The notes under the pieces are model-generated. The model did not search any database and was not told where the DNA came from. It saw only the letters and a program-made list of their open reading frames with translations. The position numbers and the translations under genes were made by a program. This document shows positions 1 to 64,000 of a stretch of 64,000 nucleotides of DNA, in pieces. The stretch's first letter is position 1. Every line of letters begins with the position of its first letter. Source of the stretch: Mailhella sp. (GTDB taxonomy: Bacteria > Desulfobacterota > Desulfovibrionia > Desulfovibrionales > Desulfovibrionaceae); contig JAFQTU010000075.1 in assembly GCA_017408905.1 (NCBI GenBank), positions 1 to 64,000 of the forward strand. The letters are read 5' to 3'.

Positions 1-867
1 AATGGAATTGTTCCGCACCAGCGCGAGCGTTTCCGGCTTGTAATGGCCGAGTATGCCGCGCAGGTCGCGCTGGTTGATGCCGATAGAAACAAGGAAATTG
101 GCGAAGGAATGGCGCAGATCCTGAAGGCGCAGTTCGGGGCGGCCGAACAGTTCGCGTATCTCGTACCATTCGCGGGTGATGGCCGCGAGGCGCGTGCCGT
201 TGCGCGTGAAGAACAGCCACGGCACGTCGTCGCGCCGGGGCAGGCTGTGGATGAGCTTCAGCGCCTCATTATTAAGAGGAATAAGATGCGGGCGGCCGGT
301 GAAGGTGTGGTCGGTGAAGAGTGTGCCCTTTTCGAAATCCACATCTTCCCAGCGGGCGTGGAGTATCTCGGACTTGCTGGCCCCGGTGAGGAGCATCAGG
401 TGGATGGCGTTGGCCGAGGCCCGGTGGCGGTAATTCTTGAGCACGTCCAGAAGCTGGAGCACATCGGAAGAGTCCAGAAGCACAGGCTTGCGGCCCGGCT
501 TGCTGGGGAGATTGGCGTCTTTGAAGGCGGCGTCACTGGACAGGACGCCCCAGCGGACAGCGCAGTTCAGCACATACTTCGCCAGCCAGAACAAGCGAAA
601 ACAGGAACTGTAGGACAGGCCCGTCAGCTCAAGGGTGTTCGTCCAGCTTTTCAGAACGGCGGTAGAGATGTCGGCCAGACGATACGCGCCAAGATGCGGC
701 AAGATATGCCGATCAAGATTCTTCTCGTCGGCTTTCCAGCTCCGCTTGGTTTCCCGCGCAAAGGGCAGATAGCGCTCCTGAACGAAGTCGCTGAACAGAG
801 ACCCGGCATGGAGCGCCGAGGCCGTACTGTTTTGCTCTCCGATGATATGGAGGCTCGCCATTTTCAT
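1..867 (-). CDS. Tyrosine recombinase-like protein lacking catalytic residues (3' end outside window)
   Basis: The minus strand is open for 289 codons from ATG at 867 to the window edge. An N-terminal SAM-like core-binding domain (about residues 17-110) is followed by a phage-integrase catalytic domain. The fold motifs are present, but three key positions differ: the box I arginine is serine in LTGASKSEIL, the box II histidine is glutamine in LQDLRHSFA, and the expected tyrosine position after LGHYKPET is valine. The second arginine (LRH) is kept. The protein is therefore probably not an active recombinase, although the last residues cannot be seen. It is GC-rich like the host. It may be a domesticated DNA-binding protein or a decaying integrase. 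Confidence 0.75.
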   Translation of the reverse strand, partial: MKMASLHIIGEQNSTASALHAGSLFSDFVQERYLPFARETKRSWKADEKNLDRHILPHLGAYRLADISTAVLKSWTNTLELTGLSYSSCFRLFWLAKYVLNCAVRWGVLSSDAAFKDANLPSKPGRKPVLLDSSDVLQLLDVLKNYRHRASANAIHLMLLTGASKSEILHARWEDVDFEKGTLFTDHTFTGRPHLIPLNNEALKLIHSLPRRDDVPWLFFTRNGTRLAAITREWYEIRELFGRPELRLQDLRHSFANFLVSIGINQRDLRGILGHYKPETLALVRNNSI

Positions 868-881
868 CCATCCAGACGCTG

Positions 882-1040
882 TGGCAAAAAAGTGTACCTT
901 TTTGCCATACGAAAAGACGTATTTTTCAGATGAAAAAACTGCTAGTCTTTAAGAAGAGTTTTTGGTAACTTCCAAACAAATACGAGTAATCTTCTTTAAC
1001 TGGCAAAAAGGTACACATTCCTGACTAAAAGGTACACATT
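882..1040. repeat. Iterated TGGCAAAAAGGTACACATT repeats
   Basis: The motif TGGCAAAAAGGTACACATT lies at 1001-1019. A shorter direct copy AAAAGGTACACATT lies at 1027-1040, and an inverted copy (one end mismatch) at 891-907. The arms TGGCAAAAA and TTTTTGCCA at 882-907 also form a local inverted repeat. The array fills the gap between the recombinase-like gene starting at 867 and the serine recombinase ending at 1050. It could be an operator, a recombinase site, or the multi-repeat end of a lost IS21-type insertion sequence. Confidence 0.6.
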
Positions 1041-1049
1041 TTCGCCGTG

Positions 1050-1655
1050 TTATACCGTATCTGTCTTAATCTTTGCGGCGCGATAGCGGAAAGAAGAACG
1101 CGCCATGCCGCATAGGTGGGCGGCTTCGGTTGTCGTCAACACATTATCCTTCCATAATCTGACAATCATATCGAAATCCTCAGGAAGCTGTGCAGGGAGT
1201 CTCCCGAAGCGCACGCCCCGCGCTTTGGCCGCCGCTATGCCTTCTGCCTGACGCTGTCGTATATTCTCGCGTTCCTTCTGGGCGACGAAGGACAGCACTT
1301 GCAGAACGATGTCGGCTATCAGCGTGCCGATGAGGTCTTTATCGCGGCGCGTGTCGAGAAGCGGCATATCGAAGACTAGGATGTCCACCTTTTTTTCGCG
1401 CGTCAGGATGCGCCACTGCTCCTGAATCTCTTCGTAGTTGCGCCCCAGACGATCGATGCTCGTAATGCAGAGCTGGTCGCCGGGGCGCAGTTTTTTCATC
1501 AATGCCTTGTACTGCGGCCTTTTGAAGTCCTTGCCGGACTGCTTGTCCATGTAGATGCAGTTTCCCGGAATGCCGCGCTCTACCATAGCGATGAGCTGGC
1601 GGTCCTCGTGCTGATCGGTGCTGGATACGCGGACGTAGCCGTAAATGCTGCCCAT
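1050..1655 (-). CDS. Small serine recombinase (resolvase/invertase family)
   Basis: This 201-residue protein has the compact architecture of Tn3 resolvases and Hin/Pin invertases. The N-terminal catalytic domain begins GYVRVSSTDQ with nucleophile Ser11, and SIDRLGRNY near residue 66 carries conserved active-site arginines. A long E-helix follows and a helix-turn-helix fills the C-terminus (LTTTEAAHLCGMARSSFRYR). The family makes staggered double-strand breaks through a 5'-phosphoserine link to resolve or invert DNA. A GGAG-like ribosome binding site precedes the ATG at 1655. It lies in a mobilization region, where such resolvases commonly serve plasmid multimer resolution. Its site is not identified, though the repeats at 882-1040 are adjacent. 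Confidence 0.88.
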   Translation of the reverse strand: MGSIYGYVRVSSTDQHEDRQLIAMVERGIPGNCIYMDKQSGKDFKRPQYKALMKKLRPGDQLCITSIDRLGRNYEEIQEQWRILTREKKVDILVFDMPLLDTRRDKDLIGTLIADIVLQVLSFVAQKERENIRQRQAEGIAAAKARGVRFGRLPAQLPEDFDMIVRLWKDNVLTTTEAAHLCGMARSSFRYRAAKIKTDTV

Positions 1656-1691
1656 GAAAATTCTCCTTTTGTTTTATTGGATGCGGCATGG

Positions 1692-2063
1692 TTATTCAGC
1701 CTCATTAGTCGTGGTGGTGTCATTGGTGTTTACCGGAATGTCGTGCCTAAGTGCGGCTTCCTTCGACTGGCGAATCCCATTGCGTCTTTTTGCGGAAGCC
1801 GATTTGATGATCTGTTCCGTCTCCATTTCGTTCAGATACTTGAAGAGTATAGTCGTTTTGATTGCGACACCACTTTCCTTCAGCTTTTCAGCAAGTTCTC
1901 TGGTGGTGAAGCCGCGCTTTTTCATGTCGCGAAGAGTCGGATAAAGGGAGCGGATGGCCTCTCGGAACGTCATTTCGTGGTTGCCTTCGAGCGTCTTTTT
2001 CTCGTTCTGGAGATTGGGAAATTCCGCCAGAATCTTGCGTACAGTTTCGGTATTGGTCGACAT
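1692..2063 (-). CDS. Small helix-turn-helix-like protein of the mobilization region
   Basis: A 123-residue protein. The start at 2063 is chosen because GAAAGGAA sits 11 bases upstream; a further upstream ATG at 2159 has no such site and would overlap the relaxase remnant. The middle (about residues 30-80) contains TFREAIRSLYPTLRDMKKRG followed by FTTRELAEKL, which reads as helical segments typical of small DNA-binding accessory proteins. The C-terminus is basic and then Thr/Asn-rich. I do not recognise the family. Its place between a serine recombinase and a relaxase remnant suggests a plasmid accessory or auxiliary mobilization role, which is inference from context only. Confidence 0.6.
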   Translation of the reverse strand: MSTNTETVRKILAEFPNLQNEKKTLEGNHEMTFREAIRSLYPTLRDMKKRGFTTRELAEKLKESGVAIKTTILFKYLNEMETEQIIKSASAKRRNGIRQSKEAALRHDIPVNTNDTTTTNEAE

Positions 2064-2208
2064 AACGTGTTGTTTCCTTTCGACGTCTTTCTTACGTCGG
2101 GTTAGAGGATTACCGAATCCCGGTCGAGCGGGACGGTCGCCCACGCTTTGCGAATGCAAAGCCTAGTGGGCTATATTTTGGGCCTTGGGCCAAGTCTGGG
2201 AGTGCGGA

Positions 2209-2456
2209 TTATCGAGGGGAGAAGGAAGGTCCATTGTCTTCGTGGGCAGGCGCAGGTTTGAGTGCGGCGAGGCGTTGCTGCCGCTCCATTTCGGCACGGA
2301 GAACCTCTTCCTGTTGATCGGCGAGGAACTTCTCGAAGCGCGGCTTTTCGTCCGGCTGGGCAATGAACTCTTTGAACGCTCGCGCCGGTTGTGGCTCTGG
2401 ATGCCGTGCAGGGATTCGCGCTTGAACTTATCCATATGAAGGACAAGGTACGACAT
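2209..2456 (-). pseudogene. MobV/Pre-type relaxase remnant with internal out-of-frame deletion
   Basis: The first 28 codons from ATG at 2456 read MSYLVLHMDKFKR followed by GIQSHNRRER, the characteristic N-terminus of MobV/Pre plasmid relaxases. Immediately afterwards the meaningful reading frame changes: a different minus-strand frame gives about 57 residues beginning AFKEFIAQPDEKPRFEKFL, a charged helical tail ending at TAA 2211-2209. Both pieces look like one relaxase with its whole catalytic middle deleted and the ends joined out of frame. No complete relaxase motif set remains, so the element should need a relaxase in trans. That the second piece is the relaxase tail is inference. Confidence 0.7.
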
Positions 2457-2465
2457 GGCGGCTCC

Positions 2466-2675
2466 CTAGTCATAGGCGATGCTCGCCGTGTTGATGCGCT
2501 CCATGAGGGCGCGGATATCCTCTACACGCCACGCTGTAGTGCGCGGTCCGAGCTTCACAGGTTTAGGAAAGATGCCACTGCGGCAGCTTTCCCACCACGC
2601 GCTCTTACTCACGGGGAAGATGTTGAGGTTTTGGGGCAGACGGACGTAACCGACTGCCGGCAGATCATGCTTCAT
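2466..2675 (-). CDS. AlpA-family excisionase-like regulator
   Basis: A 69-residue protein with the AlpA/MerR-like winged-helix pattern: VGYVRLPQNLNIFPVSKSAW leads into WESCRSGIFPKPVKLGPR and the closing WRVEDIRALMERI. AlpA proteins control integrase expression or act as excisionase-like architectural factors in P4-type satellites and integrative elements. A strong CGGAGG lies just upstream of the ATG at 2675. The gene follows the P4-type integrase in the same orientation, the usual partner, but about 260 bases separate it from the 59-codon ORF and a hairpin lies between, so it probably has its own promoter in the AT-rich stretch 2676-2860. Confidence 0.85.
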   Translation of the reverse strand: MKHDLPAVGYVRLPQNLNIFPVSKSAWWESCRSGIFPKPVKLGPRTTAWRVEDIRALMERINTASIAYD

Positions 2676-2860
2676 AAAAGAACCTCCGTTTTTTGAATTG
2701 GTTTACGGAGGCTCTATCACAATTTATCTTGTAAAAACAATATCTTTGATTTTGTACGACTGTGTTTTACGCCGGACTATCCTGCTTTATCCTGGACTAT
2801 GGAGCTTGCTGATTTCCCCAAAAAATTCTCAAAAAAATCTGAAAAAAGTTTAAAAAATAA

Positions 2861-2907
2861 CGACTCCCCACCTGCCACACATCGAAAATGCGGCAAATAA
2901 GGAGTCG
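2861..2907 (-). terminator. Terminator-like hairpin after the integrase and 59-codon ORF
   Basis: CGACTCC and GGAGTCG form the outer stem, with TGCCACA and TGCGGCA able to pair inside it. On the minus strand the stem is followed by TTATTTTTT, so it should end transcription coming from the integrase and the small ORF. Confidence 0.65.
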
Positions 2908-2935
2908 GTTATGGGTATCGGAAGAGGGAGAAGGC

Positions 2936-3115
2936 TTAGTCGAGCCACGCTCTCAGCATATCCATACTATCATGGCCGTGTTGGCGCATAGCATTCCGTT
3001 CCTCGTCCGTCCAACCAGTATCAGCGATGGTGAGCTGGGGGAAGCCTTCAGTTTCGGAAGCAGGAGTTTCAGCGGGAGCGTAGATTCGGGTTTCGGTATT
3101 GGCAGCAGTCATCAT
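2936..3115 (-). CDS. Small acidic protein translated directly after the integrase
   Basis: A 59-codon ORF begins at ATG 3115 and has an excellent GGAGG five bases upstream that overlaps the tail of the integrase gene, which ends 14 bases earlier. Two consecutive ATGs occur; the first is used here. The protein is acidic and without cysteine, ending in a helical segment with GWTDEERNAM and SMDMLRAWLD. I do not recognise a family. Tight coupling to the integrase and the terminator just downstream argue that it is genuinely expressed with it, perhaps as a small integrase modulator, but no motif demonstrates that. Confidence 0.65.
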   Translation of the reverse strand: MMTAANTETRIYAPAETPASETEGFPQLTIADTGWTDEERNAMRQHGHDSMDMLRAWLD

Positions 3116-3129
3116 GGTATCCTCCGGAG

Positions 3130-4326
3130 TTATTTAGTGTTGCGAAGTTCATCGAGATAGTCAGCCCATTTCTGGATGAGGTCTTTCCGCTCCGCCATGT
3201 AGTCGGCCCGGTTGTATGCGAGGCGTACCTCATCGGCGCATTTATGAGCGAGCTGGGCTTCTATGGTGTCGGGGCGGAAGTTCATCTCATTGAGCCGAGT
3301 GCTTGCCATCGCGCGGAAACCGTGGAGCGTCATTTTTTCCTTTGAGTAGCCCATACGTCTCAGAGCGGCCATAGGAGCGGCATCTGTGATAGGTGCACTG
3401 CTGGCGCGAGGGCTGGGAAAGAGCAGATCGTCTCCTCCAGTGTAGGCTTTCAGCTCATTCAACAACTGAACAACCTGCCTCGACAGCGGAACAGTATGCT
3501 CTCGCCTCATCTTCATACGGGTAGAGGGGATTTTCCACATAGCCTTGTCAAAGTCGAATTCTTCCCAGCGGGCAAGTCGCAATTCTGACGGGCGTGTGAA
3601 AACGTAGGGCAGAATTTTCAGGAAGTAGTAAACCGGGGTGTACCCTTCGTAAGCGTCGATGTCTCGCAGAAGGATGCCGATTTCCTTCGGCTCGGTTATC
3701 GCCGCATAGTGTGTCCTCTGTATCGAGGTCAGCGCGGCCGTAAGACCGCCTGCTGTATCGTACTGGACAAGGCCGGTGATCCTTGCATATCGCATCACCT
3801 GACTGCACAGGTGCATAATTTTATGAGCGGTTTCGTTATGCCCCAGCCTTTCTGCTTCACTGACAACGGTAAGAAAATCCTGAGGAGTCAGATCTGTAAC
3901 AGGCTTATGACCAATCAAGGGGAATATTTTCGTTTCGAGATAGCGTCTGAGTTTGGCGGCGTGTTTCTCGGAAAGCTTCAGCTCGTATTTTTGAAACCAT
4001 TCCGTGGCCACTTTCTGAAAAGTGCTGCAGGCTATTTGCTCCTCGGCTTTCTTCGCCAACTTGGCTTCCTTCTTGACCTGACCGGGGTCGATGTCTTTTG
4101 CCAGTAGCTCACGCGCTTTCTGCCTCGCTTCACGGGCATCGCTGAGGCTGACCTCAGGGTACTGGCCGAAGCTCAGGAGTTTCTGCTTACCGTCGAAGCG
4201 ATAGGCCATGTGCCAGAATTTTTTGCCGGAGGTCTTTACGAGGAGGTAGAGGCCTCCTCCGTCGGAGAGTTTCTGGGGCTTCTCTCCAGCTCTTGTGTTG
4301 CTTAATGTCGTATCGAATAAGGGCAT
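3130..4326 (-). CDS. P4-type tyrosine integrase (DUF4102 arm-binding domain)
   Basis: This 398-residue integrase has three parts. The N-terminal DUF4102 arm-binding domain (about residues 1-90) includes KLSDGGGLYLLVKTSGKKFW and the LSFGQYPEVSLSDAR signature. A core-binding domain spans about 105-200. The catalytic domain has its box I arginine in TRPSELRLARW near residue 245, HGFR near 331 and the nucleophile tyrosine in RLAYNRADY near 369. All expected catalytic residues are visible, so it looks active. It sits beside tRNA-Leu and is preceded by several TTGGTAT-type repeats that could be arm sites or an autoregulatory operator. The 59-codon ORF follows by 14 bases. Confidence 0.93.
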   Translation of the reverse strand: MPLFDTTLSNTRAGEKPQKLSDGGGLYLLVKTSGKKFWHMAYRFDGKQKLLSFGQYPEVSLSDAREARQKARELLAKDIDPGQVKKEAKLAKKAEEQIACSTFQKVATEWFQKYELKLSEKHAAKLRRYLETKIFPLIGHKPVTDLTPQDFLTVVSEAERLGHNETAHKIMHLCSQVMRYARITGLVQYDTAGGLTAALTSIQRTHYAAITEPKEIGILLRDIDAYEGYTPVYYFLKILPYVFTRPSELRLARWEEFDFDKAMWKIPSTRMKMRREHTVPLSRQVVQLLNELKAYTGGDDLLFPSPRASSAPITDAAPMAALRRMGYSKEKMTLHGFRAMASTRLNEMNFRPDTIEAQLAHKCADEVRLAYNRADYMAERKDLIQKWADYLDELRNTK

Positions 4327-4364
4327 GTTGGTATCCTCATGGAAAAAGTCGTTTCTTTCATGAA

Positions 4365-4523
4365 AAATACCATTCTCGCATCAATAACTATTGGTATTTC
4401 AATATGTTTTGCGAGTGTTGGTATCCTTCGCAACGGGTAATCTAGCATGCATAGATACCAACGAGAATACCAACAGAATTCGTGGGTGTCCACGTACCTC
4501 TCTGGATTTTACGAGACATACGA
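4365..4523 (-). repeat. Element-end repeat copy 1 with TTGGTAT arm-like motifs
   Basis: This roughly 159-bp block upstream of the integrase is nearly identical, with about a dozen mismatches by eye, to 48010-48168 on the opposite strand. It contains several copies of TTGGTAT or ATACCAA in both orientations, resembling integrase arm sites. The homology starts right after the tRNA terminator hairpin and stops about 40 bases before the integrase start codon. A 63-codon frame through it is conserved in both copies but has no sign of being a gene. Confidence 0.8.
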
Positions 4524-4567
4524 AAAAGCCCGGAATGCTGATTTCTCAAAGCATTCCGGGCTTTTTC
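4522..4567 (-). terminator. tRNA-Leu terminator
   Basis: GAAAAAGCCCGGAATGC and GCATTCCGGGCTTTTTC form a 17-bp stem with a 12-base loop, just beyond the 3' end of tRNA-Leu on the minus strand. The U-rich flank fits an intrinsic terminator. Confidence 0.85.
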
Positions 4568-4588
4568 ATCCATCTTTGGATGGATAAC

Positions 4589-4675
4589 TGGTGCCGAAGA
4601 AGAGACTCGAACTCTTACTCCCGTACGGGAACTAGACCCTGAACCTAGCGTGTCTACCAATTTCACCACTTCGGC
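4589..4675 (-). tRNA. tRNA-Leu (CAG anticodon)
   Basis: An 87-base gene with the long variable arm of a class II tRNA. The acceptor GCCGAAG pairs with CTTCGGC and the 3' ACCA is encoded. The anticodon stem CTAGG/TCTAG holds the loop TTCAGGG, giving CAG, which reads the leucine codon CUG. The T arm GAGTTCGAGTC is intact. It borders the P4-type integrase element and has a promoter-like sequence at 4686-4714. Confidence 0.96.
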
Positions 4676-4685
4676 GGCAGGAATG

Positions 4686-4714
4686 TGTTTAGAATATTTG
4701 CCTTGCTTTGGCAA
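4686..4714 (-). promoter_or_regulatory. Promoter candidate for tRNA-Leu
   Basis: On the minus strand TTGCCA (4714-4709) and TAAACA (4691-4686) are separated by 17 bases, and the tRNA begins 10 bases downstream. The sequence GCTTGCCAA around the -35 position recurs upstream of tRNA-Phe and the tRNA-Met at 62.5 kb. Confidence 0.6.
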
Positions 4715-4739
4715 GCGTTTTTTTGCGTTTCCGCAAAAT

Positions 4740-7700
4740 TTATGCGTCCCCGGCGTTTTCCTGGCGGAGCTTGGCAAAGGCGAGGTAGCGGCAGAGGCGC
4801 TTTTCCGCCTCGTCCCGGCTCTGGGCAAAGAGCGCTTCGGCCTGTTCGGGGAAGGTGCGGCGCAGGGAGGCATAGCGCACTTCACCATCGAGGAATTCTT
4901 CATAGCGCAGGCTGGGCGCTTTGGAATCCAGCGTGAAGGGCTGTGCCTTGCGCGGGTCGTAGCGGTACAGGGGCCAGTAGCCTGAATCCACGGCGCGCTT
5001 CATCTCGGCCTGAACGCTGTGCATGCCGCCCTTGATGCCGTGGGCGATGCAGGGCGTGTAGGCGATGACGACAGACGGCCCGCGATACGACGAGGCTTCC
5101 TTCAGGGCCTTCATAAGCTGGTTCGGGTCCGCCCCCATAGCCACCTGCGCCACGTAGATACTGCCGTAGGACATGAACATGGCCCCGAGGTCTTTCTTGG
5201 CGCTTCGCTTGCCCGAGGCGCAGAACTGCGCTACCGCACCCAGCGGCGTGGCCTTGGAGGACTGCCCGCCCGTGTTGGAATAGACTTCCGTGTCCACGAT
5301 GAGCACGTTGATGTCTTCGCCCGAAGCAAGCACATGGTCGAGCCCGCCGAAGCCGATATCGTAGGCCCAGCCGTCGCCGCCGTACATCCAGAAGCATTTC
5401 TTGGAAAGCTGGTCGCGGCAGGCGAGGATGGCGTCCCGCACAGGCGAGGAGGGGAGCTTTTCCAGTTCGGCGGCAAGGGCGAGGCTTGCCGGTTCGGAGC
5501 TGTCGAAATCGTCGAAGGATTCGAGCCAGTGCCGGGCGGCCTCGGCGGCAGGGCCTTCGGGCAGGCAATCGAGCAGGGCTTCCACCCGCATTTTCTGAGC
5601 GGCCCTCTGCTGGCGGGCGGAAAGGAACATGCCGAGGCTGAATTCCGCATTGTTCTCGAAAAGCGAATTGGACCACGCCGGGCCCTGGCCGCGCCGGTTC
5701 GTAGTGTAGGGGATGCCGGGCATGGCCGAGCCCCAGGCCTGCGAACAGCCCGTGGCATTGGCCCAGTAGGCCCGCGAGCCGAAGAGCTGGGTGAGCAGTT
5801 TGGCGTAGGGCGTTTCGCCGCATCCGGCGCAGGCCGCCGAGAATTCGAGCAGGGGCTGGCGGAACTGGCTTCCCTTGACCGTGAAGGGGTCGAAAAGGTC
5901 GGGCCTGTCTGCAAGGCCGAGGCCGTATTCCCAGCATTCGGGCCTGTCCTTCGATTCGGAACGGCCCACCATGCGCAGGGCTTTTTCCGGCACGGGGCAG
6001 ACTTCGGCACAGCTTCCGCATCCCGTGCAGTCCGGCACGCTGATCTGGAGCGAGTAGGCCAGGCCCTCAGCGGCCTTGCCCTTGGCGGGGGCGCAGGTGA
6101 AGCCTTCGGGCGCGTTGGCGGTCTCCTCCTGTGTGAGGAGGTAGGGCCGGAGAACGGCATGGGGGCAGACAAAGGAACAGCGGTTGCACTGGAGGCATTT
6201 TTCCGCCTCCCAGCGGGGAACGCGCACGGCGATATCGCGTTTTTCCCATGCGGTAAGGCCCATGTCCATCTGCCCGTCGGCGTAGTCGAGGAAGGCGCTT
6301 ACGGGAAGTTCATCCCCGCGCTGGGCGTTGATGGGCTCCAGAATGTTACGCACCACGGCAGGCAGGCCCGGGCGTTCGGGCGCAGGGGCGTCGCAGGCAT
6401 CGAGCCAGCTCTCGGGAACCGCGACTTCCCGGACGTGTTCGATACCGGCGCGGATGGCGGCCACGTTGCGCGCCACGACCTCGTCGCCCTTGGCGAAATA
6501 GGTGCGGCGGACAGCTTCCTGCATCAGGGCTTCCGCCTTGTCCAGAGGGACGAAGCCGGGAAGATCGCCAGCGAGGCGGAAGAAGGCGGCCTGAAGGATG
6601 ATGTTGGTATGGCGGCCAAGGCCCAGCTCCTGTGCCAGCGCCGGGGCGTCGATGATCCACAGTCGGGCCTTCTTCTGCGCAAGGGTGCGCTTCAGCGCGG
6701 CGGGCAGGCGCAGGCCGAGCTCTTCGGGCTTCCAGCCGCAGCTCAGAAGGAAGGAGCCGCCTTCCTTCAGCTCGTCGGCCATAGCGTACCTGTCCACATA
6801 GGTCTGGTTGTGGCAGGCGACGACATCGGCGCGGCGCACGAAATACGAGGAGCGGATGGGGCGCTCCGCAAAGCGCAGATGCGACTTGGTGATGCCGAAG
6901 GACTTCTTGGCGTCGAATTCGAAATAGGCCTGCGCATAGAGGGGCGTGGCGCGGTTTATGATGTCCACGGTGTTCTTGTTCGCGCCGACCGTGCCGTCCG
7001 AACCGAGGCCCCAGAACTTGCAGCTCACCATGCGTTCGTCCAGCTCCAGAGGGCCGCCGGAGGGCAGGGAACGCCCGGTCACATCGTCGTCGATGCCGAT
7101 GGTGAAGCGTTCCTTCGGGGCGGGGCGGGCAAGCTCTTCGAACACGTCCCGTATCTGGCCGGGATCCACGTCTTTGGAGGAGAGTCCGTACACGCCGCCG
7201 AGGATGAGCGGCGAGCGCTCGCTGTGGGTGAAGGCCGTGCAGACATCCTGATACAGCGGTTCCCCGGCCGAACCCATCTCGCGGCATCGGTCGAGAACGG
7301 CGATGCGCTTCGCCGTGGCCGGTATGGCTTCGAGCAGATGGGCGCAGGAGAAGGGGCGGAAGAGGCGGACCTGAACGAAGCCGACCTTCCTGCCGCGGGC
7401 GTTGAGCCAGTCCACGGCGTCGCGGGCGCATCCGCCCACAGAACCCATGGCGACGACCACGTCCTCGGCGTCGGGCGCGCCGTAGTAATCGAAAAGGTGA
7501 TATTCGCGGCCCGTGATGCGGCCTATCTCGTCCAGATAGCCCTGCACGATGCCGGGCACGGCGTCGTAATAGCGGTTCGCGGCTTCCCGGGCCTGAAAAT
7601 ACACGTCGCCGTTCTGCACCGTGCCGCGAAGGCGCGGATGCTCGGGATTGAGGGCGCGGGCGCGGAAGGCGGCAAGGGCGTCCTTATCCACGAGGGCGGC

Positions 7701-8276
7701 AAGGGCGTCCACATCCATTTCCTCCACCTTGGTCAGCTCGTGGGAGGTGCGGAATCCATCGAAGAAATGGAGGAAGGGAACGCGGGAGCGTATGGCCGCC
7801 AGATGGGCCACCCCGGCCAGATCCATGACTTCCTGAACACTGCCGCTGCACAGCATGGCAAAACCCGTCTGACGGCAGTTCATGACATCGGAATGGTCGC
7901 CGAAAATGGACATGGCGTGCGTGCCCACGGTGCGCGAGGCCACATGGAGCACGCAGGGCAGAAGCTCGCCCGCGATGCGGTGCATCACGGGTATCATGAG
8001 CAGAAGCCCCTGCGAGGACGTGAAGGAGGTGGAAAGCGCGCCGGTCTGCAACGCGCCATGCACGGCGGCGATAGCCCCGGCTTCGGACTGCATCTCCACC
8101 AGCGAGACGGGCTGGCCGAACATATTCCGGCGTCCCTTGGCGGCCCACACGTCGGTCTTCTCCGCCATGTTGGAAGAGGGCGTGATGGGGTAGATGGCGG
8201 CTATCTCGGTGAAGGCGTAGGCGGCATGGGCGGCGGCGCTGTTGCCGTCCACAGTCACGAATGTTTTCGGGGGCAT
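4740..8276 (-). CDS. nifJ: Pyruvate:ferredoxin (flavodoxin) oxidoreductase, single chain
   Basis: A 1178-residue fused PFOR, the usual length of the homodimeric enzyme. It oxidizes pyruvate with CoA to acetyl-CoA and CO2 and reduces ferredoxin or flavodoxin in the cytoplasm. The N-terminal pyruvate-binding domain has IYPITPSSNMAE; the gamma-type region has the GLGSDGTVGANKNTV motif. Two ferredoxin-type clusters follow near residues 690 and 750 (CLQCNRCSFVCPHA, CTGCGSCAEVCPVPE), then CAGCGETPY and the thiamine-diphosphate site GGDGWAYDIG with NTGGQSSKATP. Every cofactor motif is intact. It is a stand-alone gene preceded by the mla terminator. In a fermenting or sulfite/sulfate-reducing anaerobe this is a central catabolic enzyme. 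Confidence 0.97.
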   Translation of the reverse strand: MPPKTFVTVDGNSAAAHAAYAFTEIAAIYPITPSSNMAEKTDVWAAKGRRNMFGQPVSLVEMQSEAGAIAAVHGALQTGALSTSFTSSQGLLLMIPVMHRIAGELLPCVLHVASRTVGTHAMSIFGDHSDVMNCRQTGFAMLCSGSVQEVMDLAGVAHLAAIRSRVPFLHFFDGFRTSHELTKVEEMDVDALAALVDKDALAAFRARALNPEHPRLRGTVQNGDVYFQAREAANRYYDAVPGIVQGYLDEIGRITGREYHLFDYYGAPDAEDVVVAMGSVGGCARDAVDWLNARGRKVGFVQVRLFRPFSCAHLLEAIPATAKRIAVLDRCREMGSAGEPLYQDVCTAFTHSERSPLILGGVYGLSSKDVDPGQIRDVFEELARPAPKERFTIGIDDDVTGRSLPSGGPLELDERMVSCKFWGLGSDGTVGANKNTVDIINRATPLYAQAYFEFDAKKSFGITKSHLRFAERPIRSSYFVRRADVVACHNQTYVDRYAMADELKEGGSFLLSCGWKPEELGLRLPAALKRTLAQKKARLWIIDAPALAQELGLGRHTNIILQAAFFRLAGDLPGFVPLDKAEALMQEAVRRTYFAKGDEVVARNVAAIRAGIEHVREVAVPESWLDACDAPAPERPGLPAVVRNILEPINAQRGDELPVSAFLDYADGQMDMGLTAWEKRDIAVRVPRWEAEKCLQCNRCSFVCPHAVLRPYLLTQEETANAPEGFTCAPAKGKAAEGLAYSLQISVPDCTGCGSCAEVCPVPEKALRMVGRSESKDRPECWEYGLGLADRPDLFDPFTVKGSQFRQPLLEFSAACAGCGETPYAKLLTQLFGSRAYWANATGCSQAWGSAMPGIPYTTNRRGQGPAWSNSLFENNAEFSLGMFLSARQQRAAQKMRVEALLDCLPEGPAAEAARHWLESFDDFDSSEPASLALAAELEKLPSSPVRDAILACRDQLSKKCFWMYGGDGWAYDIGFGGLDHVLASGEDINVLIVDTEVYSNTGGQSSKATPLGAVAQFCASGKRSAKKDLGAMFMSYGSIYVAQVAMGADPNQLMKALKEASSYRGPSVVIAYTPCIAHGIKGGMHSVQAEMKRAVDSGYWPLYRYDPRKAQPFTLDSKAPSLRYEEFLDGEVRYASLRRTFPEQAEALFAQSRDEAEKRLCRYLAFAKLRQENAGDA

Positions 8277-8404
8277 AGGGAGACCTCGTTTGGAGGAAGG
8301 GCGCTCGTACGAACGTTCACTAGCTACTGCACCACAGAACGGGCGTTCCTGTCAACCAAGCTATTTTCTCGGAGCGGCATGGGGAAGCAGCAGGCGAAAA
8401 AAAA

Positions 8405-8430
8405 GAGAGGGCCGGAAATCCAGCCCTCTC
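8405..8430 (-). terminator. mla operon terminator
   Basis: On the minus strand GAGAGGGC and GCCCTCTC form a stem (one mismatch region in the loop) followed by a run of eight T, 15 bases after the mlaA stop codon. Confidence 0.85.
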
Positions 8431-8445
8431 TGCGAGTGTCCGTAT

Positions 8446-9270
8446 TTACTGAGCCTTGGCGGCTTCCAGCTTTTCCAAGCGGTTCTTGCGCTGCGACATA
8501 TAGGCGTTGCGCAGGGCCGTATAGGGTTCTATGGCGTGTTCCGTCACGGCGTCGTAGGCCTTGATGAGCTTGCCTGCGTCGTTGAAGTGCAGGTAGGTGT
8601 CGAAAGCGAGGGTATAGTACCACTCGTCGATCATGTAGTTCTGCGGCTTCATGGCCGCGTCTCCGCCGAAGCCCACGGTACTGCGCACCGTGCCCGGGCC
8701 GAGGAAGGGCGCGATGAAGTACGGGCCGTCCGGCACGCCCCAGACGTAGAGGGTATGGTCGAAGCAGGCGGCCTCGGGATCGTAGGGGAAGAGGGGCGTG
8801 TTGCGGCTGGTCACGTCGCCGAAGCCGAGCGTGACCATGAAGTTGCCGATAGCCTTGCTGAACTCGATGCCCGCCTGCGCGAACTCGCCCTGAAGCAGGA
8901 AGTTCAGCACTCGGGCAGGGAAGGAGATATTGTGCTTGAAGTTGCTGATGCCGTTGCGCAGAGGTTCGGGCACGACGGCGGAATAGCCCTTGTGCGCAGG
9001 CTTGAGCACATACTGGATGAAGCCGTCGTTGAAGCCGAACCAGAAGCGGTTCCAGCCTTCCAGGGGGTCGCGGCTCAGGGCGGCGTCTTCGGCGCTGGGG
9101 CTGTCGTAGTCGTCGAGGTCGATCTCAGCGGCGGCAGGCTGGGCCGTGGCGGCCGCGCTTTCCGCCTGAGCGGCAGGGGCGGCAGGCTCGATCTGGTCCG
9201 CCTGCTTCGCACAGCCGGAGGCCAGCGCCAGCATGGCGGCAAGGAGCAGGGTGGGGAAGAGGCGTTTCAT
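8446..9270 (-). CDS. mlaA: MlaA (VacJ) outer-membrane phospholipid-removal lipoprotein
   Basis: A 274-residue lipoprotein. The ATG at 9270 overlaps the mlaC stop codon as TGATG; a GTG one codon earlier is the alternative start. The signal peptide ends in the lipobox LASGC, then comes an Ala/Glu-rich linker (to about residue 60) and the MlaA domain with DPLEGWNRFWFGFNDGF, LNFLLQGEFAQAG and GNFMVTLGFGD. MlaA sits in the inner leaflet of the outer membrane and withdraws misplaced phospholipid for transfer to MlaC. The C-terminal tail is short and helical (about 40 residues). It is the last gene of the operon, ahead of a strong terminator. Confidence 0.94.
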   Translation of the reverse strand: MKRLFPTLLLAAMLALASGCAKQADQIEPAAPAAQAESAAATAQPAAAEIDLDDYDSPSAEDAALSRDPLEGWNRFWFGFNDGFIQYVLKPAHKGYSAVVPEPLRNGISNFKHNISFPARVLNFLLQGEFAQAGIEFSKAIGNFMVTLGFGDVTSRNTPLFPYDPEAACFDHTLYVWGVPDGPYFIAPFLGPGTVRSTVGFGGDAAMKPQNYMIDEWYYTLAFDTYLHFNDAGKLIKAYDAVTEHAIEPYTALRNAYMSQRKNRLEKLEAAKAQ

Positions 9271-9908
9271 CACTTGGCTTCCTTCTTTTCCTTCAGTTTC
9301 TTTTCCTTCTGTTCGATGGCCTTGGCCTGCACGCGTTCGATAAGCGTCTGCGGGTCGCCCTTGGCAAGGATGTCGCGGAACTGGTCGCGGTAGTTCTTGA
9401 TCATGCTGATGCCTTCGATAAGCACGTCATACACCACCCAGCGGCCCTTTTTCTCCAGCATGCGGAAGGCCACGGGATAGGCCTGCTTGCTGGTAAGGAA
9501 TTCCATCTGCACTTCCACGCGCTTGCCGTTGTTGGCCACCACTTCGCCCGTGAAGCGGATCTTCTCGCCGTTGTACTCATCGAGCGTGTCGATATAGGTG
9601 TTGCGCAGAAGGTCGGTGAACGCAGTCTTGAAGGCGCTCTTCTGTTCAGGCGTGAACTTGCGCCAGGTAGGGCCGACGGTGCGGGTGGAGAACTCGTCGA
9701 AGTCGAAGAGCTGGAGCACTTCGTCCTCGATCTTTTCGCGGATGGCGGCTTTGGTGGCCGGGTTCTTGAAGGCCGGATCGTTGAGCAGGGCCATGATGCG
9801 GTCGGCTCCGGCTTCGGCGGTCTGGCGTGCGGTCATGTCGGCGGCGTGGGCGCTGAAGGCCGCCATGAAGCAGAACGCGAGGGAAAGAAGGAACAGTTTC
9901 AGGCGCAT
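9270..9908 (-). CDS. mlaC: MlaC periplasmic phospholipid-binding protein
   Basis: This 212-residue protein begins with a cleavable signal peptide (MRLKLFLLSLAFCFMAAFSA, cut likely after AHA). The mature part has the MlaC/Ttg2D pattern: LLNDPAFKN, DFDEFSTRTVGPTWRKFTPE, LLRNTYIDTLDEYNGEKI, and VYDVLIEGISMIKNYRDQF near residues 165-185. It ferries phospholipid across the periplasm between MlaA and the MlaFED complex. The C-terminus is a lysine-rich helix. The start codon is one base after the mlaD stop and uses GGAG within the mlaD tail, indicating translational coupling. Confidence 0.95.
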   Translation of the reverse strand: MRLKLFLLSLAFCFMAAFSAHAADMTARQTAEAGADRIMALLNDPAFKNPATKAAIREKIEDEVLQLFDFDEFSTRTVGPTWRKFTPEQKSAFKTAFTDLLRNTYIDTLDEYNGEKIRFTGEVVANNGKRVEVQMEFLTSKQAYPVAFRMLEKKGRWVVYDVLIEGISMIKNYRDQFRDILAKGDPQTLIERVQAKAIEQKEKKLKEKKEAK

Positions 9909-9909
9909 A

Positions 9910-10353
9910 TTAGACTCCTCCGAAAACGACCTTGCCGATAAGGGCTTCGATGTCGAGCGTGGGTTCCGTATCCGTGATGGTACTGCCCGGGGCCAGCAGT
10001 TCTTCTGCGCCGCCGGGGGTGATGGCGATATACTTGTCGCCGATGAGGCCGCTGGTCTTCACCGAAGCCATGACATCTTCCGAGAGCGGAACGCCCTCGT
10101 TGATATGCAGGTCGACATGGGCGGTGAAGTCCGTGGTGTCGAGCCGGATGGCGGACACGCGGCCGATGGACACGCCTGCTATTTCCACGCTGGCGCCCAC
10201 GCGCAGGCCTGCCACGTTGGTGAAGCGGGCCGTGACGGTATAGCCGCTGTCGCCCAGCACTTCCATGCGGCCGAGCTTGATGGTGAGATAGGCCGTGCAG
10301 AGCAGGCCGATGAGCACGAAAATGCCGATGATGGTGTTGCGTTGTGCAGACAT
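9910..10353 (-). CDS. mlaD: MlaD, MCE-domain membrane protein
   Basis: A 147-residue protein. The start at 10353 is chosen because GAGGGAACC precedes it and the product then begins with the family's N-terminal anchor (NTIIGIFVLIGLLCTAYLTI). The single MCE domain covers about residues 38-120, with VTARFTNVAGLRVGASVEIA and VSIGRVSAIRLD, plus the GDKYIAITPGG strand. MlaD forms a hexameric ring on the inner-membrane permease and hands lipid to or from MlaC. It is short for the family, ending soon after the MCE domain. It follows mlaF by 10 bases. Confidence 0.94.
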   Translation of the reverse strand: MSAQRNTIIGIFVLIGLLCTAYLTIKLGRMEVLGDSGYTVTARFTNVAGLRVGASVEIAGVSIGRVSAIRLDTTDFTAHVDLHINEGVPLSEDVMASVKTSGLIGDKYIAITPGGAEELLAPGSTITDTEPTLDIEALIGKVVFGGV

Positions 10354-10363
10354 GGTTCCCTCG

Positions 10364-11185
10364 TTAATCGTCCAGCCATTCGGAAAGCGCTTCGCGTACG
10401 GAGCTGTCCAGCGGCGGGGCCGCCATGCGGCGGGATTCTTCGTATTTACGGTCAAGGAAGCGGCGCAGGTACGGGTCGTCGGCCGCGTAAAGCTCTTCTT
10501 TGCTGCCGGAGAAGGCGGACCTGCCTTCCTTCAGCACCAGAACGTGTTCGGCGATATGCTCCACGCTGCCGAGGTCGTGCGTGACGACGACGGTGGTCAT
10601 GTGCGGGTAGCAGGCCTTCATGTCCAGAAGGAGCTGGTCCATCTGGGCGGCGGTGATGGGGTCGAGCCCGGAGGTAGGCTCGTCGCAGAACAGCACCGGC
10701 GGTTCCGTGACGATGGCACGGGCAAGGCCTGCGCGCTTGCGCATGCCGCCGGAAAGTTCGCCGGGGTAGAAATCCGCGAATTTGTCGAGCCCTACGAGTT
10801 CCAGCGTGCGAAGGGCCGCATCGCGCAGGACTTTGCGCGGAAGCCGCGTGTGTTCCACCAGCGGCAGAGCCACGTTTTCGGCCAGCGTGAGGGAACTGAG
10901 CAGGGCGCCGTCCTGAAAGAGGACGCCGAAGCGGCGGCGCAGTTTGTGGAACTGCCTGTCGCTCATGGCGCAGACATCGCGCCCGCCGAAGAGGATGCGG
11001 CCGGACTGGGGGCGGTTCAGGCCCAGCAGGAGGCGGAGCAGGGTGGTTTTGCCGCAGCCGGATTCACCGAGGATGGTGGTGATGGTCCCCGCGGGCATGA
11101 CGGCGGAAAAATCGCGCAGGACAAGATGGCTGCCGTAGCCGCCGTTCAGCGATTCGATGGAGATATCCCATGCTTCTTTGTTCAT
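10364..11185 (-). CDS. mlaF: MlaF ABC-transporter ATPase
   Basis: The start at 11185 is selected by GAGGAGACC directly upstream; an earlier in-frame ATG lies inside mlaE. The 273-residue ATPase has Walker A GESGCGKTTLL near residue 40, the Q-loop FGVLFQDGALLSSLT, signature LSGGMRKRAGLARAI, Walker B PVLFCDEPTSGLDPITA, and the H-loop VTHDLGSVEH. These match the Mla/MkL subfamily that powers retrograde phospholipid transport with MlaE and MlaD. A C-terminal extension of about 40 residues contains DDPYLRRFLDRKYEESRR. It follows mlaE by 7 bases. Confidence 0.95.
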   Translation of the reverse strand: MNKEAWDISIESLNGGYGSHLVLRDFSAVMPAGTITTILGESGCGKTTLLRLLLGLNRPQSGRILFGGRDVCAMSDRQFHKLRRRFGVLFQDGALLSSLTLAENVALPLVEHTRLPRKVLRDAALRTLELVGLDKFADFYPGELSGGMRKRAGLARAIVTEPPVLFCDEPTSGLDPITAAQMDQLLLDMKACYPHMTTVVVTHDLGSVEHIAEHVLVLKEGRSAFSGSKEELYAADDPYLRRFLDRKYEESRRMAAPPLDSSVREALSEWLDD

Positions 11186-11192
11186 GGTCTCC

Positions 11193-11966
11193 TCACAGCA
11201 GGAAGGAAGTGAGCACGTAGTCGGCCACAAGGATGAGCACACAGCTCATGACCACGGCGGATGTGGTGGCGTTGCCCACGGCTTCAGCGCCCTTGCCGTC
11301 CTTCCTGAGATGGGCGTTGTAGCCCTGATAGCAGCAGACAAGGATCACGATGACGGCGAAGACGGCGGCCTTGAGGAAACAGCCCTGTATGTCGTCCATG
11401 GTGACGCTGGACTCGATGCCGGAGAAGTAGCGGCCCTCGTTCAGCGTGAGCAGGACGCAGGAGGACAGGTAGCCGCCGAAGATGCCGATGACCGTGAAGA
11501 TGGAGGTGAGCAGGGGGAAGGTGATGAGCGAGGCCAGAAGGCGCGGCGTGACAAGGTAGCCGATGGGGTGGATGTCCATGACTTCCAGCGCGTCTATCTG
11601 GTCGGAAATGCGCATCACGCCTATTTCGGCGGTCATGGCGGAACCGGCGCGCGCCGTTATCATGACGGCGGTGAGCACGGGGGCCATTTCGCGTATGAGG
11701 GTGAGGGCCAGAAGAGAGCCCAGCATACCCTGCGCACCGAACATGGACATGGCGTAGAAGGCCTGAAGGCCGAGCACCAGCCCGGTGAAAAGGCCGATAA
11801 GGAGGATGACGAACATGGAGTTCGCGCCGATGACATAGACCTGCCGCAAGACCTTGCCAGCCAGCCGGCGGGTTCGGAAGGTCTGACGGAAGCCGTCGGC
11901 AAGGAAGCAGGCCATGTCGCCCAGGCGATGCAGAAGGGCGATGGCGGGAGCGCATATTTCTTTCAT
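11193..11966 (-). CDS. mlaE: MlaE permease of the phospholipid transporter
   Basis: A 257-residue inner-membrane permease with the MlaE pattern: the QVYVIGANSMFVILLIGLFT helix, GLQAFYAMSMFGAQGMLGSL, and the signature loop REMAPVLTAVMITARAGSAM followed by AEIGVMRISDQIDALEVM. About five membrane segments are visible. It pairs with the MlaF ATPase and MlaD ring to move glycerophospholipids between membranes. It opens the five-gene operon mlaE-F-D-C-A; a STAS-domain MlaB is not present in the operon. A 142-base gap with no gene separates it from the AsmA-like gene upstream. Confidence 0.95.
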   Translation of the reverse strand: MKEICAPAIALLHRLGDMACFLADGFRQTFRTRRLAGKVLRQVYVIGANSMFVILLIGLFTGLVLGLQAFYAMSMFGAQGMLGSLLALTLIREMAPVLTAVMITARAGSAMTAEIGVMRISDQIDALEVMDIHPIGYLVTPRLLASLITFPLLTSIFTVIGIFGGYLSSCVLLTLNEGRYFSGIESSVTMDDIQGCFLKAAVFAVIVILVCCYQGYNAHLRKDGKGAEAVGNATTSAVVMSCVLILVADYVLTSFLL

Positions 11967-12108
11967 TTCGATACGCCTTAGCTCAAAGGTAAGTTGCCAC
12001 CTTATCCCAAGAATGCAGAGTTGGCAATGTCGCCGCGCGCCTTGTAAACGGGTGTTGATTCAATACTCATGCGAGAATATTAGAGAAAATTTTCATATGC
12101 CGCACAGG

Positions 12109-15100
12109 TCAGTCCCCGCTGGGGAGCTGTTTCTTCCCCGTGAACAGCTTGAACGGAGCGGTGACGACAGTTCCCACAAGGTCGAACAGTGTGGAGCCGA
12201 TATTGCCCACCGTGCCGGTCACTGCGCCAAGGAGCTTGTAGTTCGTTTCCGGGGCGAACATATTCCCCTTGAGCTCCAGCGGCATTTCGGGGATGCCCGC
12301 CAGCGTGATGGTGGCGTGGGCGTCTATGGTCTCCTTGTCGAGGTCCAGCGTACCCTTGCCGTGTACGTCCAGCATGGTGTCCTGGATGAGGAAGTCATTG
12401 CAGGACACGATGCCGTCCTTCACCGTGCCGCTCATGGACATGACCTTGAAAGCGGTACGCGAGGGCGTTTTCCTTCCGTTCTTGAGGGCTTCGGGGGAAG
12501 GCGGCGAGATGATGGCGCCGTTCCTCACGCTGAAGGAGAAGACGCCGCCCAGCGTGCGCTTCCAGTCATCCCAGCGGCGCTGGGTGGAGCGCAGGGCCAC
12601 ATCGGCACTGCCCGTTCCGCTGATGACGGTCTTATGGCCGCGCAGGCGGCAGAGTTCCTGCATATCTATCTGGGGGGCTTGGGCGTGCACGGCAATATCG
12701 GCAGAGCGCCCGTCGGCGGAAAGGGCGGCCTTGAAATGGCCGCTGGCCTTGCCTCCGCTGGGGAAGCGCGCCTTGAGGGGGCTTGTGAGAACGCCGTCCA
12801 TCTGCGTGACGGAAAGCGAGACCTGCGAGAGCAGGGCGGATAAGACGCGGAGCCTGTCTGCTGCAAGGTCGAGCCGGATATCTGTATTTTTAAGGAATTC
12901 GAGGGGGAGACTGCCGCTGGGGCTGTCATCCTGAGTGTCTTCCTTCTGGGGCAGGTACTGGTCAAGGTCGAGGAAGGGGGTGGAGAGGCGGCCTTCGATG
13001 AGCGTACGCCCCTTCCAGTCGAAGGAGAGGCTGCCGCTTACGCTGGAGCCGTCCATCCTGCCGTGAAGTTCCGAAAGGGAGAAACGCTCGGAAGACAGCG
13101 CGAAGCGCGACCGAAGTTCCGCCTTTGAGAAAGCGGCCGTGCTCGTTTGGGCGGGCATATCCACGCCGAAGAGGGCCGCCGTCTTCCTGATGCCGGTGCT
13201 GTGCAGAAGGGCCTGCCCGGCCACGGAAGGCCGGGTGAAGACCTGTGCGAAGTCGGCATCGCCGCTGAGGCGGAAATGCGGGTGTTCGACAGCGCTCTTG
13301 CGGAACGAGAGCGTGGCCTTGTCGATATCGAGGCTGGCCTTGCCGGTGACGGAAAGGCTGATATCCTGCCGGAGCGAGGGGCAAAGGGATTTTTTCAGGG
13401 TCAGAGCCAAGGGGATGTTCTGCTCTTCAATGCGCCAGGGAAGGCCGTATCGGGTGCTGAAGGCAAGGGTAGCCCGTGCGGCGTCGGCCTTCACGGACCA
13501 GTGCTCACTGTCGAACACGGCGTTCCAGCGCCCGGCAAAGTCCACGAAGTCGGGCATGGTCTTGGCATTGCGCCCGGAGACGGCTTCTGCCTTGGCGTCC
13601 ACAAGGAAGCTCTCGTACGGTACGGGATCCCTGCCTTTGACGCAGATGGCCCCCTTGCGCATGGCGGCCTTCACACTGCCGCCCAAGGTGGTGAGCATCG
13701 TGATGCCGTTGCCCGGAGCGAAGGAAATGTCCACCTTGCCGTCCTGCAGTTCGCCGGTCAGGACGGGATGCCCGGCAAGGGCGGCGGAAGGGCCGCCAAG
13801 GGAGACGGAGTGCAAGTCGGCCAGCACGCGTATCTTATTCTGGATATAGACCTTGGAGTCGGCCTTGCCGCCGTAGAGGTCGGCCACGTCGATGGTGAGC
13901 ATGGTTCCGTACTTCGGCGCGGGGATGACATGCACATCAGCCCCGCCTACGGTGAAGCCCATGATCTTCGCGTCGTCGGCGGAAATGTGGATGTCGTAGC
14001 CTACGGTGACGCTGTCGGGCGAGGGCGGAGCGCTTTCCGCAGAAAGCGGCAGGACGGGCGGCGGCAGATGAGAAAGGTCGGGGAATTCGCCGTGCAGTTC
14101 GGTGAACACGCGGTTCAGGTCGGCCTTTTTCGCATGGGCGTCGATGCGCACCACGGGCTTGAGGAATTCGGTACAGCTCCCGGAGCCGTGCAGTTCTATG
14201 CCCTGCACCCATGCCGTGAGATGCGGCACGACAACACCCTTCAAGGTGAGCTCGAAGTCGTGGAAGGTGGCCCGGATATCGTCCAGCGCATACTGGAGGC
14301 CCGGGTCCATGAGGCGGCCGAAGCCGAACCAGCGCGTCAGGCTGAAATGGTGCACTCTGGCCCTGCCCTTGAGCAGGGGCTTGCCCTGCGGGAGGCCGGA
14401 AAGGATACCGTCGATGACCACGCGGTCGTCCCCCATGCGGACATCGGCCTTGGAAACAGCGATGCCGTTTTCGAGGCCGGTCATGGTGAAAGGCACATCC
14501 AGGGAAATGGGGACGTTATGCCCGTTCATCGGGAGCAGGGCGGTGAGGAGCGCCTTGCCTGCCGCTTCGAAGAGATGCTGTTCCGGGTCGGCGGAGAAGG
14601 ACGCGTCGAAGGCGAAGCGGAGGGGTTCCGGCATGGGGAAGTAGCGGTACGGCTCGGAGATGCGGCGGCCCATAGCGGTATCAAGGGAATCGAGCTGCAG
14701 GGCCGTGGAAATATGGGCCTTGCCTCCCCATTCGCTGTCCAGCCCCTTGAAAAGGGAGGTGACGGACAGACGGCTGTTCGCGGCGGAAAGGTCTATGCCG
14801 GAGGCGAGGCGCCAATGTATGGAGGATACGGAGATGTCGAGATGGCCCGGGACGAGGCTGGGGATGAGAGCCTTCACGTCGAGGCCGGAGAGGGAGAGGC
14901 TGTCCTTGCCGTCGGCGCTGGCAAGGCGGCACGTGCCGTTGCTGAGGGAAAGGCGCAGGCCGGTGACGTAGCGCGGGATATCCGGGAGCGTGAAGGCTTC
15001 GGCGTTCCCGCCCTCCGGAGCAGGGCCGGAAACGCGCTTCAGGAGGGAGGCGGACATATCCAGCGTGGGCGAATCGAGGGAAAGGGAGCGCACGATGGGC

Positions 15101-15399
15101 TTGAGGCGCAGGAGGGAGAACCAGCTCACTTGCACCGAGGCGCGGCGGGCGCTGAATTCCACGTGTTCCACGCTTCCCCGGTGTATGCCGAGATCCTCGA
15201 TGGTGACTTCGGGAAGGGGGAAGAGGGAGAGCGATACGCGGCCGATATCGCAGTGGACGCCGAGCGTCGATTCGAGGACGCCGGAAACCGTGGCCCCCAG
15301 CCGTGAAGGCTGGAGCCATGCGAGATAGGCGCAAACGAACGCCGTGAGCAGGATGCCCCACAGCGCAAGCAGGTATGTTCCCAGGCGAATCTTTCGCAT
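12109..15399 (-). CDS. AsmA-like envelope protein
   Basis: A 1096-residue protein. The start at 15399 is chosen for its GAGGG site and because it opens with an N-terminal membrane anchor (TYLLALWGILLTAFVCAYL). The rest is a long periplasmic beta-rich region: an AsmA-type N-domain (LSLFPLPEVTIEDLGIHRG near residue 60) and an AsmA-like C-terminal domain (NGAIISPPSPEALKNG, DFLIQDTMLDVHGKGTLDLD, near 980-1050). AsmA/TamB/YhdP relatives form hydrophobic grooves that carry phospholipid between the two membranes. Standing directly upstream of mlaEFDCA in the same orientation, it is likely part of the same envelope lipid-homeostasis unit. The exact subfamily is not certain. Confidence 0.8.
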   Translation of the reverse strand: MRKIRLGTYLLALWGILLTAFVCAYLAWLQPSRLGATVSGVLESTLGVHCDIGRVSLSLFPLPEVTIEDLGIHRGSVEHVEFSARRASVQVSWFSLLRLKPIVRSLSLDSPTLDMSASLLKRVSGPAPEGGNAEAFTLPDIPRYVTGLRLSLSNGTCRLASADGKDSLSLSGLDVKALIPSLVPGHLDISVSSIHWRLASGIDLSAANSRLSVTSLFKGLDSEWGGKAHISTALQLDSLDTAMGRRISEPYRYFPMPEPLRFAFDASFSADPEQHLFEAAGKALLTALLPMNGHNVPISLDVPFTMTGLENGIAVSKADVRMGDDRVVIDGILSGLPQGKPLLKGRARVHHFSLTRWFGFGRLMDPGLQYALDDIRATFHDFELTLKGVVVPHLTAWVQGIELHGSGSCTEFLKPVVRIDAHAKKADLNRVFTELHGEFPDLSHLPPPVLPLSAESAPPSPDSVTVGYDIHISADDAKIMGFTVGGADVHVIPAPKYGTMLTIDVADLYGGKADSKVYIQNKIRVLADLHSVSLGGPSAALAGHPVLTGELQDGKVDISFAPGNGITMLTTLGGSVKAAMRKGAICVKGRDPVPYESFLVDAKAEAVSGRNAKTMPDFVDFAGRWNAVFDSEHWSVKADAARATLAFSTRYGLPWRIEEQNIPLALTLKKSLCPSLRQDISLSVTGKASLDIDKATLSFRKSAVEHPHFRLSGDADFAQVFTRPSVAGQALLHSTGIRKTAALFGVDMPAQTSTAAFSKAELRSRFALSSERFSLSELHGRMDGSSVSGSLSFDWKGRTLIEGRLSTPFLDLDQYLPQKEDTQDDSPSGSLPLEFLKNTDIRLDLAADRLRVLSALLSQVSLSVTQMDGVLTSPLKARFPSGGKASGHFKAALSADGRSADIAVHAQAPQIDMQELCRLRGHKTVISGTGSADVALRSTQRRWDDWKRTLGGVFSFSVRNGAIISPPSPEALKNGRKTPSRTAFKVMSMSGTVKDGIVSCNDFLIQDTMLDVHGKGTLDLDKETIDAHATITLAGIPEMPLELKGNMFAPETNYKLLGAVTGTVGNIGSTLFDLVGTVVTAPFKLFTGKKQLPSGD

Positions 15400-15546
15400 A
15401 TTCCCTCTTGACGTGCCGCAGGAGTTTTCGTACCGAATTCGTATCCCCCGGCCAGCTTGCATAGTAGAGAACTTGCCCTTGTTCTACAAGTAGGGAAGCC
15501 GGATGATTATCGCATATTCCCGCAGAACCTGCGGAACGGAGAAAAC

Positions 15547-16446
15547 ATGACAGTATTCCATTTCCTGGCCGCGGCCGCTGTGCTCACGTCTGCGCTGGCC
15601 TGCGCCATCCTTCCCTTCGTCGCCGTGTGGGACAGGCGGCTTGCCGTGGCGCGCCGCCGCTCCCTGTACGATAAGAGCGCCGGGCAGACCGAATCGCTGA
15701 CGGCGGTGCTCTCTGCGCTTTTCGCCTGCGCAATGGGGGGCGACCTGCTCGCTGGCGGCGTTATCGACCGGCTCATGGTCGGCCCGTGGCGCATCCTTTG
15801 GGAAGGCATGGTGATGATAAGCGCCTTTGCCGCCCTCAGCGCCATCATGGTGCTCTATGCCAAGCGCGGCCTGCGCAATGCCTTCAGCGTGCTGAGCGGC
15901 CTTGCTTCTGCGGCTTCCGCCAGCCTCTGCGTGCTCCTTGTCTGGTCCTTCCTGTTCGGGGCCATGCGTGCCCCCGCTTCCAGCGCCGAGGATTTCGTGG
16001 TGGCCCTTGAAAGCATGAAGAGCGCGGATTTCGCGGTGTTCCTGCTGTTCTGCCTCGGCCTTGCCGCATCCGCCGCCTACGGCCTTGCCCTGTGCTGGCA
16101 TATCCTGCTCCGCCGCCGCGACGACTTCGGCCGCGACTACTACACCTTCACCCTCGGGATGCGCTCGCGCCAGGCTTCCTATGGCGGCCTTCTGCTGTCG
16201 ATGACGGCGGCCCTCCAGTATTCCCTGTATCCCAAGCTTGCCAAGGACTGGGCTCTTGCCCGCCTGCCCTTTGCCGGGGACTATGCCGAACTGGCCCTCA
16301 CCTGCGGCCTGCTCTGCCTGCCTGCGGCCTTTGCCCTGTGGTACTCCATGTCGCTCTCGGCCGTGCCCATGCAGAAGCGTTCCTACGCCTTCCTTTCCGT
16401 GCTCCTGATGGCCGCCGGTGCGTACTGCGCCCTGATCCGCATCTGA
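15547..16446 (+). CDS. Polytopic membrane protein, family not recognised
   Basis: A 299-residue hydrophobic protein. The start at 15547 follows GGAG with a five-base gap. About eight membrane segments are visible, for example VFHFLAAAAVLTSALACAIL, ILWEGMVMISAFAALSAIMV and YAFLSVLLMAAGAYCALIRI. Charged loops such as WDRRLAVARRRSLYDK and RRRDDFGRDYYTF separate them. No transporter signature or catalytic motif is evident. It diverges from the AsmA-like gene (148 bases between starts) and is a single-gene unit ending in the terminator at 16470. Function unknown. Confidence 0.75.
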   Translation: MTVFHFLAAAAVLTSALACAILPFVAVWDRRLAVARRRSLYDKSAGQTESLTAVLSALFACAMGGDLLAGGVIDRLMVGPWRILWEGMVMISAFAALSAIMVLYAKRGLRNAFSVLSGLASAASASLCVLLVWSFLFGAMRAPASSAEDFVVALESMKSADFAVFLLFCLGLAASAAYGLALCWHILLRRRDDFGRDYYTFTLGMRSRQASYGGLLLSMTAALQYSLYPKLAKDWALARLPFAGDYAELALTCGLLCLPAAFALWYSMSLSAVPMQKRSYAFLSVLLMAAGAYCALIRI

Positions 16447-16469
16447 GCACCCTTCTTACAGCTATGAAA

Positions 16470-16504
16470 AACGCTCCGGGCCGCTGAGGTTCGGAGCGTT
16501 TTTT
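16470..16504 (+). terminator. Terminator of the membrane-protein gene
   Basis: AACGCTCCG and CGGAGCGTT form a 9-bp stem with a 13-base loop, followed by TTTT, 24 bases after the stop codon. Confidence 0.8.
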
Positions 16505-16541
16505 CGTGGCGTCGTAAGGGGATAGGGGACAAGGTAAAGAA

Positions 16542-16571
16542 AAACGGCCAGAGCACGTACTCTGACCGTTT
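16542..16571 (-). terminator. tRNA-Arg terminator
   Basis: On the minus strand AAACGGTCAGAG and CTCTGGCCGTTT form a 12-bp stem with one G-T pair, followed by TTCTTT. It lies 10 bases beyond the tRNA-Arg 3' end. Confidence 0.85.
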
Positions 16572-16580
16572 CTTTTCCTG

Positions 16581-16657
16581 TGGTGCGCCCGGCGTGAGTC
16601 GAACACGCGGCCTACAGCTCCGGAGGCTGTCGCTCTATCCAGCTGAGCTACGGGCGC
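16581..16657 (-). tRNA. tRNA-Arg (CCG anticodon)
   Basis: A 77-base tRNA with acceptor GCGCCCG/CGGGCGC and encoded ACCA. The anticodon stem ACAGC/GCTGT holds loop CTCCGGA, giving CCG for arginine CGG codons. The upstream minus-strand sequence has TTGACA, a 17-base spacer and CATAGT, a plausible promoter. Confidence 0.96.
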
Positions 16658-16727
16658 AGTGAGGGCACTATGCCCTGAGGGAGCCGCCTTGTCAACGCTT
16701 TTCGCTGGCGGCTGAAGGGGGGCTTCC

Positions 16728-18053
16728 CTAGCGGCCCATGCCGTTCAGGAATTCCTTGTTGCTCTTTGTGCCTTTCATCTTGTCCAGCAGGAATTCCATG
16801 CTGTCGATAGGCGTCATGGGTGCGAGAATCTTGCGCAGTATCCACACGCGGTTCAGCACGTCGTCGCCGAGCAGGAGGTCTTCCTTGCGCGTGCCGGTGC
16901 GGTTGATGTCGATGGCGGGGAAGACGCGCTTGTCCGAAAGGTGGCGGTCCAGATAGATCTCGCAGTTGCCGGTTCCCTTGAACTCTTCGAAGATGACTTC
17001 GTCCATGCGGGAGCCGGTGTCGATAAGGGCCGTGGCGATGATGGTGAGCGAGCCGCCGCCTTCGATGTTGCGGGCCGCACCGAAGAAGCGCTTGGGCCGC
17101 TGGAGGGCGTTGGCGTCGAGGCCGCCGGAAAGCACGCGGCCGCTGGAGGGCGTCACCGTATTATAGGCGCGGCCGAGGCGGGTGATGGAGTCGAGCAGGA
17201 TGACCACGTCGCGCTTGCGTTCCACAAGGCGCTTGGCCTTTTCCAGCACCATTTCCGCCACCTGAACATGGCGCTGCGGCGGTTCGTCGAAGGTGGAGCT
17301 CACCACCTCGGCCTTTTTCACGGTGCGTTCCATATCCGTCACTTCCTCGGGACGTTCGTCCACGAGCAGGATGATGAGGTAGGCATCGGGATAGTTGGCG
17401 TTGATGGCGTTGGCTATGGTCTGGAGCAGTATGGTCTTGCCGGTGCGGGGCGGGGCCACTATAAGGGCGCGCTGGCCGCGGCCGATGGGGGACATGAGGT
17501 CGATGATGCGCGACGACATGTTCTTGGAATCGGTCTCCATGAGGAACTGCTTGTCAGGATAGACCGGGGTGAGATTGTCGAAAAGAACGAGGTGGCGGGC
17601 GTTTTCCGGGTTCTGGAAGCCTATCTCGTTGACTTTCACAAGGGCGAAATAGCGTTCGCCTTCCTTGGGCGGGCGTATCTGGCCGGAAACGCAGTCGCCT
17701 TTGCGCAGGTGGTAGCGGCGTATCTGCGAGGGGGAGACATACACGTCGTCCGGCCCGGCCATGTAGCTGCAAAGCGGGGAGCGCAGGAAGCCGTAGCCGT
17801 CGGGCAGTATCTCGAGCACGCCGTCGCTGTGGATGACGCCGTTCTGCGAGGAGCAGGCCTGGAGCAGGGCGAAGATGAGTTCCTGCTTGCGCATGGAACT
17901 GGCGTTCTCAAGCTGGTACTTTTCGGCAAGATCCATAAGATCCTGCATTTTCCTCGTCTTGAGTTCCGTGAGATTGAGGACGCTTTCCTCAGCGAGGGGA
18001 GCCTGCGCTTCCACTTCGGGTTCGACAGGAGCTTTACGCTTCCGTATGGGCAT
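16728..18053 (-). CDS. rho: Transcription termination factor Rho
   Basis: A 441-residue hexameric RNA helicase. The start at 18053 gives [14 protein letters not shown], a basic then acidic N-terminal extension; the longer upstream frame has no ribosome binding site. An N-terminal helical domain ([19 protein letters not shown]) precedes the primary RNA-binding OSB fold with DGYGFLRSP near residues 85-95. The ATPase core has Walker [13 protein letters not shown], Walker [17 protein letters not shown], the Q-loop [11 protein letters not shown] and the R-loop [20 protein letters not shown]. It threads along unstructured RNA and dislodges RNA polymerase. It sits alone between tRNA-Arg and pth. Confidence 0.98.
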
Positions 18054-18195
18054 AGAAAACCGCCGAGAGTAAGGGGAGAAAAGAGATGCCGTGCATCCGG
18101 CAGAAGGGCCTGGATACGGCCGCAAGGGAAGGGGGAGGGGCCGCACAGATTGCGGCACTCCTGAAGTTCATAGCTGTTTTTTACGCCAATAGCAA

Positions 18196-18226
18196 GCGCC
18201 GCACGGCTTTTGGGGCTATGCGGCGC
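18196..18226 (-). terminator. Hairpin after pth
   Basis: GCGCCGCA and TGCGGCGC form a GC-rich 8-bp stem just past the pth stop codon. The T run on the minus strand is poor, so it may be a Rho-assisted or processing hairpin. Confidence 0.5.
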
Positions 18227-18234
18227 AGGCGTTC

Positions 18235-18837
18235 CTATTTCTTTTTCGTGTTGGCAACATTGATGGCGCGTTCCGGCCCGTCCACCGTGAAGCGTATGAT
18301 GGCGTCGAGCACGTCGGGGAAGGCCTTTTCCATGGCGTCCTTGTCCGGCCCGAAGAAGTGGCCCAGCACCCACGATGTCACCTGTTCGCGGTCCTGCGGC
18401 TTGCCCACGCCCACGCGCAGGCGGTAGAAATCCGGCGTGCCAAGGCGCTGCTGTATGGACTTGATGCCGTTGTGGCCTGCCGCGCCGCCGCCCTTCTTGA
18501 GCTTGAGGCGGCCGGGTTCGAGGTCCAGCTCGTCGTGTACCACAAGGAGCTGTTCGGGCTTGAGCTTGTAGTACGCCATGATGGGCTGCACAGCGTCGCC
18601 GCTAAGGTTCATGAAGGTCTGCGGTTCGGCCACCAGCCACGTTCCGCCGCCGGGGATGAACACGCGCCAGAGCAGGGCGTTGAACTTGGCGCCGGAAAGC
18701 TGTTCCGGCCTGCGCCCGTTGCCGCGCTCCGCTTCCTCAAGGAGCATCTGCACGGCCATGAAGCCGATGTTGTGGCGCGTGCCCTGATATTTGGCGCCGG
18801 GATTGCCGAGGCCGACGATGATACCGTTCAGATCCAT
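18235..18837 (-). CDS. pth: Peptidyl-tRNA hydrolase
   Basis: A 200-residue protein of the bacterial Pth family, which releases tRNA from peptidyl-tRNAs dropped by stalled ribosomes. The family signature is intact: GLGNPGAKYQGTRHNIGFMA carries the conserved asparagine and catalytic histidine, PQTFMNLSGDAV the second asparagine, and VHDELDLEPGRLKLKKGGG with AGHNGIKSI the third motif. The C-terminal lid ends with basic residues. It is upstream of rho in the same direction with 181 bases and a hairpin between, so it is likely a separate unit. Confidence 0.97.
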   Translation of the reverse strand: MDLNGIIVGLGNPGAKYQGTRHNIGFMAVQMLLEEAERGNGRRPEQLSGAKFNALLWRVFIPGGGTWLVAEPQTFMNLSGDAVQPIMAYYKLKPEQLLVVHDELDLEPGRLKLKKGGGAAGHNGIKSIQQRLGTPDFYRLRVGVGKPQDREQVTSWVLGHFFGPDKDAMEKAFPDVLDAIIRFTVDGPERAINVANTKKK

Positions 18838-19004
18838 GCTGTTTTCCAGAAAATGATGTTGCGGGGAAAGCCGAATGTGCGGCAGAGAAGCAGAGCTGTC
18901 AAGCCCTGATGCCGGTTGGGAAAGACGTTCTTGGCAAGCGGCGGTTCTGGTGATACAGGAAGGGGGCGCGGAACGATTCCGCAGAAAAAGAGCAGGAGAA
19001 TCCT

Positions 19005-19907
19005 ATGCCCGATCTGTACCGTCTCGACATCATGGTGAATGAAGAAGATTTCCCGCTGGCGCAGGCCCTTGTGGCCGAAAGCGCTGAAATGGGCTGGGAA
19101 GAGGAATCCCTGCCCACGGGTGATATGCTCCTGCGCGTGACCTGCGAGGCCGAGGCCGAACGCGAAGCCCTTGCCGCAGAACTGGCCGCCGCCCTTCCCG
19201 CCGCCGAACTCAGCCGGGAATTCATCCCGGATCAGGACTGGCTGGCCAACTGGCGAAGCTACTTCACCCCTGTGGAAGCCGGTGAATTCCTTATCCTTCC
19301 CCCGTGGATGAAGGAGGAAGACCCCAAGGGCCGCACGGCTGTGGTCATCGAGCCCAAGTCCGCCTTCGGCACGGGCCATCACCCCACCACGACCATGTGC
19401 CTCGACGCTATCACCCGCCTGCATAAGGCCGGTGTGCTCAAGCCCGGGCAGACTTTCCTCGACATGGGCACGGGTACGGGCATACTCGGCATAGGCTGTG
19501 TGAAGCTGGGCCTTTCCGGCTTCGGCGCTGATATCGACCCGCTTTCCATCAGCAATTCCATCGAGAACTGCGAGATGAACGGCGTCGGCGCGGAATTCGA
19601 GATACAGGAAGGCAGTGTGGATCTGGTGGAAGGCCGCCAGTTCGACGTGGTCATCGCCAATATCCTTGCCGGGCCGCTCAAGGAAATGGCCCCGGCGCTC
19701 CTGCCGCTGGTCAGGCCCGGGGGATGCCTCATCCTTTCCGGCTTCCTTGCGGTGCAGGTCCCCGGTATGCTGGAAGCCTACGCTTCCATGGGCGAACCCC
19801 AGCAGATACGCACGGCCTCCCTTGCCAGCGACCCCACCCGCTCCGCCACGGCGGAACAGCCCGAAGCCGACGACTGGGTATGCTTCTTCTGGCCGAAGCT
19901 CGATTAG
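19005..19907 (+). CDS. prmA: Ribosomal protein L11 methyltransferase
   Basis: A 300-residue SAM-dependent methyltransferase of the PrmA family, which trimethylates ribosomal protein L11. The N-terminal substrate-recognition domain (about 1-80) is followed by the PrmA motif FGTGHHPTTTMCL, the SAM loop FLDMGTGTGILGIG near residue 155 and the NPPY-like motif VVIANILAGPL. AGGAG lies six bases before the ATG. It diverges from pth, and an intrinsic terminator shared with the convergent radA follows. Confidence 0.95.
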   Translation: MPDLYRLDIMVNEEDFPLAQALVAESAEMGWEEESLPTGDMLLRVTCEAEAEREALAAELAAALPAAELSREFIPDQDWLANWRSYFTPVEAGEFLILPPWMKEEDPKGRTAVVIEPKSAFGTGHHPTTTMCLDAITRLHKAGVLKPGQTFLDMGTGTGILGIGCVKLGLSGFGADIDPLSISNSIENCEMNGVGAEFEIQEGSVDLVEGRQFDVVIANILAGPLKEMAPALLPLVRPGGCLILSGFLAVQVPGMLEAYASMGEPQQIRTASLASDPTRSATAEQPEADDWVCFFWPKLD

Positions 19908-19924
19908 CACGTTGATATGATATG

Positions 19925-19964
19925 AGAAAAGCCGATGTTCCCGCGATGGGAGCGTCGGCTTTTC
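19925..19964. terminator. Bidirectional terminator between prmA and radA
   Basis: GAAAAGCCGATG and CGTCGGCTTTTC form a 12-bp stem (one G-T pair) between two convergent genes, with A-rich and T-rich flanks on both sides. Confidence 0.85.
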
Positions 19965-19983
19965 TTGTGGGGAAATGAGGGGG

Positions 19984-21333
19984 CTAGCCCTTCCTGAACA
20001 GCATTTTCTGAAGTTCGGCTACGGTGGCCACGCCCCGGTATTTCTTGTCGCCGGGGCAGATGATAGGCGTGTAGCCAAGGCGCTGGGCCTGCGTCATGCG
20101 GATGTCATGGCTGGACACCGGGCGTATCTGGCCGTTGAGGTCCACTTCGCCCCAGAGCACACAGCGTTCGGGAAGCGGGATATCGTAGAAGGAAGAGAGC
20201 AGGGCCGCCACGAGGGCGAGGTCGAGCCCCGGTTCCTGAAGGCGCATACCGCCGCCGACCTTGGCGTAGATGTCCACCTGCCCGAAATTGAGGTGCAGGC
20301 GCTTTTCCAGCACGGCGATGAGCAGGTGCAGGCGGTTCACGTCGAAGCCGAGGCCTGTGCGGCGCGGGATGGAAAGGTAGCTCCGCGTTGCCAGGGCCTG
20401 TATCTCCACGGCAAAGGGGCGCTGGCCGTCCACCGCCATGACCACGGCCGTGCCGCTCAGGGCCGTGTCGCGTGCGCCGAGGAAGAAGGTGGAAGGATCT
20501 TCCACTATTTCAAGGCCTTTCTGCACCATGCGGAAGATGAGCAGTTCCTGATTGGGCCCGAAGCGGTTCTTGAGCACGCGGAGCATACGGAACATCTCGC
20601 GTCGGTCGCCCTCGAGGGATATCACGGTATCCACCAGATGTTCGAGCAGGCGCGGCCCGGCAAGCGTGCCGTCCTTGGTCACATGGCCCACGAGCACCAG
20701 CGTGGTGTTGGAGCGCTTGCACCGCTCCACCAGTTCCGTGGAAACGGCGCGCACCTGACTGACGTTGCCCGGCAGACCTTCCGCGCTGTCGGAAGCGAGG
20801 GTCTGCACCGAGTCCACGATGAGCAGGGCCGGAGCGGATTCCGGGTTCTCCAGAAGGGGGAAGAGGTCTTCCACACGGCTGGTGGAAACGGCAAGGAGCG
20901 CATCAGAGAGTACGCCGAGGCGTTCGGCGCGGCTCTTGATCTGCGGAAGGGATTCTTCGCCGCTGGCGTAGAGCACGGTGCGCCCTTCGCGGGCCACGGC
21001 CCCGGCAAGCTGGAGCAGGAGCGTCGATTTGCCTATGCCCGGTTCGCCGCCCACGAGTATGGCCGCACCGGGCACGAAGCCGCGCCCGAGTATGCGGTCG
21101 AGGGCGTCGAGCCCTGTGCCGAAGGCCGAATGGTCGTGGCTGGAAACGTGCGAGAGAGGCTGGATGCGACTCGACGGGGAAACGATCCTGCCCGCCTGCT
21201 TTGCCGTGGAGGCCTGCGCCACGCGGGTCATCTCCAGCGTGTTCCATTCATGGCATTTGGGGCATTGCCCCTTCCACTGGGCGCTCTGCGCACCGCAGGA
21301 CGTGCAGACATAGACTTCGCGTACTTTGGGCAT
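19984..21333 (-). CDS. radA: DNA repair protein RadA/Sms
   Basis: A 449-residue RecA-like branch-migration helicase. The N-terminal C4 zinc finger CTSCGAQSAQWKGQCPKCHE is followed by Walker A GGEPGIGKSTLLLQL near residue 95 and Walker B ALLIVDSVQTL. The RadA-specific LKNRFGPNQE motif lies near 245, and a Lon-protease-like C-terminal domain begins near 290 (GTAVVMAVDGQRPFAVEIQA). It helps process recombination intermediates. It is in the same direction as rpiB upstream, but a terminator-like hairpin separates them. Confidence 0.97.
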   Translation of the reverse strand: MPKVREVYVCTSCGAQSAQWKGQCPKCHEWNTLEMTRVAQASTAKQAGRIVSPSSRIQPLSHVSSHDHSAFGTGLDALDRILGRGFVPGAAILVGGEPGIGKSTLLLQLAGAVAREGRTVLYASGEESLPQIKSRAERLGVLSDALLAVSTSRVEDLFPLLENPESAPALLIVDSVQTLASDSAEGLPGNVSQVRAVSTELVERCKRSNTTLVLVGHVTKDGTLAGPRLLEHLVDTVISLEGDRREMFRMLRVLKNRFGPNQELLIFRMVQKGLEIVEDPSTFFLGARDTALSGTAVVMAVDGQRPFAVEIQALATRSYLSIPRRTGLGFDVNRLHLLIAVLEKRLHLNFGQVDIYAKVGGGMRLQEPGLDLALVAALLSSFYDIPLPERCVLWGEVDLNGQIRPVSSHDIRMTQAQRLGYTPIICPGDKKYRGVATVAELQKMLFRKG

Positions 21334-21370
21334 GGCAGGCTCTGGGTTCGGTGTTGTGGCACGGATACGA

Positions 21371-21396
21371 AAAGACGGAGGGGGGCCTCCGTCTTT
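21371..21396 (-). terminator. rpiB terminator
   Basis: AAAGACGGAGG and CCTCCGTCTTT form an 11-bp stem with a 4-base loop, directly after the rpiB stop codon on the minus strand. Confidence 0.8.
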
Positions 21397-21413
21397 CCAA
21401 GCTCAGTGACGTA

Positions 21414-21845
21414 TTATTTGTCGAAAAGGTTGATGCGGCGCAGATGGCGGCCGCCTTCGAACGGGGTGGAAAGGAAGATATCCACCATGTCGGCGGCGAT
21501 GCCCTGACCCGTGACGCGTTCGCCAAGGCAGATGATGTTGGCGTTGTTGTGGGCGCGGGCGTAGGAGGCGTGGAATTCGTTGGTGCACACGGCGGCGCGG
21601 ATGCCGGGAACGCGGTTGGCGGCCATGCTCATGCCGATGCCGGTACCGCAGACGAGGATGCCGAGGGCCTCTTCGTTCTTGAGCAGGGCGTCGGTCACGT
21701 CACGGGCCTTGAGGGGGTAGTCGCAGCTTGCAGGGTCGGCAGGGCCGAGGTCATGCACGTCGTGGCCCTTGGATTTCAGGTGCTGGACAAGGAAGGTTTT
21801 CAGGTTGAAGCCGCCGTGGTCGGAAGCGATGTAGATGGTGCTCAT
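21414..21845 (-). CDS. rpiB: Ribose-5-phosphate isomerase B
   Basis: A 143-residue RpiB/LacB-family sugar isomerase that interconverts ribose-5-phosphate and ribulose-5-phosphate in the pentose phosphate pathway. The start at 21845 follows GGAGAAGGAC. Motifs include the substrate loop IASDHGGFNLK, the active-site cysteine in GILVCGTGIGMSMAANR near residue 65, the RAAVCTNEFHASYARAHNNA motif and the C-terminal GGRHLRRI. It follows the lipoprotein gene by 38 bases, so it probably ends the rpoH-TPR-lipoprotein-rpiB transcription unit. Confidence 0.96.
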   Translation of the reverse strand: MSTIYIASDHGGFNLKTFLVQHLKSKGHDVHDLGPADPASCDYPLKARDVTDALLKNEEALGILVCGTGIGMSMAANRVPGIRAAVCTNEFHASYARAHNNANIICLGERVTGQGIAADMVDIFLSTPFEGGRHLRRINLFDK

Positions 21846-21883
21846 GTCCTTCTCCGAATGGTTATGCGTGCGGTTCTGCCGCA

Positions 21884-22678
21884 TCAGTCAAGCGAATACA
21901 CTGTGAAGCCGGCGGGAATGTGCAGGCCGGTAGCCTGCATACTGCCTGCGGGGCGGCGCTCCTTGACAAGGAGCACCAGACGATGTTCCCCGGCTTCGCC
22001 TTCGATATGGCCCGAAAGCCTGACGGGGAGGCCTCTGTCGTCAAAACGTATTTCCATGTCCCAGCCGTTCTGCTCTTTCCAGCGTACCGGCAGGGCGTTT
22101 TCGTCGAGCGTGAGTTCGGCGTGACCGTTTTTCGTCTTATAGCGATAGACGATGCCGCCGCCCTCCTGCGTTTCGTATCGTTCAGGCCGGGGCGCGTCAA
22201 GAGCGGAGAAAAGCCGCCCGGCAAGAAAGTCGTTCAATTTCTGCACGCCAAGGGGAAGGGAGAGCCCGAGGAGCTTCTGCAGGTTCCAGTCGGAAGAACT
22301 GCCCACATAGATGCGGCCTTCCTTGGGCAGGATCAGGGTCATCCTGCCGTCGGCAAAGCGCATCTTGCCCACGGAACCGCCTATGCCCGCGCCTATCTCC
22401 AGACGTATGGTCCGCTCTGCCAGGGTGTCGGCCTTTTCCGGCGTCTCCTCAGGGAGTTCGGACCAGAGCGTGTAGGTGACGCGCTTGGTCGCCTCGGAAG
22501 GGCCGAAGCGCAGACTGCCGGAAAGCACGTCGTAGGAACCGGCGCCCGAGTTGAGGGCCGCAAAGGCCTGCCAGCGTTCGGAAGCACTGCCTTCCGGGAT
22601 GAGGGGCTGGCCTTTCTGCGCGCATCCGGCAAGGGCCAGAAGGGCGAGGCAGAGGATGGAAAGGAGAAAGTTTTTCAT
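21884..22678 (-). CDS. Outer-membrane-type lipoprotein, LolB-like
   Basis: A 264-residue lipoprotein with a signal peptide ending in lipobox LAGC at residue 19. The mature part alternates strands in the manner of the LolA/LolB half-barrel: SYDVLSGSLRFGP, RTIRLEIGAGIGGSVGKMR, and the C-terminal WDMEIRFDDRGLPVRLSGHI. Asp20 is absent after the cysteine (Ala-Gln follow), so by the +2 rule of enterobacteria it would go to the outer membrane. Its start overlaps the TPR gene stop as ATGA, so the two are coupled. LolB-like is a fold guess from pattern and context, not a firm assignment. Confidence 0.6.
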   Translation of the reverse strand: MKNFLLSILCLALLALAGCAQKGQPLIPEGSASERWQAFAALNSGAGSYDVLSGSLRFGPSEATKRVTYTLWSELPEETPEKADTLAERTIRLEIGAGIGGSVGKMRFADGRMTLILPKEGRIYVGSSSDWNLQKLLGLSLPLGVQKLNDFLAGRLFSALDAPRPERYETQEGGGIVYRYKTKNGHAELTLDENALPVRWKEQNGWDMEIRFDDRGLPVRLSGHIEGEAGEHRLVLLVKERRPAGSMQATGLHIPAGFTVYSLD

Positions 22679-24483
22679 AATTTTTTCAGCTTATTGCGGA
22701 TGCGTTCAGCGTCATCCTTCAAGTTATGCTTTAAGAAAATCTCAAGGGAGGCCTCATAGGCAAGGCGGGCTCCCTTGTCGTCGCCCTGCGTGTGGGCGAT
22801 GTCGCCGAAGTGCTCGAGCATGGTGGGGTCTTCCGAGCCGCTCTGGCGGCTGAGCTGGACGGCCCGCTGGATATGCGCCCATGCCTCTTCGATGCGCCCG
22901 AGCCTGAAACAGGCCCATGCCAGAGAGTCGATGATGAAATCGGCGTTCGGCTCGAGCTCTGCGGCTTTCTGCACCAGCTCCAAGGCCCTGTCGAGCTCGC
23001 GCCCGCTGTCGGCAAGGTTGTAGCCCACGAAATTGAGGGCCATAGCGTTGTTGGGGAAGCGCTCGATGACCTTTTCCATCAGGCGCATGGCCGTTTCCCG
23101 GTCACCCCGGAATTCCTGAAGCTGGGCGTACTGGAAGTTCAGGCCCTCGTTGTCGGGATAGCCTTCGAGCGCCTTGCGCAGGGTAGCGTCGGCCTCGTCG
23201 AAGCGCTTCAGCCTGACGAGCAGTTCGCCCTTGAGGGTGAGGGGCTGGAGATCGCCGGGGTTGAGGCGGTGCACTATCTCCACGGCCTCGAGCGTCTCGG
23301 GAAAGCGCTTGAGGTCGAAGAGGAGCTGTACCTTCATGCGCATGGCCTTGTCGTACTCTTCGCAGTCGTCCGGCACGCGGTCGAGCAGGGGGAGTATGCG
23401 TTCGGGCTCGACACTGCTCTCGAACAGCAGGGCCGCATGGTAGAAGTACACGGCCCCGGGCATATCCGGTATCTTTTCCAGCAGGGTCAGGAATTTTTCG
23501 GCCTTGCCGACCTGCTTTTCCTCCATGAGCACGGTGAAGGCCGCCACGGCGAAGCGCAGGGGCTCGGCAGAATCCCCCACGACGTTCGCGGCCCTGTCGA
23601 GCTCGTCTTTAAGAAGGTAGTGGCGCAGGAGGAAGATGCGGGCGCTGCGGTTGTGCGGATTCTTGTCGAGCAGGCTGGCATAGATGTCTCTGGCTTCCTG
23701 CGGCCTTCCAAGGTCTTCAAGGGTGAGGGCGAGGAGCTGCCACGCCTCGCTGAAATCCTCGTCGGCCTTCACGGCCAGACGGAGCTGTTTTTCCGCATCG
23801 GCAAAGCGGCGCTCCGCGCTGAGGGACTGCGCATAGGCGAAGCGTATCTGCGGGGTGAGCTTGTCTTCGGGGATGGAGGTGAACACGCTCATGGCCTTCT
23901 GGGGCTGGCCGCCCCGCATCAGGGCAAGGGCCAGTTCCGCCTGCGCCTTGGCGTCGCCGGGATGCCGCCTGGCGAAGCCTTCCAGCAGGGCCAGCGCCTC
24001 TTCGGTCTTTTCCGACTGGATGAGCAGGTCGGCGCGAAGGGCCGCAAGGGGAAGGTCTTCGGGAAAGAGGGCGGAAGCCTTTTCCACAAGTTCCCATGCG
24101 CTTTCGCCCTGTTCGTGGGAGAGGAGCCAGATAGAGGCGTCCATGAGGGCGGGGGATACCGTGCCTGCGTTCTGCCCCCGTGCAAGGGAGAGGAGCGTGC
24201 CTGCGCTTTCCAGAATGGCGTTGCCGTCGTTCTTTCCCAGAGCCCGGCTGAGCTTGAGCTGGGCGAAGATGAGTTCGGCGCCGGGGGAGGCTTTAGCCTG
24301 AAGCTGTTCCGCGCTGAGGAAGTTCACCATGCTGGCAGAAACGAGGGTCTGCTGGGCGGCCCCGGTGGGGGAGCACCCGGCATGGAGAAGCGTGGCCGAC
24401 AGCGCCGAGACCACGAAAAGGCGCCGTGGGCAAAGGGAAGTCGCCTTGCGGCGGAAGAAAGAACGCATGCGGAACTCTGCCAT
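22675..24483 (-). CDS. Tetratricopeptide-repeat lipoprotein
   Basis: A 602-residue protein. The N-terminus has a basic stretch and a hydrophobic signal ending in HAGC near residue 37, suggesting a lipoprotein. The remainder is a superhelix of TPR units, about 10-14 of them. Typical blocks are AWQLLALTLEDLGRPQEARD, LNFVGYNLADSGRELDRALE and SLAWACFRLGRIEEAWAHI. TPR arrays act as protein docking surfaces. The gene follows rpoH by 26 bases and overlaps the LolB-like lipoprotein gene, so the pair probably works at the envelope, perhaps in outer-membrane protein or lipoprotein assembly. The specific partner is unknown. Confidence 0.85.
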   Translation of the reverse strand: MAEFRMRSFFRRKATSLCPRRLFVVSALSATLLHAGCSPTGAAQQTLVSASMVNFLSAEQLQAKASPGAELIFAQLKLSRALGKNDGNAILESAGTLLSLARGQNAGTVSPALMDASIWLLSHEQGESAWELVEKASALFPEDLPLAALRADLLIQSEKTEEALALLEGFARRHPGDAKAQAELALALMRGGQPQKAMSVFTSIPEDKLTPQIRFAYAQSLSAERRFADAEKQLRLAVKADEDFSEAWQLLALTLEDLGRPQEARDIYASLLDKNPHNRSARIFLLRHYLLKDELDRAANVVGDSAEPLRFAVAAFTVLMEEKQVGKAEKFLTLLEKIPDMPGAVYFYHAALLFESSVEPERILPLLDRVPDDCEEYDKAMRMKVQLLFDLKRFPETLEAVEIVHRLNPGDLQPLTLKGELLVRLKRFDEADATLRKALEGYPDNEGLNFQYAQLQEFRGDRETAMRLMEKVIERFPNNAMALNFVGYNLADSGRELDRALELVQKAAELEPNADFIIDSLAWACFRLGRIEEAWAHIQRAVQLSRQSGSEDPTMLEHFGDIAHTQGDDKGARLAYEASLEIFLKHNLKDDAERIRNKLKKL

Positions 24484-24509
24484 GATGATCCTTGCGGCGG
24501 CAAGCCTTA

Positions 24510-25805
24510 TTAATTGATCCAGTCTTCGGAGAAGTCGCCTATCTCGCGGCCAAGGTGCTCCTTCAGCTTTTCCAGAAGGCGGGCCTCAAGCTGGCGTATG
24601 CGCTCGCGCGTGACGTTGTAGCGTTCGCCAATCTCGCGCAGGGTGGCGGGTTCGTCGGTCAGGAGGCGGTTTTCGAGGATATAGATCTCTTTTTCCGAAA
24701 GCGAAGGCATGAGCTCCTCGATGCTGTCCCGCACGAGGCGGGCTATCTCGGAACCGGCGATGTCTTCTTCGATGCCCGGGCCGAGGGCGGGGAGGAAGTC
24801 CATGCGCGAGGCGCTCCCGTTCTCGTCGCTCACGGGGACGTCCAGCGAAACGTCGCTGGCATCGAGCCTCTGCTGCATCTCGACGACCTGATCCTGCGTG
24901 ACGCCGAGGCGCTGGGAGAGCAGGGCGGAATCGGGGTCGAAGCCCTGAAGGATGAGCTTCTGCCTTTCTCGGTTGAGATTGTAGAAGAGCTTGCGCTGGG
25001 CCTGCGTAGTGCCTATCTTGACCATGCGCCAGTTATCCATGATGAATTTCAGGATATAGGCCTTGATCCAGAACGAGGCGTAGTAGGAGAATTTGATGCC
25101 CTTGTCGGGGTCGAACTTGTTCACGGCGCGCAGAAGGCCCACGTTGCCTTCCTGGATGAGGTCGAGCACGTTCTGCATCCAGCGGCGCTGGAAATCCATG
25201 GCGATGCGCACCACAAGGCGCAGATGCGAGGAAATGATGCGGAAGGCGGCCTCGCTGTCGCCGTGGTCGCGCACGCGGCGGGCCAGTTCGGTCTCTTCTT
25301 CCGGGTCGAGCAGGGGGAAGCGGCTCACTTCCCGCAGGTAGCTCTGGAGATTGTCGCGCAGGTTCAGGCTGGGGAGGCGCGGGCCGCTGACGGCGGGAAG
25401 GGAACTGCCCAGATCGATGACATCGCCGCCGAGCTGGTCGTAATCCTCGGAGAAGGAGTCGTCTTCCACCAGTTCGGCATCCTGCGCAGGCATGTCGAAA
25501 TCGGCGTCGAGGATTTCGGGCGTTTCGGCCGTATCCTCATCGGCGTCAGGGCAGGGGATGTCGTCCGCGCCGGAAGCGCCCGCCTTGGAGCGGGAGGCGC
25601 TTTTTTTCGCAGAGGCGGCATGATTTTTTTGCGCGGCAGGAGAGCATTCGATGCCGTCATCGCATTCGGAGATGTCCGTAATGTCGATGATATCGGCATC
25701 ATGCTGAGATGTCAGGCTTTTTTTCTTTCCCTGAGGCTCGTTTCCGCGTTCGCGGCCGCCGGGGCCGAAGAGTTCGGCATCCTGCGCATCAGACTTTTTC
25801 GACAT
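24510..25805 (-). CDS. rpoH: RpoH-type alternative sigma factor with acidic N-terminal extension
   Basis: A 431-residue sigma-70-family factor. Region 1.2/2 begins near residue 140 (LQSYLREVSRFPLLDPEEE) with core-binding LIQEGNVGLLRAVNKFDPDK and promoter-melting FSYYASFWIKAYI. The RpoH box is close to consensus in QRKLFYNLNRERQKL. Region 4 ends with LREIGERYNVTRERIRQLEA. The first 130 residues are an unusual low-complexity acidic extension, much longer than in E. coli RpoH (284 residues in total). The heat-shock role is family knowledge; the extension could be a regulatory handle. It heads a unit with the TPR and LolB-like genes, fitting an envelope or protein-folding stress role. Confidence 0.88.
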   Translation of the reverse strand: MSKKSDAQDAELFGPGGRERGNEPQGKKKSLTSQHDADIIDITDISECDDGIECSPAAQKNHAASAKKSASRSKAGASGADDIPCPDADEDTAETPEILDADFDMPAQDAELVEDDSFSEDYDQLGGDVIDLGSSLPAVSGPRLPSLNLRDNLQSYLREVSRFPLLDPEEETELARRVRDHGDSEAAFRIISSHLRLVVRIAMDFQRRWMQNVLDLIQEGNVGLLRAVNKFDPDKGIKFSYYASFWIKAYILKFIMDNWRMVKIGTTQAQRKLFYNLNRERQKLILQGFDPDSALLSQRLGVTQDQVVEMQQRLDASDVSLDVPVSDENGSASRMDFLPALGPGIEEDIAGSEIARLVRDSIEELMPSLSEKEIYILENRLLTDEPATLREIGERYNVTRERIRQLEARLLEKLKEHLGREIGDFSEDWIN

Positions 25806-25966
25806 GATACATCCTTATTTCCAGCAGAAGTTCCGGCCGGAAGGCCCGCCTGCCAGAGCGTATCCTATAGTTTAAGGTTGGCGTTTTCAACGATTTTCAG
25901 TAAAGCTAAAAAAGTTCGGGGGAAAAAGACGCTCCCGGCCCTATTCCCGATGTGAAGGAGTCCCCT

Positions 25967-26497
25967 ATGGAAGTCAGAAAAACCGTGTTCTGCCGCCTCG
26001 TTCTCCACGCTGTTCTTTGCGTTCTCGTCGCCCTTTCCGCCTTTGCGCCCAGCGCTTCCCTTGCCGCAGAAAAAGCGGCGGAGGGCCAGCCGGTGAAGCT
26101 CAAGGCCATACAGACCTATGAATTGCTGGATATGCTCGCCGAAGAGCATGGCAAGGTGATTCTGGTCAACTTCTTTGCCTCGTTCTGCGGCCCCTGCCGA
26201 CAGGAGATCCCCGAACTCATCCAGCTCCGCAAGGAGATCTCCGAGGAAGACCTTGTGATCATCGGCGTGGCCATCGATCAGGATATCCGCGATGCCGAGG
26301 ACTTTGTCGGAAAGATGGGGATGCAGGGCGCGTATCCTGTGTTCTTCGCGCAGGAAGACGTGGTGCGTTCCTATCGCATAAACGCCATCCCGTTCAATGT
26401 CATCTATAATCGCAAGGGCCGCATCGAAGTGAGCGAGCCCGGCTATGTGCCCGCCGCCGACATGAAGAAATTCATCATGGACCTTATCCGCCGCTGA
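25967..26497 (+). CDS. TlpA/ResA-type periplasmic thioredoxin-like protein
   Basis: A 176-residue protein. The start at 25967 is chosen because AAGGAG lies seven bases upstream; an in-frame ATG five codons earlier falls at the ribosome binding site. A signal peptide (about residues 1-35, ending SLAAE) exports it. The thioredoxin fold shows VNFFASFCGPCRQEIPEL with the CGPC active site near residue 74, and the cis-proline motif NAIPFNVIYNRKGR. Such proteins reduce disulfides outside the cytoplasm, for example during cytochrome c maturation. It diverges from rpoH with 161 bases between, which must hold both promoters. Confidence 0.88.
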   Translation: MEVRKTVFCRLVLHAVLCVLVALSAFAPSASLAAEKAAEGQPVKLKAIQTYELLDMLAEEHGKVILVNFFASFCGPCRQEIPELIQLRKEISEEDLVIIGVAIDQDIRDAEDFVGKMGMQGAYPVFFAQEDVVRSYRINAIPFNVIYNRKGRIEVSEPGYVPAADMKKFIMDLIRR

Positions 26498-26547
26498 ACC
26501 GGCCCGCGCATTTGCCCTGTTCGATATCTACCAAGGGAGAAGAGAGA

Positions 26548-27489
26548 ATGAATGTTACCTGCCCCCAGTGCAGAACCGTTTACCGCCTGCCGGACGAGAA
26601 GGCCAAGGCCGGCGTCAAGCTCCGCTGTTCCGTGTGCCGCCACGTCTTTGCCCTGCCTGCCGAAGAACCTGCCGAGGAGCCCCTTTCCTTTGGCGGCGAA
26701 CAGGAAAAGACCGCGCCGGAATCCGGCCTTGCCATGAATGGGCTGGAGAACCCCAGCCGTTCCGCTCCGTCCGAGGGCCTGTCTCTGGAAGGGGACAAGC
26801 CTTCCGGCGGCCTTGATATCGATATGCCGTCTGCCGATGGAATGAAAGAAGACGAGGCGGAGCGCGAGGAAACGCAGGGCGAGGCGTCCGCCTCCCTCGA
26901 TATGCCCGAGCAGAAGCCTTCCCGCTTCGAAGGCATGTTCGGCCTGCTCCTCTGCGCCGCTATCGTGGGCGGCGGCATCTGGGCATGGCAGAACACCCCG
27001 TACCTCGACGGTATCAAGGCGCTTGTCGCGCAGGAAGAGGTGAAGCCCGCCTCTGAGACGGTCCAGTCTGCCGAGTCCGCCATCGAGAAGCTCGAACTTC
27101 TTGATGTGGCCCAGTATCAGGTGAAGAACGAGAAGATAGGCCGCCTTGTGGTCATCGAGGGCAAGGTTCGCAACAATTTCAATTCGCCGCGCGAACTTAT
27201 CAGCCTTGAGGCCGAACTCCACGACAAGGATGGCAAGGTCCTTGCTTCTCGTAGGCAGATCGCCGGCATCAGCCTGAGCCCGTTCCAGCTCGAAGTGCTG
27301 GACAAGGCGGAACTCGAGAACACCCTGAACCGCAAGCTCGACATCGTGACCTCCAATATCAACGTGATGCCCGGTGCGGAAGTGCCGTTCACGGTGGTGT
27401 TCAGCGAGATCCCCGCCGGGGCCAGCGACTACAAGGTGCGCATCGTCGAGGCGGCCATGCCCAAGCCTGTGGGCAACCTTACGAAGTAG
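26548..27489 (+). CDS. Zinc-ribbon (MJ0042) / DUF3426 membrane protein
   Basis: A 313-residue protein. The start at 26548 follows GGGAGAAGAGAG. The N-terminus is an MJ0042-type zinc ribbon, VTCPQCRTVYRLPDEKA and LRCSVCRHVF, with four cysteines. An acidic linker runs to residue 125, then one membrane segment (LLLCAAIVGGGIWAW). The extracytoplasmic C-terminal part is a DUF3426-type domain with VVIEGKVRNNFNSPRELISL and VTSNINVMPGAEVPFTVVF. The family is common in deltaproteobacteria, and its function is not established. It follows the thioredoxin-like gene by 50 bases, probably as one operon. Confidence 0.8.
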   Translation: MNVTCPQCRTVYRLPDEKAKAGVKLRCSVCRHVFALPAEEPAEEPLSFGGEQEKTAPESGLAMNGLENPSRSAPSEGLSLEGDKPSGGLDIDMPSADGMKEDEAEREETQGEASASLDMPEQKPSRFEGMFGLLLCAAIVGGGIWAWQNTPYLDGIKALVAQEEVKPASETVQSAESAIEKLELLDVAQYQVKNEKIGRLVVIEGKVRNNFNSPRELISLEAELHDKDGKVLASRRQIAGISLSPFQLEVLDKAELENTLNRKLDIVTSNINVMPGAEVPFTVVFSEIPAGASDYKVRIVEAAMPKPVGNLTK

Positions 27490-27534
27490 CGTTCGGGGGC
27501 GTTGAAGAAAAACGGCGTGGGGCAAAAAAAGTGC

Positions 27535-27561
27535 TTGCCAAAAGCCGCGTCTTCCTATAAA
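27535..27561 (+). promoter_or_regulatory. Promoter candidate for tRNA-Phe
   Basis: TTGCCA at 27535-27540 and TATAAA at 27556-27561 lie 15 bases apart, with tRNA-Phe starting 15 bases on. The GCTTGCCAA context is shared with the tRNA-Leu and the second tRNA-Met promoters. Confidence 0.6.
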
Positions 27562-27576
27562 CATTCTTTCTGTCGT

Positions 27577-27652
27577 GCCGAGGTAGCTCAGTTGGTAGAG
27601 CAGGGGACTGAAAATCCCCGTGTGGGCAGTTCGATTCTGTCCCTCGGCACCA
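27577..27652 (+). tRNA. tRNA-Phe (GAA anticodon), island integration site
   Basis: A 76-base tRNA with acceptor GCCGAGG/CCTCGGC and encoded ACCA. The anticodon stem GGGGA/TCCCC holds loop CTGAAAA, giving GAA for phenylalanine. The last 17 bases form part of the left attachment repeat of the island, so integration leaves the gene whole. Confidence 0.97.
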
Positions 27653-27656
27653 TTTT
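27636..27656 (+). repeat. attL direct repeat
   Basis: The 21-bp sequence containing CCCTCGGCACCATTTT recurs exactly at 47925-47945. It covers the last 17 bases of tRNA-Phe plus four further bases. Confidence 0.93.
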
Positions 27657-27664
27657 GATTTAAT

Positions 27665-27692
27665 GAGTCACAGTTTTTCGAAACTGTGACTC
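27665..27692 (+). terminator. Terminator just inside the island
   Basis: GAGTCACAGTTT and AAACTGTGACTC form a perfect 12-bp stem with loop TTCG, followed by seven T. It ends tRNA-Phe transcription after island insertion separated the tRNA from its native terminator at 47967. Confidence 0.88.
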
Positions 27693-27726
27693 TTTTTTTG
27701 TTTTAAATCAACGAGTTACAGATTCA

Positions 27727-27740
27727 AACTGCCCGCACGA
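27727..27740 (+). repeat. Subterminal repeat, left copy (possible integrase arm site)
   Basis: AACTGCCCGCACGA here recurs exactly and in the same orientation at 47789-47802, near the other end of the island. Paired subterminal repeats suggest integrase arm-type binding sites. Confidence 0.6.
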
Positions 27741-27778
27741 GTATTTTATTGATTTCAATGAGACTGTGACAATTCACT

Positions 27779-29461
27779 ATGCCAACTGGGACAACTGGAC
27801 TACGGTTGAAAAGTCAGACAAATTCTTCAGAGTTTGGTTACGGAAGTCACCTTTATCTGAAAGGCAGAATTTTTTATTTCCGCTACGTTCTTCCGAAAAA
27901 GCTACAAGCTGTTTTCGGAAAGAACGAAATCCGCTTGAGCCTCAACACTCCTTACCTCAAGGAAGCAGTGTTGCTCTCTCAGCGGCTTTTTTCTGTTTTG
28001 CTGGACTATAAGGAAGGGATACGACTTCCAAGCCGTACAGATCCAGCAAAGACGCTTTTTGCCGAACTCAACAGCCTCATTGAAAATCCCGAATTTCGAC
28101 GCGTCGAAAATTCGGAGAATGATACGAGACTTCGTTTTCAATCCCTGATTGAAAAGCTTCAGTCTTCTACGCAAGAAAGCTCGCCAACAACTCCTCATGG
28201 AGCTGTAGGTGAGCTTTTTGCGTTATTTCTCCCGCTACTAACTTCTGCACTTTCCGCAGCGAATGCCACTTCATCATTTCAGCAGCCAGGAAAAGAAGTG
28301 CTGACAGGATCAGCACTTATTGAGAAGTATGCGGCTAGTAAAATTTCTGAGAAAAAATGGCGTGAAAGGACAGTCAACGATCACAAAAATCGCCTGTATC
28401 GTCTTGTGGAAATCTTGGGAGACAAGCCGATAAATCAGTACAGCAGAGACGATATGCGCTATATGCGCGATACTCTACGAAGACTTCCTCCTAACAGGAA
28501 ATATGCAAAGGAATATCAAGGAAAGTCCATATCAGAATTACTGTGCATGAAGCATGAAAAGACGCTTGCGATCAAGACTGTCAATGACACTATGGAAGAC
28601 ATCTCTGGAATGTTCACTTGGGCAACAAGGGAGTTATATCTTCAAGTTAATCCTGCACGAGGGTTGAGCATCCGTGATGATGCACTCGATATTGAAAGAA
28701 GAAGGCCGTTTGATAACAAAGATATCGAGCGGATTTTTGCAAAGGAAATATACCTGCCAAGAAGCTTCATCAATCCTGCTTATTACTGGTGTCCGCTGAT
28801 AGCTCTGTTTACAGGCATGAGAATAGAGGAAATAAGCCAGCTCTATCTGTGCGATCTGTACGAGTGGAACGAGTCTGGTGTCTATGTATTCGATATAAAT
28901 AACAAGCCGAATAGCAAAGGTGAACAGGATAAGGAACTGAAAACGAAACACGCTAGAAGGCTAATTCCTGTTCACTCTACGTTGATAAAATTAGGACTAC
29001 TTGAGTATCGAAACGAAGTGGAGCTTCGTGGAGAAGAACGCTTGTTTCCTGAACTGCGTAAGACGAAGGGTAGCATGAAATACGGCATTGAAGTCGGAAA
29101 GCATTTCAGCAGATTCCTTGATAATAATCATATCCCACGAGAGAAGAAGACATTCCACTCATTCCGACATTCTTTTTCGCAGTTCTACAAGGAACGCCAG
29201 CTGCACGATGAGATGTTTAGGCAGCTTTTCGGACATGAAGAAACAAATCTCGCTGCAAAGCAGTACGGAACGGCCTTTACTCCAGTGCAGTGTGTGCAGC
29301 GCATTGAGATGTTGGATTTTCCTGTTGATGTGGAGAATATTGCGTGGAAGGGAACTGAGAAGACATCAAAGAAGCAAGAGAAGATTCAGCGACCAGTGGC
29401 GAGAAGAAAGTCAGCGGTTAGAAGGATTCGCTTGGCAGATGTGTCGGAGATGGAAAGCTAA
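27779..29461 (+). CDS. Island tyrosine integrase
   Basis: A 560-residue tyrosine recombinase, long for the family. The N-terminus has HLYLKGRIFYFRYVLPKKLQ, the pattern of DUF6538-type integrase heads. A SAM-like core-binding domain (about 180-290) precedes the catalytic domain. Box I arginine is in LFTGMRIEEISQLYL near residue 347, box II FHSFRHSFSQF near 460, then LFGHEETNLAAKQYG with the nucleophile tyrosine near 495. The C-terminal 50 residues are strongly basic. All catalytic residues are present. It lies directly inside attL of the tRNA-Phe island and reads inward. The start codon lacks a clear ribosome binding site. Confidence 0.92.
   Translation: MPTGTTGLRLKSQTNSSEFGYGSHLYLKGRIFYFRYVLPKKLQAVFGKNEIRLSLNTPYLKEAVLLSQRLFSVLLDYKEGIRLPSRTDPAKTLFAELNSLIENPEFRRVENSENDTRLRFQSLIEKLQSSTQESSPTTPHGAVGELFALFLPLLTSALSAANATSSFQQPGKEVLTGSALIEKYAASKISEKKWRERTVNDHKNRLYRLVEILGDKPINQYSRDDMRYMRDTLRRLPPNRKYAKEYQGKSISELLCMKHEKTLAIKTVNDTMEDISGMFTWATRELYLQVNPARGLSIRDDALDIERRRPFDNKDIERIFAKEIYLPRSFINPAYYWCPLIALFTGMRIEEISQLYLCDLYEWNESGVYVFDINNKPNSKGEQDKELKTKHARRLIPVHSTLIKLGLLEYRNEVELRGEERLFPELRKTKGSMKYGIEVGKHFSRFLDNNHIPREKKTFHSFRHSFSQFYKERQLHDEMFRQLFGHEETNLAAKQYGTAFTPVQCVQRIEMLDFPVDVENIAWKGTEKTSKKQEKIQRPVARRKSAVRRIRLADVSEMES
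28094..28109. repeat. 16-bp palindrome, copy 1
   Basis: TTTCGACGCGTCGAAA is a perfect palindrome inside the integrase coding sequence; the same 16 bases recur at 34379-34394 in an intergenic region. Confidence 0.7.
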
Positions 29462-29524
29462 TGGGGCTGCGTGCGGGCGCACAAACGCACCGCACGCATA
29501 GTGGAAATCGAGGTATTCTGACGA

Positions 29525-31273
29525 CTAGAAAATTGGAATTTGTGGAAAGTGTGGAGTGTTGTTTCTCGTTTTTCGATAATTTTTAGGATTTATGCCATAT
29601 AACTTCATTTTATTATAAAAAGTAGCGCGACATATTTTTAGTGTTTTTGCAGCATCCTTTACTCTTCCTTGATTTTGAATAAGTGCGTTTTCAATTTTTT
29701 CTCGTTCAGATGCATCCTTATTTTTTCTTGTTTGGTGGCTGTTAATTCGTTGAACAAGAAATATGAAAGGAAACATTCTTTCAAGTTCTTGAGTCGTAAT
29801 ATATGGATTATTTCCATGAACTTCAATCATCGTACGATATACATAACGAAGCTGGTCAATGTTTCTAGGCCAGTGATAGTTATGAATAAAAGAATGGGCA
29901 TAGTCATCAAAAACTATACGAGCAGATCTGAGTTTTAGTTCTACATCGGAATAAAATTCAATATCTTGTTTTCGTGCTCGCAAAGGAAGAATCTTTATTT
30001 TATTTTTAAATTGATCATAAAGTAAATGAGTTAACGTTCCCTTGTTTACAGCTTCTTCAGGTACGCTAGAAACAGAACATATCACATTCACATTGAGTCG
30101 ATATTCAAGATTGTTATCATACTTTGTTGTCTTGCTATGTTGAAGAAAATAAGCCAGCTTATTCTGGCTGTGGACTGCAAGGTGGTCTATATGGTCAAGA
30201 AAAAGGGTCCCGTTATTCGCTTGTTCTAGTTTTCCGGTTAAAACTGACATTCGTGAACCAAAAATAACAGTATTACTTTCAAGGCTCGAAAGCTTAGCAC
30301 AGTCTACATAAATAAATGGTCCAGGCTTGCCGTTTAATCCCAAAGTACGAGCTACATATTCTTTCTCAGTGCCATCTTCAGCCTCTATTAGTAGAGGAAT
30401 AAGTGTTTTTTGATTAATGTATAATTTTATAATGTTATTTATATAAGGTGAATACATATATCGATTGCATACAGCGAGATATTCTTCTGGATTATTAATA
30501 GTTGTTTTAAATTGGATAATTTTTTGATTACCATTTTTTAATTTACTGTATATTATTTCATAATCACCTGTTAGATTTTCGATATTAATATGAGCAAATA
30601 ATGAACCTTCATCATTATTTAATATATCATCAGCATGACGCTGTAAGAATTCATTAATGTTAATTCTCGATTCAATCCTTTTTTTTAATTCATGTTGTCC
30701 ACCAACTATACGTCCATCGGGGGAAATAATTAGCCAAGGTGTAACCACTTCCTCTAGGATTTTTTCGGACTGATTTCTAAGGCGCTGTTGTAGACAGGTG
30801 TTGCTTACCATGGATGCGACACGTCCTAGCAAAAGCCGATCAGTCTTGCCAATGTCGTTGATATAAAAAGCAGCCAAAATAAAACCGTAAAAAAAATTCT
30901 TCTGGTCAACAAGTTTAGAGTAAAGAAATTTAGCCTCTTTTCCGCTGCCATCGGAAAATGACGCAGTTAATACAGCTTTGCCTAATTCAGCTAGTTTTTC
31001 ACAAGAAAAGTCTGATGGGTGAAAGCTGTATCCTGCTTTAAAGCTGCTTTCTACAACTATATGCTCTTCATCCAGCACCATAAACAGGAAAGCTTTGGGG
31101 AAGATGTCTCGAAGTAATGAAAGAGCATTGTGGCTAGCTGATTTCAGCATTTGCTGACGAGGAGAGTACTGCTTTCTGTCAGAAATTGGGGATAGGCTTG
31201 AGCTATGCTCACTTGTGCTCATAGCATCGGGAAACTTTGGTACCGCAGTCGGAATTATCCATTTGTTTTCCAT
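29525..31273 (-). CDS. Degenerate sigma-54-activator-like regulator with Fis-type HTH
   Basis: A 582-residue protein with AcoR-like order: an N-terminal GAF/PAS-type sensory region (about 50-260), an AAA+ region (about 280-500) and a Fis-type helix-turn-helix near 545-565 (GRVKDAAKTLKICRATFYNK). The AAA+ part is eroded. Walker A reads EAEDGTEKEYVAR rather than GESGTGKE, and the sigma-54 contact loop GAFTGA is replaced by SVLTGK. Walker B is nearly normal (NGTLFLDHID). It therefore probably binds DNA but does not remodel sigma-54 polymerase. AGGAGGTGAGGA precedes the ATG. It is transcribed toward the integrase and away from the helicase gene, and TGTCTA repeats lie just upstream. Confidence 0.85.
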   Translation of the reverse strand: MENKWIIPTAVPKFPDAMSTSEHSSSLSPISDRKQYSPRQQMLKSASHNALSLLRDIFPKAFLFMVLDEEHIVVESSFKAGYSFHPSDFSCEKLAELGKAVLTASFSDGSGKEAKFLYSKLVDQKNFFYGFILAAFYINDIGKTDRLLLGRVASMVSNTCLQQRLRNQSEKILEEVVTPWLIISPDGRIVGGQHELKKRIESRININEFLQRHADDILNNDEGSLFAHINIENLTGDYEIIYSKLKNGNQKIIQFKTTINNPEEYLAVCNRYMYSPYINNIIKLYINQKTLIPLLIEAEDGTEKEYVARTLGLNGKPGPFIYVDCAKLSSLESNTVIFGSRMSVLTGKLEQANNGTLFLDHIDHLAVHSQNKLAYFLQHSKTTKYDNNLEYRLNVNVICSVSSVPEEAVNKGTLTHLLYDQFKNKIKILPLRARKQDIEFYSDVELKLRSARIVFDDYAHSFIHNYHWPRNIDQLRYVYRTMIEVHGNNPYITTQELERMFPFIFLVQRINSHQTRKNKDASEREKIENALIQNQGRVKDAAKTLKICRATFYNKMKLYGINPKNYRKTRNNTPHFPQIPIF

Positions 31274-31313
31274 TCCTCACCTCCTGATCGATATCCAGTT
31301 CTTGCTACCGATA

Positions 31314-31370
31314 TGTCTATCAAAATGTCTATTTTTTGTCTATTTTAAATGTCTAAAAAAGACATAGACA
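31314..31370. promoter_or_regulatory. Array of TGTCTA repeats (operator candidate)
   Basis: TGTCTA occurs at 31314, 31326, 31337 and 31350, with an inverted TAGACA at 31365-31370. The 11-13-base spacing puts the copies on one face of the helix. The array lies 41 bases upstream of the regulator start codon and between divergent genes, so it may be that regulator's own binding site. Confidence 0.6.
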
Positions 31371-31501
31371 ATTTGTATATTAATAAATTCATTTAGTTAC
31401 AAAACAATATTGTTTGTGCGGTGCGCCTGTGCGACCTATGCCTGAAGGAAGCTATTTAATGTTCGCTGGGCGGGTTAAGTTTTTAAATACACGGGGTGTT
31501 T

Positions 31502-31535
31502 ATGTTCTGCGGGAATGACCCGCAGAACATTTTTT
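31502..31535 (+). terminator. Leader hairpin with T run directly before the DUF927 gene
   Basis: ATGTTCTGCGGG and CCCGCAGAACAT form a perfect 12-bp stem with a 5-base loop, followed by a T run to 31535. The start codon at 31554 is only 18 bases beyond, leaving room for the ribosome binding site but not for a promoter. Confidence 0.85.
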
Positions 31536-31553
31536 CGCTCAAGGAGGTTATTC

Positions 31554-34286
31554 ATGAGCGATGCAACTCGTTTTCTTTTAGTGGCAAAGGACATCTTCGC
31601 GAACGCCGAAACCAAGCTTATTCTCGACACCAAGGAAGAGCTTGCGAAGGCTGTTGAGGAAGGGTTCATCTTCAGAACGCCGTTCTCCTTTTCCGAAGAT
31701 CCTCGTCAAAACCTCGATTGCGTTAAGTTTGGCGATCTAGTTGTGGAATTTGTAGATTTGCATAATCCACTCAACGCTGTGAAAGCTGCTCGCAGCTTTG
31801 TGACCCTGCTCGAGGCTCGTTTCGATGTTGCCCCGTTTACAGTTGCACATTTTCTTGGCGTTGATCGAGCACGGATTGTAGTACCCGCTATCGGCATCGG
31901 AAGTACGTGCGGCGATAAGGATTTGCCGCAAATTTACTGCCGTATGGTGAAAGACTTGACGGACAACTTTTCAGGACTTGGAAAGAATTTTGACACCACT
32001 CGCATTGATATTTACAGTATCTTATATAGTTATATACAAATTGAGAATACTAGTATTGATGGAATTAGTTATATTGTACCAGTATCTAATATTGATTTAT
32101 TTATGGTTGATGACAATTCATACAAATACAAGATAGGATATAAGAAAATATCGCATATTTTTTTAGATGATATTGTAGAAAATTTTAAATTAAATAAGTT
32201 TTATAGAATTTGTCAGGAAGAGGAAAAGGCCTTGCATCTCAACAAGCCTCGTGCATTGGAATGCGCTGAGCGAGAATGTGCATTTATTTCTTATTGTCGA
32301 GATAATTCCAACATAATTTCTCACAAAGCCTGGTCTTCATTGCTTTCCAACCTGTCTAAGCTTGGTATTATAGGACGTGAAATGGCACTCTACTACGCTA
32401 AAAATACTCCATTTTACGCCAAGTTTAACGATGATTTTGTTCTTGCTTCAAATGCAAATGCGTGCTCATGCAGTGAAATCAAGAATGGAATATTTGAATG
32501 TAATAGGAATTGTGGAGTTGAGTTTCCCTACTTGCTGTCAGAAAGTAGTAAAAATTCACCAGAATCTCATTTTATCCATGGTGCTGACGGGCTTTATTCA
32601 CTTGCCAGGAATGGCGAAAATGGCCCTATGAAGGTCTGTTCTCCTATCGAAATTATTGCGCTGTGTCGTGAGTCTTCGGGGAAAGGTTGGGGGAAAATCG
32701 TAAAGCTTGTTGATCCTATTGGAGAAATTCATACCCTTGTGCTGTCGATGGCTGACATGGGCGCGAATACGGAATCAACGTTTCGTAAGTTGATGAGCTA
32801 TGGTCTTCAGTTGAGTTCCTACAAGTTCTCTAAAAACTTACTCCTTGATTATCTTACTACATATTCACCAAATACATTTGCCACTCTTGCTAAAAAATCT
32901 GGCTGGATTGGAAAATGTTACATTATTAAAGATGCAATATTTGGTAATGTGAGAGATGAGTTATACATCATTGACGATGCTGAATATGAGTCACCTTTAC
33001 AGGTTCAGGGCGGTCTTGAGGAGTGGAAGGAACACGTTGGTAAGCTTTGCGATGGGCAGAAACTCCTCATGTTGGCTGTTTCCTATGCACTTTCAGGCTT
33101 TCTGTTGACGCCCTGTGGATATGAAGGCGGAGGACTTCATATCTTTGGTCCTTCCTCAACAGGCAAGACGACGGCTCTTGATGTTGCGGCTTCCGTTTGT
33201 GGAGGTGGTAAAGGATATGTAAAGCAATGGCGCACTACAGACAATGCACTGGAATCCATAGCAGCAAGGCATAATGACGGTTTTTTATGTCTTGATGAGA
33301 TAGGTCAGGCCACATCCAAAGTTGTGTCTGAAGTGTCGTATATGCTGACGAACGGACAGGGTAAAGCTCGTGCTAATAAAGAAGGCAATGCAAAATCAGT
33401 CCAGACTTGGAATCTCAATTTCATGTCGACCGGAGAAATTACATTAGCCGATAGCATTGCAGCAGACTTTGGGAAAGAGTTGATGGCTGGTCAGGCTGTG
33501 CGCATTCTGGATATCCCTTCTGATGCTGGAACTGGAAATGGTGTCTTCACATACGTCCCTGCTGGCATGACTGGACACAGCTTCAGTCAAAATTTAGTTA
33601 GGAATGCCAATAAGTTTTATGGCAGTCCTGCTCGAGCTTTTATTGAAAAGTTTGCAATAAATTTTGATGCTAATGTAGAGCGAGTCAAGACAATGGTTTC
33701 CGAGTTCGTGAAAACGAACTGTCCTTCTGACTCTTCTGGGCAAGTTTTGCGTGCAGCTCAGCGTTTTGGCCTTATAGCAGCCGCTGGCGAACTTGCGATA
33801 TTGTGGGAAATTTTTCCATGGATTGATACAGAAGCAGAGGAAGCTGCCAAGTTTGGCTTGGAAGCTTGGATTCGACAGCGTGGTGGTGTAGGCGACCACG
33901 AAATGACGAATGCACTTCAGCGCCTTCAGGACTTCATATTGTTGAATGAAAGTCGATTCGTGCCGACAAATTCGAGTGAACGTGAAGTAAGAAGCAATCT
34001 TGCAGGATACAAATGGCGAGATACAAAGACCTATGAAGAGATATACGGTATTCTTCTTCCTGTTTTCAAGAATGAAATTAGTCGCAGAGTTAATCAGGCG
34101 GCGTTGATTTCTGAACTTGAAAAACGCGGTTGGATTCATAAAAATTCTGCTGGGAATCGCCTTGAAACCAAGAGTGTCAGAGGTAGCAACTGTCGAATTG
34201 TTCCAGTTGTTCCTGATCGTTGGCTGGAGACCTCAGACGCTCCGCAAAATTCACACGGTGATATTAATGATGTGGCAATATACTGA
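31554..34286 (+). CDS. DUF927-domain helicase, probable primase-helicase of the island
   Basis: A 910-residue protein. The start at 31554 follows AAGGAGG. The C-terminal half (about 480-880) is a DUF927 P-loop helicase with Walker A IFGPSSTGKTTALDV near residue 535, Walker B DGFLCLDEIGQ near 580 and a sensor motif NLNFMSTGE. The N-terminal 330 residues include ARSFVTLLEARFDVAPFTVA and a cysteine cluster CSCSEIKNGIFECNRNC; the arrangement suggests an archaeo-eukaryotic-type primase, but I cannot show the catalytic residues. Such proteins replicate phage satellites and plasmids. It is the only replication-type gene on the island. A terminator hairpin immediately precedes its ribosome binding site. 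Confidence 0.8.
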   Translation: MSDATRFLLVAKDIFANAETKLILDTKEELAKAVEEGFIFRTPFSFSEDPRQNLDCVKFGDLVVEFVDLHNPLNAVKAARSFVTLLEARFDVAPFTVAHFLGVDRARIVVPAIGIGSTCGDKDLPQIYCRMVKDLTDNFSGLGKNFDTTRIDIYSILYSYIQIENTSIDGISYIVPVSNIDLFMVDDNSYKYKIGYKKISHIFLDDIVENFKLNKFYRICQEEEKALHLNKPRALECAERECAFISYCRDNSNIISHKAWSSLLSNLSKLGIIGREMALYYAKNTPFYAKFNDDFVLASNANACSCSEIKNGIFECNRNCGVEFPYLLSESSKNSPESHFIHGADGLYSLARNGENGPMKVCSPIEIIALCRESSGKGWGKIVKLVDPIGEIHTLVLSMADMGANTESTFRKLMSYGLQLSSYKFSKNLLLDYLTTYSPNTFATLAKKSGWIGKCYIIKDAIFGNVRDELYIIDDAEYESPLQVQGGLEEWKEHVGKLCDGQKLLMLAVSYALSGFLLTPCGYEGGGLHIFGPSSTGKTTALDVAASVCGGGKGYVKQWRTTDNALESIAARHNDGFLCLDEIGQATSKVVSEVSYMLTNGQGKARANKEGNAKSVQTWNLNFMSTGEITLADSIAADFGKELMAGQAVRILDIPSDAGTGNGVFTYVPAGMTGHSFSQNLVRNANKFYGSPARAFIEKFAINFDANVERVKTMVSEFVKTNCPSDSSGQVLRAAQRFGLIAAAGELAILWEIFPWIDTEAEEAAKFGLEAWIRQRGGVGDHEMTNALQRLQDFILLNESRFVPTNSSEREVRSNLAGYKWRDTKTYEEIYGILLPVFKNEISRRVNQAALISELEKRGWIHKNSAGNRLETKSVRGSNCRIVPVVPDRWLETSDAPQNSHGDINDVAIY

Positions 34287-34325
34287 TTTTATACCCAAAA
34301 TATAGTAATCGGCAGTTAAAATTAA

Positions 34326-34357
34326 CAGAAGGATGGGAATCAATTTCCATCCTTCTG
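34326..34357 (+). terminator. Hairpin after the DUF927 gene
   Basis: CAGAAGGATGGGAA and TTTCCATCCTTCTG form a 14-bp stem (one G-T pair) with a 4-base loop, 39 bases past the stop codon. The following T run is weak. Confidence 0.7.
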
Positions 34358-34375
34358 AATTTAGTTCATCTTTGC

Positions 34376-34397
34376 AAATTTCGACGCGTCGAAATTT
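34376..34397. repeat. 22-bp palindrome, copy 2
   Basis: A perfect 22-bp palindrome with core TTTCGACGCGTCGAAA, shared with 28094-28109 inside the integrase gene. It lies between the DUF927 gene and the minus-strand cluster. Confidence 0.75.
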
Positions 34398-34399
34398 CA

Positions 34400-34531
34400 T
34401 TAACCCTCGTTGAGAGCGAGCTTGGTGTTCAGCTCTTTGATTTTGTGCTCAATGACCCCATGTATTTCCAAAATAGTAAGCAGTGCATCATCGAGGCTTT
34501 TTCTGAGCTCGTTAGACTCTTCTAAGAATAC
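34400..34531 (-). pseudogene. 3' fragment of a small coiled-coil gene
   Basis: A minus-strand frame ending at TAA 34402-34400 encodes a helical stretch containing ESNELRKSLDDALLTILEIH and KIKELNTKLALNEG. It is closed upstream by a stop at about 34532 without any start codon. The heptad-like pattern suggests a genuine C-terminal fragment of a lost gene, but it is too short to identify. Confidence 0.4.
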
Positions 34532-34607
34532 TTAGTAAAATCAAGTTGCTTGTAATACTTAAGTATAAGTTTATATGTTATCAATGAAACATCCTTTTTG
34601 CCAAAAA

Positions 34608-34650
34608 GAAAGTAGCTTTCAAGTCTAATCAGATTTTGAAAGCTACTTTC
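34608..34650. terminator. Terminator at the end of the four-gene cluster
   Basis: GAAAGTAGCTTTCAA and TTGAAAGCTACTTTC form a perfect 15-bp stem with a 13-base loop, just after the stop of the HNH/membrane gene on the minus strand. On that strand CTTTTTGG follows the stem. Confidence 0.8.
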
Positions 34651-34660
34651 TCTCATTATG

Positions 34661-36286
34661 CTAAACTGTTACGCCATACTTGAGACACATTTCCTCGATA
34701 GACGTATTCAATTCAGTAACCTCAGAGTGAATACGTTCGTTCAGAGCTCGCCTTTTCTTTTCATCTTTAGCTCCAAATGGGTCCCACTTGTCAATGGCAT
34801 AAAGAGCAATGGCCGTGGATATGCCCGTAAGAATGCCAATGCAAATTGTAATCATCATATCCTTGCCAGGGAAGGATATGGGCACGAGTTCAGAGGCCGC
34901 TTCTTGAAGCGTAATACCTCCAACGCTGAGAGCACCTGTTACAAGGATTTTTAGAGCAGCATCCCAAACTGCTTCTCTGGACAATCCCTTTTCTGGGTAG
35001 AGCAAGGTCTTGGCAGCACGAAGAAGAACGAAGGTTCCTTCACGAATGATTCTGACGATATTTTTGGCAGTGGTCATAAAAATGTTAATGAATACGGTGA
35101 TAAGATTGGACAGGAATCCACTCACCGCTCCATCTCTGAAGGCTATGACAACCTGCTTCCAGTTCGAAAGAGTCTTGCTACCGATTCTCTGAAGCCTAAG
35201 TTTGAGGATATCAAGAGTCGTAGAATCCTGGTGTCCATTTTTGAAGCCATAGGACCAACAATCTGCCAGTTCATCAAAACAAGCATTTGTTAAATCGTAG
35301 CAGAAAAGGCCAAATGCCTGCTGAAAGCCCATTTTTCCTGCTTCCTGCAAAGATGTGATCGCAGTGTTTTTTATGAACTTATCACTGGTGTAGTAGGCCT
35401 TATTGACTGTATCATTATACTCCTTTCGAGCCTTTTCATCGAGTTCAGTCATTAACTCGTAATCAATTTCTTTCAATTCTTTCAGCTTACGTTCCAGTTT
35501 TTCTAGCGATTCTCTTTGCTTATCTGTCAGGCCATTTGCGTTTTGCTCCTTTTCTCTGAGTGCATTAATTTGGTCGACCAACTTCTTTTTTTTCTGTTCT
35601 GTGTCCTGAATGAATTCCACAACGGATTTCTTGCCTTTTGACCGGTTAATGCTGGGATTGGTGGCAACGAGATTGTCATCGGAGTTTGCCAGCTCAACGC
35701 CGTCCAACTCCGCAAGGGTACGACCTGGATCATTGTGAATTTCGTAAGCCGATTGAACGTGATCTTGGTCCGACTTTCCTTCTAGTTTGTTGCCTGTATA
35801 AGCATCTGTAAGATCACCATGTTCTCTTTTTTCCTTAATTTTCTTATTGTTTTCAATGTAGTTCTGGTGGGAATGATATTTATGAGAATCGTAGTCTTCT
35901 AAGTTTTGATATTTTAATTTTTCTTCCTCTGTAGCATAAACTCCCTCACGAACATTATGAATGGTATCGACATTGCCACCTATTTTATCATAGAGAGCAA
36001 TGAATTTACCTAGCCCAAGAGGATTGATGATGCTCTGGATGGTATGCTGACGACACTCGGAAAGAAGATCAGAAATATTCTTCTCTTCAAACTGTGCTTC
36101 TGTTTCGTTGATATAGATAGCAACTTCATTTTGAGAGACTTTTAGTTGAGATACAAGCCATTCTTCGGTGATTTGTTCCGGCAAGTTAGAGTCTTCCCAA
36201 ATAGCACTATTATTTTCAGTATACTTTTTTCTGACTGATGCTGTGCTATTGCACAAGGAGTAGAGGGTCTTCTGACTTTTTTTCAT
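34661..36286 (-). CDS. HNH-like nuclease fused to C-terminal membrane region
   Basis: A 541-residue protein with no family I can name. An acidic N-terminal region (1-150) is followed by a probable HNH fold near 160-230: AYTGNKLEG, then DQDHVQSAYEIHN, then LANSDDNLVATNPSINRSKG, which fits the DH...N...N-K pattern of HNH endonucleases without zinc cysteines. A charged coiled coil spans about 235-300. The last 200 residues are hydrophobic, with segments such as LSNLITVFINIFMTT, LVTGALSVGGITL and MMITICIGILTGISTAIALY. It is the last gene of a four-gene minus-strand cluster, 30 bases after the YaaW-like gene. A membrane-tethered nuclease suggests defence or immunity; this is inference. Confidence 0.75.
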   Translation of the reverse strand: MKKSQKTLYSLCNSTASVRKKYTENNSAIWEDSNLPEQITEEWLVSQLKVSQNEVAIYINETEAQFEEKNISDLLSECRQHTIQSIINPLGLGKFIALYDKIGGNVDTIHNVREGVYATEEEKLKYQNLEDYDSHKYHSHQNYIENNKKIKEKREHGDLTDAYTGNKLEGKSDQDHVQSAYEIHNDPGRTLAELDGVELANSDDNLVATNPSINRSKGKKSVVEFIQDTEQKKKKLVDQINALREKEQNANGLTDKQRESLEKLERKLKELKEIDYELMTELDEKARKEYNDTVNKAYYTSDKFIKNTAITSLQEAGKMGFQQAFGLFCYDLTNACFDELADCWSYGFKNGHQDSTTLDILKLRLQRIGSKTLSNWKQVVIAFRDGAVSGFLSNLITVFINIFMTTAKNIVRIIREGTFVLLRAAKTLLYPEKGLSREAVWDAALKILVTGALSVGGITLQEAASELVPISFPGKDMMITICIGILTGISTAIALYAIDKWDPFGAKDEKKRRALNERIHSEVTELNTSIEEMCLKYGVTV

Positions 36287-36316
36287 ATCTCACCTCACTT
36301 AGTTGGCATTGTCGTA

Positions 36317-37399
36317 TTATGCATCGTAACAAGTGTTTAGTTCCTCAAGTAACTCTTGTTCTATATGTTCTACTTTTTCATCAAACGAAATAATAACTTC
36401 TAATCTGTCTTTAAGTTCTTGTTTGCTAATGCCATAGTCACGGGCATTTTGAACAGAATCGCAGAACGAAGCATTGGAGACAAGTCGATTAATTTTATCT
36501 CTATTTCTATCATATATACCGCTCTCACCAAAAACCAACTGGATAATAGCATCTTTTTCAAGTCGACCTCTTATTTCCTGAATTTTATAATAATACATAT
36601 ATAGAGCGATGCATTTATTTTCATTTTTTCTTGTTTTTTCCAATTCGTCAGCAAGTTTCTTAGCTAGCTGATCAGCCTTTTCAAGGCGAAGGCGTTCGGC
36701 TGGTGTGAGTTTATATTTTTTTCTTAGCAGTGCTACAGTTGCACAGGCAGGAACTGTTACTCTATATGCAGGACCAGCAATTGATAGTACAGTAAGTCCC
36801 CATCCAAGTGGGCCAAGAAGCCAACCGGCACCACGGCCAATTACAAAAGCAAGAGCAGTATTTCCCAATAAAGGAGCTAGCGCTCCTGTTACAGAAAGAA
36901 CAACCATTGCCGTAAGACGATATGCAAGTATAGATCCAGTAGACATTAGAGCAGACAGTGCAGTAAGACCTGCTCCAGTCATCATTTGCGGACTGTACGG
37001 AATATTAACACTTATAAGAAGTCTTTTTTTCTCCTGATCGCTAAGTTTAAACCAAGCATCATTTAATATTTTATCAAGAAGACACTTCTCGATGTAAGAT
37101 GTACTACTTGATTTTTCATAATTTACGTCTAACTTATCGCAAACGTCTTTCAATACTTCACGATAAGAAACACCATGCCCAAAACGAAATATAGTCATAA
37201 CAGTATTGGCACCATATGTCTGTATTTGCTCTGCGACATCTTTCCAATAATTTTTTGAGTTAGGATTGGCTTGAGACAGCATCTGTCCAAGACGTTCTGA
37301 ACCATCATTGTCGTGAGTTATGACTCTAGCTAGCCCTTTTAAATCTTCCTTACTAATTGTAGCTAGAAATTCAAGATCAGTGTCAGCCCTGTAAGACAT
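36317..37399 (-). CDS. YaaW-like (UPF0174/DUF3944) membrane protein
   Basis: A 360-residue protein whose first 250 residues follow E. coli YaaW: an N-terminal DUF3944 head (DLEFLATISKEDLKGLARVI, then THDNDGSERLG), NYWKDVAEQIQTYGANTVM, HGVSYREVLKDVCDKLDVNY and the closing YRVTVPACATVALLRKKYK. The hydrophobic middle (about 150-225) has two or three membrane segments. A C-terminal extension of about 120 helical residues is absent from the 237-residue E. coli protein. The family's function is unknown. GGAG lies seven bases before the ATG. It lies 26 bases after the glycine-zipper gene and 30 before the HNH gene, so the three are co-transcribed. Confidence 0.85.
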   Translation of the reverse strand: MSYRADTDLEFLATISKEDLKGLARVITHDNDGSERLGQMLSQANPNSKNYWKDVAEQIQTYGANTVMTIFRFGHGVSYREVLKDVCDKLDVNYEKSSSTSYIEKCLLDKILNDAWFKLSDQEKKRLLISVNIPYSPQMMTGAGLTALSALMSTGSILAYRLTAMVVLSVTGALAPLLGNTALAFVIGRGAGWLLGPLGWGLTVLSIAGPAYRVTVPACATVALLRKKYKLTPAERLRLEKADQLAKKLADELEKTRKNENKCIALYMYYYKIQEIRGRLEKDAIIQLVFGESGIYDRNRDKINRLVSNASFCDSVQNARDYGISKQELKDRLEVIISFDEKVEHIEQELLEELNTCYDA

Positions 37400-37425
37400 A
37401 CGAATTCTCCATACGAGGTTGAAGG

Positions 37426-38994
37426 TTAACTGGCGTTAAATGATTTATGAATATAATCTCTACCTTTATCAGTGATTATGTATACCCACTGATTGTCTCT
37501 TGTTAGAACCTCAACGAGTTCATACTGAGATAGTGTATTAATAGCTCTAATGATTTCCAGATGCGAAATATTAGCTTTGAACTCCAATTCGTTAGATTTA
37601 CAACATTTATCCTCTTCATTAAGAATTCTTAGAATGTGTTGTTCTATGGATGTAGTAGTGATATCTCCTAATGGTACACTATTTTTGCTCTCCTCAAACA
37701 AGCTAAGAATGACATCTGTCATAACTTCATCGGATGGAATCGTGATATACATTCTAGATCGAGCTATTTCTTCAAAAGTTGGCTCAAGATTTTTATAAGC
37801 CCATTCCTGCCTTGTACTGTTAGACTTTGAAATGGCATACATTTTTCTTAGCCATGACGCAGTGATAATAGTTTTAATTTTTGCTATGACTGTATCAACC
37901 TCTTGTTCTGAAAAAAGATAGTCATAGCACAATTCAGCTAAAGCATTATTTACTAGCTCAAGCATTTCTTCAGCATCTTCCTTAATGAGTCCATCTAAGA
38001 CTGCTTTGGTGGCAGATGAAGAAACTGTACCAGCCGTGAAAGCTCCGATGATACCACCTGCGATTGCCCCAATGGTCGTACCAATCACAGGAACAGCCGA
38101 ACCAATTGCTGCACCAGCTGCGGTGCCTGCAAACCATCCTCCTGTGCCCCCAGCTACACCTGCTGCATTAACGGTTAGATTTTTGCCAAATTGTCCCCAA
38201 GAAATACTTTGCGAAATCAATGCCCTATAAAGATCAGGAGCAGAGACTGCAACCGTAGTTGCAATGGCAGTAATAGTATTGCTACGCAGTAGTTTCGCGG
38301 CGTTATTTAAGACGGCACCGCTAGGTAAAGTTTTTGTAAGAGCGGTTGAAGCCATTCTCTCAAGCTCCAAATGCCTCAAGTTACCATAATGAGTGGCTAC
38401 TTTGATCTCATTTAGTATTGGCCTTTTGTGTATATGTCTAGTCTTCATAAGGTAAGAAGAAATTAGCAGATCAACCGCTGAAATTCCTCCATCGTTAGCA
38501 ATCTCCCCAAAAGCAAATTTGACAGCATCACTATCAGATATTCCATTCCATTTGGAGTTTGCATGACAAATATAAAAAGAGAGTCCTGCAAGCCCCTTTG
38601 AGGTCACGAGATTATCAACACTAGAGAATTTTAATGCAGCAATACGATTTATTTTTGCCAATTTTTTAGCTTGTCGATATGTATACGTACCTTTTATGAT
38701 AAGCCCATTGCTTATCTTACTTATTATTTTTTCTAGGCTATCAAATTGATCAGTTGGTATTTCTACAGGAATCTTTCTCGAAAAAACAATTCCATAGAGA
38801 AATGTTTCAATAGCGGATGAAGCATAGTAGGAGTACTGTTCTCCATACGTTCTAAGAATTTTTTCTGTGGAGATGTTTGAAGCATTTTCAAATTTGTGCG
38901 GTATCAATATGCCATTTTTTTTGCACTCTTGAAGAATCTCTCGGACATCTTCCATAGTGATTCGTTCATTATCTTCCATGGTAAGAGTAGGCAT
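37426..38994 (-). CDS. Glycine-zipper membrane protein with C-terminal winged-helix-like region
   Basis: A 522-residue protein I cannot assign to a family. The middle (about 265-325) is a glycine-zipper region: AAGVAGGTGGWFAGTAAGAA and IGSAVPVIGTTIGAIAGGII. This pattern is seen in membrane-inserting or pore-like proteins. The N-terminal 250 residues are helical and partly basic. The C-terminal 90 residues (ISHLEIIRAINTLSQYELVE, then DNQWVYIITDKGRDYI) look like a winged helix. AAGGAG six bases before the ATG is an excellent start signal. It is the second gene of the cluster, 110 bases after the HTH gene. Confidence 0.7.
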   Translation of the reverse strand: MPTLTMEDNERITMEDVREILQECKKNGILIPHKFENASNISTEKILRTYGEQYSYYASSAIETFLYGIVFSRKIPVEIPTDQFDSLEKIISKISNGLIIKGTYTYRQAKKLAKINRIAALKFSSVDNLVTSKGLAGLSFYICHANSKWNGISDSDAVKFAFGEIANDGGISAVDLLISSYLMKTRHIHKRPILNEIKVATHYGNLRHLELERMASTALTKTLPSGAVLNNAAKLLRSNTITAIATTVAVSAPDLYRALISQSISWGQFGKNLTVNAAGVAGGTGGWFAGTAAGAAIGSAVPVIGTTIGAIAGGIIGAFTAGTVSSSATKAVLDGLIKEDAEEMLELVNNALAELCYDYLFSEQEVDTVIAKIKTIITASWLRKMYAISKSNSTRQEWAYKNLEPTFEEIARSRMYITIPSDEVMTDVILSLFEESKNSVPLGDITTTSIEQHILRILNEEDKCCKSNELEFKANISHLEIIRAINTLSQYELVEVLTRDNQWVYIITDKGRDYIHKSFNAS

Positions 38995-39104
38995 TCAGTT
39001 CTCCTTTTTTGTTCCGTAATAGCTGTTTTCTTCCAGACCTTGATTCCCGTCTACGCGTTTTTTCTGGAAATGTTGTCGCTTGGCAGGAGACAATTTATCG
39101 TTCC

Positions 39105-39683
39105 TTATTCATTCAGAAGAGGCTGTTCGTATTCGAGCAGAACCTCGTTGATAAGGAAAAAATCATAAATTTGATTAGTTATGAAATGTTTGATGATGAG
39201 ATCGAAGTTCACGTTGTCAGAAAGAGCAAGTTCAGCCTTCATCAAAAGCTCTTTCGTTTCATCCAAACTTAGTTCCAAAGCAATAGCGAAAGAGATAATA
39301 GTTCTTTTCTTTGGCCTGTATGTATTATTGCTGATAATCTTCGAGAAAACTCGTCTATCAACATTAGCCTTTGTATAGCATTCAGCATTATCCATTCCTT
39401 TTTCTCGAATTTTTCTCAGTAATAATTGAGAAAAACTTTCATGTTGACCAATGATCTCTTGGTCAAGTTGATCTTTTAAATGTGAGGTAAAATTATTTTT
39501 TTGCTTTGATATTGATTCAGATGTACGCGTATCAACGAATGCTGTGATTTTGGTAGACTGGATTTTGTCTGCCGTAGCAACCGTTGCTTGCTCCAAAATC
39601 GAAGAAGTAGCTCCTGCCGCTAGGCTTTTGGCGATTATGCGGCTAGTGAGTGAAGCTATCTGAATAGGTGTGAGCAGAGGCAT
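39105..39683 (-). CDS. HTH-type protein heading the four-gene cluster
   Basis: A 192-residue protein. The C-terminal 110 residues follow a recurring family pattern: SQLLLRKIREKGMDNAECY, NVDRRVFSKIISNNTYRPKK, IISFAIALELSLDETKELL and ALSDNVNFDLIIKHFI. The family is usually left unnamed or loosely called helix-turn-helix, and its role is not established. The N-terminal 85 residues are different and amphipathic. Its promoter region holds a 23-bp inverted repeat (39717-39739), which suggests autoregulation. It is the first gene of the minus-strand cluster and diverges from the Xre regulator. Confidence 0.7.
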   Translation of the reverse strand: MPLLTPIQIASLTSRIIAKSLAAGATSSILEQATVATADKIQSTKITAFVDTRTSESISKQKNNFTSHLKDQLDQEIIGQHESFSQLLLRKIREKGMDNAECYTKANVDRRVFSKIISNNTYRPKKRTIISFAIALELSLDETKELLMKAELALSDNVNFDLIIKHFITNQIYDFFLINEVLLEYEQPLLNE

Positions 39684-39716
39684 TTTCTGATCCTTCGAGG
39701 CTAAAATCAGTTTCCT

Positions 39717-39739
39717 AAAACTCCAATTTTTGGAGTTTT
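39717..39739. promoter_or_regulatory. Inverted-repeat operator candidate upstream of the four-gene cluster
   Basis: AAAACTCCAA and TTGGAGTTTT are separated by TTT, 34 bases upstream of the HTH gene start. On the minus strand a TTGACT (-35-like) directly precedes the repeat, so the repeat would overlap the core promoter. Confidence 0.6.
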
Positions 39740-39815
39740 AAGTCAATATATTTGAGAATAACGCTATATCCAAATTTAAAATTTCCTTCAAAATGTAAGT
39801 ATTAAGAGGTACATG

Positions 39816-40166
39816 ATGAAGGAAGAAAAGCGCAATTCCCTTGCTCGCCGAGTGGGAGCGAACATTGCAGCCTACCGCAAGTTGAAAGGGTGGACTCAGG
39901 CACAGCTTGGGGAAATCCTTGGTATCGGCACTGATTCTCTTTGCAGAATTGAGCGTGGAACGATGGCACCTCGATTTCAGCGTCTAGAAGATATTGCCAA
40001 AGCTCTTGGATGTTCTGTTTCTGACTTATTCAGAACGCCAGAAGAAATCCTTGATTCTTATGAATTAAGGAGCGAATATACTGATAAAAAACTTCCTCTC
40101 GATATTCCAACGACCATAGCTAAGCTGTCAGAGCAGATTTTATTCCTCTCAAAGCAGATAAAGTGA
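39816..40166 (+). CDS. Xre-family transcriptional regulator
   Basis: A 116-residue protein with an Xre helix-turn-helix in the first 70 residues: RRVGANIAAYRKLKGWTQAQ, LGEILGIGTDSLCRIERG and LEDIAKALGCSVSDLF. The start at 39816 (second of two ATGs) leaves six bases after AGAGG. The C-terminal 40 residues are a helical dimerization-type tail. It opens the rightward transcription of the island and diverges from the four-gene cluster, the typical place for an island repressor. Its operator is not identified, but the inverted repeat at 39717-39739 lies between the divergent starts. Confidence 0.88.
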   Translation: MKEEKRNSLARRVGANIAAYRKLKGWTQAQLGEILGIGTDSLCRIERGTMAPRFQRLEDIAKALGCSVSDLFRTPEEILDSYELRSEYTDKKLPLDIPTTIAKLSEQILFLSKQIK

Positions 40167-40208
40167 TACTTAACTTAATATAACTATATATTATCACGGA
40201 AAGAAACC

Positions 40209-40240
40209 AGAAGGTCGTGCCAAAAGCATGACCTTCTTTT
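40209..40240 (+). terminator. Hairpin with T run directly before the erf gene
   Basis: AGAAGGTCGTGC and GCATGACCTTCT form a 12-bp stem (one G-T pair) with loop CAAAA, then TTT. The erf start codon at 40255 is 14 bases beyond. Confidence 0.8.
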
Positions 40241-40254
40241 CGTATGGAGAACAC

Positions 40255-40914
40255 ATGAATACCTCATCGGCAATTACTAAACTGTCTCAAGCTATGCTTA
40301 AAGTCCAACAGCAACTTCAACCTGCCATCAAGGACGCTAAGAACACGTTCGTTGGCAATGACTACGCCACTCTCAACTCGGTCATGGAAACCTGCAAGGA
40401 TGCTCTCATCTCTCACGGTATCTGGCTGACTCAACTGCCTTGTCCTGCTCCGGTGGAACTCGGTACTGGACACATTGCCCTTGAAACCAAGCTCATCCAT
40501 GCTGAATCCGGTGAATGGATCAGCTCCACTGCGGTCATTCCTTTGCCGAAGAACGATCCTCAAGGTATGGGCTCAGCCATCACCTATGCTCGACGCTATA
40601 GCCTTTGTGCTATGCTCGGAATCATCACGGAAGACGATGATGGAAACGCCGCCTCGAATCCTGTTCAGAAGCAGGCCCGACAACAGCGAGTAAAAGCTCA
40701 GAGCCAGAAGCCAGTTCAAGAATCCAAGAATGATTCTTCAAGAGCTTTGCCGAAGCTTGACGGCGTGACCTACAAGAATGTTCAAGCTGACGATGGAAGG
40801 ATGTGCGTGGTAGCAACCGGAGTCACTTTGGACAAAAAGGAGATGCTCAAGGCAGCTGGCTTCAAGTGGAATTCCCAGCAGAAAGTATGGTGGAAATACG
40901 CCGTTGCAGCGTGA
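40255..40914 (+). CDS. erf: Erf-family single-strand annealing protein
   Basis: A 219-residue protein. The start at 40255 follows GGAGAACAC. The first 130 residues match the Erf recombinase family: KLSQAMLKVQQQLQPAIKDA, NDYATLNSVMETCKDALI, SGEWISSTAVIPLPKNDPQG and GSAITYARRYSLCAMLGI. A Gln/Lys-rich linker leads to a C-terminal motif MLKAAGFKWNSQQKVWWKY that is common in phage single-strand-binding or annealing proteins. Erf anneals complementary strands during phage recombination. Its partner is probably the PD-(D/E)XK nuclease at 41.6 kb, from which it is split by a toxin-antitoxin pair. Confidence 0.9.
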   Translation: MNTSSAITKLSQAMLKVQQQLQPAIKDAKNTFVGNDYATLNSVMETCKDALISHGIWLTQLPCPAPVELGTGHIALETKLIHAESGEWISSTAVIPLPKNDPQGMGSAITYARRYSLCAMLGIITEDDDGNAASNPVQKQARQQRVKAQSQKPVQESKNDSSRALPKLDGVTYKNVQADDGRMCVVATGVTLDKKEMLKAAGFKWNSQQKVWWKYAVAA

Positions 40915-40930
40915 TATTTTCGCCAAAAGA

Positions 40931-40959
40931 TTGACAGTGTGTGCGTTTTGGATGACAAT
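40931..40959 (+). promoter_or_regulatory. Sigma-70-type promoter of the RelB/YoeB-like operon
   Basis: TTGACA at 40931-40936 and GACAAT at 40954-40959 lie exactly 17 bases apart, 21 bases before the antitoxin start codon. Confidence 0.7.
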
Positions 40960-40980
40960 GTATAAAAAAGGAGAATTGTC

Positions 40981-41250
40981 ATGTCACAGGCGACTCTGAA
41001 TGTCCGCATGGATTCTCATCTGAAAAAACAGTTCGAAGACCTTTGCTGTGATTTCGGTATGACTCCCTCAACCGCAGTCAATGTTTTCGTCAAGGCTCTG
41101 GTGCGTGAACGTAAGATTCCTTTCGAAATCTCCGCTCCTCGTGATCCGTTCTATTCCGAGACCAACATGAAGCGGCTCCGTGAATCCATCCAGCAGCTTG
41201 AAGCTGGTAAGGGAACTGCTCATGAGCTGATTGAGGACAACGATGATTAA
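40981..41250 (+). CDS. RelB/DinJ-family antitoxin
   Basis: An 89-residue protein with the ribbon-helix-helix head of RelB/DinJ antitoxins: QATLNVRMDSHLKKQFEDLC and FGMTPSTAVNVFVKALVRER. The C-terminal part (ETNMKRLRESIQQLEAGKG) would wrap the toxin. AAGGAG precedes the ATG and a good promoter lies upstream. The last codons overlap the toxin start. The antitoxin neutralizes the toxin and represses the operon; here it probably stabilizes the island. Confidence 0.93.
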   Translation: MSQATLNVRMDSHLKKQFEDLCCDFGMTPSTAVNVFVKALVRERKIPFEISAPRDPFYSETNMKRLRESIQQLEAGKGTAHELIEDNDD

Positions 41251-41500
41251 GGTCTGGTCGGATCATGCCTGGGAAGACTACGTGTATTGGCAGACTCAGG
41301 ATAAAAAAATCCTGAAGCGTATCAACCAGCTCATCAAGGACATCGACAGAAACGGCTACGAGGGCATAGGCAAGCCAGAACCTTTGAAATACGAACTTCA
41401 AGGATTCTGGAGCCGTAGGATCGATGACGAGCACCGGCTGGTTTATCGTATCGAAGACAACAAGATAGAAATCCTCTCTTGTCGGCTTCACTATCAATAA
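41243..41500 (+). CDS. YoeB-family toxin (ribosome-dependent mRNA endonuclease)
   Basis: An 85-residue protein starting at ATG 41243 inside the end of the antitoxin gene. It has the YoeB/Txe layout: WSDHAWEDYVYWQTQDKK, INQLIKDIDRNGYEGIGKPE, LKYELQGFWSRRIDDEHRLV and the C-terminal SCRLHYQ. The catalytic glutamate, arginine and histidine positions of the family appear filled. Family members cleave mRNA at the ribosomal A site. Pairing YoeB with RelB/DinJ rather than YefM is a mix-and-match arrangement known from other toxin-antitoxin loci. Confidence 0.93.
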   Translation: MIKVWSDHAWEDYVYWQTQDKKILKRINQLIKDIDRNGYEGIGKPEPLKYELQGFWSRRIDDEHRLVYRIEDNKIEILSCRLHYQ

Positions 41501-41520
41501 ACATTCGACACATATTTTGA

Positions 41521-41553
41521 AGGGCTGTCCTGATTTCAGGGCAGCTCTTTTTT
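41521..41553 (+). terminator. Hairpin with T run directly before the nuclease gene
   Basis: AGGGCTGTCCTGA and TCAGGGCAGCTCT form a stem with two G-T pairs, followed by TTTTT. The nuclease start at 41566 is 12 bases beyond the T run. Confidence 0.82.
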
Positions 41554-41565
41554 ATGGGGAAATTT

Positions 41566-42726
41566 ATGACCAGAGGAAACAAACTGCTGCAACTCATCCG
41601 TGCTGGACTCGCACAGCATTCCGCACGCACGACGGAACAGTCGCTTGGCGACCGCTCCAAGTATATCGGAATGAGCGACGTAGGTGCGTATTTGACCTGT
41701 CAGCGCATGGCCGTCCTGAACCGCCTTCATCCCGAGAAGAAGGACAAAAGCCTGTCGAAGTTACTGACACTGAACCGTGGTCACTGGTTTGAGAATGGAA
41801 TCGCTTCTATCTTGAATGAGCTGAACTTTCCCTTCGTCCGCCAGCTTGAGATTGGTATCGACCATGACTTTGCTGAGATTAAAGCTCATCTCGATTTCGT
41901 GCTAGTTTCAACGAGTCCGAAACCGACGGTTAGGATTCTTGAGGTCAAAAGCTGTCGTGAATTACCTGAAAGCTTGTACGCATCATACGAGATGCAGGTG
42001 TATGGACAAGTCGGTTTGCTGTACCGTCACTGGGATGGACCAGACTTCAGTCTTACGGATGAGTCGGATGAGTTCCAGTTCGGAGGTCTGACTTTTCCTG
42101 AAGTAGCTCGTCGACTTTGGGGAATTGACCTGCCTGATGACGTAACTCAAGTGGATATCGAAGCATGGGTACTCTGCCTGTCGATGACGGAGGCGAAAGT
42201 CTTTGGCCCATACACGGCAAATGAGGATATGCTCGATCTGGCTCTCGATACCGGAGCAGACCTGTGGCGCAAGACCTCCTATATTAAGGAAGGAAGTCTG
42301 GACATCTCTGCTGTTCATCCGGCTTTGGGCTTCAAGGGGATTTGCGAGTCATGCGACTGGAGTTCCGATTGCCCGAAGTTCGCTGGAGAAGAACATCCTA
42401 ATTTGGAGCCGGAACTTGATGAGCTGGCTGCATGGAAGCGTGAGAAGGCGACTCTTGAAGCCAAAATCAAGACGCGTGAATCTGCCATGAAGAGCTGGTA
42501 TGAGCGAGCCAATCTCAAAGGAAACTGGATCACCGCAGGCAATCACAGTTTCAAAGTTTCGGAGATTCCTGGCAGGAGAAAGCTCGACAAGGATGCTCTG
42601 GAAGCTGACTTGGAGAATATTTTCAGACTTGAGGGCATCGAGGGCATTGATGTTTCTGCTCTCATAGAGCGGAACGAAGAAATCGGTGAACCTTCCACTC
42701 GTCTTTACTTCAGTAGCTCGATGTAA
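41566..42726 (+). CDS. PD-(D/E)XK nuclease with probable Fe-S cluster (Cas4/AddB-like)
   Basis: A 386-residue protein. The start at 41566 uses GGGGA upstream; an ATG four codons earlier has no binding site. The nuclease core is clear: AHLDFVLV supplies the aspartate and RILEVKSCRE the ExK pair (about residues 110-135), after the N-terminal GHWFENGIAS helix. One cysteine near residue 43 (YLTCQRM) and three near 270 (ICESCDWSSDCPKF) reproduce the split four-cysteine Fe-S site of AddB, Dna2 and Cas4. A C-terminal coiled coil and a small terminal domain follow. With Erf it would form a two-component end-resection/annealing system like lambda Exo/Bet. Confidence 0.87.
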   Translation: MTRGNKLLQLIRAGLAQHSARTTEQSLGDRSKYIGMSDVGAYLTCQRMAVLNRLHPEKKDKSLSKLLTLNRGHWFENGIASILNELNFPFVRQLEIGIDHDFAEIKAHLDFVLVSTSPKPTVRILEVKSCRELPESLYASYEMQVYGQVGLLYRHWDGPDFSLTDESDEFQFGGLTFPEVARRLWGIDLPDDVTQVDIEAWVLCLSMTEAKVFGPYTANEDMLDLALDTGADLWRKTSYIKEGSLDISAVHPALGFKGICESCDWSSDCPKFAGEEHPNLEPELDELAAWKREKATLEAKIKTRESAMKSWYERANLKGNWITAGNHSFKVSEIPGRRKLDKDALEADLENIFRLEGIEGIDVSALIERNEEIGEPSTRLYFSSSM

Positions 42727-42734
42727 AAGGAGAC

Positions 42735-42771
42735 TTGACGAAACAAAAAATGATGCCTAATTTGGCATCAT
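42735..42771 (+). promoter_or_regulatory. Promoter/operator of the Phd/RelE-like operon
   Basis: TTGACG at 42735-42740 and TAATTT at 42758-42763 are 17 bases apart. The -10 hexamer is exactly the loop of an inverted repeat, ATGATGCC (42750-42757) and GGCATCAT (42764-42771), as expected for an autorepressed antitoxin promoter. Confidence 0.65.
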
Positions 42772-42794
42772 AAACAACATCAAAGGAGTGAATG

Positions 42795-43040
42795 ATGGAA
42801 ACCATCCATGCTGATATGACTGTCAGTGTCACCGAGCTGAAGCGGAATTTTGCCAGTGTTCTCTCGACTGCCCAGAACACTCCTATCGCTGTACTCAACC
42901 ACAATAAGCCAGAAGCCTACCTGCTCTCCGCCAGACATTACCAGAACCTTATGGAAATGCTGGAAGATTTGCACGATAAGCACATCGTGGAAGAGCGCAT
43001 TGATGGTCCTTTTGTCGAGGTATCTCTCGATGAGCTATAG
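42795..43040 (+). CDS. Phd/YefM-family antitoxin
   Basis: An 81-residue protein; the second of two ATGs is used because it leaves six bases after AAAGGAG. It has the Phd/YefM head: MTVSVTELKRNFASVLSTAQ, TPIAVLNHNKPEAYLLSARH and YQNLMEMLEDLHDK. The C-terminal 20 residues would bind the toxin. It represses its own promoter with the toxin as co-repressor in known systems, and an inverted repeat overlaps the promoter here. The toxin start lies within its last codons. Confidence 0.92.
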   Translation: METIHADMTVSVTELKRNFASVLSTAQNTPIAVLNHNKPEAYLLSARHYQNLMEMLEDLHDKHIVEERIDGPFVEVSLDEL

Positions 43041-43314
43041 TCTCCGTTTTCATGAATTGGCCCTCAAGGAGTGGAAAAGGTTAGATTCCACACTTCAGGA
43101 GCAGTTCAAAAAGAAGCTCAAAGAACGGCTTGAAAATCCTCGTGTACCTTCAGCGGCATTGTCTGGTATGAAGGACTGCTACAAGATCAAGCTTAAAACT
43201 GCTGGTTGCAGGCTTGTGTATCGCGTGGAAGACGATATCGTTTATGTTACCGTCATTTCTGTGGGCAAGAGAGAGCGGTTACACGTTTATCGCAATGCCC
43301 AAAATCGAATCTAA
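43030..43314 (+). CDS. RelE/ParE-superfamily toxin
   Basis: A 94-residue protein starting at ATG 43030, overlapping the antitoxin stop by 11 bases. The RelE layout is visible: SYSLRFHELALKEWKRLDST, LQEQFKKKLKERLENPRVPS, CYKIKLKTAGCRLVYRVEDD and VISVGKRERLHVYRNA. The lysine- and arginine-rich surface and the conserved arginine in RLVYRV fit a ribosome-dependent mRNA interferase of the RelE/StbE branch. It is the second toxin-antitoxin pair on the island, on the other side of the nuclease gene. Confidence 0.92.
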   Translation: MSYSLRFHELALKEWKRLDSTLQEQFKKKLKERLENPRVPSAALSGMKDCYKIKLKTAGCRLVYRVEDDIVYVTVISVGKRERLHVYRNAQNRI

Positions 43315-43319
43315 GCATT

Positions 43320-43352
43320 AATCCCGATTCCTTTCTAGAGTCGGGATTTTTC
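43320..43352 (+). terminator. Hairpin with T run directly before the gene at 43370
   Basis: AATCCCGATTC and GAGTCGGGATT form a stem with one G-T pair and a 7-base loop, followed by TTTTC. The next start codon is 17 bases on. Confidence 0.8.
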
Positions 43353-43369
43353 ATTTTAAAGGATGAGAT

Positions 43370-43732
43370 ATGGGATATCGTTCTGACGTAGGATTGGCAC
43401 TTTCCAAAGAGGGAGCTGGCAGGCTTCAGGAAAAACTGGCTGCTTTGGACAAGGATTCTGATGTATTCTTCAATGTCACCGAGCTACTGAAATATGCCCG
43501 CAAGCATGTGAAGCATGAGGAAACAGAATCTGAACTGTACCTCTGGGATTACCTGAAGTGGTACGACAGCTTTTCTGAGGTTCGTTTTTTTGAGGACTTG
43601 ATGAACGAGTTGGAGGATGAAGAATTTCTTTTCCTGCGAATCGGTGAAGACATGAACGATAACGAGGAAAAGGGCAGTTTCTGGGATAACCCCTTCGAGC
43701 TTTCCATCCTCAGAACCATCACCAGCATCTAG
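43370..43732 (+). CDS. Small phage-type protein of unknown function
   Basis: A 120-residue acidic protein beginning MGYRSDVGLALSKEGAGRLQ. The motifs WDYLKWYDSF and FLFLRIGEDMNDNEEKGSFW are familiar from small hypothetical proteins in phages and plasmids, but I know no function for them. AAAGGATGAGAT precedes the ATG. It is bracketed by terminator-like hairpins on both sides, so it may be its own transcript. Nothing links it directly to the CobS-like operon that follows. Confidence 0.75.
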   Translation: MGYRSDVGLALSKEGAGRLQEKLAALDKDSDVFFNVTELLKYARKHVKHEETESELYLWDYLKWYDSFSEVRFFEDLMNELEDEEFLFLRIGEDMNDNEEKGSFWDNPFELSILRTITSI

Positions 43733-43758
43733 CAAGGCACACAACAACATTTTCAATG

Positions 43759-43793
43759 GGCTCTGGACGATAACTCCAGAGCCTTTCGTTTTT
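43759..43793 (+). terminator. Hairpin with T run directly before the CobS-like gene
   Basis: GGCTCTGGA and TCCAGAGCC form a perfect 9-bp stem with a 7-base loop, followed by TTTCGTTTTT. The CobS-like start at 43805 is 11 bases past the T run, all of it ribosome binding site. Confidence 0.82.
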
Positions 43794-43804
43794 AAGGAGT
43801 ACCC

Positions 43805-44755
43805 ATGACACAAACAACACATGATGCCGGAGAGCTTTTCAGTGGAAAGCCTTCTGGCACAACGATTCTCGGCTACAGTGAGCCTTCCATTTACACGCCG
43901 AAAATTGACCCGCTGTACGCGTTCCACGAGTCCAGCCGCGATGTGATCGTCTGGTTTCTGATGGAGAAGGCTGACCCGTTGTACATCTACGGACCTTCTG
44001 GTTGTGGCAAATCGAGCCAGATTCGGCAAATCGCTGCTCGCCTGAACTATCCCGTTTTCGAAGCGACAGGACATGACCGTTTGGAGTTTCCTGATCTTGT
44101 TGGTCATCTGTCAGTCAAAGATGGCAACATGGAATTTCAGGATGGACCTCTGACGGTGGCGATGAAGCAGGGAGGAATCTTCCTGTTCAACGAAGCGGAT
44201 CTCTGTTCACCATCGACGCTTGCGGGGCTGAACACCATCCTCGATGGTTCTCCTCTTTGCATCGCAGAAAACGGTGGTGAACTCGTCGAGCCGAATCCTA
44301 TGTTTCGTTTCATCGTGACTGCGAACTCCAACGGCGCGAGTGATGACACTGGCCTTTATCAAGGTGTGATGAGGCAGAACATCGCTTTCATGGATCGCTT
44401 CATCGTAGTGGAAGTCGGCTATCCGAAGACGGAAGTAGAGGTGAATCTGCTCCAGCAGAAGTTCCCGCAGATTCCGACAGATATTCTCGGCAAGATGGTG
44501 GATTTCGCCAACGACGTTCGGAAGAACTTCATGGGCAACAGCACTGCACATGACGCACTCGAAGTCACGCTGTCCACGAGAACTCTCATTCGCTGGGCTG
44601 AGCTTACGATGGCATTTCAGCCTCTTTCTAAGCAGGGAATTTCTCCTGTCATGTACGCTTTGGATCGCTCTCTTGGATTTCGAGCTTCTCAAACAAGCAG
44701 AGTGGCTTTGGCTGAAATGGCTAAACGGATTTTCAATGACATTTCAATGAACTAG
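43805..44755 (+). CDS. CobS/MoxR-like AAA+ ATPase
   Basis: A 316-residue AAA+ ATPase of the MoxR clade, closest in pattern to cobaltochelatase subunit CobS. Walker A is IYGPSGCGKSSQIRQIAARL near residue 60, Walker B GGIFLFNEADLCSP near 122, then sensor 1 FRFIVTANSNG and the CobS-like MRQNIAFMDRFIVVEVGYP. A lid domain follows. There are no cobalamin genes nearby, so a cobalt-insertion role is unlikely. It forms an operon with a DUF3150 protein (8 bases on) and a CobT-like vWA protein, an ATPase-plus-vWA pairing that usually remodels a protein target. Confidence 0.9.
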   Translation: MTQTTHDAGELFSGKPSGTTILGYSEPSIYTPKIDPLYAFHESSRDVIVWFLMEKADPLYIYGPSGCGKSSQIRQIAARLNYPVFEATGHDRLEFPDLVGHLSVKDGNMEFQDGPLTVAMKQGGIFLFNEADLCSPSTLAGLNTILDGSPLCIAENGGELVEPNPMFRFIVTANSNGASDDTGLYQGVMRQNIAFMDRFIVVEVGYPKTEVEVNLLQQKFPQIPTDILGKMVDFANDVRKNFMGNSTAHDALEVTLSTRTLIRWAELTMAFQPLSKQGISPVMYALDRSLGFRASQTSRVALAEMAKRIFNDISMN

Positions 44756-44763
44756 GAGTTGTT

Positions 44764-45765
44764 ATGGACACTATTTTGAACACGCCTATTCAGGTTTTGG
44801 ACAAAATTTTGGCTTTGAATTTGGACATCAACATCTGGTCTGCACGTGCCAAACTTACTGCTGAAGACTTTGGAGAAACGGAACTTCCGCCTGACGAACT
44901 CGCGTCTCTCGGCTCTAAGAAAATCTGCGATCCCGAAAAGCTCAAGGTTTTCAACAAGCTTAAGAAACGTGCTTTTACTCTGCTTGACCGTAATGGTGTT
45001 CGCTTCTTGTCTGGATGGGCTATTCCTGAAGACAAGGCCGGAGACATCATCGCAGAACTCTGCCAAATTCGGGATGACTTTTATGCTGAAAAAGCACAAT
45101 TCATTGCCTCCTATGATGTCGTTATAGAGGATTGGATAAATGCTCATCCTACATGGTCGAGCATTATCGCGGGTTCGACAGTAAGCCGAGAACACGTTGA
45201 AAAACGCTTCGACTTTTGTTGGCAGCTTTACCGCGTAATGCCGGTGATGGGCATAGATTCCGTACAGGCTATGGAAGAGTCTGGTCTTCACGATGAAGTG
45301 GAAAACCTCGGTGGAACTCTGTTCTACGAGATAACCAAAGATGCTGAAGACATCTGGAAAAAAGTCTTTGTGGGCAAAACGGAGGTTACGCACAAGGCTC
45401 TTTCTCCGCTCAAGACCATGAGGGAAAAGCTGAATGGCCTTTCTTTTGTGGAACCTCACGTCGCTCCGGTTGTGGAAATTCTCGATGCCACCTTGTCCCG
45501 TGTTCCGAAAAGAGGTCTGATTTCGGGAGCAAATCTGTTCATGCTTCAGGGAATCGTGAGCCTGCTGAGGGATGGCAAAGCATTGCTGGCTCAGGCAGAA
45601 GCGATGATGACTTCGCCAGCACCGGAAAACGTGCTCGCTTCCTTCTTTGGGGAACATGAACAGGAAGAACCCGTTCTGGAGCTGGAAGAAGAAAGTGAAG
45701 AAGTAGAACCTGCTTTCGTCCCTGCATTTGCTTCAGGTCGAATTGATTCACTTGGTCTCTGGTAA
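44764..45765 (+). CDS. DUF3150-family protein
   Basis: A 333-residue protein matching the DUF3150 pattern found in phages and plasmids beside CobS-like ATPases: VLDKILALNLDINIWSARAK, LKKRAFTLLDRNGVRFLSGW and AIPEDKAGDIIAELCQIRDD. It is helical throughout, has no catalytic motif, and ends in an acidic tail (EEPVLELEEESEEVEPAF). AGGAG precedes the ATG. Its function is unknown; the position between the ATPase and the vWA protein suggests an adaptor of that complex. A strong terminator-like hairpin follows its stop codon. Confidence 0.85.
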   Translation: MDTILNTPIQVLDKILALNLDINIWSARAKLTAEDFGETELPPDELASLGSKKICDPEKLKVFNKLKKRAFTLLDRNGVRFLSGWAIPEDKAGDIIAELCQIRDDFYAEKAQFIASYDVVIEDWINAHPTWSSIIAGSTVSREHVEKRFDFCWQLYRVMPVMGIDSVQAMEESGLHDEVENLGGTLFYEITKDAEDIWKKVFVGKTEVTHKALSPLKTMREKLNGLSFVEPHVAPVVEILDATLSRVPKRGLISGANLFMLQGIVSLLRDGKALLAQAEAMMTSPAPENVLASFFGEHEQEEPVLELEEESEEVEPAFVPAFASGRIDSLGLW

Positions 45766-45771
45766 AATGCG

Positions 45772-45806
45772 AAAAGCCCAAGAGCGGAGCAAACTCTTGG
45801 GCTTTT
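45772..45806 (+). terminator. Hairpin between the DUF3150 and vWA genes
   Basis: AAAAGCCCAAGAG and CTCTTGGGCTTTT form a perfect 13-bp stem with a 9-base loop and end in T. The next gene starts 124 bases on; that gap holds no clear gene, only a weak TTG-initiated frame after AAGGAGGAG. Confidence 0.82.
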
Positions 45807-45930
45807 CTCTTGCTGAGGGGATTCAAAGGAGGAGTTTTGTTAAGTTCAATTTACTGTTTTTACAGGGAATGTCACGTTTCAAACTCTTTCTTCACGTTCT
45901 TTTATCTTTCAAACTTTAACGAGGTTTTCA

Positions 45931-47595
45931 ATGCTGAAACCTGAAATGCGATTGAAAGCTCTTCCTCTGGTAGCTTCCATGCTGGGGGACAAGCTCGGAG
46001 TGAAGGTCGTTTTCGGAGAGCAAGATACGGCCTGTACAGATGGACAAACTGTTTTTCTTCCTTCTTTGCCGATGGAAGAGGATGAACAGCTCTACAGGCT
46101 CGTTTCTGGTTACATCGATCACGAAGCCGCTCATATCCGCCACACTGATTTTGATGCGATGAAGGCTGCCAAGCTCAGTCCTGTTGCTCACCATATCTTT
46201 AATGTCATTGAGGATTGGCGGGTAGAGCATGAGCTGGTGAAAAGGTATCCTGGATGTCGTGAGCATTTTGACTGGCTCAACCGACATCTGTACCTGCCTA
46301 AATCGAAACGAAAAAAGAAGAAAGCTGGAGGAGAAAAACCTCCGGCTTTTTTCATTCTTGACTACATCCTCAATACGGTCAATCAGGCAGATGTTCCTGA
46401 ACTCGAAGAAGCAAGAAGGTCTGCTGGTCGTAGCATCGACAAAAATTGGCCGAAGTTGCGAGTGAAGATTGATGCGACTTTAGAGCAGATTCCAATGCGC
46501 TGTCTTTCGACCCGTGACAGCATCGAAGTGGCCTTAGAACTCATGACCATACTGGAAGCTGAAGCTCAAAACCAGACTACTAAACAAGCTCAGAATCAGT
46601 CGGTTTCAAGCTCTGAGGCTACTCAAGATGGAGTCGAAAATCAGTCCTCCTCGGAGTCGTCAAATGGATTATCGGAAGGCGAAAACAACCCGTCACAGCG
46701 AGGTGAAAATGCTGATCTTACCGCCGATTCCTCATTGGTCGATCTTTTATCTGCTGCTGAAGATTCTCTCCCGCAAAGCTCAGAAATAAAACTGAAGCAA
46801 GCCATTTTCGGCAAGAATCCCAATAGGAAGAAAGATGGATTTTTTATGGCTGCTGAGCATGAACTCGTTGCAGATAGGCTTTCTCCTGAAGTAGTTAGCG
46901 AAGCTCATTCCTCATCGCGTGCATTGAAAACGAGGTTTCAAGGACTTTTGCAGACTAGATTTCTACGGCGTGTTACTCCAGCGCGTCATGGAAAAACATC
47001 TGGAAGGCTTCTTCATCGGATTGTCACGAAGAATCCCAGACTGTTTCGAAAGGCAGATGAAGCTCTTGGGATTGATACCGCCATACACATCTTGTTGGAT
47101 CGCTCAGGTTCGATGGATAATCAGATTCAACTCGCGTCGCAGGCTTGCTTTTCGGTGGCTTCCAGCTTGTACGGAATCAAAGGCGTGAACGTCGCAGTAA
47201 CAGCTTTTCCTTCTGATTTAGGTACGGGTGATTTGAGGTCAGTTGCTCCTATTTTTCGGCATGGTGAACGTATTACGGATAAGTTTGCGGTTGGAGCTGA
47301 AGGAAGAACTCCACTTTCTGAAGCTCTTTGGTGGACGACAAAGGAACTTTTCAAACAAAAAGAACAGAGGAAAATTATCCTAATCATTTCAGATGGTCTT
47401 CCAGATGATCCTCCAATTGCTCTGAAAACGCTTTCGGTAATTCGTGACTTGGGAATTGAAATGGCAGGAATAGCCATTGATTCTTGGCAGCTTGCGAACT
47501 TCATCAACGCTCAAGAGAACATCACAGACATACGAGAACTTGCTCCTGCCATGTTCCGTATTCTTCAGCAACTTCTTCTTAAAAAGGAGAAATAA
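45931..47595 (+). CDS. CobT-like von Willebrand A domain protein
   Basis: A 554-residue protein. The N-terminal third has a zinc-protease-like GYIDHEAAHIRHTDF near residue 70 and FNVIEDWRVEHEL, as in CobT-type proteins. A Ser/Glu/Asn-rich linker (about 210-270) follows. The C-terminal vWA domain (about 380-554) has a complete MIDAS: DRSGSMDNQ, a threonine in GAEGRTPLSEAL and ISDGLPDDPP. With the CobS-like ATPase this is a MoxR/vWA machine. CGAGG lies six bases before the ATG. A GTG-initiated membrane peptide follows almost immediately. Confidence 0.9.
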   Translation: MLKPEMRLKALPLVASMLGDKLGVKVVFGEQDTACTDGQTVFLPSLPMEEDEQLYRLVSGYIDHEAAHIRHTDFDAMKAAKLSPVAHHIFNVIEDWRVEHELVKRYPGCREHFDWLNRHLYLPKSKRKKKKAGGEKPPAFFILDYILNTVNQADVPELEEARRSAGRSIDKNWPKLRVKIDATLEQIPMRCLSTRDSIEVALELMTILEAEAQNQTTKQAQNQSVSSSEATQDGVENQSSSESSNGLSEGENNPSQRGENADLTADSSLVDLLSAAEDSLPQSSEIKLKQAIFGKNPNRKKDGFFMAAEHELVADRLSPEVVSEAHSSSRALKTRFQGLLQTRFLRRVTPARHGKTSGRLLHRIVTKNPRLFRKADEALGIDTAIHILLDRSGSMDNQIQLASQACFSVASSLYGIKGVNVAVTAFPSDLGTGDLRSVAPIFRHGERITDKFAVGAEGRTPLSEALWWTTKELFKQKEQRKIILIISDGLPDDPPIALKTLSVIRDLGIEMAGIAIDSWQLANFINAQENITDIRELAPAMFRILQQLLLKKEK

Positions 47596-47597
47596 AA

Positions 47598-47696
47598 GTG
47601 ATCTTGTCACTATCAACAACGACATGGATTAGTATTGCTATCCTTGCTCTTCAGATTGCTATGAAAATAGTGAAAGATGGAGGTTCAGACGAATAA
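47598..47696 (+). CDS. 32-residue membrane peptide (GTG start)
   Basis: A GTG at 47598 preceded by AAGGAG eight bases upstream opens a 32-codon frame. The product is one hydrophobic helix, TTTWISIAILALQIAMKIV, with a short charged tail. It starts two bases after the vWA gene stop codon and is followed by a strong hairpin, so it belongs to that operon. Single-helix peptides of this kind can be membrane toxins, small phage membrane proteins or membrane anchors for a partner. The function is unknown. Confidence 0.55.
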   Translation: MILSLSTTTWISIAILALQIAMKIVKDGGSDE

Positions 47697-47708
47697 CCAA
47701 TGATAGTG

Positions 47709-47746
47709 ACCAACAGATGAGGCATCATAATGCCTCATCTGTTGGT
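47709..47746 (+). terminator. Terminator of the CobS/DUF3150/CobT-like operon
   Basis: ACCAACAGATGAGGCAT and ATGCCTCATCTGTTGGT form a perfect 17-bp stem with loop CATA, the strongest hairpin on the island, 12 bases past the small ORF. Confidence 0.82.
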
Positions 47747-47788
47747 TAAAGCATAAAAAAGTCAATTTAAATTCACAAAAATAAATTT

Positions 47789-47802
47789 AACTGCCCGCAC
47801 GA
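47789..47802 (+). repeat. Subterminal repeat, right copy
   Basis: AACTGCCCGCACGA, identical and in the same orientation to 27727-27740 at the left end. Confidence 0.6.
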
Positions 47803-47822
47803 AAAAGAAAAACAAATGTTAG

Positions 47823-47917
47823 ATGTGCCAATGTCATATGACATATAAAACTAGACAACAAAAAATTATAATGTTAGTGATTACTTATTGTTTAGAATAA
47901 CTGTGACATTGGCACAT
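47823..47917. repeat. Inverted repeat inside the right island end
   Basis: ATGTGCCAATGTCA (47823-47836) and TGACATTGGCACAT (47904-47917) are perfect 14-bp inverted repeats separated by 67 AT-rich bases, ending eight bases before attR. They may bind integrase or an excisionase. Confidence 0.65.
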
Positions 47918-47924
47918 GGAAACG

Positions 47925-47945
47925 TCTGTCCCTCGGCACCATTTT
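47925..47945 (+). repeat. attR direct repeat
   Basis: The exact 21-bp partner of 27636-27656. It contains a duplicated 17-base 3' end of tRNA-Phe and marks the right boundary of the island. Confidence 0.93.
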
Positions 47946-47966
47946 TGTATCCAAAGAAGACCCTAG

Positions 47967-48004
47967 AGGCCCGAAATGCTTGAAGAAAACAGCATTTCGG
48001 GCCT
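47967..48004 (+). terminator. Native tRNA-Phe terminator, displaced by the island
   Basis: AGGCCCGAAATGCT and AGCATTTCGGGCCT form a perfect 14-bp stem followed by TTTCTT. Before the island inserted it would have lain about 25 bases downstream of tRNA-Phe. Confidence 0.78.
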
Positions 48005-48009
48005 TTTCT

Positions 48010-48168
48010 TATGTCCCGTAAAATCCAGAGAGGTACGTGGACACCCACAAATTCTGTTGGTATTCTCGTTGGTATCTATGCATGCTAGATTACTCGGTGC
48101 GAAGAATACCAACACTCGCAAAAGATATTGAAATACCAATAGTTATTGATGTGAAAAAGTATTTTTCA
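48010..48168 (+). repeat. Element-end repeat copy 2 (remnant of a P4-type integrase element)
   Basis: Nearly identical, inverted, to 4365-4523, including the TTGGTAT arm-like motifs. At 4.4 kb the block leads into a P4-type integrase; here the integrase is gone. As at tRNA-Leu, the homology begins directly after a tRNA terminator hairpin. It records an earlier insertion at tRNA-Phe. Confidence 0.8.
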
Positions 48169-48548
48169 GAGTCGTCCTCAATGCCTTTCCAGAAAGTCGA
48201 CTGCGGGGGGGCAGAGGTATAGGGACAAGTTTTTCAAAAAGCACACCGCCAAGCTCAGGCCTTATCTCGAAGAGGGCATTCCCAACTGTTATCGGGCTGA
48301 TAACTCAGGATCGTCTAGCTTTTCAGAAAAACAGAAAGGTCGGGCCATAACGAAACCGCCATACTCAAGAAGGCTTGAACGTGGCGGCTTGCAGAATGGA
48401 TTTTCTCTAGAATTCCAAAGAGGAACATGATAAATAACATCCATGGACAAGAGCTGCTCAAAACCAGCGAACAGGCATACCTTTTGACCGGTGATATGCT
48501 GTGTTCTTTAATCTTAAATAACTTACGTGGTTATAAAGGGCGGTAAGT
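48169..48548. other. Gene-free remnant between the element scar and the transporter gene
   Basis: No convincing gene was found in these 380 bases. One plus-strand frame (about 48214-48430) gives basic residues but has no start signal and no recognisable family. CCGCCA/TGGCGG with TCAAG/CTTGA form a hairpin at about 48357-48388. It is probably debris of a deleted element plus the promoter of the GlpT-like gene. Confidence 0.4.
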
Positions 48549-49868
48549 ATGAGTTGCATAAAAGCAGACTCGTTCGGCTATTCCCCGCAGGACTTCGCAA
48601 CGTTCAAGCGTTACGCGTGGCGCTACCTGCTGATGTTCTCGTTCCTGTACTGCGCGCTGTACTGCTGCCGCTTGAACCTTTCCAACGCCAGCGCCGTCAT
48701 GATGGCCGAACTTGGCTGGACCAAGGCCGACATAGGCATCCTTACCGGTACGCTGTTCTGGACCTACGGCATAGGGCAGGTGGTGAACGGCCGCCTTTCG
48801 GAAATCGTCGGGACGGCTCGTTTCGTGGTCTTTGCCGTACTGCTTTCGGCGGTGGCCAATATCCTTTTCAGCTTCCAGACGTCCATTTTCGCCATGGCCG
48901 TGCTCTGGGGCATCAACGGCTTCTTCCAGTCCATGGCGTGGACGCCCGGCATCGCCACGCTCACCAAGTGGTGGCCCGGAAACTCGCGCGGCTTCGCCAC
49001 CGGCTTTGCCAACACCTTTTCGGGTTTCGGGCAGGTGGCGGCCACGCTGTCCGTGGCGCTGGCCTTTGCCATTCTGCCGGAAATGGGCTGGCGTGCGGCT
49101 TTCATCGTGCCTGCGGCCATACCGCTCGCCATGCTCGTCATCTACATGGTCTTTGCCAAGCCTACGCCCAGCGCGGTCGGCCTGCACGAATACACGGAAA
49201 ACACGGAAGAGATGGCGAAGAACGAAACGGCCATGCAGGAAATACTGCGCACCAAGGGCAAGTTCTACCCCTATAAGTACGTGCTTTCCGACAGGCTTTT
49301 CAACCTGTGGATGATAGTGGCCTTCTCCATAGGCCTTGCCCGCTACGGCCTTGTGACGTGGGTACCGCTGTATTTCATCGACCAGTTCGGTATCAAAATT
49401 ACCGACGGCCTGCTCGCCTCTCTCGCGCTTCCCGTGGGTATGGGCATAGGTACGCTGGTAGTGCCGTGGCTCAGCGACAAGCTGTACCTGAACAACCGCC
49501 TCAGGGCCTGCACCCACAATGCGGCTATCGGTGCCGTGGCCGTGTACGTGTTCTTCCTGCTCGACCCCACTGTGATGTGGCAGCTCGTGCTCATCGAGAT
49601 ACTGCTCTTCGTGGCGGGCTTCTGCATCTATGCCATCAACGGCACGGCATGGGCCTTTGCCACCGACATAGGCGGCCGCTTCTTCTCCGGCACGGCGGCG
49701 GGCTGCCTGAACTTCTGCGCCTACATGGGCGCGGCCGTGCAGTCCCTGCTTTACGGCTTCCTGCTCGATGCGGGCGGCTGGAACATCGTGTTCATCTCTA
49801 TTGCCGCTTTCTGCGGCCTCATCGCCATACTCGGAACCCTCAGCGCGGCCCATAGGACCGCCCATTGA
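48549..49868 (+). CDS. Organophosphate:phosphate antiporter family transporter (GlpT-like)
   Basis: A 439-residue major-facilitator protein with 12 membrane segments. YLLMFSFLYCALYCCRLNLS, ELGWTKADIGILTGTLFWTY and GQVVNGRLSEIVGTARFVVF fit the GlpT/UhpT branch, including the arginine in TM1 and the G-x-x-x-G-R loop after TM2; NGFFQSMAWTPGIATLTKWW is also typical. GlpT exchanges glycerol-3-phosphate for phosphate across the inner membrane. Being first in a locus with glycerol-phosphate cytidylyltransferase-like and glycerophosphotransferase-like genes, it probably supplies glycerol-3-phosphate. The substrate is inferred from family and context. The next gene starts 15 bases on. Confidence 0.85.
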   Translation: MSCIKADSFGYSPQDFATFKRYAWRYLLMFSFLYCALYCCRLNLSNASAVMMAELGWTKADIGILTGTLFWTYGIGQVVNGRLSEIVGTARFVVFAVLLSAVANILFSFQTSIFAMAVLWGINGFFQSMAWTPGIATLTKWWPGNSRGFATGFANTFSGFGQVAATLSVALAFAILPEMGWRAAFIVPAAIPLAMLVIYMVFAKPTPSAVGLHEYTENTEEMAKNETAMQEILRTKGKFYPYKYVLSDRLFNLWMIVAFSIGLARYGLVTWVPLYFIDQFGIKITDGLLASLALPVGMGIGTLVVPWLSDKLYLNNRLRACTHNAAIGAVAVYVFFLLDPTVMWQLVLIEILLFVAGFCIYAINGTAWAFATDIGGRFFSGTAAGCLNFCAYMGAAVQSLLYGFLLDAGGWNIVFISIAAFCGLIAILGTLSAAHRTAH

Positions 49869-49883
49869 TATTAGGAGTCATCC

Positions 49884-50351
49884 ATGCGCATCTGTGTCGA
49901 TATGTCTGCCACGCTCATCCATCACGGTCACGTTCGTCTTCTGAAAAAAGCCAAGGAACTCGGCACGGTGGTCGTAGCCCTCACCACGGACGAAGAAGTG
50001 CTGAACAAAAAGGGATACAAGCCCGAACTCAGCTTTGAAGAACGCAAGGAGATTCTCGAGAGCATTCGCTATGTGGACGAGGTCGTCCCTTCGCCGTGGC
50101 TCATCGACGACGCCTTCCTTGTGAAGCACAACATCGACAAGCTTGTGCACGGCAATGACAATTCCAACCGCATTCCCGAAGAAAAGCTGGTCATCTTCCC
50201 GCGTACCGAGGGCGTGAGCAGTTCCGACATGCGCAGCCGCGTGCTGGACAGCCTCATTTCCATCAACCTGCGCAAGGACGCGGAACAGGGCTCCGACCGT
50301 GTGGCCCGCGCCCTGTTCGAGACCATCAAGAACGAATTCAGGCTGGATTAG
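49884..50351 (+). CDS. TagD-like nucleotidyltransferase (glycerol-3-phosphate cytidylyltransferase candidate)
   Basis: A 155-residue HxGH-type cytidylyltransferase. The CTP-binding HHGH lies at residues 13-16 after VDMSATLI, the middle has LSFEERKEILESIRYVDEVV, and RTEGVSSSDMRSR near residue 110 is the second CTP motif. Relatives activate glycerol-3-phosphate (TagD/TarD) or phosphoethanolamine/phosphocholine as CDP derivatives. The next gene encodes a CDP-glycerol-type glycerophosphotransferase, so CDP-glycerol is the most economical product. AGGAG lies upstream. It ends one base before the ATG of the next gene, indicating tight coupling. Confidence 0.85.
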   Translation: MRICVDMSATLIHHGHVRLLKKAKELGTVVVALTTDEEVLNKKGYKPELSFEERKEILESIRYVDEVVPSPWLIDDAFLVKHNIDKLVHGNDNSNRIPEEKLVIFPRTEGVSSSDMRSRVLDSLISINLRKDAEQGSDRVARALFETIKNEFRLD

Positions 50352-50352
50352 C

Positions 50353-51645
50353 ATGAAATTCCGCGCCCTTCGCTATGCGGCCCTTCTGTGCCTGCTGGTC
50401 ACGGCATGCCCCAGCCCGGCCTACGCCTACCTTGACCCTGGCACGGGAAGTATGCTCCTTTCCGTGCTCATCGGCCTGCTGTCTTCGGCGTATTTTCTGA
50501 TGCGCAAGCTCCCTGCGCTGTTCCGAGCCGTGCTGTTCAAGGCCACGGGCAAGGGCAAACTTCTGGAGCGCAAGCATATCGCCATCTACGGCGAAACGGC
50601 CAACTACTGGGGCACGTTCCGGCCCCTGCTGGAAGAATTCGGCCGCCGTGGCGAAGCTGTGGAATATCTCACCTCCTCCGAGAACGACCCCTGCTTCAAG
50701 GCCGACCTGCCGGACTGCATCACCTGCCGCTACATCGGCACGGGCAACACGGCCTACACCACGCTGAACTTCCTTGAGGCCGACGCCCTCGTGCTCACCA
50801 CGCCAGGCATCGACGTTTTGCAGATTCGCCGCTCCAAGGGCGTGAAGAAGTACATCCACGTCGTCCACTCCCTGAGCGACGTCCACTCCTACAAGCTCTT
50901 CGCCTTCGACTATTACGACGCCGTGCTGTGCAGCGGCCAGTATCAGGCCGATTCCCTGCGCCTGCTCGAGGCCCAGCGCGGCACGCAGGCCAAGGAGCTT
51001 CCGCTGGTCGGCTGCCCGTACATGGACGCCCTTGCCGCCCGCCGCGAACGCGAGAAAGACAGCGTGAAGCCCGAAGGGAACTGCGTGCTCGTGGCCCCTT
51101 CGTGGGGCAAGAACGGCATGCTCACGCGCTATGGGGCCGCCGTGCCGCGCTTCCTTGCCGAAGCCGGATACAAGGTCATCCTGCGCCCGCATCCGCAGAG
51201 CTTCATTTCCGAAAAGCCGCTCATGGAACAGCTCCAGCGCGAACTGGCGGGCTTCGACAACATTGAGTGGGATCGCAACCCCGACGGCTTCGCCTCCCTG
51301 AGCCGCGCCACGGTCATGGTGTCGGACTTCTCGGGCGTGGTCTTCGACTTCGCCTTTGTCTTCCTGCGCCCGGTGGTCACGCTTGCCTACGAACTGGACA
51401 AGCGCGGCTTCGACGCCTTCAGCCTGCCGCATCCCTCGTGGGAAAGCCAGGTGGTGGAACAGCTCGGCCACAGGCTCGACCCGGCCGAACTGGAACAGCT
51501 CCCCGGCATCATTGAGAAACTCGCCTCGGACCAGAGCTTCCCCGAGCGCATCCTGCATATCCGCGAAAACAATGTGGCGAACTTCGGCAAGGCCGCCGTG
51601 CCCGTGGTGGATGCCATCCTGAACATTGCCGCCAGCGGGGAATAA
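50353..51645 (+). CDS. CDP-glycerol glycerophosphotransferase family protein (TagB/TagF-like)
   Basis: A 430-residue protein. The start at 50353 abuts the cytidylyltransferase stop codon. An N-terminal hydrophobic segment with a signal-like stretch (ALLCLLVTACPSPAYA) and a second helix (LLSVLIGLLSSAYFLMR) anchors it. The GT-B catalytic part contains GCPYMDALAAR, VLVAPSWGKNGML, LRPHPQSF and VSDFSGVVFDFAFVF, the TagB/TagF pattern including donor-site residues. Family members transfer glycerol phosphate from CDP-glycerol in teichoic-acid synthesis, which is surprising in a Gram-negative. The YidC-fusion gene follows after 3 bases. Confidence 0.88.
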   Translation: MKFRALRYAALLCLLVTACPSPAYAYLDPGTGSMLLSVLIGLLSSAYFLMRKLPALFRAVLFKATGKGKLLERKHIAIYGETANYWGTFRPLLEEFGRRGEAVEYLTSSENDPCFKADLPDCITCRYIGTGNTAYTTLNFLEADALVLTTPGIDVLQIRRSKGVKKYIHVVHSLSDVHSYKLFAFDYYDAVLCSGQYQADSLRLLEAQRGTQAKELPLVGCPYMDALAARREREKDSVKPEGNCVLVAPSWGKNGMLTRYGAAVPRFLAEAGYKVILRPHPQSFISEKPLMEQLQRELAGFDNIEWDRNPDGFASLSRATVMVSDFSGVVFDFAFVFLRPVVTLAYELDKRGFDAFSLPHPSWESQVVEQLGHRLDPAELEQLPGIIEKLASDQSFPERILHIRENNVANFGKAAVPVVDAILNIAASGE

Positions 51646-51648
51646 GCC

Positions 51649-52345
51649 ATGCTGGAACTCCTCTACCTTGTCTGCATCGCTCCGCTTGAATTCTGTATGC
51701 AGATCATTCTGCGCTGGGGCTTTTATACTACGGCTTCCTATGGCCTTGCCCTCATCCTGATGAGCCTTGCCGTGAATACGGTCATCCTGCCCATCTACAA
51801 CAAGGTGGAAGGCTGGCAGGAAGAAGAACGTGCGCTCAAAGCCCGCATGGCTCCCATGGAAACCATGATACGCGAGGTCTTCAAGGGGCAGGAACGCTTC
51901 GCCATGATATCCACGCTGTACCGCCAGCACGGCTACAGCCAGTTCATGACGCTTCGCGCCAGCATAGGCGTGCTTTTGCAGATACCCTTCTTCTTTGCCG
52001 CGTATCATCTGCTCTCCAACATGGAGGCCCTGCACGGCGTTTCCTTTGGCCCTATCCGCGACCTTGGTGCGCCGGACGAGCTTTTCGTCATCGGCGGGTT
52101 CAGCATCAACGTCCTGCCCATCCTGATGACGGTGGTGAACCTCGTCTCGGCCTTCTTCTACACGCACGACCTTTCCCGCCGCGATAAGATACAGCTCTAC
52201 GGCATGGCTGCGCTGTTCCTCGTGCTCCTGTACAACTCCCCGGCGGCCCTCACCTTCTACTGGACGCTGAACAACGTCTATTCCCTTGGCAAGAATATCG
52301 TCGAGAAGGACTGGATGAAGCGGCAGGGGTGGAAGGAACTCGTGG
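51649..52345 (+). repeat. Near-identical 5' segment of the tandem YidC-fusion genes
   Basis: The first about 697 bases closely match 54302-54998 at the DNA level. At protein level only three differences are seen in 233 residues (Ile/Val at 19, Thr/Gly in the MEtMI/MEgMI motif, Ile/Val in DKI/DKV). Beyond this point the two genes diverge sharply. Confidence 0.88.
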
Positions 52346-54288
52346 AGAAATGCCGCCTCGCCGGAAGCAGGGCGGTGAGCCTTGCAGAATGTTCCTTCGT
52401 CTCCGTGCTGACACGCGTGGGACATCTGTTTCCTTTCAGGCTTATTCCGTGGAGTACGGTTGCTCAGAAATGGAACGCCTTCCTTCCCGCGTCGCAGAAG
52501 AACGCTCTCGCCGGGCTTTTTCTGCCCTCGGCGGCCCTGCTGGCACTGCTTGTCATCGTGTACTGCCCCTTTGCTGTTTTCAGCTCCGATCCCGTACTGT
52601 TCGATACGGAAGCAGTGAAATTTGCCTCAGCTCAGATCGGCCTTTTTTTTGCTCTCCTCCTTATTCTGGCTGTACTCGGCGTATTGGCTGGCCCCCTGCG
52701 CTGGATATTGGGCACGGTCATTGGACTTTTGGCCTGTGTTGCTCTGGTGTTCTGCTTCGTGCTCGCGCCTGACTTCGGCGCCATTGATGCCCTTATTTTG
52801 CAGAATCCCGCGCCCCTCTATAAAAAATCGAATCTTATCATTGATATAGCGGTCGTTTTTAGCTTGCTCGCGGCCTTTGTTGCCGTAATACGTTTTCGAA
52901 AGGCCGCTTCTCTTTCCACGGTTATTTATGCCGCGCTGACCATAGTAGCCGTCATGTCGGCAGTACATTATCAGTCTGCGAAAAGCACACTTGCGGCTCT
53001 TGGCAAGGATAAACCCGTGAGTCAGCCCGCTGAAAAAACTCCGCCGCAGTATATGAAGGATTTCTATACCTTCAGCAAAAACGGCAAGAATGTTGTCGTG
53101 GTCATGCTCGATATGTTCACCGGCGGCAATATGGCCCAGATACTGGAAATATATCCTGAGCTGAAGACCCAGCTCGACGGCTTCGTGTGGTATGAAGATA
53201 CTGTGACGGCAGGTACTTCCACACTTTTCGGCAAACCGGGTATCTTCAGCGGAGAAGACTGCCATCCTGTGAACCTGAACAAGGATGAAAGCCGTACGCT
53301 GGAAGAAAAAATAGCGAACTCTCAGGGAAGGTTTCTGCGCAAAATTCAGGAAAAGGGATTCAGAATCTCCGTTCTTGATGGGGAGTCCTTTTATCCTGAC
53401 CGTTTCCTCCCCATGCTTGCTCAGGGAAAATCGGTCAATTTCGTGCGCCGCAGTACGCTCTGGCCAGAAGCCCCTCAATACTGGGCCAGAAAAAACAATT
53501 TTATTTTCGAGGAAAAAAAGTCGCACGACAAGTTCCTTGGTGCTATCGGGCTTTTCAATATCGCGCCCCTTTCCGTCAAGAAAAAAATCTACAGGAATGG
53601 GCGCTGGCTGAATGCCGTCTCTGTGGGCGGACATTCGCTTCACCACTCGCTGACGCACCTTGCGGCACTTGATGCACTGCCCGAAGGCTCACAGGTTTCT
53701 GATACTCAGGAAAACGCCTACATCTATATGGTGAATATGCTTACCCATGTTCCGTGGGGTCTGGACGAAAAGGGTATGCCTTCCAGCGACAGCGGAACCA
53801 GCGCAAGCCGCGATCCTGCCAGCGGGCTTTCCCGCCATCATATCCGCACGGAAGCGTTCACCCTCAAGTCACTGGTTCGCTGGTTCGAGTGGATGAAGGC
53901 ACAGGGGGTTTACGACAATACGCAGATAATCCTCGTGTCCGACCATGGCCGCGGTGATAGTGGTCAGGTATTCAAGGTCTGGGGACGAATCCCGTCTGTC
54001 CATCTCCATGGTCTGCTTCTGGTCAAGGAGGCTGGAGAGCGCGGCTCTGTGCGCATAGACAGCACCAGCCAGATGGCGAACTGGGACGTTCCCACTATTA
54101 TCTTCAATGCTCTGGCAGAAAAAAATGAAAACATCCAGAAACCTTGGATGAACAAGAATAGAGAACGCTACCATGTTCGTGGCGACATCAACCGCTCTCG
54201 CCACTCGAAAAATAAGTTCTCTTTCCACGAGGTATATAAAATCCAAGGCCCGCTTTACGAAAAGAAAAGCTGGGTAAAGATTCAATAG
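51649..54288 (+). CDS. YidC/Oxa1-like domain fused to an LTA-synthase/sulfatase-type domain (copy 1)
   Basis: An 879-residue three-part protein. Residues 1-235 follow YidC/Oxa1: a first helix with GLALILMSLAVNTVILPIYN, a coiled hairpin (KARMAPMETMIREVFKGQER), then HGYSQFMTLRASIGVLLQIP and the last helices. The groove arginine of YidC is asparagine here. Residues 275-450 are about seven further membrane helices. Residues 480-860 are an alkaline-phosphatase-superfamily domain: NVVVVMLDMFTGG (metal aspartate), TVTAGTSTLFGKPGIFSGED (candidate threonine nucleophile) and VSDHGRGDSGQVF near 764 (metal ligands). LTA synthase and MdoB-type enzymes use this fold to transfer phosphoglycerol outside the inner membrane. 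It follows the TagB/F-like gene by 3 bases. Confidence 0.82.
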   Translation: MLELLYLVCIAPLEFCMQIILRWGFYTTASYGLALILMSLAVNTVILPIYNKVEGWQEEERALKARMAPMETMIREVFKGQERFAMISTLYRQHGYSQFMTLRASIGVLLQIPFFFAAYHLLSNMEALHGVSFGPIRDLGAPDELFVIGGFSINVLPILMTVVNLVSAFFYTHDLSRRDKIQLYGMAALFLVLLYNSPAALTFYWTLNNVYSLGKNIVEKDWMKRQGWKELVEKCRLAGSRAVSLAECSFVSVLTRVGHLFPFRLIPWSTVAQKWNAFLPASQKNALAGLFLPSAALLALLVIVYCPFAVFSSDPVLFDTEAVKFASAQIGLFFALLLILAVLGVLAGPLRWILGTVIGLLACVALVFCFVLAPDFGAIDALILQNPAPLYKKSNLIIDIAVVFSLLAAFVAVIRFRKAASLSTVIYAALTIVAVMSAVHYQSAKSTLAALGKDKPVSQPAEKTPPQYMKDFYTFSKNGKNVVVVMLDMFTGGNMAQILEIYPELKTQLDGFVWYEDTVTAGTSTLFGKPGIFSGEDCHPVNLNKDESRTLEEKIANSQGRFLRKIQEKGFRISVLDGESFYPDRFLPMLAQGKSVNFVRRSTLWPEAPQYWARKNNFIFEEKKSHDKFLGAIGLFNIAPLSVKKKIYRNGRWLNAVSVGGHSLHHSLTHLAALDALPEGSQVSDTQENAYIYMVNMLTHVPWGLDEKGMPSSDSGTSASRDPASGLSRHHIRTEAFTLKSLVRWFEWMKAQGVYDNTQIILVSDHGRGDSGQVFKVWGRIPSVHLHGLLLVKEAGERGSVRIDSTSQMANWDVPTIIFNALAEKNENIQKPWMNKNRERYHVRGDINRSRHSKNKFSFHEVYKIQGPLYEKKSWVKIQ

Positions 54289-54301
54289 AAAGGGCTGGCC
54301 C

Positions 54302-54998
54302 ATGCTGGAACTCCTCTACCTTGTCTGCATCGCCCCGCTTGAATTCTGTATGCAGGTCATTCTGCGCTGGGGCTTTTACACTACGGCGTCCTATGGCCTT
54401 GCCCTCATCCTGATGAGCCTTGCCGTGAACACGGTCATCCTGCCCATCTACAACAAGGTGGAAGGCTGGCAGGAAGAGGAACGCGCCCTGAAGGCCCGCA
54501 TGGCCCCCATGGAAGGCATGATACGCGAGGTGTTCAAGGGGCAGGAGCGCTTCGCCATGATATCCACGCTGTACCGCCAGCACGGCTACAGCCAGTTCAT
54601 GACCCTTCGCGCCAGCATCGGCGTGCTTTTGCAGATACCCTTCTTCTTTGCCGCGTATCACCTGCTCTCCAACATGGAGGCCCTGCACGGCGTTTCCTTC
54701 GGCCCTATCCGCGACCTTGGCGCGCCGGATGAGCTCTTTGTCATCGGCGGATTCAGCATCAATGTCCTGCCCATCCTGATGACGGTGGTGAACCTCGTCT
54801 CGGCCTTCTTCTATACGCATGACCTTTCGCGCCGCGACAAGGTACAGCTCTACGGCATGGCCGCGCTGTTCCTCGTCCTCCTGTACAACTCCCCGGCGGC
54901 CCTCACCTTCTACTGGACGCTGAACAACGTCTATTCCCTCGGCAAGAATATCGTCGAGAAGGACTGGATGAAGCGGCAGGGGTGGAAGGATGTGGTAC
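54302..54998 (+). repeat. Partner of the repeat at 51649-52345
   Basis: Direct tandem partner, 2653 bases downstream. Conservation restricted to the YidC-like part argues for recent gene conversion or selection on that domain. Confidence 0.88.
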
Positions 54999-57121
54999 AG
55001 AAGGCGCAAGCCATGTCTGTCCGACTGAATGGCCTTGAACATCTGGGCGTGGTCGCGTTCCTTGCATCGCTGGGATTCGCCGCCGCCAAAGTTCTGGGCC
55101 TCATCACGGAGCAGGGACGATTCCTGGAGCACAAGGCTGTTCTGATGCCCTTGCTGAAAAGCTCCGTTTCTCTGGTCATCCTTCTTTTCCTGCTGCTTCT
55201 CCTTGCCTGGGTTCTGCAGAAAAGGTTCTCCTGCCTTCTGTGGTTCCTTTTTGCGCTGGCAAGCGCCGCCGTCTGGGAGCATGGCATCCATTACCAGCAC
55301 GCCATGGGGCTGACGGCTGCATTCCTGCTGACGGTACTTTTCTACCGTACCGGCCGCTTTTCCAAGCTCACGCAGAGACTTGCGGAACGCTTCCGCACGG
55401 ATGAGCTCAACATGCTGGACTCGCGCGCCCTGCTCCTTATGGCGCTTCTTGTCTTCGCCTATACTCCGGCAAGGCTCATGCTGGCCGACCAGTCCTTTGT
55501 CAGCGTCCATACCTTTGCCTTCCTGACCGTCGGGATACTGCTGACCGTTACCGTTCCGCTTCTGGTTTTCAATGCCTGCCGCAGCGATATCAGGGTCATC
55601 TTTTCCTTCCTTGTCTGCTCGCTGTCCTTTGTCTTTGTCGTCTATACCTTCTTCGTGGTACGAGATTACGGTATTCTTGACGCCTATGCCTTTGAACGCG
55701 CTTCGATAATAAAACTCCGCTGGTACAAGTATGTGGATATGGCCGTGTGCCTTCCCATTCTTGGTATAGTGGCATTCCTTTTTTATAAAAACCGTGTGCT
55801 TCTTGGGCGACTGCTGGCTGTGGCCCTGACCATGACCATAGCGCTGGGCGGCATTTCCTATGCCCATCTGCTTTTTGCAGAGCCCGAAACCGTTGCCGTA
55901 ACGCCAGCCGGGCCGCAGAAGCATCTGCGCCTGAGCCGAACCTCACCCAACGTGCTCGTCGTCATGCTGGATGCGTTCACCGGCGACCACATCGGCAATA
56001 TCATGAAGGAACACCCGCATCTTCTTGCGAGTTTCGAAGGCTTTACCTGGTTCCCCGACACCATTTCCGCCGCCGAATCCACCCATATGAGCCTTCCCGC
56101 CATCATAGCTGGCGAAGGTATGGCCTGCTACAGCCTCACCAAGGATGACGGGCGCAGTCTTGAAGAGAAGATAGGGAAAGGTGTGGACGACTTCATGTCG
56201 AAGCTGCGCGCCCGGGGATTTTCGACCAAGATAGCCGCCTCTAACAACATCGACTACATTGCGGGCAAGAGCTACGTCGAGCATGCCATATGCAAGGACT
56301 ATGCGGCGGCCTATCATGGAAAGACCTCCGGCCGGGAAGAGTACATCCCTGGCATCTTTGCCGCCTCGTACGGCCTGTTCGAAGCCGCGCCCTGGTCGCT
56401 CCGCAAGAACATCTATCGCAAGGGGCGCTGGTTCTTCTCCGGCAACTCCGCCCTCGACCGCTGTGTGGAGCATTACTCCGTTCTGGAACGACTCGCCGAC
56501 ATGACCAGCATCGACAGCGGGGGAGGATCCTACAACCTGTTCATCAACGAACTGGCCCACCTGCCGTGGAGCATATCGAAGGAAACGCTCCGCCCCATGG
56601 ATGGCGACCCCTATCCCGAGACCGTGGAAATCATGGAAATGCGCGGCGGGCTCATCCCCGAGCACTATTATTCGGAGATGGCGGCCCTCAAGATGATGGG
56701 CGATTTCTTCGATTTCCTGAAGCGTGAGAACGTCTATGACAATACCCTGATCGTCATGGTTTCGGACCACTGCTCGGGCGACAGCCAGCCGCTTTCCCAG
56801 ACCTTTGGCAATCCTTCTCCGAAGCGTGCCCTGATTACCTATTCCGGCCGCCCCAACGCCCTTTACATGGTCAAGGGATTTCAGGAACGCGGAAGCCTGC
56901 GCATTGACGGCACGCCTATGGCAACGAGCGATACCCGGGCAATCGTGGAAGCCGCAGTTAACGGGGAAGCCTTCGTTCCCCCTTCTTCTGACCGGGTGCG
57001 CTACCACGCCCTTGGCGGTTGGCACAGAGGACGCCACCCCAAAAACGTCTATAAGCTGGATACCCTCTGGAAAATCTCGGGCCCGAAGCTGAATAGGGAA
57101 AGCTGGGTAAAGGTGCAATAA
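54302..57121 (+). CDS. YidC/Oxa1-like domain fused to an LTA-synthase/sulfatase-type domain (copy 2)
   Basis: A 939-residue paralogue of the preceding protein. Residues 1-233 are almost identical YidC-like sequence; the following membrane region is longer (about nine helices) and unrelated in detail. The extracytoplasmic domain begins near 550 with NVLVVMLDAFTGDHIG, the candidate nucleophile lies in SAAESTHMSLPAIIAGEG, and VMVSDHCSGDSQ near 820 supplies metal ligands. It also ends in HRGRHPKN and a closing SWVKVQ that match copy 1 (HRSRHSKN, SWVKIQ), so both ends are conserved. The 13-base gap and shared direction make it the last gene of the locus. Different membrane and catalytic parts suggest different substrates or steps. 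Confidence 0.82.
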   Translation: MLELLYLVCIAPLEFCMQVILRWGFYTTASYGLALILMSLAVNTVILPIYNKVEGWQEEERALKARMAPMEGMIREVFKGQERFAMISTLYRQHGYSQFMTLRASIGVLLQIPFFFAAYHLLSNMEALHGVSFGPIRDLGAPDELFVIGGFSINVLPILMTVVNLVSAFFYTHDLSRRDKVQLYGMAALFLVLLYNSPAALTFYWTLNNVYSLGKNIVEKDWMKRQGWKDVVQKAQAMSVRLNGLEHLGVVAFLASLGFAAAKVLGLITEQGRFLEHKAVLMPLLKSSVSLVILLFLLLLLAWVLQKRFSCLLWFLFALASAAVWEHGIHYQHAMGLTAAFLLTVLFYRTGRFSKLTQRLAERFRTDELNMLDSRALLLMALLVFAYTPARLMLADQSFVSVHTFAFLTVGILLTVTVPLLVFNACRSDIRVIFSFLVCSLSFVFVVYTFFVVRDYGILDAYAFERASIIKLRWYKYVDMAVCLPILGIVAFLFYKNRVLLGRLLAVALTMTIALGGISYAHLLFAEPETVAVTPAGPQKHLRLSRTSPNVLVVMLDAFTGDHIGNIMKEHPHLLASFEGFTWFPDTISAAESTHMSLPAIIAGEGMACYSLTKDDGRSLEEKIGKGVDDFMSKLRARGFSTKIAASNNIDYIAGKSYVEHAICKDYAAAYHGKTSGREEYIPGIFAASYGLFEAAPWSLRKNIYRKGRWFFSGNSALDRCVEHYSVLERLADMTSIDSGGGSYNLFINELAHLPWSISKETLRPMDGDPYPETVEIMEMRGGLIPEHYYSEMAALKMMGDFFDFLKRENVYDNTLIVMVSDHCSGDSQPLSQTFGNPSPKRALITYSGRPNALYMVKGFQERGSLRIDGTPMATSDTRAIVEAAVNGEAFVPPSSDRVRYHALGGWHRGRHPKNVYKLDTLWKISGPKLNRESWVKVQ

Positions 57122-57513
57122 AGGTTCATGTCTCTCAACCTCTGGTATATGATTATGGGTCAGGACCGCCCGCTGCACGGGTGGTTCTGACTGAAATATG
57201 TTTTAAGTTTGTAAGTTCATCCAGTTTGAGAAGAACTCTCACTTTGTTGGTATTAAAAAATTATTTGTAGTAAAAACACGATATGAGGTGTACAAACCGT
57301 TCTGTCCATCGCACTATTTTTATTTAAAAATCCAGACACTTGCCAGTGTTTTTAGAACTCCGGACGGACTGCGCCGCAAAAGGTGCTGCCCATTCGGAGT
57401 TTTTCTTTTCCCGCAAGGCGTTATTCGCCGAGCAGAAAGCGTTCTGCATTGCCACAACAAAAGGGCCGCCCCGAGAAGAGCGGCCCTTTCTGCGTATCAT
57501 GGGACGTGTACTT
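57122..57513. other. Gene-free stretch between the YidC-fusion locus and the purine permease
   Basis: No coding sequence is supported in these 392 bases. It is AT-rich in the first half. AACTCCG and CGGAGTT near 57355-57403 could form a long-looped terminator for the rightward locus, since TTTTCTTTT follows. A clear terminator for the leftward permease lies at 57460-57489. Confidence 0.5.
57460..57489 (-). terminator. Terminator of the hpt-permease operon
   Basis: On the minus strand AAAGGGCCGC and GCGGCCCTTT form a perfect 10-bp stem with a 10-base loop, 24 bases past the permease stop codon, followed by TGTTGT. Confidence 0.8.
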
Positions 57514-58875
57514 TTAGAGGAAGAGGTACTTGAGCACGAAGAGCACGGCGATGATGCACATCACCTTGTTCAGTTCCTTGCTCTTGCCGCAGAGCAGGCA
57601 GATGAGCACGTAGGAAATGATACCGAAGGAGATGCCTTCGGAGATGCTGTAGAACAGCGGCATGGCAAGGATGCACAGATAGGAAGGGATGGCCGTGTAG
57701 AAGTTTTCTTCGGTCATCTTGAGCTGAGCCACGTTGCTGAACATGAGGAAGCCCACGATGATGAGGGCGGGCGCGGTGGCAAAGGCGGGAATAGCCGTGA
57801 AAATGGGCGCGAAGAGCATGGACACGAGGAAGAGGAAGGCCGTGGTCAGCGCGGTGAGGCCGGTTCGCCCGCCCACGGCCACGCCGGCCGAGGACTCGAC
57901 AAAGGTCGTGGTGGTGGAAGTGCCGAGGACTGCGCCCGCCGAAGTAGCGATGGCGTCGGCAAGGAGGGCAGGGCGTATCTGGGGCAGGCGGCCCTTCTCG
58001 TCCAGCATCTTGGCTTTGGCGCTCACGCCGATGATGGTTCCCAGCGTGTCGAAAAGGTCAACAAAAAGGAAGGACAGCACGATGACCGCAAAGTTGAAGA
58101 GGCTGACCCCGCTCATGTCGAAGCTGAAGCACTGGCCGAAGGTCAGGCCCAGCTTGGAGAAGTCGGTCAGGCTCTTGGACGGCAGGAGCGAAAAGAACTT
58201 GGAGGCGGGGTCGGGCACATAGATGCCCGTCAGCTCGCAGGCGATGCCGATCAGCCACGTGGCCAGGATGCCCAGCAGGATGGAGCCCTTCACATTCTTG
58301 ATGTAGAGGATGGCGGTGAGGATAGTGCCAAGAAGCGTGAGGATAGCGCAGAGCTCACGGTTGCCGAAGTCGGCGAAGTTCACAAGGCCGACCAGCGTGG
58401 CGGGGTTGTCAACGCACAGGCCCGAGTTCTGGAGGCCGATAAAGGCGATGAAGATGCCGATGCCCACGGACACGGCCTGTTTCAGCTCGTAGGGGATGCA
58501 GTTGAAAATGGCTTCGCGTATGCCGGAAAGCGACATGACGATGAAGATGAGGCCTTCGATGAAAACGGCCAGCAGGGCTATCTGCCAGCTGTAGCCGAAG
58601 CCGAGGACCACGGTGTAGGCGAAGAAGGCGTTCAGGCCCATGCCTGCGGAAAGCGCGAAGGGCAGGTTAGCCATGAGGGCCATGCAGGCCGAACCGATGA
58701 AGGAGGCAAGGCAGGTGGCCATGAGCACGGCTGTGGGGTCCATGCCAGCCGCACCGAGTATGCCCGGGTTCACCGCAAGGATGTAGGCCATGGTCATGAA
58801 GGTGGTAAGGCCTGCCATGAGTTCGGTGCGAACCGTGGTTCCGTTCTCCTTCAGCTTGAAGATGCGTTCCAGCAT
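57514..58875 (-). CDS. Purine permease of the AzgA-like NCS2 family
   Basis: A 453-residue transporter with about 12-14 membrane segments. The family signatures are present: LMAGLTTFMTMAYILAVNPG at the N-terminus, ALSAGMGLNAFFAYTVVLGF, KQAVSVGIGIFIAFIGLQNS and GTSTTTTFVESSAGVAVGGR. These place it with the adenine/guanine/hypoxanthine permeases (AzgA, PbuG/PbuO, PurP type). It brings purine bases into the cytoplasm for the phosphoribosyltransferase encoded one base upstream; together they form a salvage operon. The exact base specificity is not deducible. Confidence 0.92.
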   Translation of the reverse strand: MLERIFKLKENGTTVRTELMAGLTTFMTMAYILAVNPGILGAAGMDPTAVLMATCLASFIGSACMALMANLPFALSAGMGLNAFFAYTVVLGFGYSWQIALLAVFIEGLIFIVMSLSGIREAIFNCIPYELKQAVSVGIGIFIAFIGLQNSGLCVDNPATLVGLVNFADFGNRELCAILTLLGTILTAILYIKNVKGSILLGILATWLIGIACELTGIYVPDPASKFFSLLPSKSLTDFSKLGLTFGQCFSFDMSGVSLFNFAVIVLSFLFVDLFDTLGTIIGVSAKAKMLDEKGRLPQIRPALLADAIATSAGAVLGTSTTTTFVESSAGVAVGGRTGLTALTTAFLFLVSMLFAPIFTAIPAFATAPALIIVGFLMFSNVAQLKMTEENFYTAIPSYLCILAMPLFYSISEGISFGIISYVLICLLCGKSKELNKVMCIIAVLFVLKYLFL

Positions 58876-58876
58876 A

Positions 58877-59437
58877 CTATTCCCCCTTCTCGTCGTATTC
58901 CGCTACGTAGGGAAGATTCCGGTAGATTTCACCGCAGTCGAGGCCGTAGCCTATGACGAAGAGATCCGGGATGGTGAAGAGGGAAACGTCGGCCTCAAGT
59001 TCCACCAGCCTGCGGGAGGGCTTGTCCAGCAGTGTCAGCACCTTGAGCGAGAGGGGATTGCGGGCCTTCAGCATCTTGATGATATCGTTCAGCGTGCGGC
59101 CGGTGTCGATGATATCCTCCACGATGATGACATGGTACTGGCTGATGTCCTGCGAAAGGTCGAGCGTGATTTTCACCTTGCCGGAAGATTCCGTGCCTTC
59201 GTAGTAGCTCTTGGCGGCCATGAAGCCTATCTCGCAGGGGATGCTCACGGCGCGGCACAGGTCGGCCATGAAGACGTAGGCACCCTTGAGTATGCTCACC
59301 AGAAGGAGCGGGCGGCCTTCATATTCGGCGCTGATGTCCGCCCCAGCCTTCCTGACGGCCTCGTCGATCTGTTCTTTCGTTATGATGACCTGTTTGATGC
59401 GGCTGTTGAACTCTTCTGTCGTCTTGATGCTGCTCAT
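58877..59437 (-). CDS. hpt: Hypoxanthine phosphoribosyltransferase
   Basis: A 186-residue type I phosphoribosyltransferase. The PRPP-binding loop is VIIVEDIIDTGRTLNDIIKM near residue 107, the flexible-loop region is SYYEGTESSGKVKI, and RPLLLVSILKGAYVFMADL carries the pyrophosphate loop. The C-terminal IPDLFVIGYGLDCGEIYRNL binds the base and matches the Hpt family. It converts hypoxanthine or guanine plus PRPP to IMP or GMP. It is the first gene of a two-gene operon with the permease. Confidence 0.95.
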   Translation of the reverse strand: MSSIKTTEEFNSRIKQVIITKEQIDEAVRKAGADISAEYEGRPLLLVSILKGAYVFMADLCRAVSIPCEIGFMAAKSYYEGTESSGKVKITLDLSQDISQYHVIIVEDIIDTGRTLNDIIKMLKARNPLSLKVLTLLDKPSRRLVELEADVSLFTIPDLFVIGYGLDCGEIYRNLPYVAEYDEKGE

Positions 59438-59698
59438 GTACCTTGAACCCCGTTGGCAATGCGGATAGCCCGCGTGAACTCTGGGAAAACACTAGTTCAT
59501 TTTTCTGCGTCTTTCAACTGCCGGACAGGAATGGCTGGGGAAGGAGGCGGACTTCCGTTGACACTCTGAATATCGGGATATTTTTGCCGTTCTGCTCCAA
59601 CGGCATTGAAGTGACGCCGAAAATCCCTTACAGTGGAAACAAAGAAGGTTTTTCTTCTGCAAGCAGGTATGCAGAAATGTTATGCAAGGAGACAAGGT

Positions 59699-61147
59699 AT
59701 GGCTGCAACGCGCATAGAGCATGATTTCCTGGGTGAACTCGAGATACCGGCAGATGCCTATTACGGTATCCAGACCAGCCGCGCCGTGGAGAACTTCAAG
59801 ATATCCGGTCTGACCATCGCCATGATGCCCCGTTTCATCCAAGCCCTTGGCCATGTGAAAAAGGCCGCGGCCATGGCGAACATGGAGCTGGGCGTTCTGC
59901 CGCGCTCCATCGGTGAACCCATCTGCCAGGCCTGCGACCGCATCATCGCGGGGCAGTATCTCGACCAGTTCCCCGTGGACGTGTTCCAGGGCGGGGCCGG
60001 GACTTCCTGCAACATGAACGCCAACGAGGTCATCGCCAATATCGCCCTCGAGATCATGGGCCATGAAAAGGGCGAATACCAGTACTGCCACCCGAACAAC
60101 CATGTGAACTGTTCGCAGTCCACCAACGACGTGTACCCCACGGCCATACGCCTTGCCCTCTACAATGCGCTGACCGATTTCATGAAGGATATGGAATACC
60201 TGCGCGAAGGCTTCGCCCGCAAGGCCGAAGAGTTCCGCCATGTGGTGAAGATGGGCCGCACCCAGCTTCAGGACGCCGTTCCCATGACGCTGGGCATGGA
60301 ATTCAGCGCATGGGCCACCACCATCAAGGAAGATATCCGTCGCGTGGGCGAAGGCCGCGAACAGATAAGCGACGTGAACATGGGCGCAACGGCTGTAGGC
60401 ACTGGCATCAATACGCCCAAGGGCTATGCGGAACTGGTGACGCGCCACTTGGCCGAAATCTCCGGCCTGCCCGTGTTCATGGCCGAGAACTACGTGGAAG
60501 CCACCTTCGATACCGGCGCTTTCGTGCAGATATCCGGCCTGCTCAAGCGCTTCGTGGTGAAGCTCTCCAAGATCTGCAACGACCTACGCCTGCTTTCCTC
60601 CGGCCCGCGCTGCGGCCTGAACGAGATCAACCTGCCCCCGCGCCAGCCCGGTTCTTCCATCATGCCCGGCAAGGTGAACCCGGTCATCCCCGAAGTGGTG
60701 AACCAGATCTGCTTCGACGTTATCGGCAAGGACGTGACCATCACCATGGCGGCGGAAGCCGGCCAGCTCGAGCTGAACGTGATGGAACCCATCATCGCGC
60801 ATACGCTGTTCTGCTCCCTGCACCGCCTGGGCGCGGCCTGCCACACCCTGCGCGACCTCTGTGTGGACGGCATTACCGCCAACACCGAGCGCTGTTACGA
60901 GATGATGAAGAATTCCATAGGCATAGTAACGGCTCTTGCCCCCTATATCGGCTACGAGCACGCTTCCGGCATTGCCCGCAAGGCCCTCGATACCGGCGGC
61001 TCCGTGTACGACCTTGTGCTGGCAAGCGACCTTGTGACCCGTGAACAGCTCGACGCCATTCTCAGCCCCGAACGTATGCTCTGCCCGGGCGAGGACAAGG
61101 CGCTCATCAAGGAGATAGCCGACCGGCTTGAAAAGCTCGGCAAGTGA
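59699..61147 (+). CDS. aspA: Aspartate ammonia-lyase
   Basis: A 482-residue member of the aspartase/fumarase superfamily. The start at 59699 is chosen for AAGGAG seven bases upstream and for the family N-terminus RIEHDFLGELEIPADAYYGI. Further motifs are GAGTSCNMNANEVIANIALE, HVNCSQSTNDVYPTAIRLAL, KMGRTQLQDAVPMTLG and the superfamily signature GSSIMPGKVNP with the mobile catalytic serine loop. NVMEPIIAHTLF fits aspartase rather than fumarase. It deaminates aspartate to fumarate, feeding fumarate respiration or carbon entry in anaerobes. Single-gene unit. Confidence 0.94.
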   Translation: MAATRIEHDFLGELEIPADAYYGIQTSRAVENFKISGLTIAMMPRFIQALGHVKKAAAMANMELGVLPRSIGEPICQACDRIIAGQYLDQFPVDVFQGGAGTSCNMNANEVIANIALEIMGHEKGEYQYCHPNNHVNCSQSTNDVYPTAIRLALYNALTDFMKDMEYLREGFARKAEEFRHVVKMGRTQLQDAVPMTLGMEFSAWATTIKEDIRRVGEGREQISDVNMGATAVGTGINTPKGYAELVTRHLAEISGLPVFMAENYVEATFDTGAFVQISGLLKRFVVKLSKICNDLRLLSSGPRCGLNEINLPPRQPGSSIMPGKVNPVIPEVVNQICFDVIGKDVTITMAAEAGQLELNVMEPIIAHTLFCSLHRLGAACHTLRDLCVDGITANTERCYEMMKNSIGIVTALAPYIGYEHASGIARKALDTGGSVYDLVLASDLVTREQLDAILSPERMLCPGEDKALIKEIADRLEKLGK

Positions 61148-61165
61148 TCCCGGCCCGTAAAAACG

Positions 61166-61198
61166 AACTCCCTCGCGGCAATGCCACGGGGGAGTTTT
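61166..61198 (+). terminator. aspA terminator
   Basis: AACTCCC and GGGAGTT pair around a 17-base loop, with TTTCTGTT following, 18 bases past the stop codon. Confidence 0.72.
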
Positions 61199-61221
61199 CT
61201 GTTGTCGGCCGGGTATGAAAA

Positions 61222-61247
61222 AAGGCGGCTCCGTGGGGAACCGCCCT
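61222..61247 (-). terminator. Terminator after the first tRNA-Met
   Basis: On the minus strand GGCGG and CCGCC plus adjoining pairs form a stem that ends in TTTTTTC, 9 bases past the tRNA 3' end. Confidence 0.7.
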
Positions 61248-61256
61248 TATTTCTTA

Positions 61257-61333
61257 TGGTAGCAAGGGGGAGATTTGAACTCTCGACACTGCGGGTATGA
61301 ACCGCATGCTCTGACCAACTGAGCTACCTTGCC
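61257..61333 (-). tRNA. tRNA-Met (CAT anticodon), copy 1
   Basis: A 77-base tRNA with acceptor GGCAAGG/CCTTGCT region and encoded ACCA. The anticodon stem TGCGG/CCGCA holds loop TTCATAC, giving CAT. The fully paired first acceptor base and ordinary anticodon stem favour an elongator tRNA (or tRNA-Ile2) over the initiator. A TTGACT/TATAGA promoter-like pair overlaps the 3' end of ppaC. Confidence 0.9.
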
Positions 61334-61364
61334 ATGTGGGAATCTTCTATACGATTCTTCTCAT

Positions 61365-62420
61365 TCAGTCAAGCGCATTGAAGGCGTCCATAAGGAAAGG
61401 AAGCACCTGTTTTTTGCGGCTCATCATGCCGGGCATCCAGTGCTGGCCCAGCCTGTCGGCCCACGGCGTGCCCGAGGAGGGCGTGTGCTGGTGGTAGTCC
61501 GTATCGCTTTCCTTGCTGTAGGCCGGGGCGGACTTGCGGAGCTTGGCGGTCTTGTACGGTTCAAGGCGCACGCCGAAGGCCTTTTCGGTAACGGAAAGAT
61601 CGCGGGAGACCACAAGGAGCTGGGAGCCTTCGCGCATGATGTCCGTAGCGAGGAAGAGCACGGTATGGCAGTTGCTGCCTTCGAGGAGGCGGCGTGCGGA
61701 GCGGAACAGCTCGTCCTTGATGGGGTCGATCATGGAAGCGTCCATGAGTTCGAGCTGGCCGATGCCGACCTTGCGGCCGTTGATCTCGAATTCCTTGTAG
61801 TCGCGCTGGAAGATGCTGTCCGGGGAATCGTTCAGGTCGGACTTGGCGCGGAACATATCCATGCCAAGGGCCATGATATCCTTCACACCGGCTATCTCCG
61901 CCAGTTCTTCGGCGGCCTTGCGGTCGGCGTCGGTGGTGGTGGGCGACTTGAAGAGCACCGTATCGGAAAGGATGGCGCAGAGCATGCCGCCTGCCAGATA
62001 GGTGGGAACGTAGCCGCCGTAGAAGTCGTACATGGCCTTAAGGATGGTATTGCAGCAGCCCACGGGCCAGACCCACATTTCCAGCGGGGCGGCCGTGGTG
62101 ACGGAGCCGAGCTTGTGGTGGTCCACCATGGAAACGATGGTACAGCTGTCGAAGCCGTGCGGAGCCTGCGAAACGTCGGAAAAGTCCACAAGGCTGACCT
62201 GACGCCCGGCCACGCTTTCCGTGATGCGCGGGGGCTTGATGTTGAAGCGCTCCATCACGAAATTGGTTTCGGGGCTGGTCGGCCCCTGGACGCGCGGGCT
62301 GGAGGGCATGCCGCGCTGGTTCTGCAGTTCCGCAAGGGCGATAGCGCCGATAACGGAGTCCGTATCGGGGTTTTTATGGCCGAAAACCTGTATGCGATGG
62401 GGGCGGGAGGGAGAAGCCAT
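61365..62420 (-). CDS. ppaC: Manganese-dependent inorganic pyrophosphatase
   Basis: A 351-residue family II (DHH-type) pyrophosphatase, slightly longer than the usual 310. The start at 62420 follows CGGAG; the open frame upstream runs through the second tRNA-Met and is not coding. Metal-site motifs are VFGHKNPDTDSVIGAIALAE, LVDFSDVSQAP and the DHH motif SMVDHHKLGS; GMLCAILSDTVLFKSPTTTDADR and the C-terminal basic pair region complete the site. It hydrolyses pyrophosphate to phosphate. In sulfate/sulfite-reducing bacteria this pulls sulfate activation forward. It lies between two identical tRNA-Met genes. Confidence 0.93.
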   Translation of the reverse strand: MASPSRPHRIQVFGHKNPDTDSVIGAIALAELQNQRGMPSSPRVQGPTSPETNFVMERFNIKPPRITESVAGRQVSLVDFSDVSQAPHGFDSCTIVSMVDHHKLGSVTTAAPLEMWVWPVGCCNTILKAMYDFYGGYVPTYLAGGMLCAILSDTVLFKSPTTTDADRKAAEELAEIAGVKDIMALGMDMFRAKSDLNDSPDSIFQRDYKEFEINGRKVGIGQLELMDASMIDPIKDELFRSARRLLEGSNCHTVLFLATDIMREGSQLLVVSRDLSVTEKAFGVRLEPYKTAKLRKSAPAYSKESDTDYHQHTPSSGTPWADRLGQHWMPGMMSRKKQVLPFLMDAFNALD

Positions 62421-62494
62421 GAGCACTCCGTGATGCGTTGAGAAGACGGGAAGGGCCGTTCGGCACAGCAAGCTTATACCGGAAAAGCCACAAA

Positions 62495-62525
62495 AAAAAG
62501 TCCAAGTGCAGTACTTGGACTTTTT
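62495..62525 (-). terminator. Terminator after the second tRNA-Met
   Basis: AAAAAGTCCAAGT and ACTTGGACTTTTT form a perfect 13-bp stem with a 5-base loop between tRNA-Met copy 2 and ppaC, U-rich on the minus strand. Confidence 0.87.
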
Positions 62526-62531
62526 ATATTC

Positions 62532-62608
62532 TGGTAGCAAGGGGGAGATTTGAACTCTCGACACTGCGGGTATGAACCGCATGCTCTGACCAACTGAGCT
62601 ACCTTGCC
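62532..62608 (-). tRNA. tRNA-Met (CAT anticodon), copy 2
   Basis: Identical over all 77 bases to copy 1 at 61257-61333. A promoter-like pair lies at 62643-62669. Confidence 0.9.
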
Positions 62609-62642
62609 ATTGTGGCCCGGACGTATCCGGCGCAGGAAGGTA

Positions 62643-62669
62643 TGTATAAGAAATGGCCGCGCTTGGCAA
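62643..62669 (-). promoter_or_regulatory. Promoter candidate for tRNA-Met copy 2
   Basis: On the minus strand TTGCCA (62669-62664) and TATACA (62648-62643) lie 15 bases apart within the GCTTGCCAA context seen at other tRNA genes here. The region lies just past the uppP stop codon. Confidence 0.55.
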
Positions 62670-62697
62670 GCGTTTTTTTCGCTTTTTCAAAAAAATT

Positions 62698-63504
62698 TCA
62701 GGAAACCATGAACCAGTAAACGGGAACGGCCAGCAGGAAGCGGTAAAAGGCAAAAGGTCTCAGGGTGTTATGCTTGAGAATGGCAATAAAGCTCCGCATG
62801 GCCACAATGGCGGAAACAAAGGCCACGGCAGAACCCATGAGGAAGAAGGGGATGTCGGCAGTGCTGAAAAGCGAGAGGGATTTCAGTAGGTCGTAGCCAG
62901 CCGCCCCCGTGATGATGGGCACTGCGGCCACGAAGGAGTATTCGGCGGCCGTTTCGCGGCGCACCCCGAGTATCATGCCGCCCATGATGGTGGATGCGGA
63001 ACGCGAGAAGCCGGGCCACAGGGCCAGGCACTGGAAACAGCCTATGCCGAAGGCCTGCTTGGCGGTGAGCTGGTCGAGCGTGGCCACGGGCATATCGTTC
63101 TGGCATTCGGCCATGACCTTTTCCACAACGAGCATGAGCATTCCGCCCACAACGAGGGCCGCCGCCACCGAAACAGGGGTGAACAGCGTTTTTATGAAGC
63201 TGTGGAGAAGCAGGCCGAGGCTGGCCCCGGGAAGGGTGGTCAGCACGAGGAGCATGAGGCCGCGCAGGCCCGAGAAGGCCGAACCCGCCTGGGGGCGAAG
63301 CAGGCCGTAGAAGCGCCGCCAGTACAGGGTGAGCACGGCGAGGATGGCCCCTACCTGGATGACGACGCCGAAGGTGGACGCCTTAGGGCCGTCGAAGCCC
63401 AGCAGGCTGGATGCGATGACCAGATGGCCGGAAGAGGAGATGGGCAGGAACTCCGTGAGCCCTTCCACAAGGCCGAGGACGGCGGCGGTGAAGAGGGACT
63501 CCAC
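62698..63504 (-). CDS. uppP: Undecaprenyl-diphosphatase
   Basis: A 268-residue BacA/UppP-family membrane phosphatase. It starts at GTG 63504, five bases after GGAG; an ATG two bases upstream is out of frame. The family motifs are present: LGLVEGLTEFLPISSSGHLV near residue 10-30 with catalytic glutamates, and ALWPGFSRSASTIMGGMILG near 165. The enzyme recycles undecaprenyl diphosphate to the monophosphate lipid carrier for peptidoglycan and surface polymers. It starts one base after the TetR gene stop codon, so the two are co-transcribed. Confidence 0.95.
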   Translation of the reverse strand: MESLFTAAVLGLVEGLTEFLPISSSGHLVIASSLLGFDGPKASTFGVVIQVGAILAVLTLYWRRFYGLLRPQAGSAFSGLRGLMLLVLTTLPGASLGLLLHSFIKTLFTPVSVAAALVVGGMLMLVVEKVMAECQNDMPVATLDQLTAKQAFGIGCFQCLALWPGFSRSASTIMGGMILGVRRETAAEYSFVAAVPIITGAAGYDLLKSLSLFSTADIPFFLMGSAVAFVSAIVAMRSFIAILKHNTLRPFAFYRFLLAVPVYWFMVS

Positions 63505-63505
63505 A

Positions 63506-64000
63506 TCAGCTCCGGGCGGAGGAGATGGCCCTGTCCACGAAGGAGAGGGTCTCGGTATAGAAGTCTTCGGAGCTTCCGCAGGTATAGGGCGTCAGCACGC
63601 GGGTACGGTTGGCACCGACCATGAGGCCGGTGATGACCTGCGCCGTGCTGGTGGGAACGAGGGGAACGATGGAGCCGTCGTCCACGCCGCGCTGGAGCTG
63701 TATTTCGAGAAGGTGATGCACCTCTTCGAATTTGCGCAGCATGATGTCGCGGTCTTCGCTGGTTTTCATGTCGCTGTAGGGGGAACAGCGCACGAGCACG
63801 AGCCAGTGGGTGCTCGGGTCGATGGAGAAGGCGAGATAGGCGCGGCAGAAGTTCAGAACGCCGCTGCGGCCGTCTTCTGCTTCGGAAGTAGCCTGCTGAA
63901 GCACGCCGATGAAGCTTTCGAGCACATCCATACCGGCGGCGAAAAAGAGCTTTTCCTTATTGCCGTAGTGATGGGTGAGAAGGCCGAGGGCGACGCCGGC
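63506..64000 (-). CDS. TetR-family regulator (N-terminus outside window)
   Basis: The last 164 residues of a TetR/AcrR-type repressor, open at the window edge. The visible start AGVALGLLTHHYGNKEKLFF is the recognition helix and the hallmark YxNKexLf motif of the TetR DNA-binding domain. The rest is the helical ligand-binding domain. Because uppP follows by one base, the regulator probably influences the same transcript. The inducer is unknown. Confidence 0.9.
   Translation of the reverse strand, partial: AGVALGLLTHHYGNKEKLFFAAGMDVLESFIGVLQQATSEAEDGRSGVLNFCRAYLAFSIDPSTHWLVLVRCSPYSDMKTSEDRDIMLRKFEEVHHLLEIQLQRGVDDGSIVPLVPTSTAQVITGLMVGANRTRVLTPYTCGSSEDFYTETLSFVDRAISSARS

Follow-up and report, generated by a model that had tools for sequence, protein, structure and literature searches.

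In the jumbo-phage-killer (Juk) system the sensor is JukA, which detects early proteins of the phage at the infection vesicle (PMC13282480). It recruits varied effectors to the phage entry site, and roughly one in five Gram-negative genomes encodes it (PMC13282480). Shango and Bunzi are further points of comparison, as a TerB-type domain is part of membrane-linked defence in these systems (PMC10952713). PADLOC also catalogues a candidate system, PDC-M40. A literature search found no text on PDC-M40 and no text in which BnzA and TerB are joined.

We analyzed a 64,000-nt stretch of DNA from Mailhella sp. (hereafter, the window), which carries a row of four genes on a tRNA-Phe island. Judging from the sequence, the operon is most likely a Juk-type variant whose effector is an HNH-membrane protein from the PDC-M40B family. 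Such a pairing of sensor and effector would be a new way of arranging a defence that was described recently. We assign a probability of roughly 60% to the reading that the cluster reached the genome horizontally and is an anti-phage operon of the JukA kind, in which an HNH-membrane effector is accompanied by a glycine-zipper protein and by a repressor dedicated to the operon. At the sequence level, this reading draws on the anatomy of the operon, the homology of gene 3 to JukA, the conservation of HNH-type residues in gene 4, and the recurrent linkage of JukA/TerB to gene 4.

Comparison with described systems

Gene 3 is homologous to JukA across the whole JukA domain, and the described JukA works with diverse effectors (PMC13282480). 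The window differs from Juk in that its effector candidate is an HNH-membrane protein and its gene 3 has an extra C-terminal domain; the operon also encodes a protein with a glycine zipper as well as an HTH regulator. Gene 4 resembles PDC-M40 in matching PDC-M40B, but its partner in the window is JukA. In the PADLOC comparison, JukA (5e-48) and PDC-M40B (4e-60) were matched, whereas JukB-named models gave no match among the four proteins and PDC-M40A models gave none among the other three (E<=1 in both cases). Because of these missing matches, the operon lies outside strict JukAB and outside PDC-M40 as catalogued. Shango and Bunzi models gave no match among the four proteins in PADLOC.

The original prediction recognized no described system here. 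For the individual parts this no longer holds, as the described JukA accounts for gene 3 and the PADLOC candidate family PDC-M40B includes gene 4. For the composition it holds in part: the exact four-gene set was unseen elsewhere, but its sensor is described and its probable effector belongs to a catalogued family.

Organization of the operon

Four minus-strand ORFs lie in a row at 39105-39683, 37426-38994, 36317-37399, and 34661-36286 (genes 1 to 4, respectively). The gaps between them are 110, 26, and 30 nt, and an AGGA/GGAG-like ribosome site precedes every start. The features of the operon and the island are as follows.

39716..39740, minus strand: operator-like palindrome TAAAACTCCAA-nnn-TTGGAGTTTTA, an inverted repeat with 11-bp perfect arms and a 3-nt spacer
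39105..39683, minus strand: gene 1, HTH-type protein, 192 aa, probable operon repressor (PADLOC Control_protein 4e-4; tblastn)
37426..38994, minus strand: gene 2, glycine-zipper membrane protein, 522 aa, with a probable C-terminal winged helix
36317..37399, minus strand: gene 3, JukA homologue (DUF3944/YaaW), 360 aa, probable phage sensor (PADLOC JukA; Pfam DUF3944)
34661..36286, minus strand: gene 4, HNH-type nuclease with C-terminal membrane helices, 541 aa, probable effector (PADLOC; 53-member alignment; AF2)
34607..34651, minus strand: intrinsic terminator at the operon end, a 16-bp perfect inverted repeat followed by U's
27636..27656, plus strand: left att repeat in the tRNA-Phe 3' end, 21-bp exact direct repeat
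47925..47945, plus strand: right att repeat, 21-bp exact direct repeat

The palindrome lies 33 nt upstream of the gene-1 start and overlaps a possible TTGACT -35 box. It is unique in the whole genome in a search allowing up to 2 mismatches. The terminator hairpin had a folding energy of -27.1 kcal/mol (z -5.8). The ORF, inverted-repeat, and folding data thus bear out the predicted layout of four minus-strand genes with short gaps, a palindrome, and a terminator. The location on a tRNA-Phe island was likewise confirmed by the direct repeats, copies of the tRNA-Phe 3' end that flank 20.3 kb of DNA (27636-47945). The island also holds two RelB/RelE-like pairs.

The operon DNA was absent from the other genomes of the family Desulfovibrionaceae that were examined, and JukA was found in none of the 394 other genomes of the phylum (395 sampled). 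The operon was therefore probably acquired horizontally.

A JukA homologue with a probable TerB-like extension

Gene 3 matched PADLOC JukA at 5.1e-48 over residues 2-230. It also matched Pfam DUF3944 at 1.2e-12, above the Pfam cut-off, in agreement with its earlier description as a YaaW-like (DUF3944) membrane protein. Two regions were distinguished.

36704..37399, minus strand: JukA domain, residues 1-232
36320..36703, minus strand: C-terminal extension, residues 233-360, probable degenerate TerB-like adaptor (profile score, alignment, and AF2 model)

Plasmid JukA homologues align at most to residues 1-232. The JukA proteins without nuclease linkage that were read have 242-254 aa, and gene 3 is 130 residues longer. 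The extension was compared with a TerB-like profile built from JukA-less partners; searched against the PDB, this profile found TerB structures first (2jxu, E 0.017). The extension scored 16.7 bits, compared with 10.5 for the best of 2000 shuffles, a weak match with an E of 0.0035 among 1026 ORFs. It is collinear with the TerB-like domain in the alignment, and the AF2 model shows it as all-helical with a pLDDT of about 75-95. We consider the extension a probable degenerate TerB-like domain. A PDB sequence search with gene 3 gave no useful match, and Foldseek comparison of its model with the PDB returned long-helix noise alone, with nothing significant. An iterated JukA profile drifted through the C-terminal domain into TerB-only proteins; the JukA count was therefore repeated using only the JukA domain.

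A probable HNH-type nuclease with membrane helices

Gene 4 matched PDC-M40B of PADLOC at 3.6e-60. Two conserved regions stood out.

35948..35980, minus strand: signature GGNVDTIHNVR, residues 103-113 (53-member alignment)
35636..35806, minus strand: HNH core, residues 161-217 (D175 H176 ... N205 L206 ... N214 .. K217)

In the signature, G103, G104, V106, and T108 were present in all 53 members (53/53), N111 and R113 in 52/53, and H110 in 50/53. In the core, H176, N205, and N214 were kept in 53/53 and D175 in 51/53 homologues, which come from several phyla. The AF2 model had a mean pLDDT of 80.8, rising to about 95-97 in the HNH core, and showed a beta-beta-alpha arrangement (strands 173-176 and 206-209, helix 211-217, with a pLDDT of about 97). 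The C-terminal regions were helical in this model and partly hydrophobic. The alignment and the model therefore uphold the claim of an HNH-like motif joined to hydrophobic helices. The N-x3-T-x4-N-R-x-K spacing of gene 4 is the same as in the Cas9 HNH domain. Pfam HNH_4 and GmrSD_C matched the gene-4 family weakly (3/10 slices, best 0.004-0.005, below the curated cut-off), and gene 4 had no match in the PDB by sequence or by fold, where Foldseek gave long-helix noise. On conserved residues and modelled fold, gene 4 is a probable HNH-type nuclease and the predicted effector.

A PHROG match of gene 4 to 'released upon infection' falls in the coiled-coil region. Many records wrongly label PDC-M40B proteins as cobalamin adenosyltransferase.

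Partners of the gene-4 family

For the neighbours of the gene-4 family, we sampled 80 species-level loci, in which neighbours were counted by local profiles and JukA was counted within 6 kb. M09A-type genes were found at 60 loci, WYL at 45, TerB-like at 24, and JukA at 8. A recognized gene-4 homologue was present at 77 loci, and all but a few of these hold a PDC-M09A-type or TerB-like gene. By a rough estimate from the one-in-five frequency of JukA among Gram-negative genomes (PMC13282480), about 0.05 co-locations would be expected by chance across 80 windows of 13 kb, versus the 8 cases seen, although the 8 loci are non-independent.

In Enterobacterales (Raoultella, Citrobacter, Yersinia, and Mixta), the order is WYL, JukA/TerB, and nuclease, with a JukA-nuclease gap of 9-11 nt. 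The C-terminal part of these nuclease-linked JukA proteins matched the TerB-like profile at 1e-12 or better. These operons are like the window in that JukA is followed by the HNH-membrane gene, 9-30 nt apart, and in their sister position in the gene-4 tree. They are unlike it in having WYL as the regulator and in their JukA proteins, which are 403-412 aa long and show the TerB-like domain more clearly. Two loci from Cryptobacteroides have separate adjoining genes for JukA, the nuclease, and the TerB-like protein. The M09A + HNH-membrane pairs, which are also carried by the Aeromonas jumbo phages LAh10, D3, D6, and D9, resemble the window in that a gene for a hydrophobic partner immediately precedes that for a homologous nuclease; they differ from the window in that the partner is other than JukA and the nuclease clade is distant.

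In the maximum-likelihood tree of gene 4, the nuclease of the window grouped with the Enterobacterales JukA-linked nucleases (99/98), and this clade was nested in a 100/100 clade of mostly TerB-linked loci. The Cryptobacteroides pair fell in the other half of the tree, which suggests that JukA joined the gene-4 family at least twice. The complete set of HTH protein, glycine zipper, JukA, and HNH-membrane protein was found in the window only and not at the other loci; the pair of JukA and HNH-membrane protein recurs in other bacteria. Co-occurrence thus extends to the pair but not to the four genes.

Through these loci, a described immune sensor, JukA, is now linked to the candidate family PDC-M40B. 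Tentatively, and at somewhat short of even odds, the HNH-membrane effectors may constitute a widespread modular immune platform, in which this one membrane-anchored family is coupled via a TerB-like adaptor or M09A to exchangeable sensors. JukA would have been plugged in at least two times, and the window would contain a four-gene version to which a nuclease-dead glycine-zipper protein was added as a membrane component.

The glycine-zipper protein and the regulator

Two regions were marked in gene 2.

38017..38172, minus strand: glycine-zipper stretch, residues 275-326, GxxxG/AxxxG-rich, hydrophobic at 297-321, kept in relatives
37429..37665, minus strand: probable C-terminal winged helix, residues 444-522 (PHROG transcriptional regulator 3e-5; PADLOC winged helix 9e-4)

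The repeated GxxxG/AxxxG in this hydrophobic stretch agrees with the description of gene 2 as a glycine-zipper membrane protein. Its few relatives came from a Lactococcus plasmid, from a single genome of the phylum, and from one prophage contig. They carry an N-terminal GADR-VD...IQTKY stretch, which appears to resemble a PD-(D/E)XK motif. The matching residues are altered in the window copy, and gene 2 has apparently lost this nuclease-like motif. Gene 2 is probably, on weak grounds, a second membrane component (pore or anchor). A PDB sequence search with gene 2 gave no useful match. Homology of gene 2 to the PDC-M09A family was unsupported on testing (probability 3%).

The prophage relative lies between an endolysin and a recombinase, alone among late genes. 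This interval of the prophage is a usual site for cargo genes. The Lactococcus relative has WYL and a BnzA-like protein as neighbours, a point of likeness to Bunzi.

These settings bear on whether the operon is one unit. It could instead be two cargo units, with the JukA/HNH-membrane pair (genes 3-4) beside unrelated genes 1-2 and a promoter shared by an accident of insertion. The pair does recur elsewhere without gene 2, no gene-2 homologue was found in the Enterobacterales WYL-JukA/TerB-HNH operons, and of the gene-2 relatives, one is alone in the prophage and another is beside WYL and the BnzA-like protein. However, the window has a single operator, a single terminator, and the short gaps given above, and at homologous loci an extra M09A protein, itself glycine-zipper-like, is often present. 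We regard the division into two units as rather doubtful.

Gene 1 probably represses the operon, for which it would act at the palindrome 39716-39740. In tblastn, gene 1 found macro-domain/ADP-ribose deacetylase proteins at 38-51% identity, and its C-terminal half is a domain that ends Firmicutes macro-domain proteins. The palindrome does lie ahead of the gene, as predicted. The HTH identity of gene 1 depends on a weak match to PADLOC Control_protein (4e-4).

Proposed mechanism

If the cluster is a single JukA-kind operon, JukA (gene 3) would act at the inner membrane and detect phage entry at an early step, by analogy with the described JukA. It would then engage gene 4 via the C-terminal TerB-like extension, and gene 4, as a membrane-anchored HNH-type nuclease, would cut DNA near the phage DNA entry point. 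The combination of JukA, a TerB-like domain, and a membrane HNH nuclease suggests how such a handover from sensor to enzyme could work. Gene 2, having lost its nuclease-like motif, might contribute the pore or anchor; its role is the weakest point of the proposed mechanism.

The cluster had been likened to abortive-infection systems. In that case, genes 4 and 2, once triggered, would attack the chromosome and the membrane of the host and halt the cell before phage release; in uninfected cells, JukA or the HTH protein would restrain them. The nuclease and the glycine-zipper membrane protein share their own predicted repressor, and WYL-type regulators adjoin gene-4 homologues, both of which fit this idea. 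Nevertheless, published JukA systems act on the early infection vesicle through effector recruitment (PMC13282480), and the sequence fits the cutting of phage DNA as well as that of host DNA. Abortive infection is one option, unlikely in our judgement, and recruitment to the phage entry site as described for JukA need not kill the cell.

Defence genes around the gene-4 family

The predicted defence role of the operon is well supported, because genes 3 and 4 belong to JukA and PDC-M40B and because known defence genes adjoin gene-4 homologues. Family membership and neighbourhoods thus favour the original prediction of a defence cluster, but not of a wholly new system. A role outside phage defence would be plasmid or conjugation exclusion; alternatively, the cluster would be a toxin-antitoxin or general stress unit that stabilizes the island. 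The RelB/RelE-like pairs on the same island and the wide spread of JukA relatives are compatible with such roles, and a review places TerB domains in stress operons too. We nevertheless consider them very unlikely in view of the repeated association with known anti-phage systems, the carriage by jumbo phages, and the described role of JukA.

The scan for defence genes covered the gene-4 flanks alone, where several of 103 proteins gave matches of 1e-25 or better to known defence proteins. These matches included RADAR RdrA/RdrB, Azaca ZacB/ZacC, type I restriction, HmaC, DrmD (DISARM), MkoC, MzaA, and reverse transcriptases. The copy on a Raoultella plasmid adjoins DUF262, SNF2, helicase, and methyltransferase genes, which form a plasmid defence island.

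Other features of the tRNA-Phe island

A sigma-54-type activator gene lies at 29525-31273 of the window, and its AAA and HTH parts resembled the RtcR/PspF CARF-linked models of PADLOC (6e-28). The 20.3-kb island between the 21-bp att repeats (27636-47945) also carries two identical copies of a 16-bp perfect palindrome, TTTCGACGCGTCGAAA, at 28094-28109 and 34379-34394, one within the integrase gene and the other directly past the DUF927 gene. Both copies sit in a 22-bp repeat (95% alike), and the chance expectation was 0.03. Judging from the translations, the island further bears two putative RelB/RelE-like toxin-antitoxin pairs (40981-41500 and 42792-43314). The island's right end holds a gene for a CbbQ/MoxR-type AAA protein (43805-44755) followed by one for a CobT-like VWA protein (45931-47595); a weak match to IetA was also seen here.

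Relatives in phages and plasmids

A 650-aa relative of gene 2, the glycine-zipper membrane protein, was encoded on a prophage contig (L118, 2087-4039), flanked by endolysin and recombinase, and its nuclease-like motif was intact. In the Aeromonas jumbo phage LAh10, an M09A-type partner gene and an HNH-membrane gene (a homologue of gene 4) were found in tandem (L113, 4961-7557), and this pair is possibly a weapon against competing phages. Many records label the HNH-membrane family as cobalamin adenosyltransferase (e.g., 5971-7542 of plasmid record L013 and similar plasmid records) and name the M09A protein paired with it a chemotaxis protein; both labels look wrong.

Follow-up and report, generated by a model that had tools for sequence, protein, structure and literature searches.

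In a 64,000-nucleotide stretch of Mailhella sp. DNA (the window), we found two tandem, intact open reading frames on the + strand, YL1 and YL2, each encoding a YidC/Oxa1-like domain of five transmembrane (TM) helices followed by an LtaS-like half. They form the end of a presumed operon of five genes (48549-57121), in which an importer, a cytidylyltransferase and a TagF-like transferase (CGT) precede them with gaps of 1-15 nt, the start of CGT being taken as the ATG at 50353. Together with CGT, the fusion points to an undescribed route by which a gut-type sulfate-reducing bacterium decorates its cell surface with small charged groups; these are probably aminoethylphosphonate or phosphocholine. 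We rate it an even chance that the operon serves the relay described below, by which a small head group, phosphate or phosphonate, would be attached to a glycan (or lipid) in the periplasm or on the surface.

Domain organization of YL1 and YL2

YL1 (51649-54288, +; 879 aa) and YL2 (54302-57121, +; 939 aa) were defined by open reading frame, Pfam, NCBIfam and alignment, and the coordinates that an earlier, sequence-only reading of this DNA had given for the tandem fusions proved exact. Residues 31-218 of YL1 and YL2 match Pfam 60KD_IMP (PF02096) with E-values of 1.7e-21 and 4.2e-21 (77.4 and 76 bits), both above the curated cut-off of 35 bits, and TIGR03592 (YidC C-terminal domain) gives 76.8 and 77.2 bits, under its cut-off of 84.3. 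Searched against solved structures, a profile of the N-terminal domain found YidC (3wo6, E 4e-15), confirming the YidC/Oxa1 relationship proposed in that reading. The LTA-synthase/sulfatase-type domain that it had named was likewise recovered: a profile of the C-terminal half returned LtaS (2w5q) as the top match (E 7.5e-6), and Pfam Sulfatase scored 34 bits in YL2, over the cut-off of 25, and 19.7 bits in YL1, slightly under it.

In YL1, the YidC/Oxa1-like domain (51649-52323, +; Pfam match 51739-52302, supported by the structure-profile match) carries Asn (N43) instead of the groove Lys/Arg. It is followed by five TM helices of the LtaS-like half (52504-52965, +; hydropathy) and by an alkaline-phosphatase-superfamily domain (53056-54285, +; Sulfatase profile, LtaS structure match and alignment). 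In YL2, the YidC/Oxa1-like domain (54302-54982, +) is followed by about nine TM helices (55049-55855, +; hydropathy), i.e. the common five and four extra ones, the fourth of which lies below the hydropathy threshold used, and then by the alkaline-phosphatase-superfamily domain (55934-57118, +). The seven to nine additional helices claimed earlier thus hold for YL2 but not for YL1. LtaS itself has five TM helices and an extracytoplasmic catalytic domain; given that the number of helices after the YidC part is odd, the catalytic domains of YL1 and YL2 are predicted to be extracytoplasmic as well.

Alignment of 23 sequences showed that T525 (53221-53223), H700 and H766 of YL1 are invariant and that D488 (53110-53112) and D765 (D765-H766, 53941-53946) are nearly so; the YL2 positions are D557, T594, H753 and D822-H823. 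Judged by position, T525 of YL1 and T594 of YL2 are the likely nucleophiles, and D488/D557 together with D765-H766/D822-H823 are the likely metal ligands. The invariant threonine, located about 35 residues further on, is a better candidate than the Thr of LDMFTGG/LDAFTGD, which the earlier reading had listed among its metal and nucleophile motifs.

The two genes are 95% identical over their first 691 nt (51649-52339 and 54302-54992) and then diverge abruptly near codon 230, the C-terminal halves being only ~32% identical. Across these 230 codons, 29 differences are synonymous and 4 non-synonymous. The tandem genes of L083 (1-4775), a locus from a different genus, behave alike, with 89% identity over 683 nt and an identical boundary. 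Within a locus it is the enzyme part that diversifies, the YidC part staying alike. Such domain-limited homogenization is most simply explained by gene conversion, and it would fit a partner common to both proteins together with acceptors or steps that differ between them.

A TagF-like transferase is the constant partner of the fusion

CGT (50353-51645, +), encoded immediately before YL1, is a TagF-like transferase of PF04464 (Glyphos_transf 32.4 bits, cut-off 22.1), for which the ATG at 50353 is the best start. Its N-terminal membrane anchor (50353-50502, +), as seen by hydropathy and alignment, is made of a signal-like helix, A-x-A, YLDPGTGS and a second TM helix. A profile of CGT against solved structures found TarL and TagF, and H169, H172, RPHP, SD.S and D332 are invariant in the alignment. 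No description of the YLDPGTGS motif was found in the literature searched; at the DNA level, the YLDPGTG(S/N) pattern (50428-50456 in the window) occurs in two of 247 phylum-sample genomes, both of them fusion carriers.

CGT adjoins the fusion gene, on either side, in all 23 loci whose contig runs on (the window included). Strong CGT matches were found in 23 of 297 genomes of the order, a sample nearly the same as the 294 genomes surveyed for the YidC-like domain, and these 23 comprise 22 genomes with the fusion and one without (G272). One genome (G008) carries two fusions and two CGTs, and in another (G296) the fusion and CGT are on separate contigs, the fusion at a contig end and CGT not. 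The CGT of G272 (L116:9260-13899) has no YLDPGTG anchor, and its neighbours, a phosphonate cluster, encode PEP mutase-cytidylyltransferase, phosphonopyruvate decarboxylase and Fe-ADH; decoration is perhaps completed in the cytosol of this bacterium.

Comparing distances among 14 loci, we found that those of the YidC part and CGT are correlated with r 0.94, and with a partial correlation of 0.91 given the C-terminal half, whereas for the C-terminal half and CGT the partial value, given the YidC part, is 0.20; these values are descriptive, as the 14 loci are related and alignment of the C-terminal half is more difficult. Little of this contrast is seen among the eight loci nearest the window (partials 0.63 and 0.53).

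A proposed relay across the membrane

The relay that we propose builds on observations, namely the conserved fusion, its constant pairing with CGT, a groove that has lost its charge and front ends that are exchanged between loci. The importer would take up an organophosphate or phosphonate, in this genome most likely 2-aminoethylphosphonate, which the cytidylyltransferase would turn into a CMP/CDP ester. Anchored CGT would then load the head group, on the cytosolic face, onto a lipid carrier in the membrane. Docked to CGT, the YidC-like domain would offer the charged donor lipid a hydrophilic route to the outer leaflet, and the LtaS-like domain would take the head group onto its Thr (T525/T594), assisted by metal, and then pass it to a periplasmic acceptor. 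We infer the lipid carrier, the flipping, the covalent Thr intermediate, the acceptor and the exact head group; the lipid-donor chemistry of the last step is borrowed from the LtaS and EptA families, which work with a lipid donor and a Thr intermediate. Known TagF-type enzymes act on lipid-linked glycans and not directly on a donor lipid, so the carrier step assigned to CGT is a guess. To our knowledge, ordinary LtaS and EptA use bulk phospholipids as donors and need no YidC partner, which counts against the relay.

YidC, Oxa1 and Get1 scramble phospholipids in vitro, and in simulations scrambling runs along the same groove as insertion (PMC10491306). Considering this activity and the co-divergence of the YidC part with CGT, lipid handling by the YidC-like part appears to be the best mechanistic reading. 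We suggest tentatively, rating the chance at somewhat below even, that the YidC/Oxa1 fold has been turned from an insertase into a built-in flippase or scramblase for a lipid-linked head-group donor that feeds the fused enzyme. If true, the fusion would be a self-contained machine by which a head group activated with CMP/CDP in the cytosol becomes attached outside the membrane. The system would be a natural test of whether the in vitro lipid scrambling of the Oxa1 family has a dedicated physiological use.

The main rival holds that the YidC-like domain is a docking scaffold only, which grips the YLDPGTG anchor of CGT, so that CGT and the LtaS-like domain share a membrane-bound acceptor and no lipid is moved. 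Co-divergence with CGT and homogenization in tandem suit a protein contact as well as they suit a lipid path, and the fusion accompanies every anchored CGT but not the copy that lacks the anchor, in G272. However, the polar and aromatic residues Q111, W205, N208 and N209, common to genuine YidC, are invariant in the fused domains, and this conservation seems to go beyond what a scaffold needs. We consider a mere scaffold possible but rather unlikely.

Exchangeable front ends and the identity of the head group

The presumed first gene of the operon (48549-49868, +; MFS_1 E 1.4e-46), 15 nt ahead of the next, encodes an MFS importer of the organophosphate:phosphate antiporter type (GlpT/PgtP/AepP kind). 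Its closest solved relative is GlpT (1pw4, E 1.6e-28), and both arginines with which GlpT binds phosphate are kept in the alignment. The second gene (49884-50351, +; CTP_transf_like E 1.5e-14) encodes a cytidylyltransferase of the TagD/Pcyt2/PepM-CyTase superfamily. Its best solved relatives are Pcyt2 and TagD, it shares 31-33% identity with the CyTase domain of PepM fusions, and it is about equally close to TagD, Pcyt2 and other members; it is predicted to use CTP for activating an organophosphate or a phosphonate. Scans for promoters and terminators gave results close to chance.

Upstream, the window carries a low-GC (about 0.37-0.48) integrative element (27577-47945). Its integrase (27779) lies next to tRNA-Phe (27577-27652), and the 3' end of the tRNA gene is repeated as 21 bp at 27636 and 47925. 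The cargo includes a sigma-54 activator, ERF, DUF927 and a CobT/VWA-MoxR-DUF3150 set; at 43805-47595 inside the element, an AAA_5/CbbQ-type ATPase, a DUF3150 protein and a CobT-like VWA protein stand in a row. The fusion operon begins about 600 bp past the right end of the element and is thus outside it.

Other fusion loci carry different genes in front. In four of them (L004, L005, L037 and L084) a cytidylyltransferase is followed by an ABC transporter of the aminoethylphosphonate type; that of L084 reaches 353 of 393 and 565 of 593 bits for the 2-aminoethylphosphonate models PhnS2/PhnU2, just short of the cut-off, and the other three are 46-57% identical to it. Ten loci (L036, L075-L080, L086, L087 and L117) have a LicC-like cytidylyltransferase fused to a LicA-like choline kinase, with LicC (1jyk) as the best solved relative. 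In L045 a LicC-like gene occurs with a BCCT transporter. L081, whose CGT is 63% identical to that of the window, encodes a sodium/solute symporter and a LicCA-like protein, the latter divergent (24%). Near the fusion of L085 (11155-14668) lie genes for PEP mutase-cytidylyltransferase (PepM-CyTase), phosphonopyruvate decarboxylase (Ppd) and a phosphonate-type Fe-alcohol dehydrogenase, which suggests hydroxyethylphosphonate as the head group there. Phosphonate-related genes are thus found in L004, L005, L037, L084 and L085, and in the window itself only the GlpT/AepP-type MFS gene. What these exchangeable front ends have in common is a head group, phosphate or phosphonate, that is activated with CMP/CDP.

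For the window, our belief in aminoethylphosphonate is about evenly balanced with our doubt. PepM was not found in its genome, so a phosphonate would need to be imported. Glycerol-3-phosphate is an unlikely head group, though one to be reckoned with, and phosphoethanolamine/phosphocholine we likewise hold to be improbable. That the window's cytidylyltransferase stands as near to TagD and Pcyt2 as to other members leaves some room for glycerol-3-phosphate or phosphoethanolamine. The sequence-only reading had proposed a phosphoglycerol transferase, and in a full version of this idea the importer, the TagD-type and the TagF-type enzymes would handle glycerol-3-phosphate, which YL1 and YL2 would transfer or polymerize as glycerol-phosphate in the manner of LtaS; such a version concerns the head group, and its mechanism overlaps with the other readings. 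The family names of all four kinds of gene and GlpT as the closest solved importer speak for it. However, the relevant models lie far under their cut-offs: TIGR01518 gives 78.6 bits (cut-off 165.4) for the cytidylyltransferase, glpT 135.6 of 632 for the importer, PgtP also staying under its equivalog cut-off, and the NCBIfam LtaS equivalog 13.1 of 970 for the fusion. The aminoethylphosphonate permease AepP is a GlpT-related MFS protein too (PMC8316502), the cluster of close relatives holds the aminoethylphosphonate-type ABC transporter, and the relative with the 63%-identical CGT has the divergent choline-kinase/cytidylyltransferase-like gene instead. As the front-end genes of relatives lead to aminoethylphosphonate, phosphocholine and another phosphonate, we disfavour phosphoglycerol and regard this version as unlikely.

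The YidC-like domain departs from genuine YidC

The genome encodes an ordinary YidC on another contig (a 575-codon frame, 224 bits), and in a tree with genuine YidCs the fused domains, 21 in number, group as a single clade (support 1.0). The groove position in TM1 is Lys or Arg in 22 of 22 genuine YidCs of the family and in none of the 21 fused domains, which have Asn (13), Ala (5), Ser, Thr or Phe (1 each). R103, T161 and N164 are newly conserved in the fused domains, as is N154, which lies within a segment that has no YidC counterpart. A duplicate of the housekeeping insertase was ruled out by the separate clade, the lost groove charge and the normal YidC elsewhere in the genome. Alternatively, the YidC-like domain could have no role in the chemistry and act as an insertase reserved for the LtaS-like half or for CGT, folding either into the membrane. 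Its fold kinship with YidC agrees with such a function, but the absence of the groove Lys/Arg from all 21 fused domains, the presence of a normal YidC and the fact that ordinary LtaS and EptA manage without a fused insertase make it very unlikely.

The fusion is an old family

Full-length orthologues with 67-68% identity are present in two other assemblies, both labelled Mailhella, and a contig scan that finds close relatives only returned Mailhella alone. Homologues at 24-54% identity have an unchanged architecture, including those of the single-contig genomes G232 and G236. Searching for the domain pair across genomes, as the sequence-only reading had suggested, we found the YidC-like domain profile in 22 of 294 genomes of the order, always within a long fused frame, the shortest of which (654) is truncated by the contig end; no unfused copy of the domain was found among the 294. 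A genome of another family in the phylum sample (G564) also carries the fusion, and plasmid searches for fusion copies gave ordinary YidC matches only. The profile surveys cover this phylum, mostly as draft genomes with genes called by simple codon scoring. The YidC-LtaS fusion is thus an old family. The fragmented state of the assembly (80 contigs) would allow for an assembly, frameshift or annotation artefact that merged two genes; the same fusion in more than 20 genomes at 24-68% identity, G232 and G236 among them, refutes it. G042 has a variant fusion (L044:8240-10699) whose C-terminal half comes from another member of the superfamily and aligns poorly; it, too, is paired with an anchored CGT.

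Comparison with known systems

The component families are known. In the literature searched, the coverage of which is limited, we found no description of a YidC-LtaS fusion, of a constant CGT partner or of front-end switching. Phosphonate and phosphocholine decoration of surfaces is widespread among bacteria. For phosphonates, the activation step has been described, with LicD-like enzymes in the gene neighbourhoods, and the tailoring steps are still called "enigmatic" (PMC6697681); the main text of that paper does not mention YidC or glycerophosphotransferase. CGT and the fusion are a defined two-gene candidate for the steps after activation.

Like members of the YidC/Oxa1 family, the fusion has the five-helix core with a cytosolic hairpin (PF02096); unlike them, its domains form a separate clade, have lost the groove Arg/Lys and are joined to an enzyme beside a normal YidC. 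With LtaS, the closest solved relative of its C-terminal half, and the related OpgB and EptA/MCR, it shares five TM helices, an extracytoplasmic alkaline-phosphatase-superfamily domain, metal ligands and a Thr nucleophile, but it scores far under the LtaS cut-off and adds the N-terminal YidC-like domain, a TagF-like partner and a pathway to a cytidylyl-activated donor. CGT belongs to PF04464 and keeps the conserved His, RPHP and SD.S of the TagF/TarL CDP-polyol phosphotransferases, from which it differs by the signal/TM hairpin with YLDPGTGS/N and by its constant pairing with the YidC-LtaS fusion. In the LicCA/LicD and PntC pathways, too, a CDP-choline or CMP-phosphonate head group decorates surface glycans (PMC6697681). 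Among the scanned neighbours of the fusion loci there is no LicD; in contrast to those pathways, the last steps here are assigned to CGT and the YL proteins, and we propose that transfer is finished in the periplasm.
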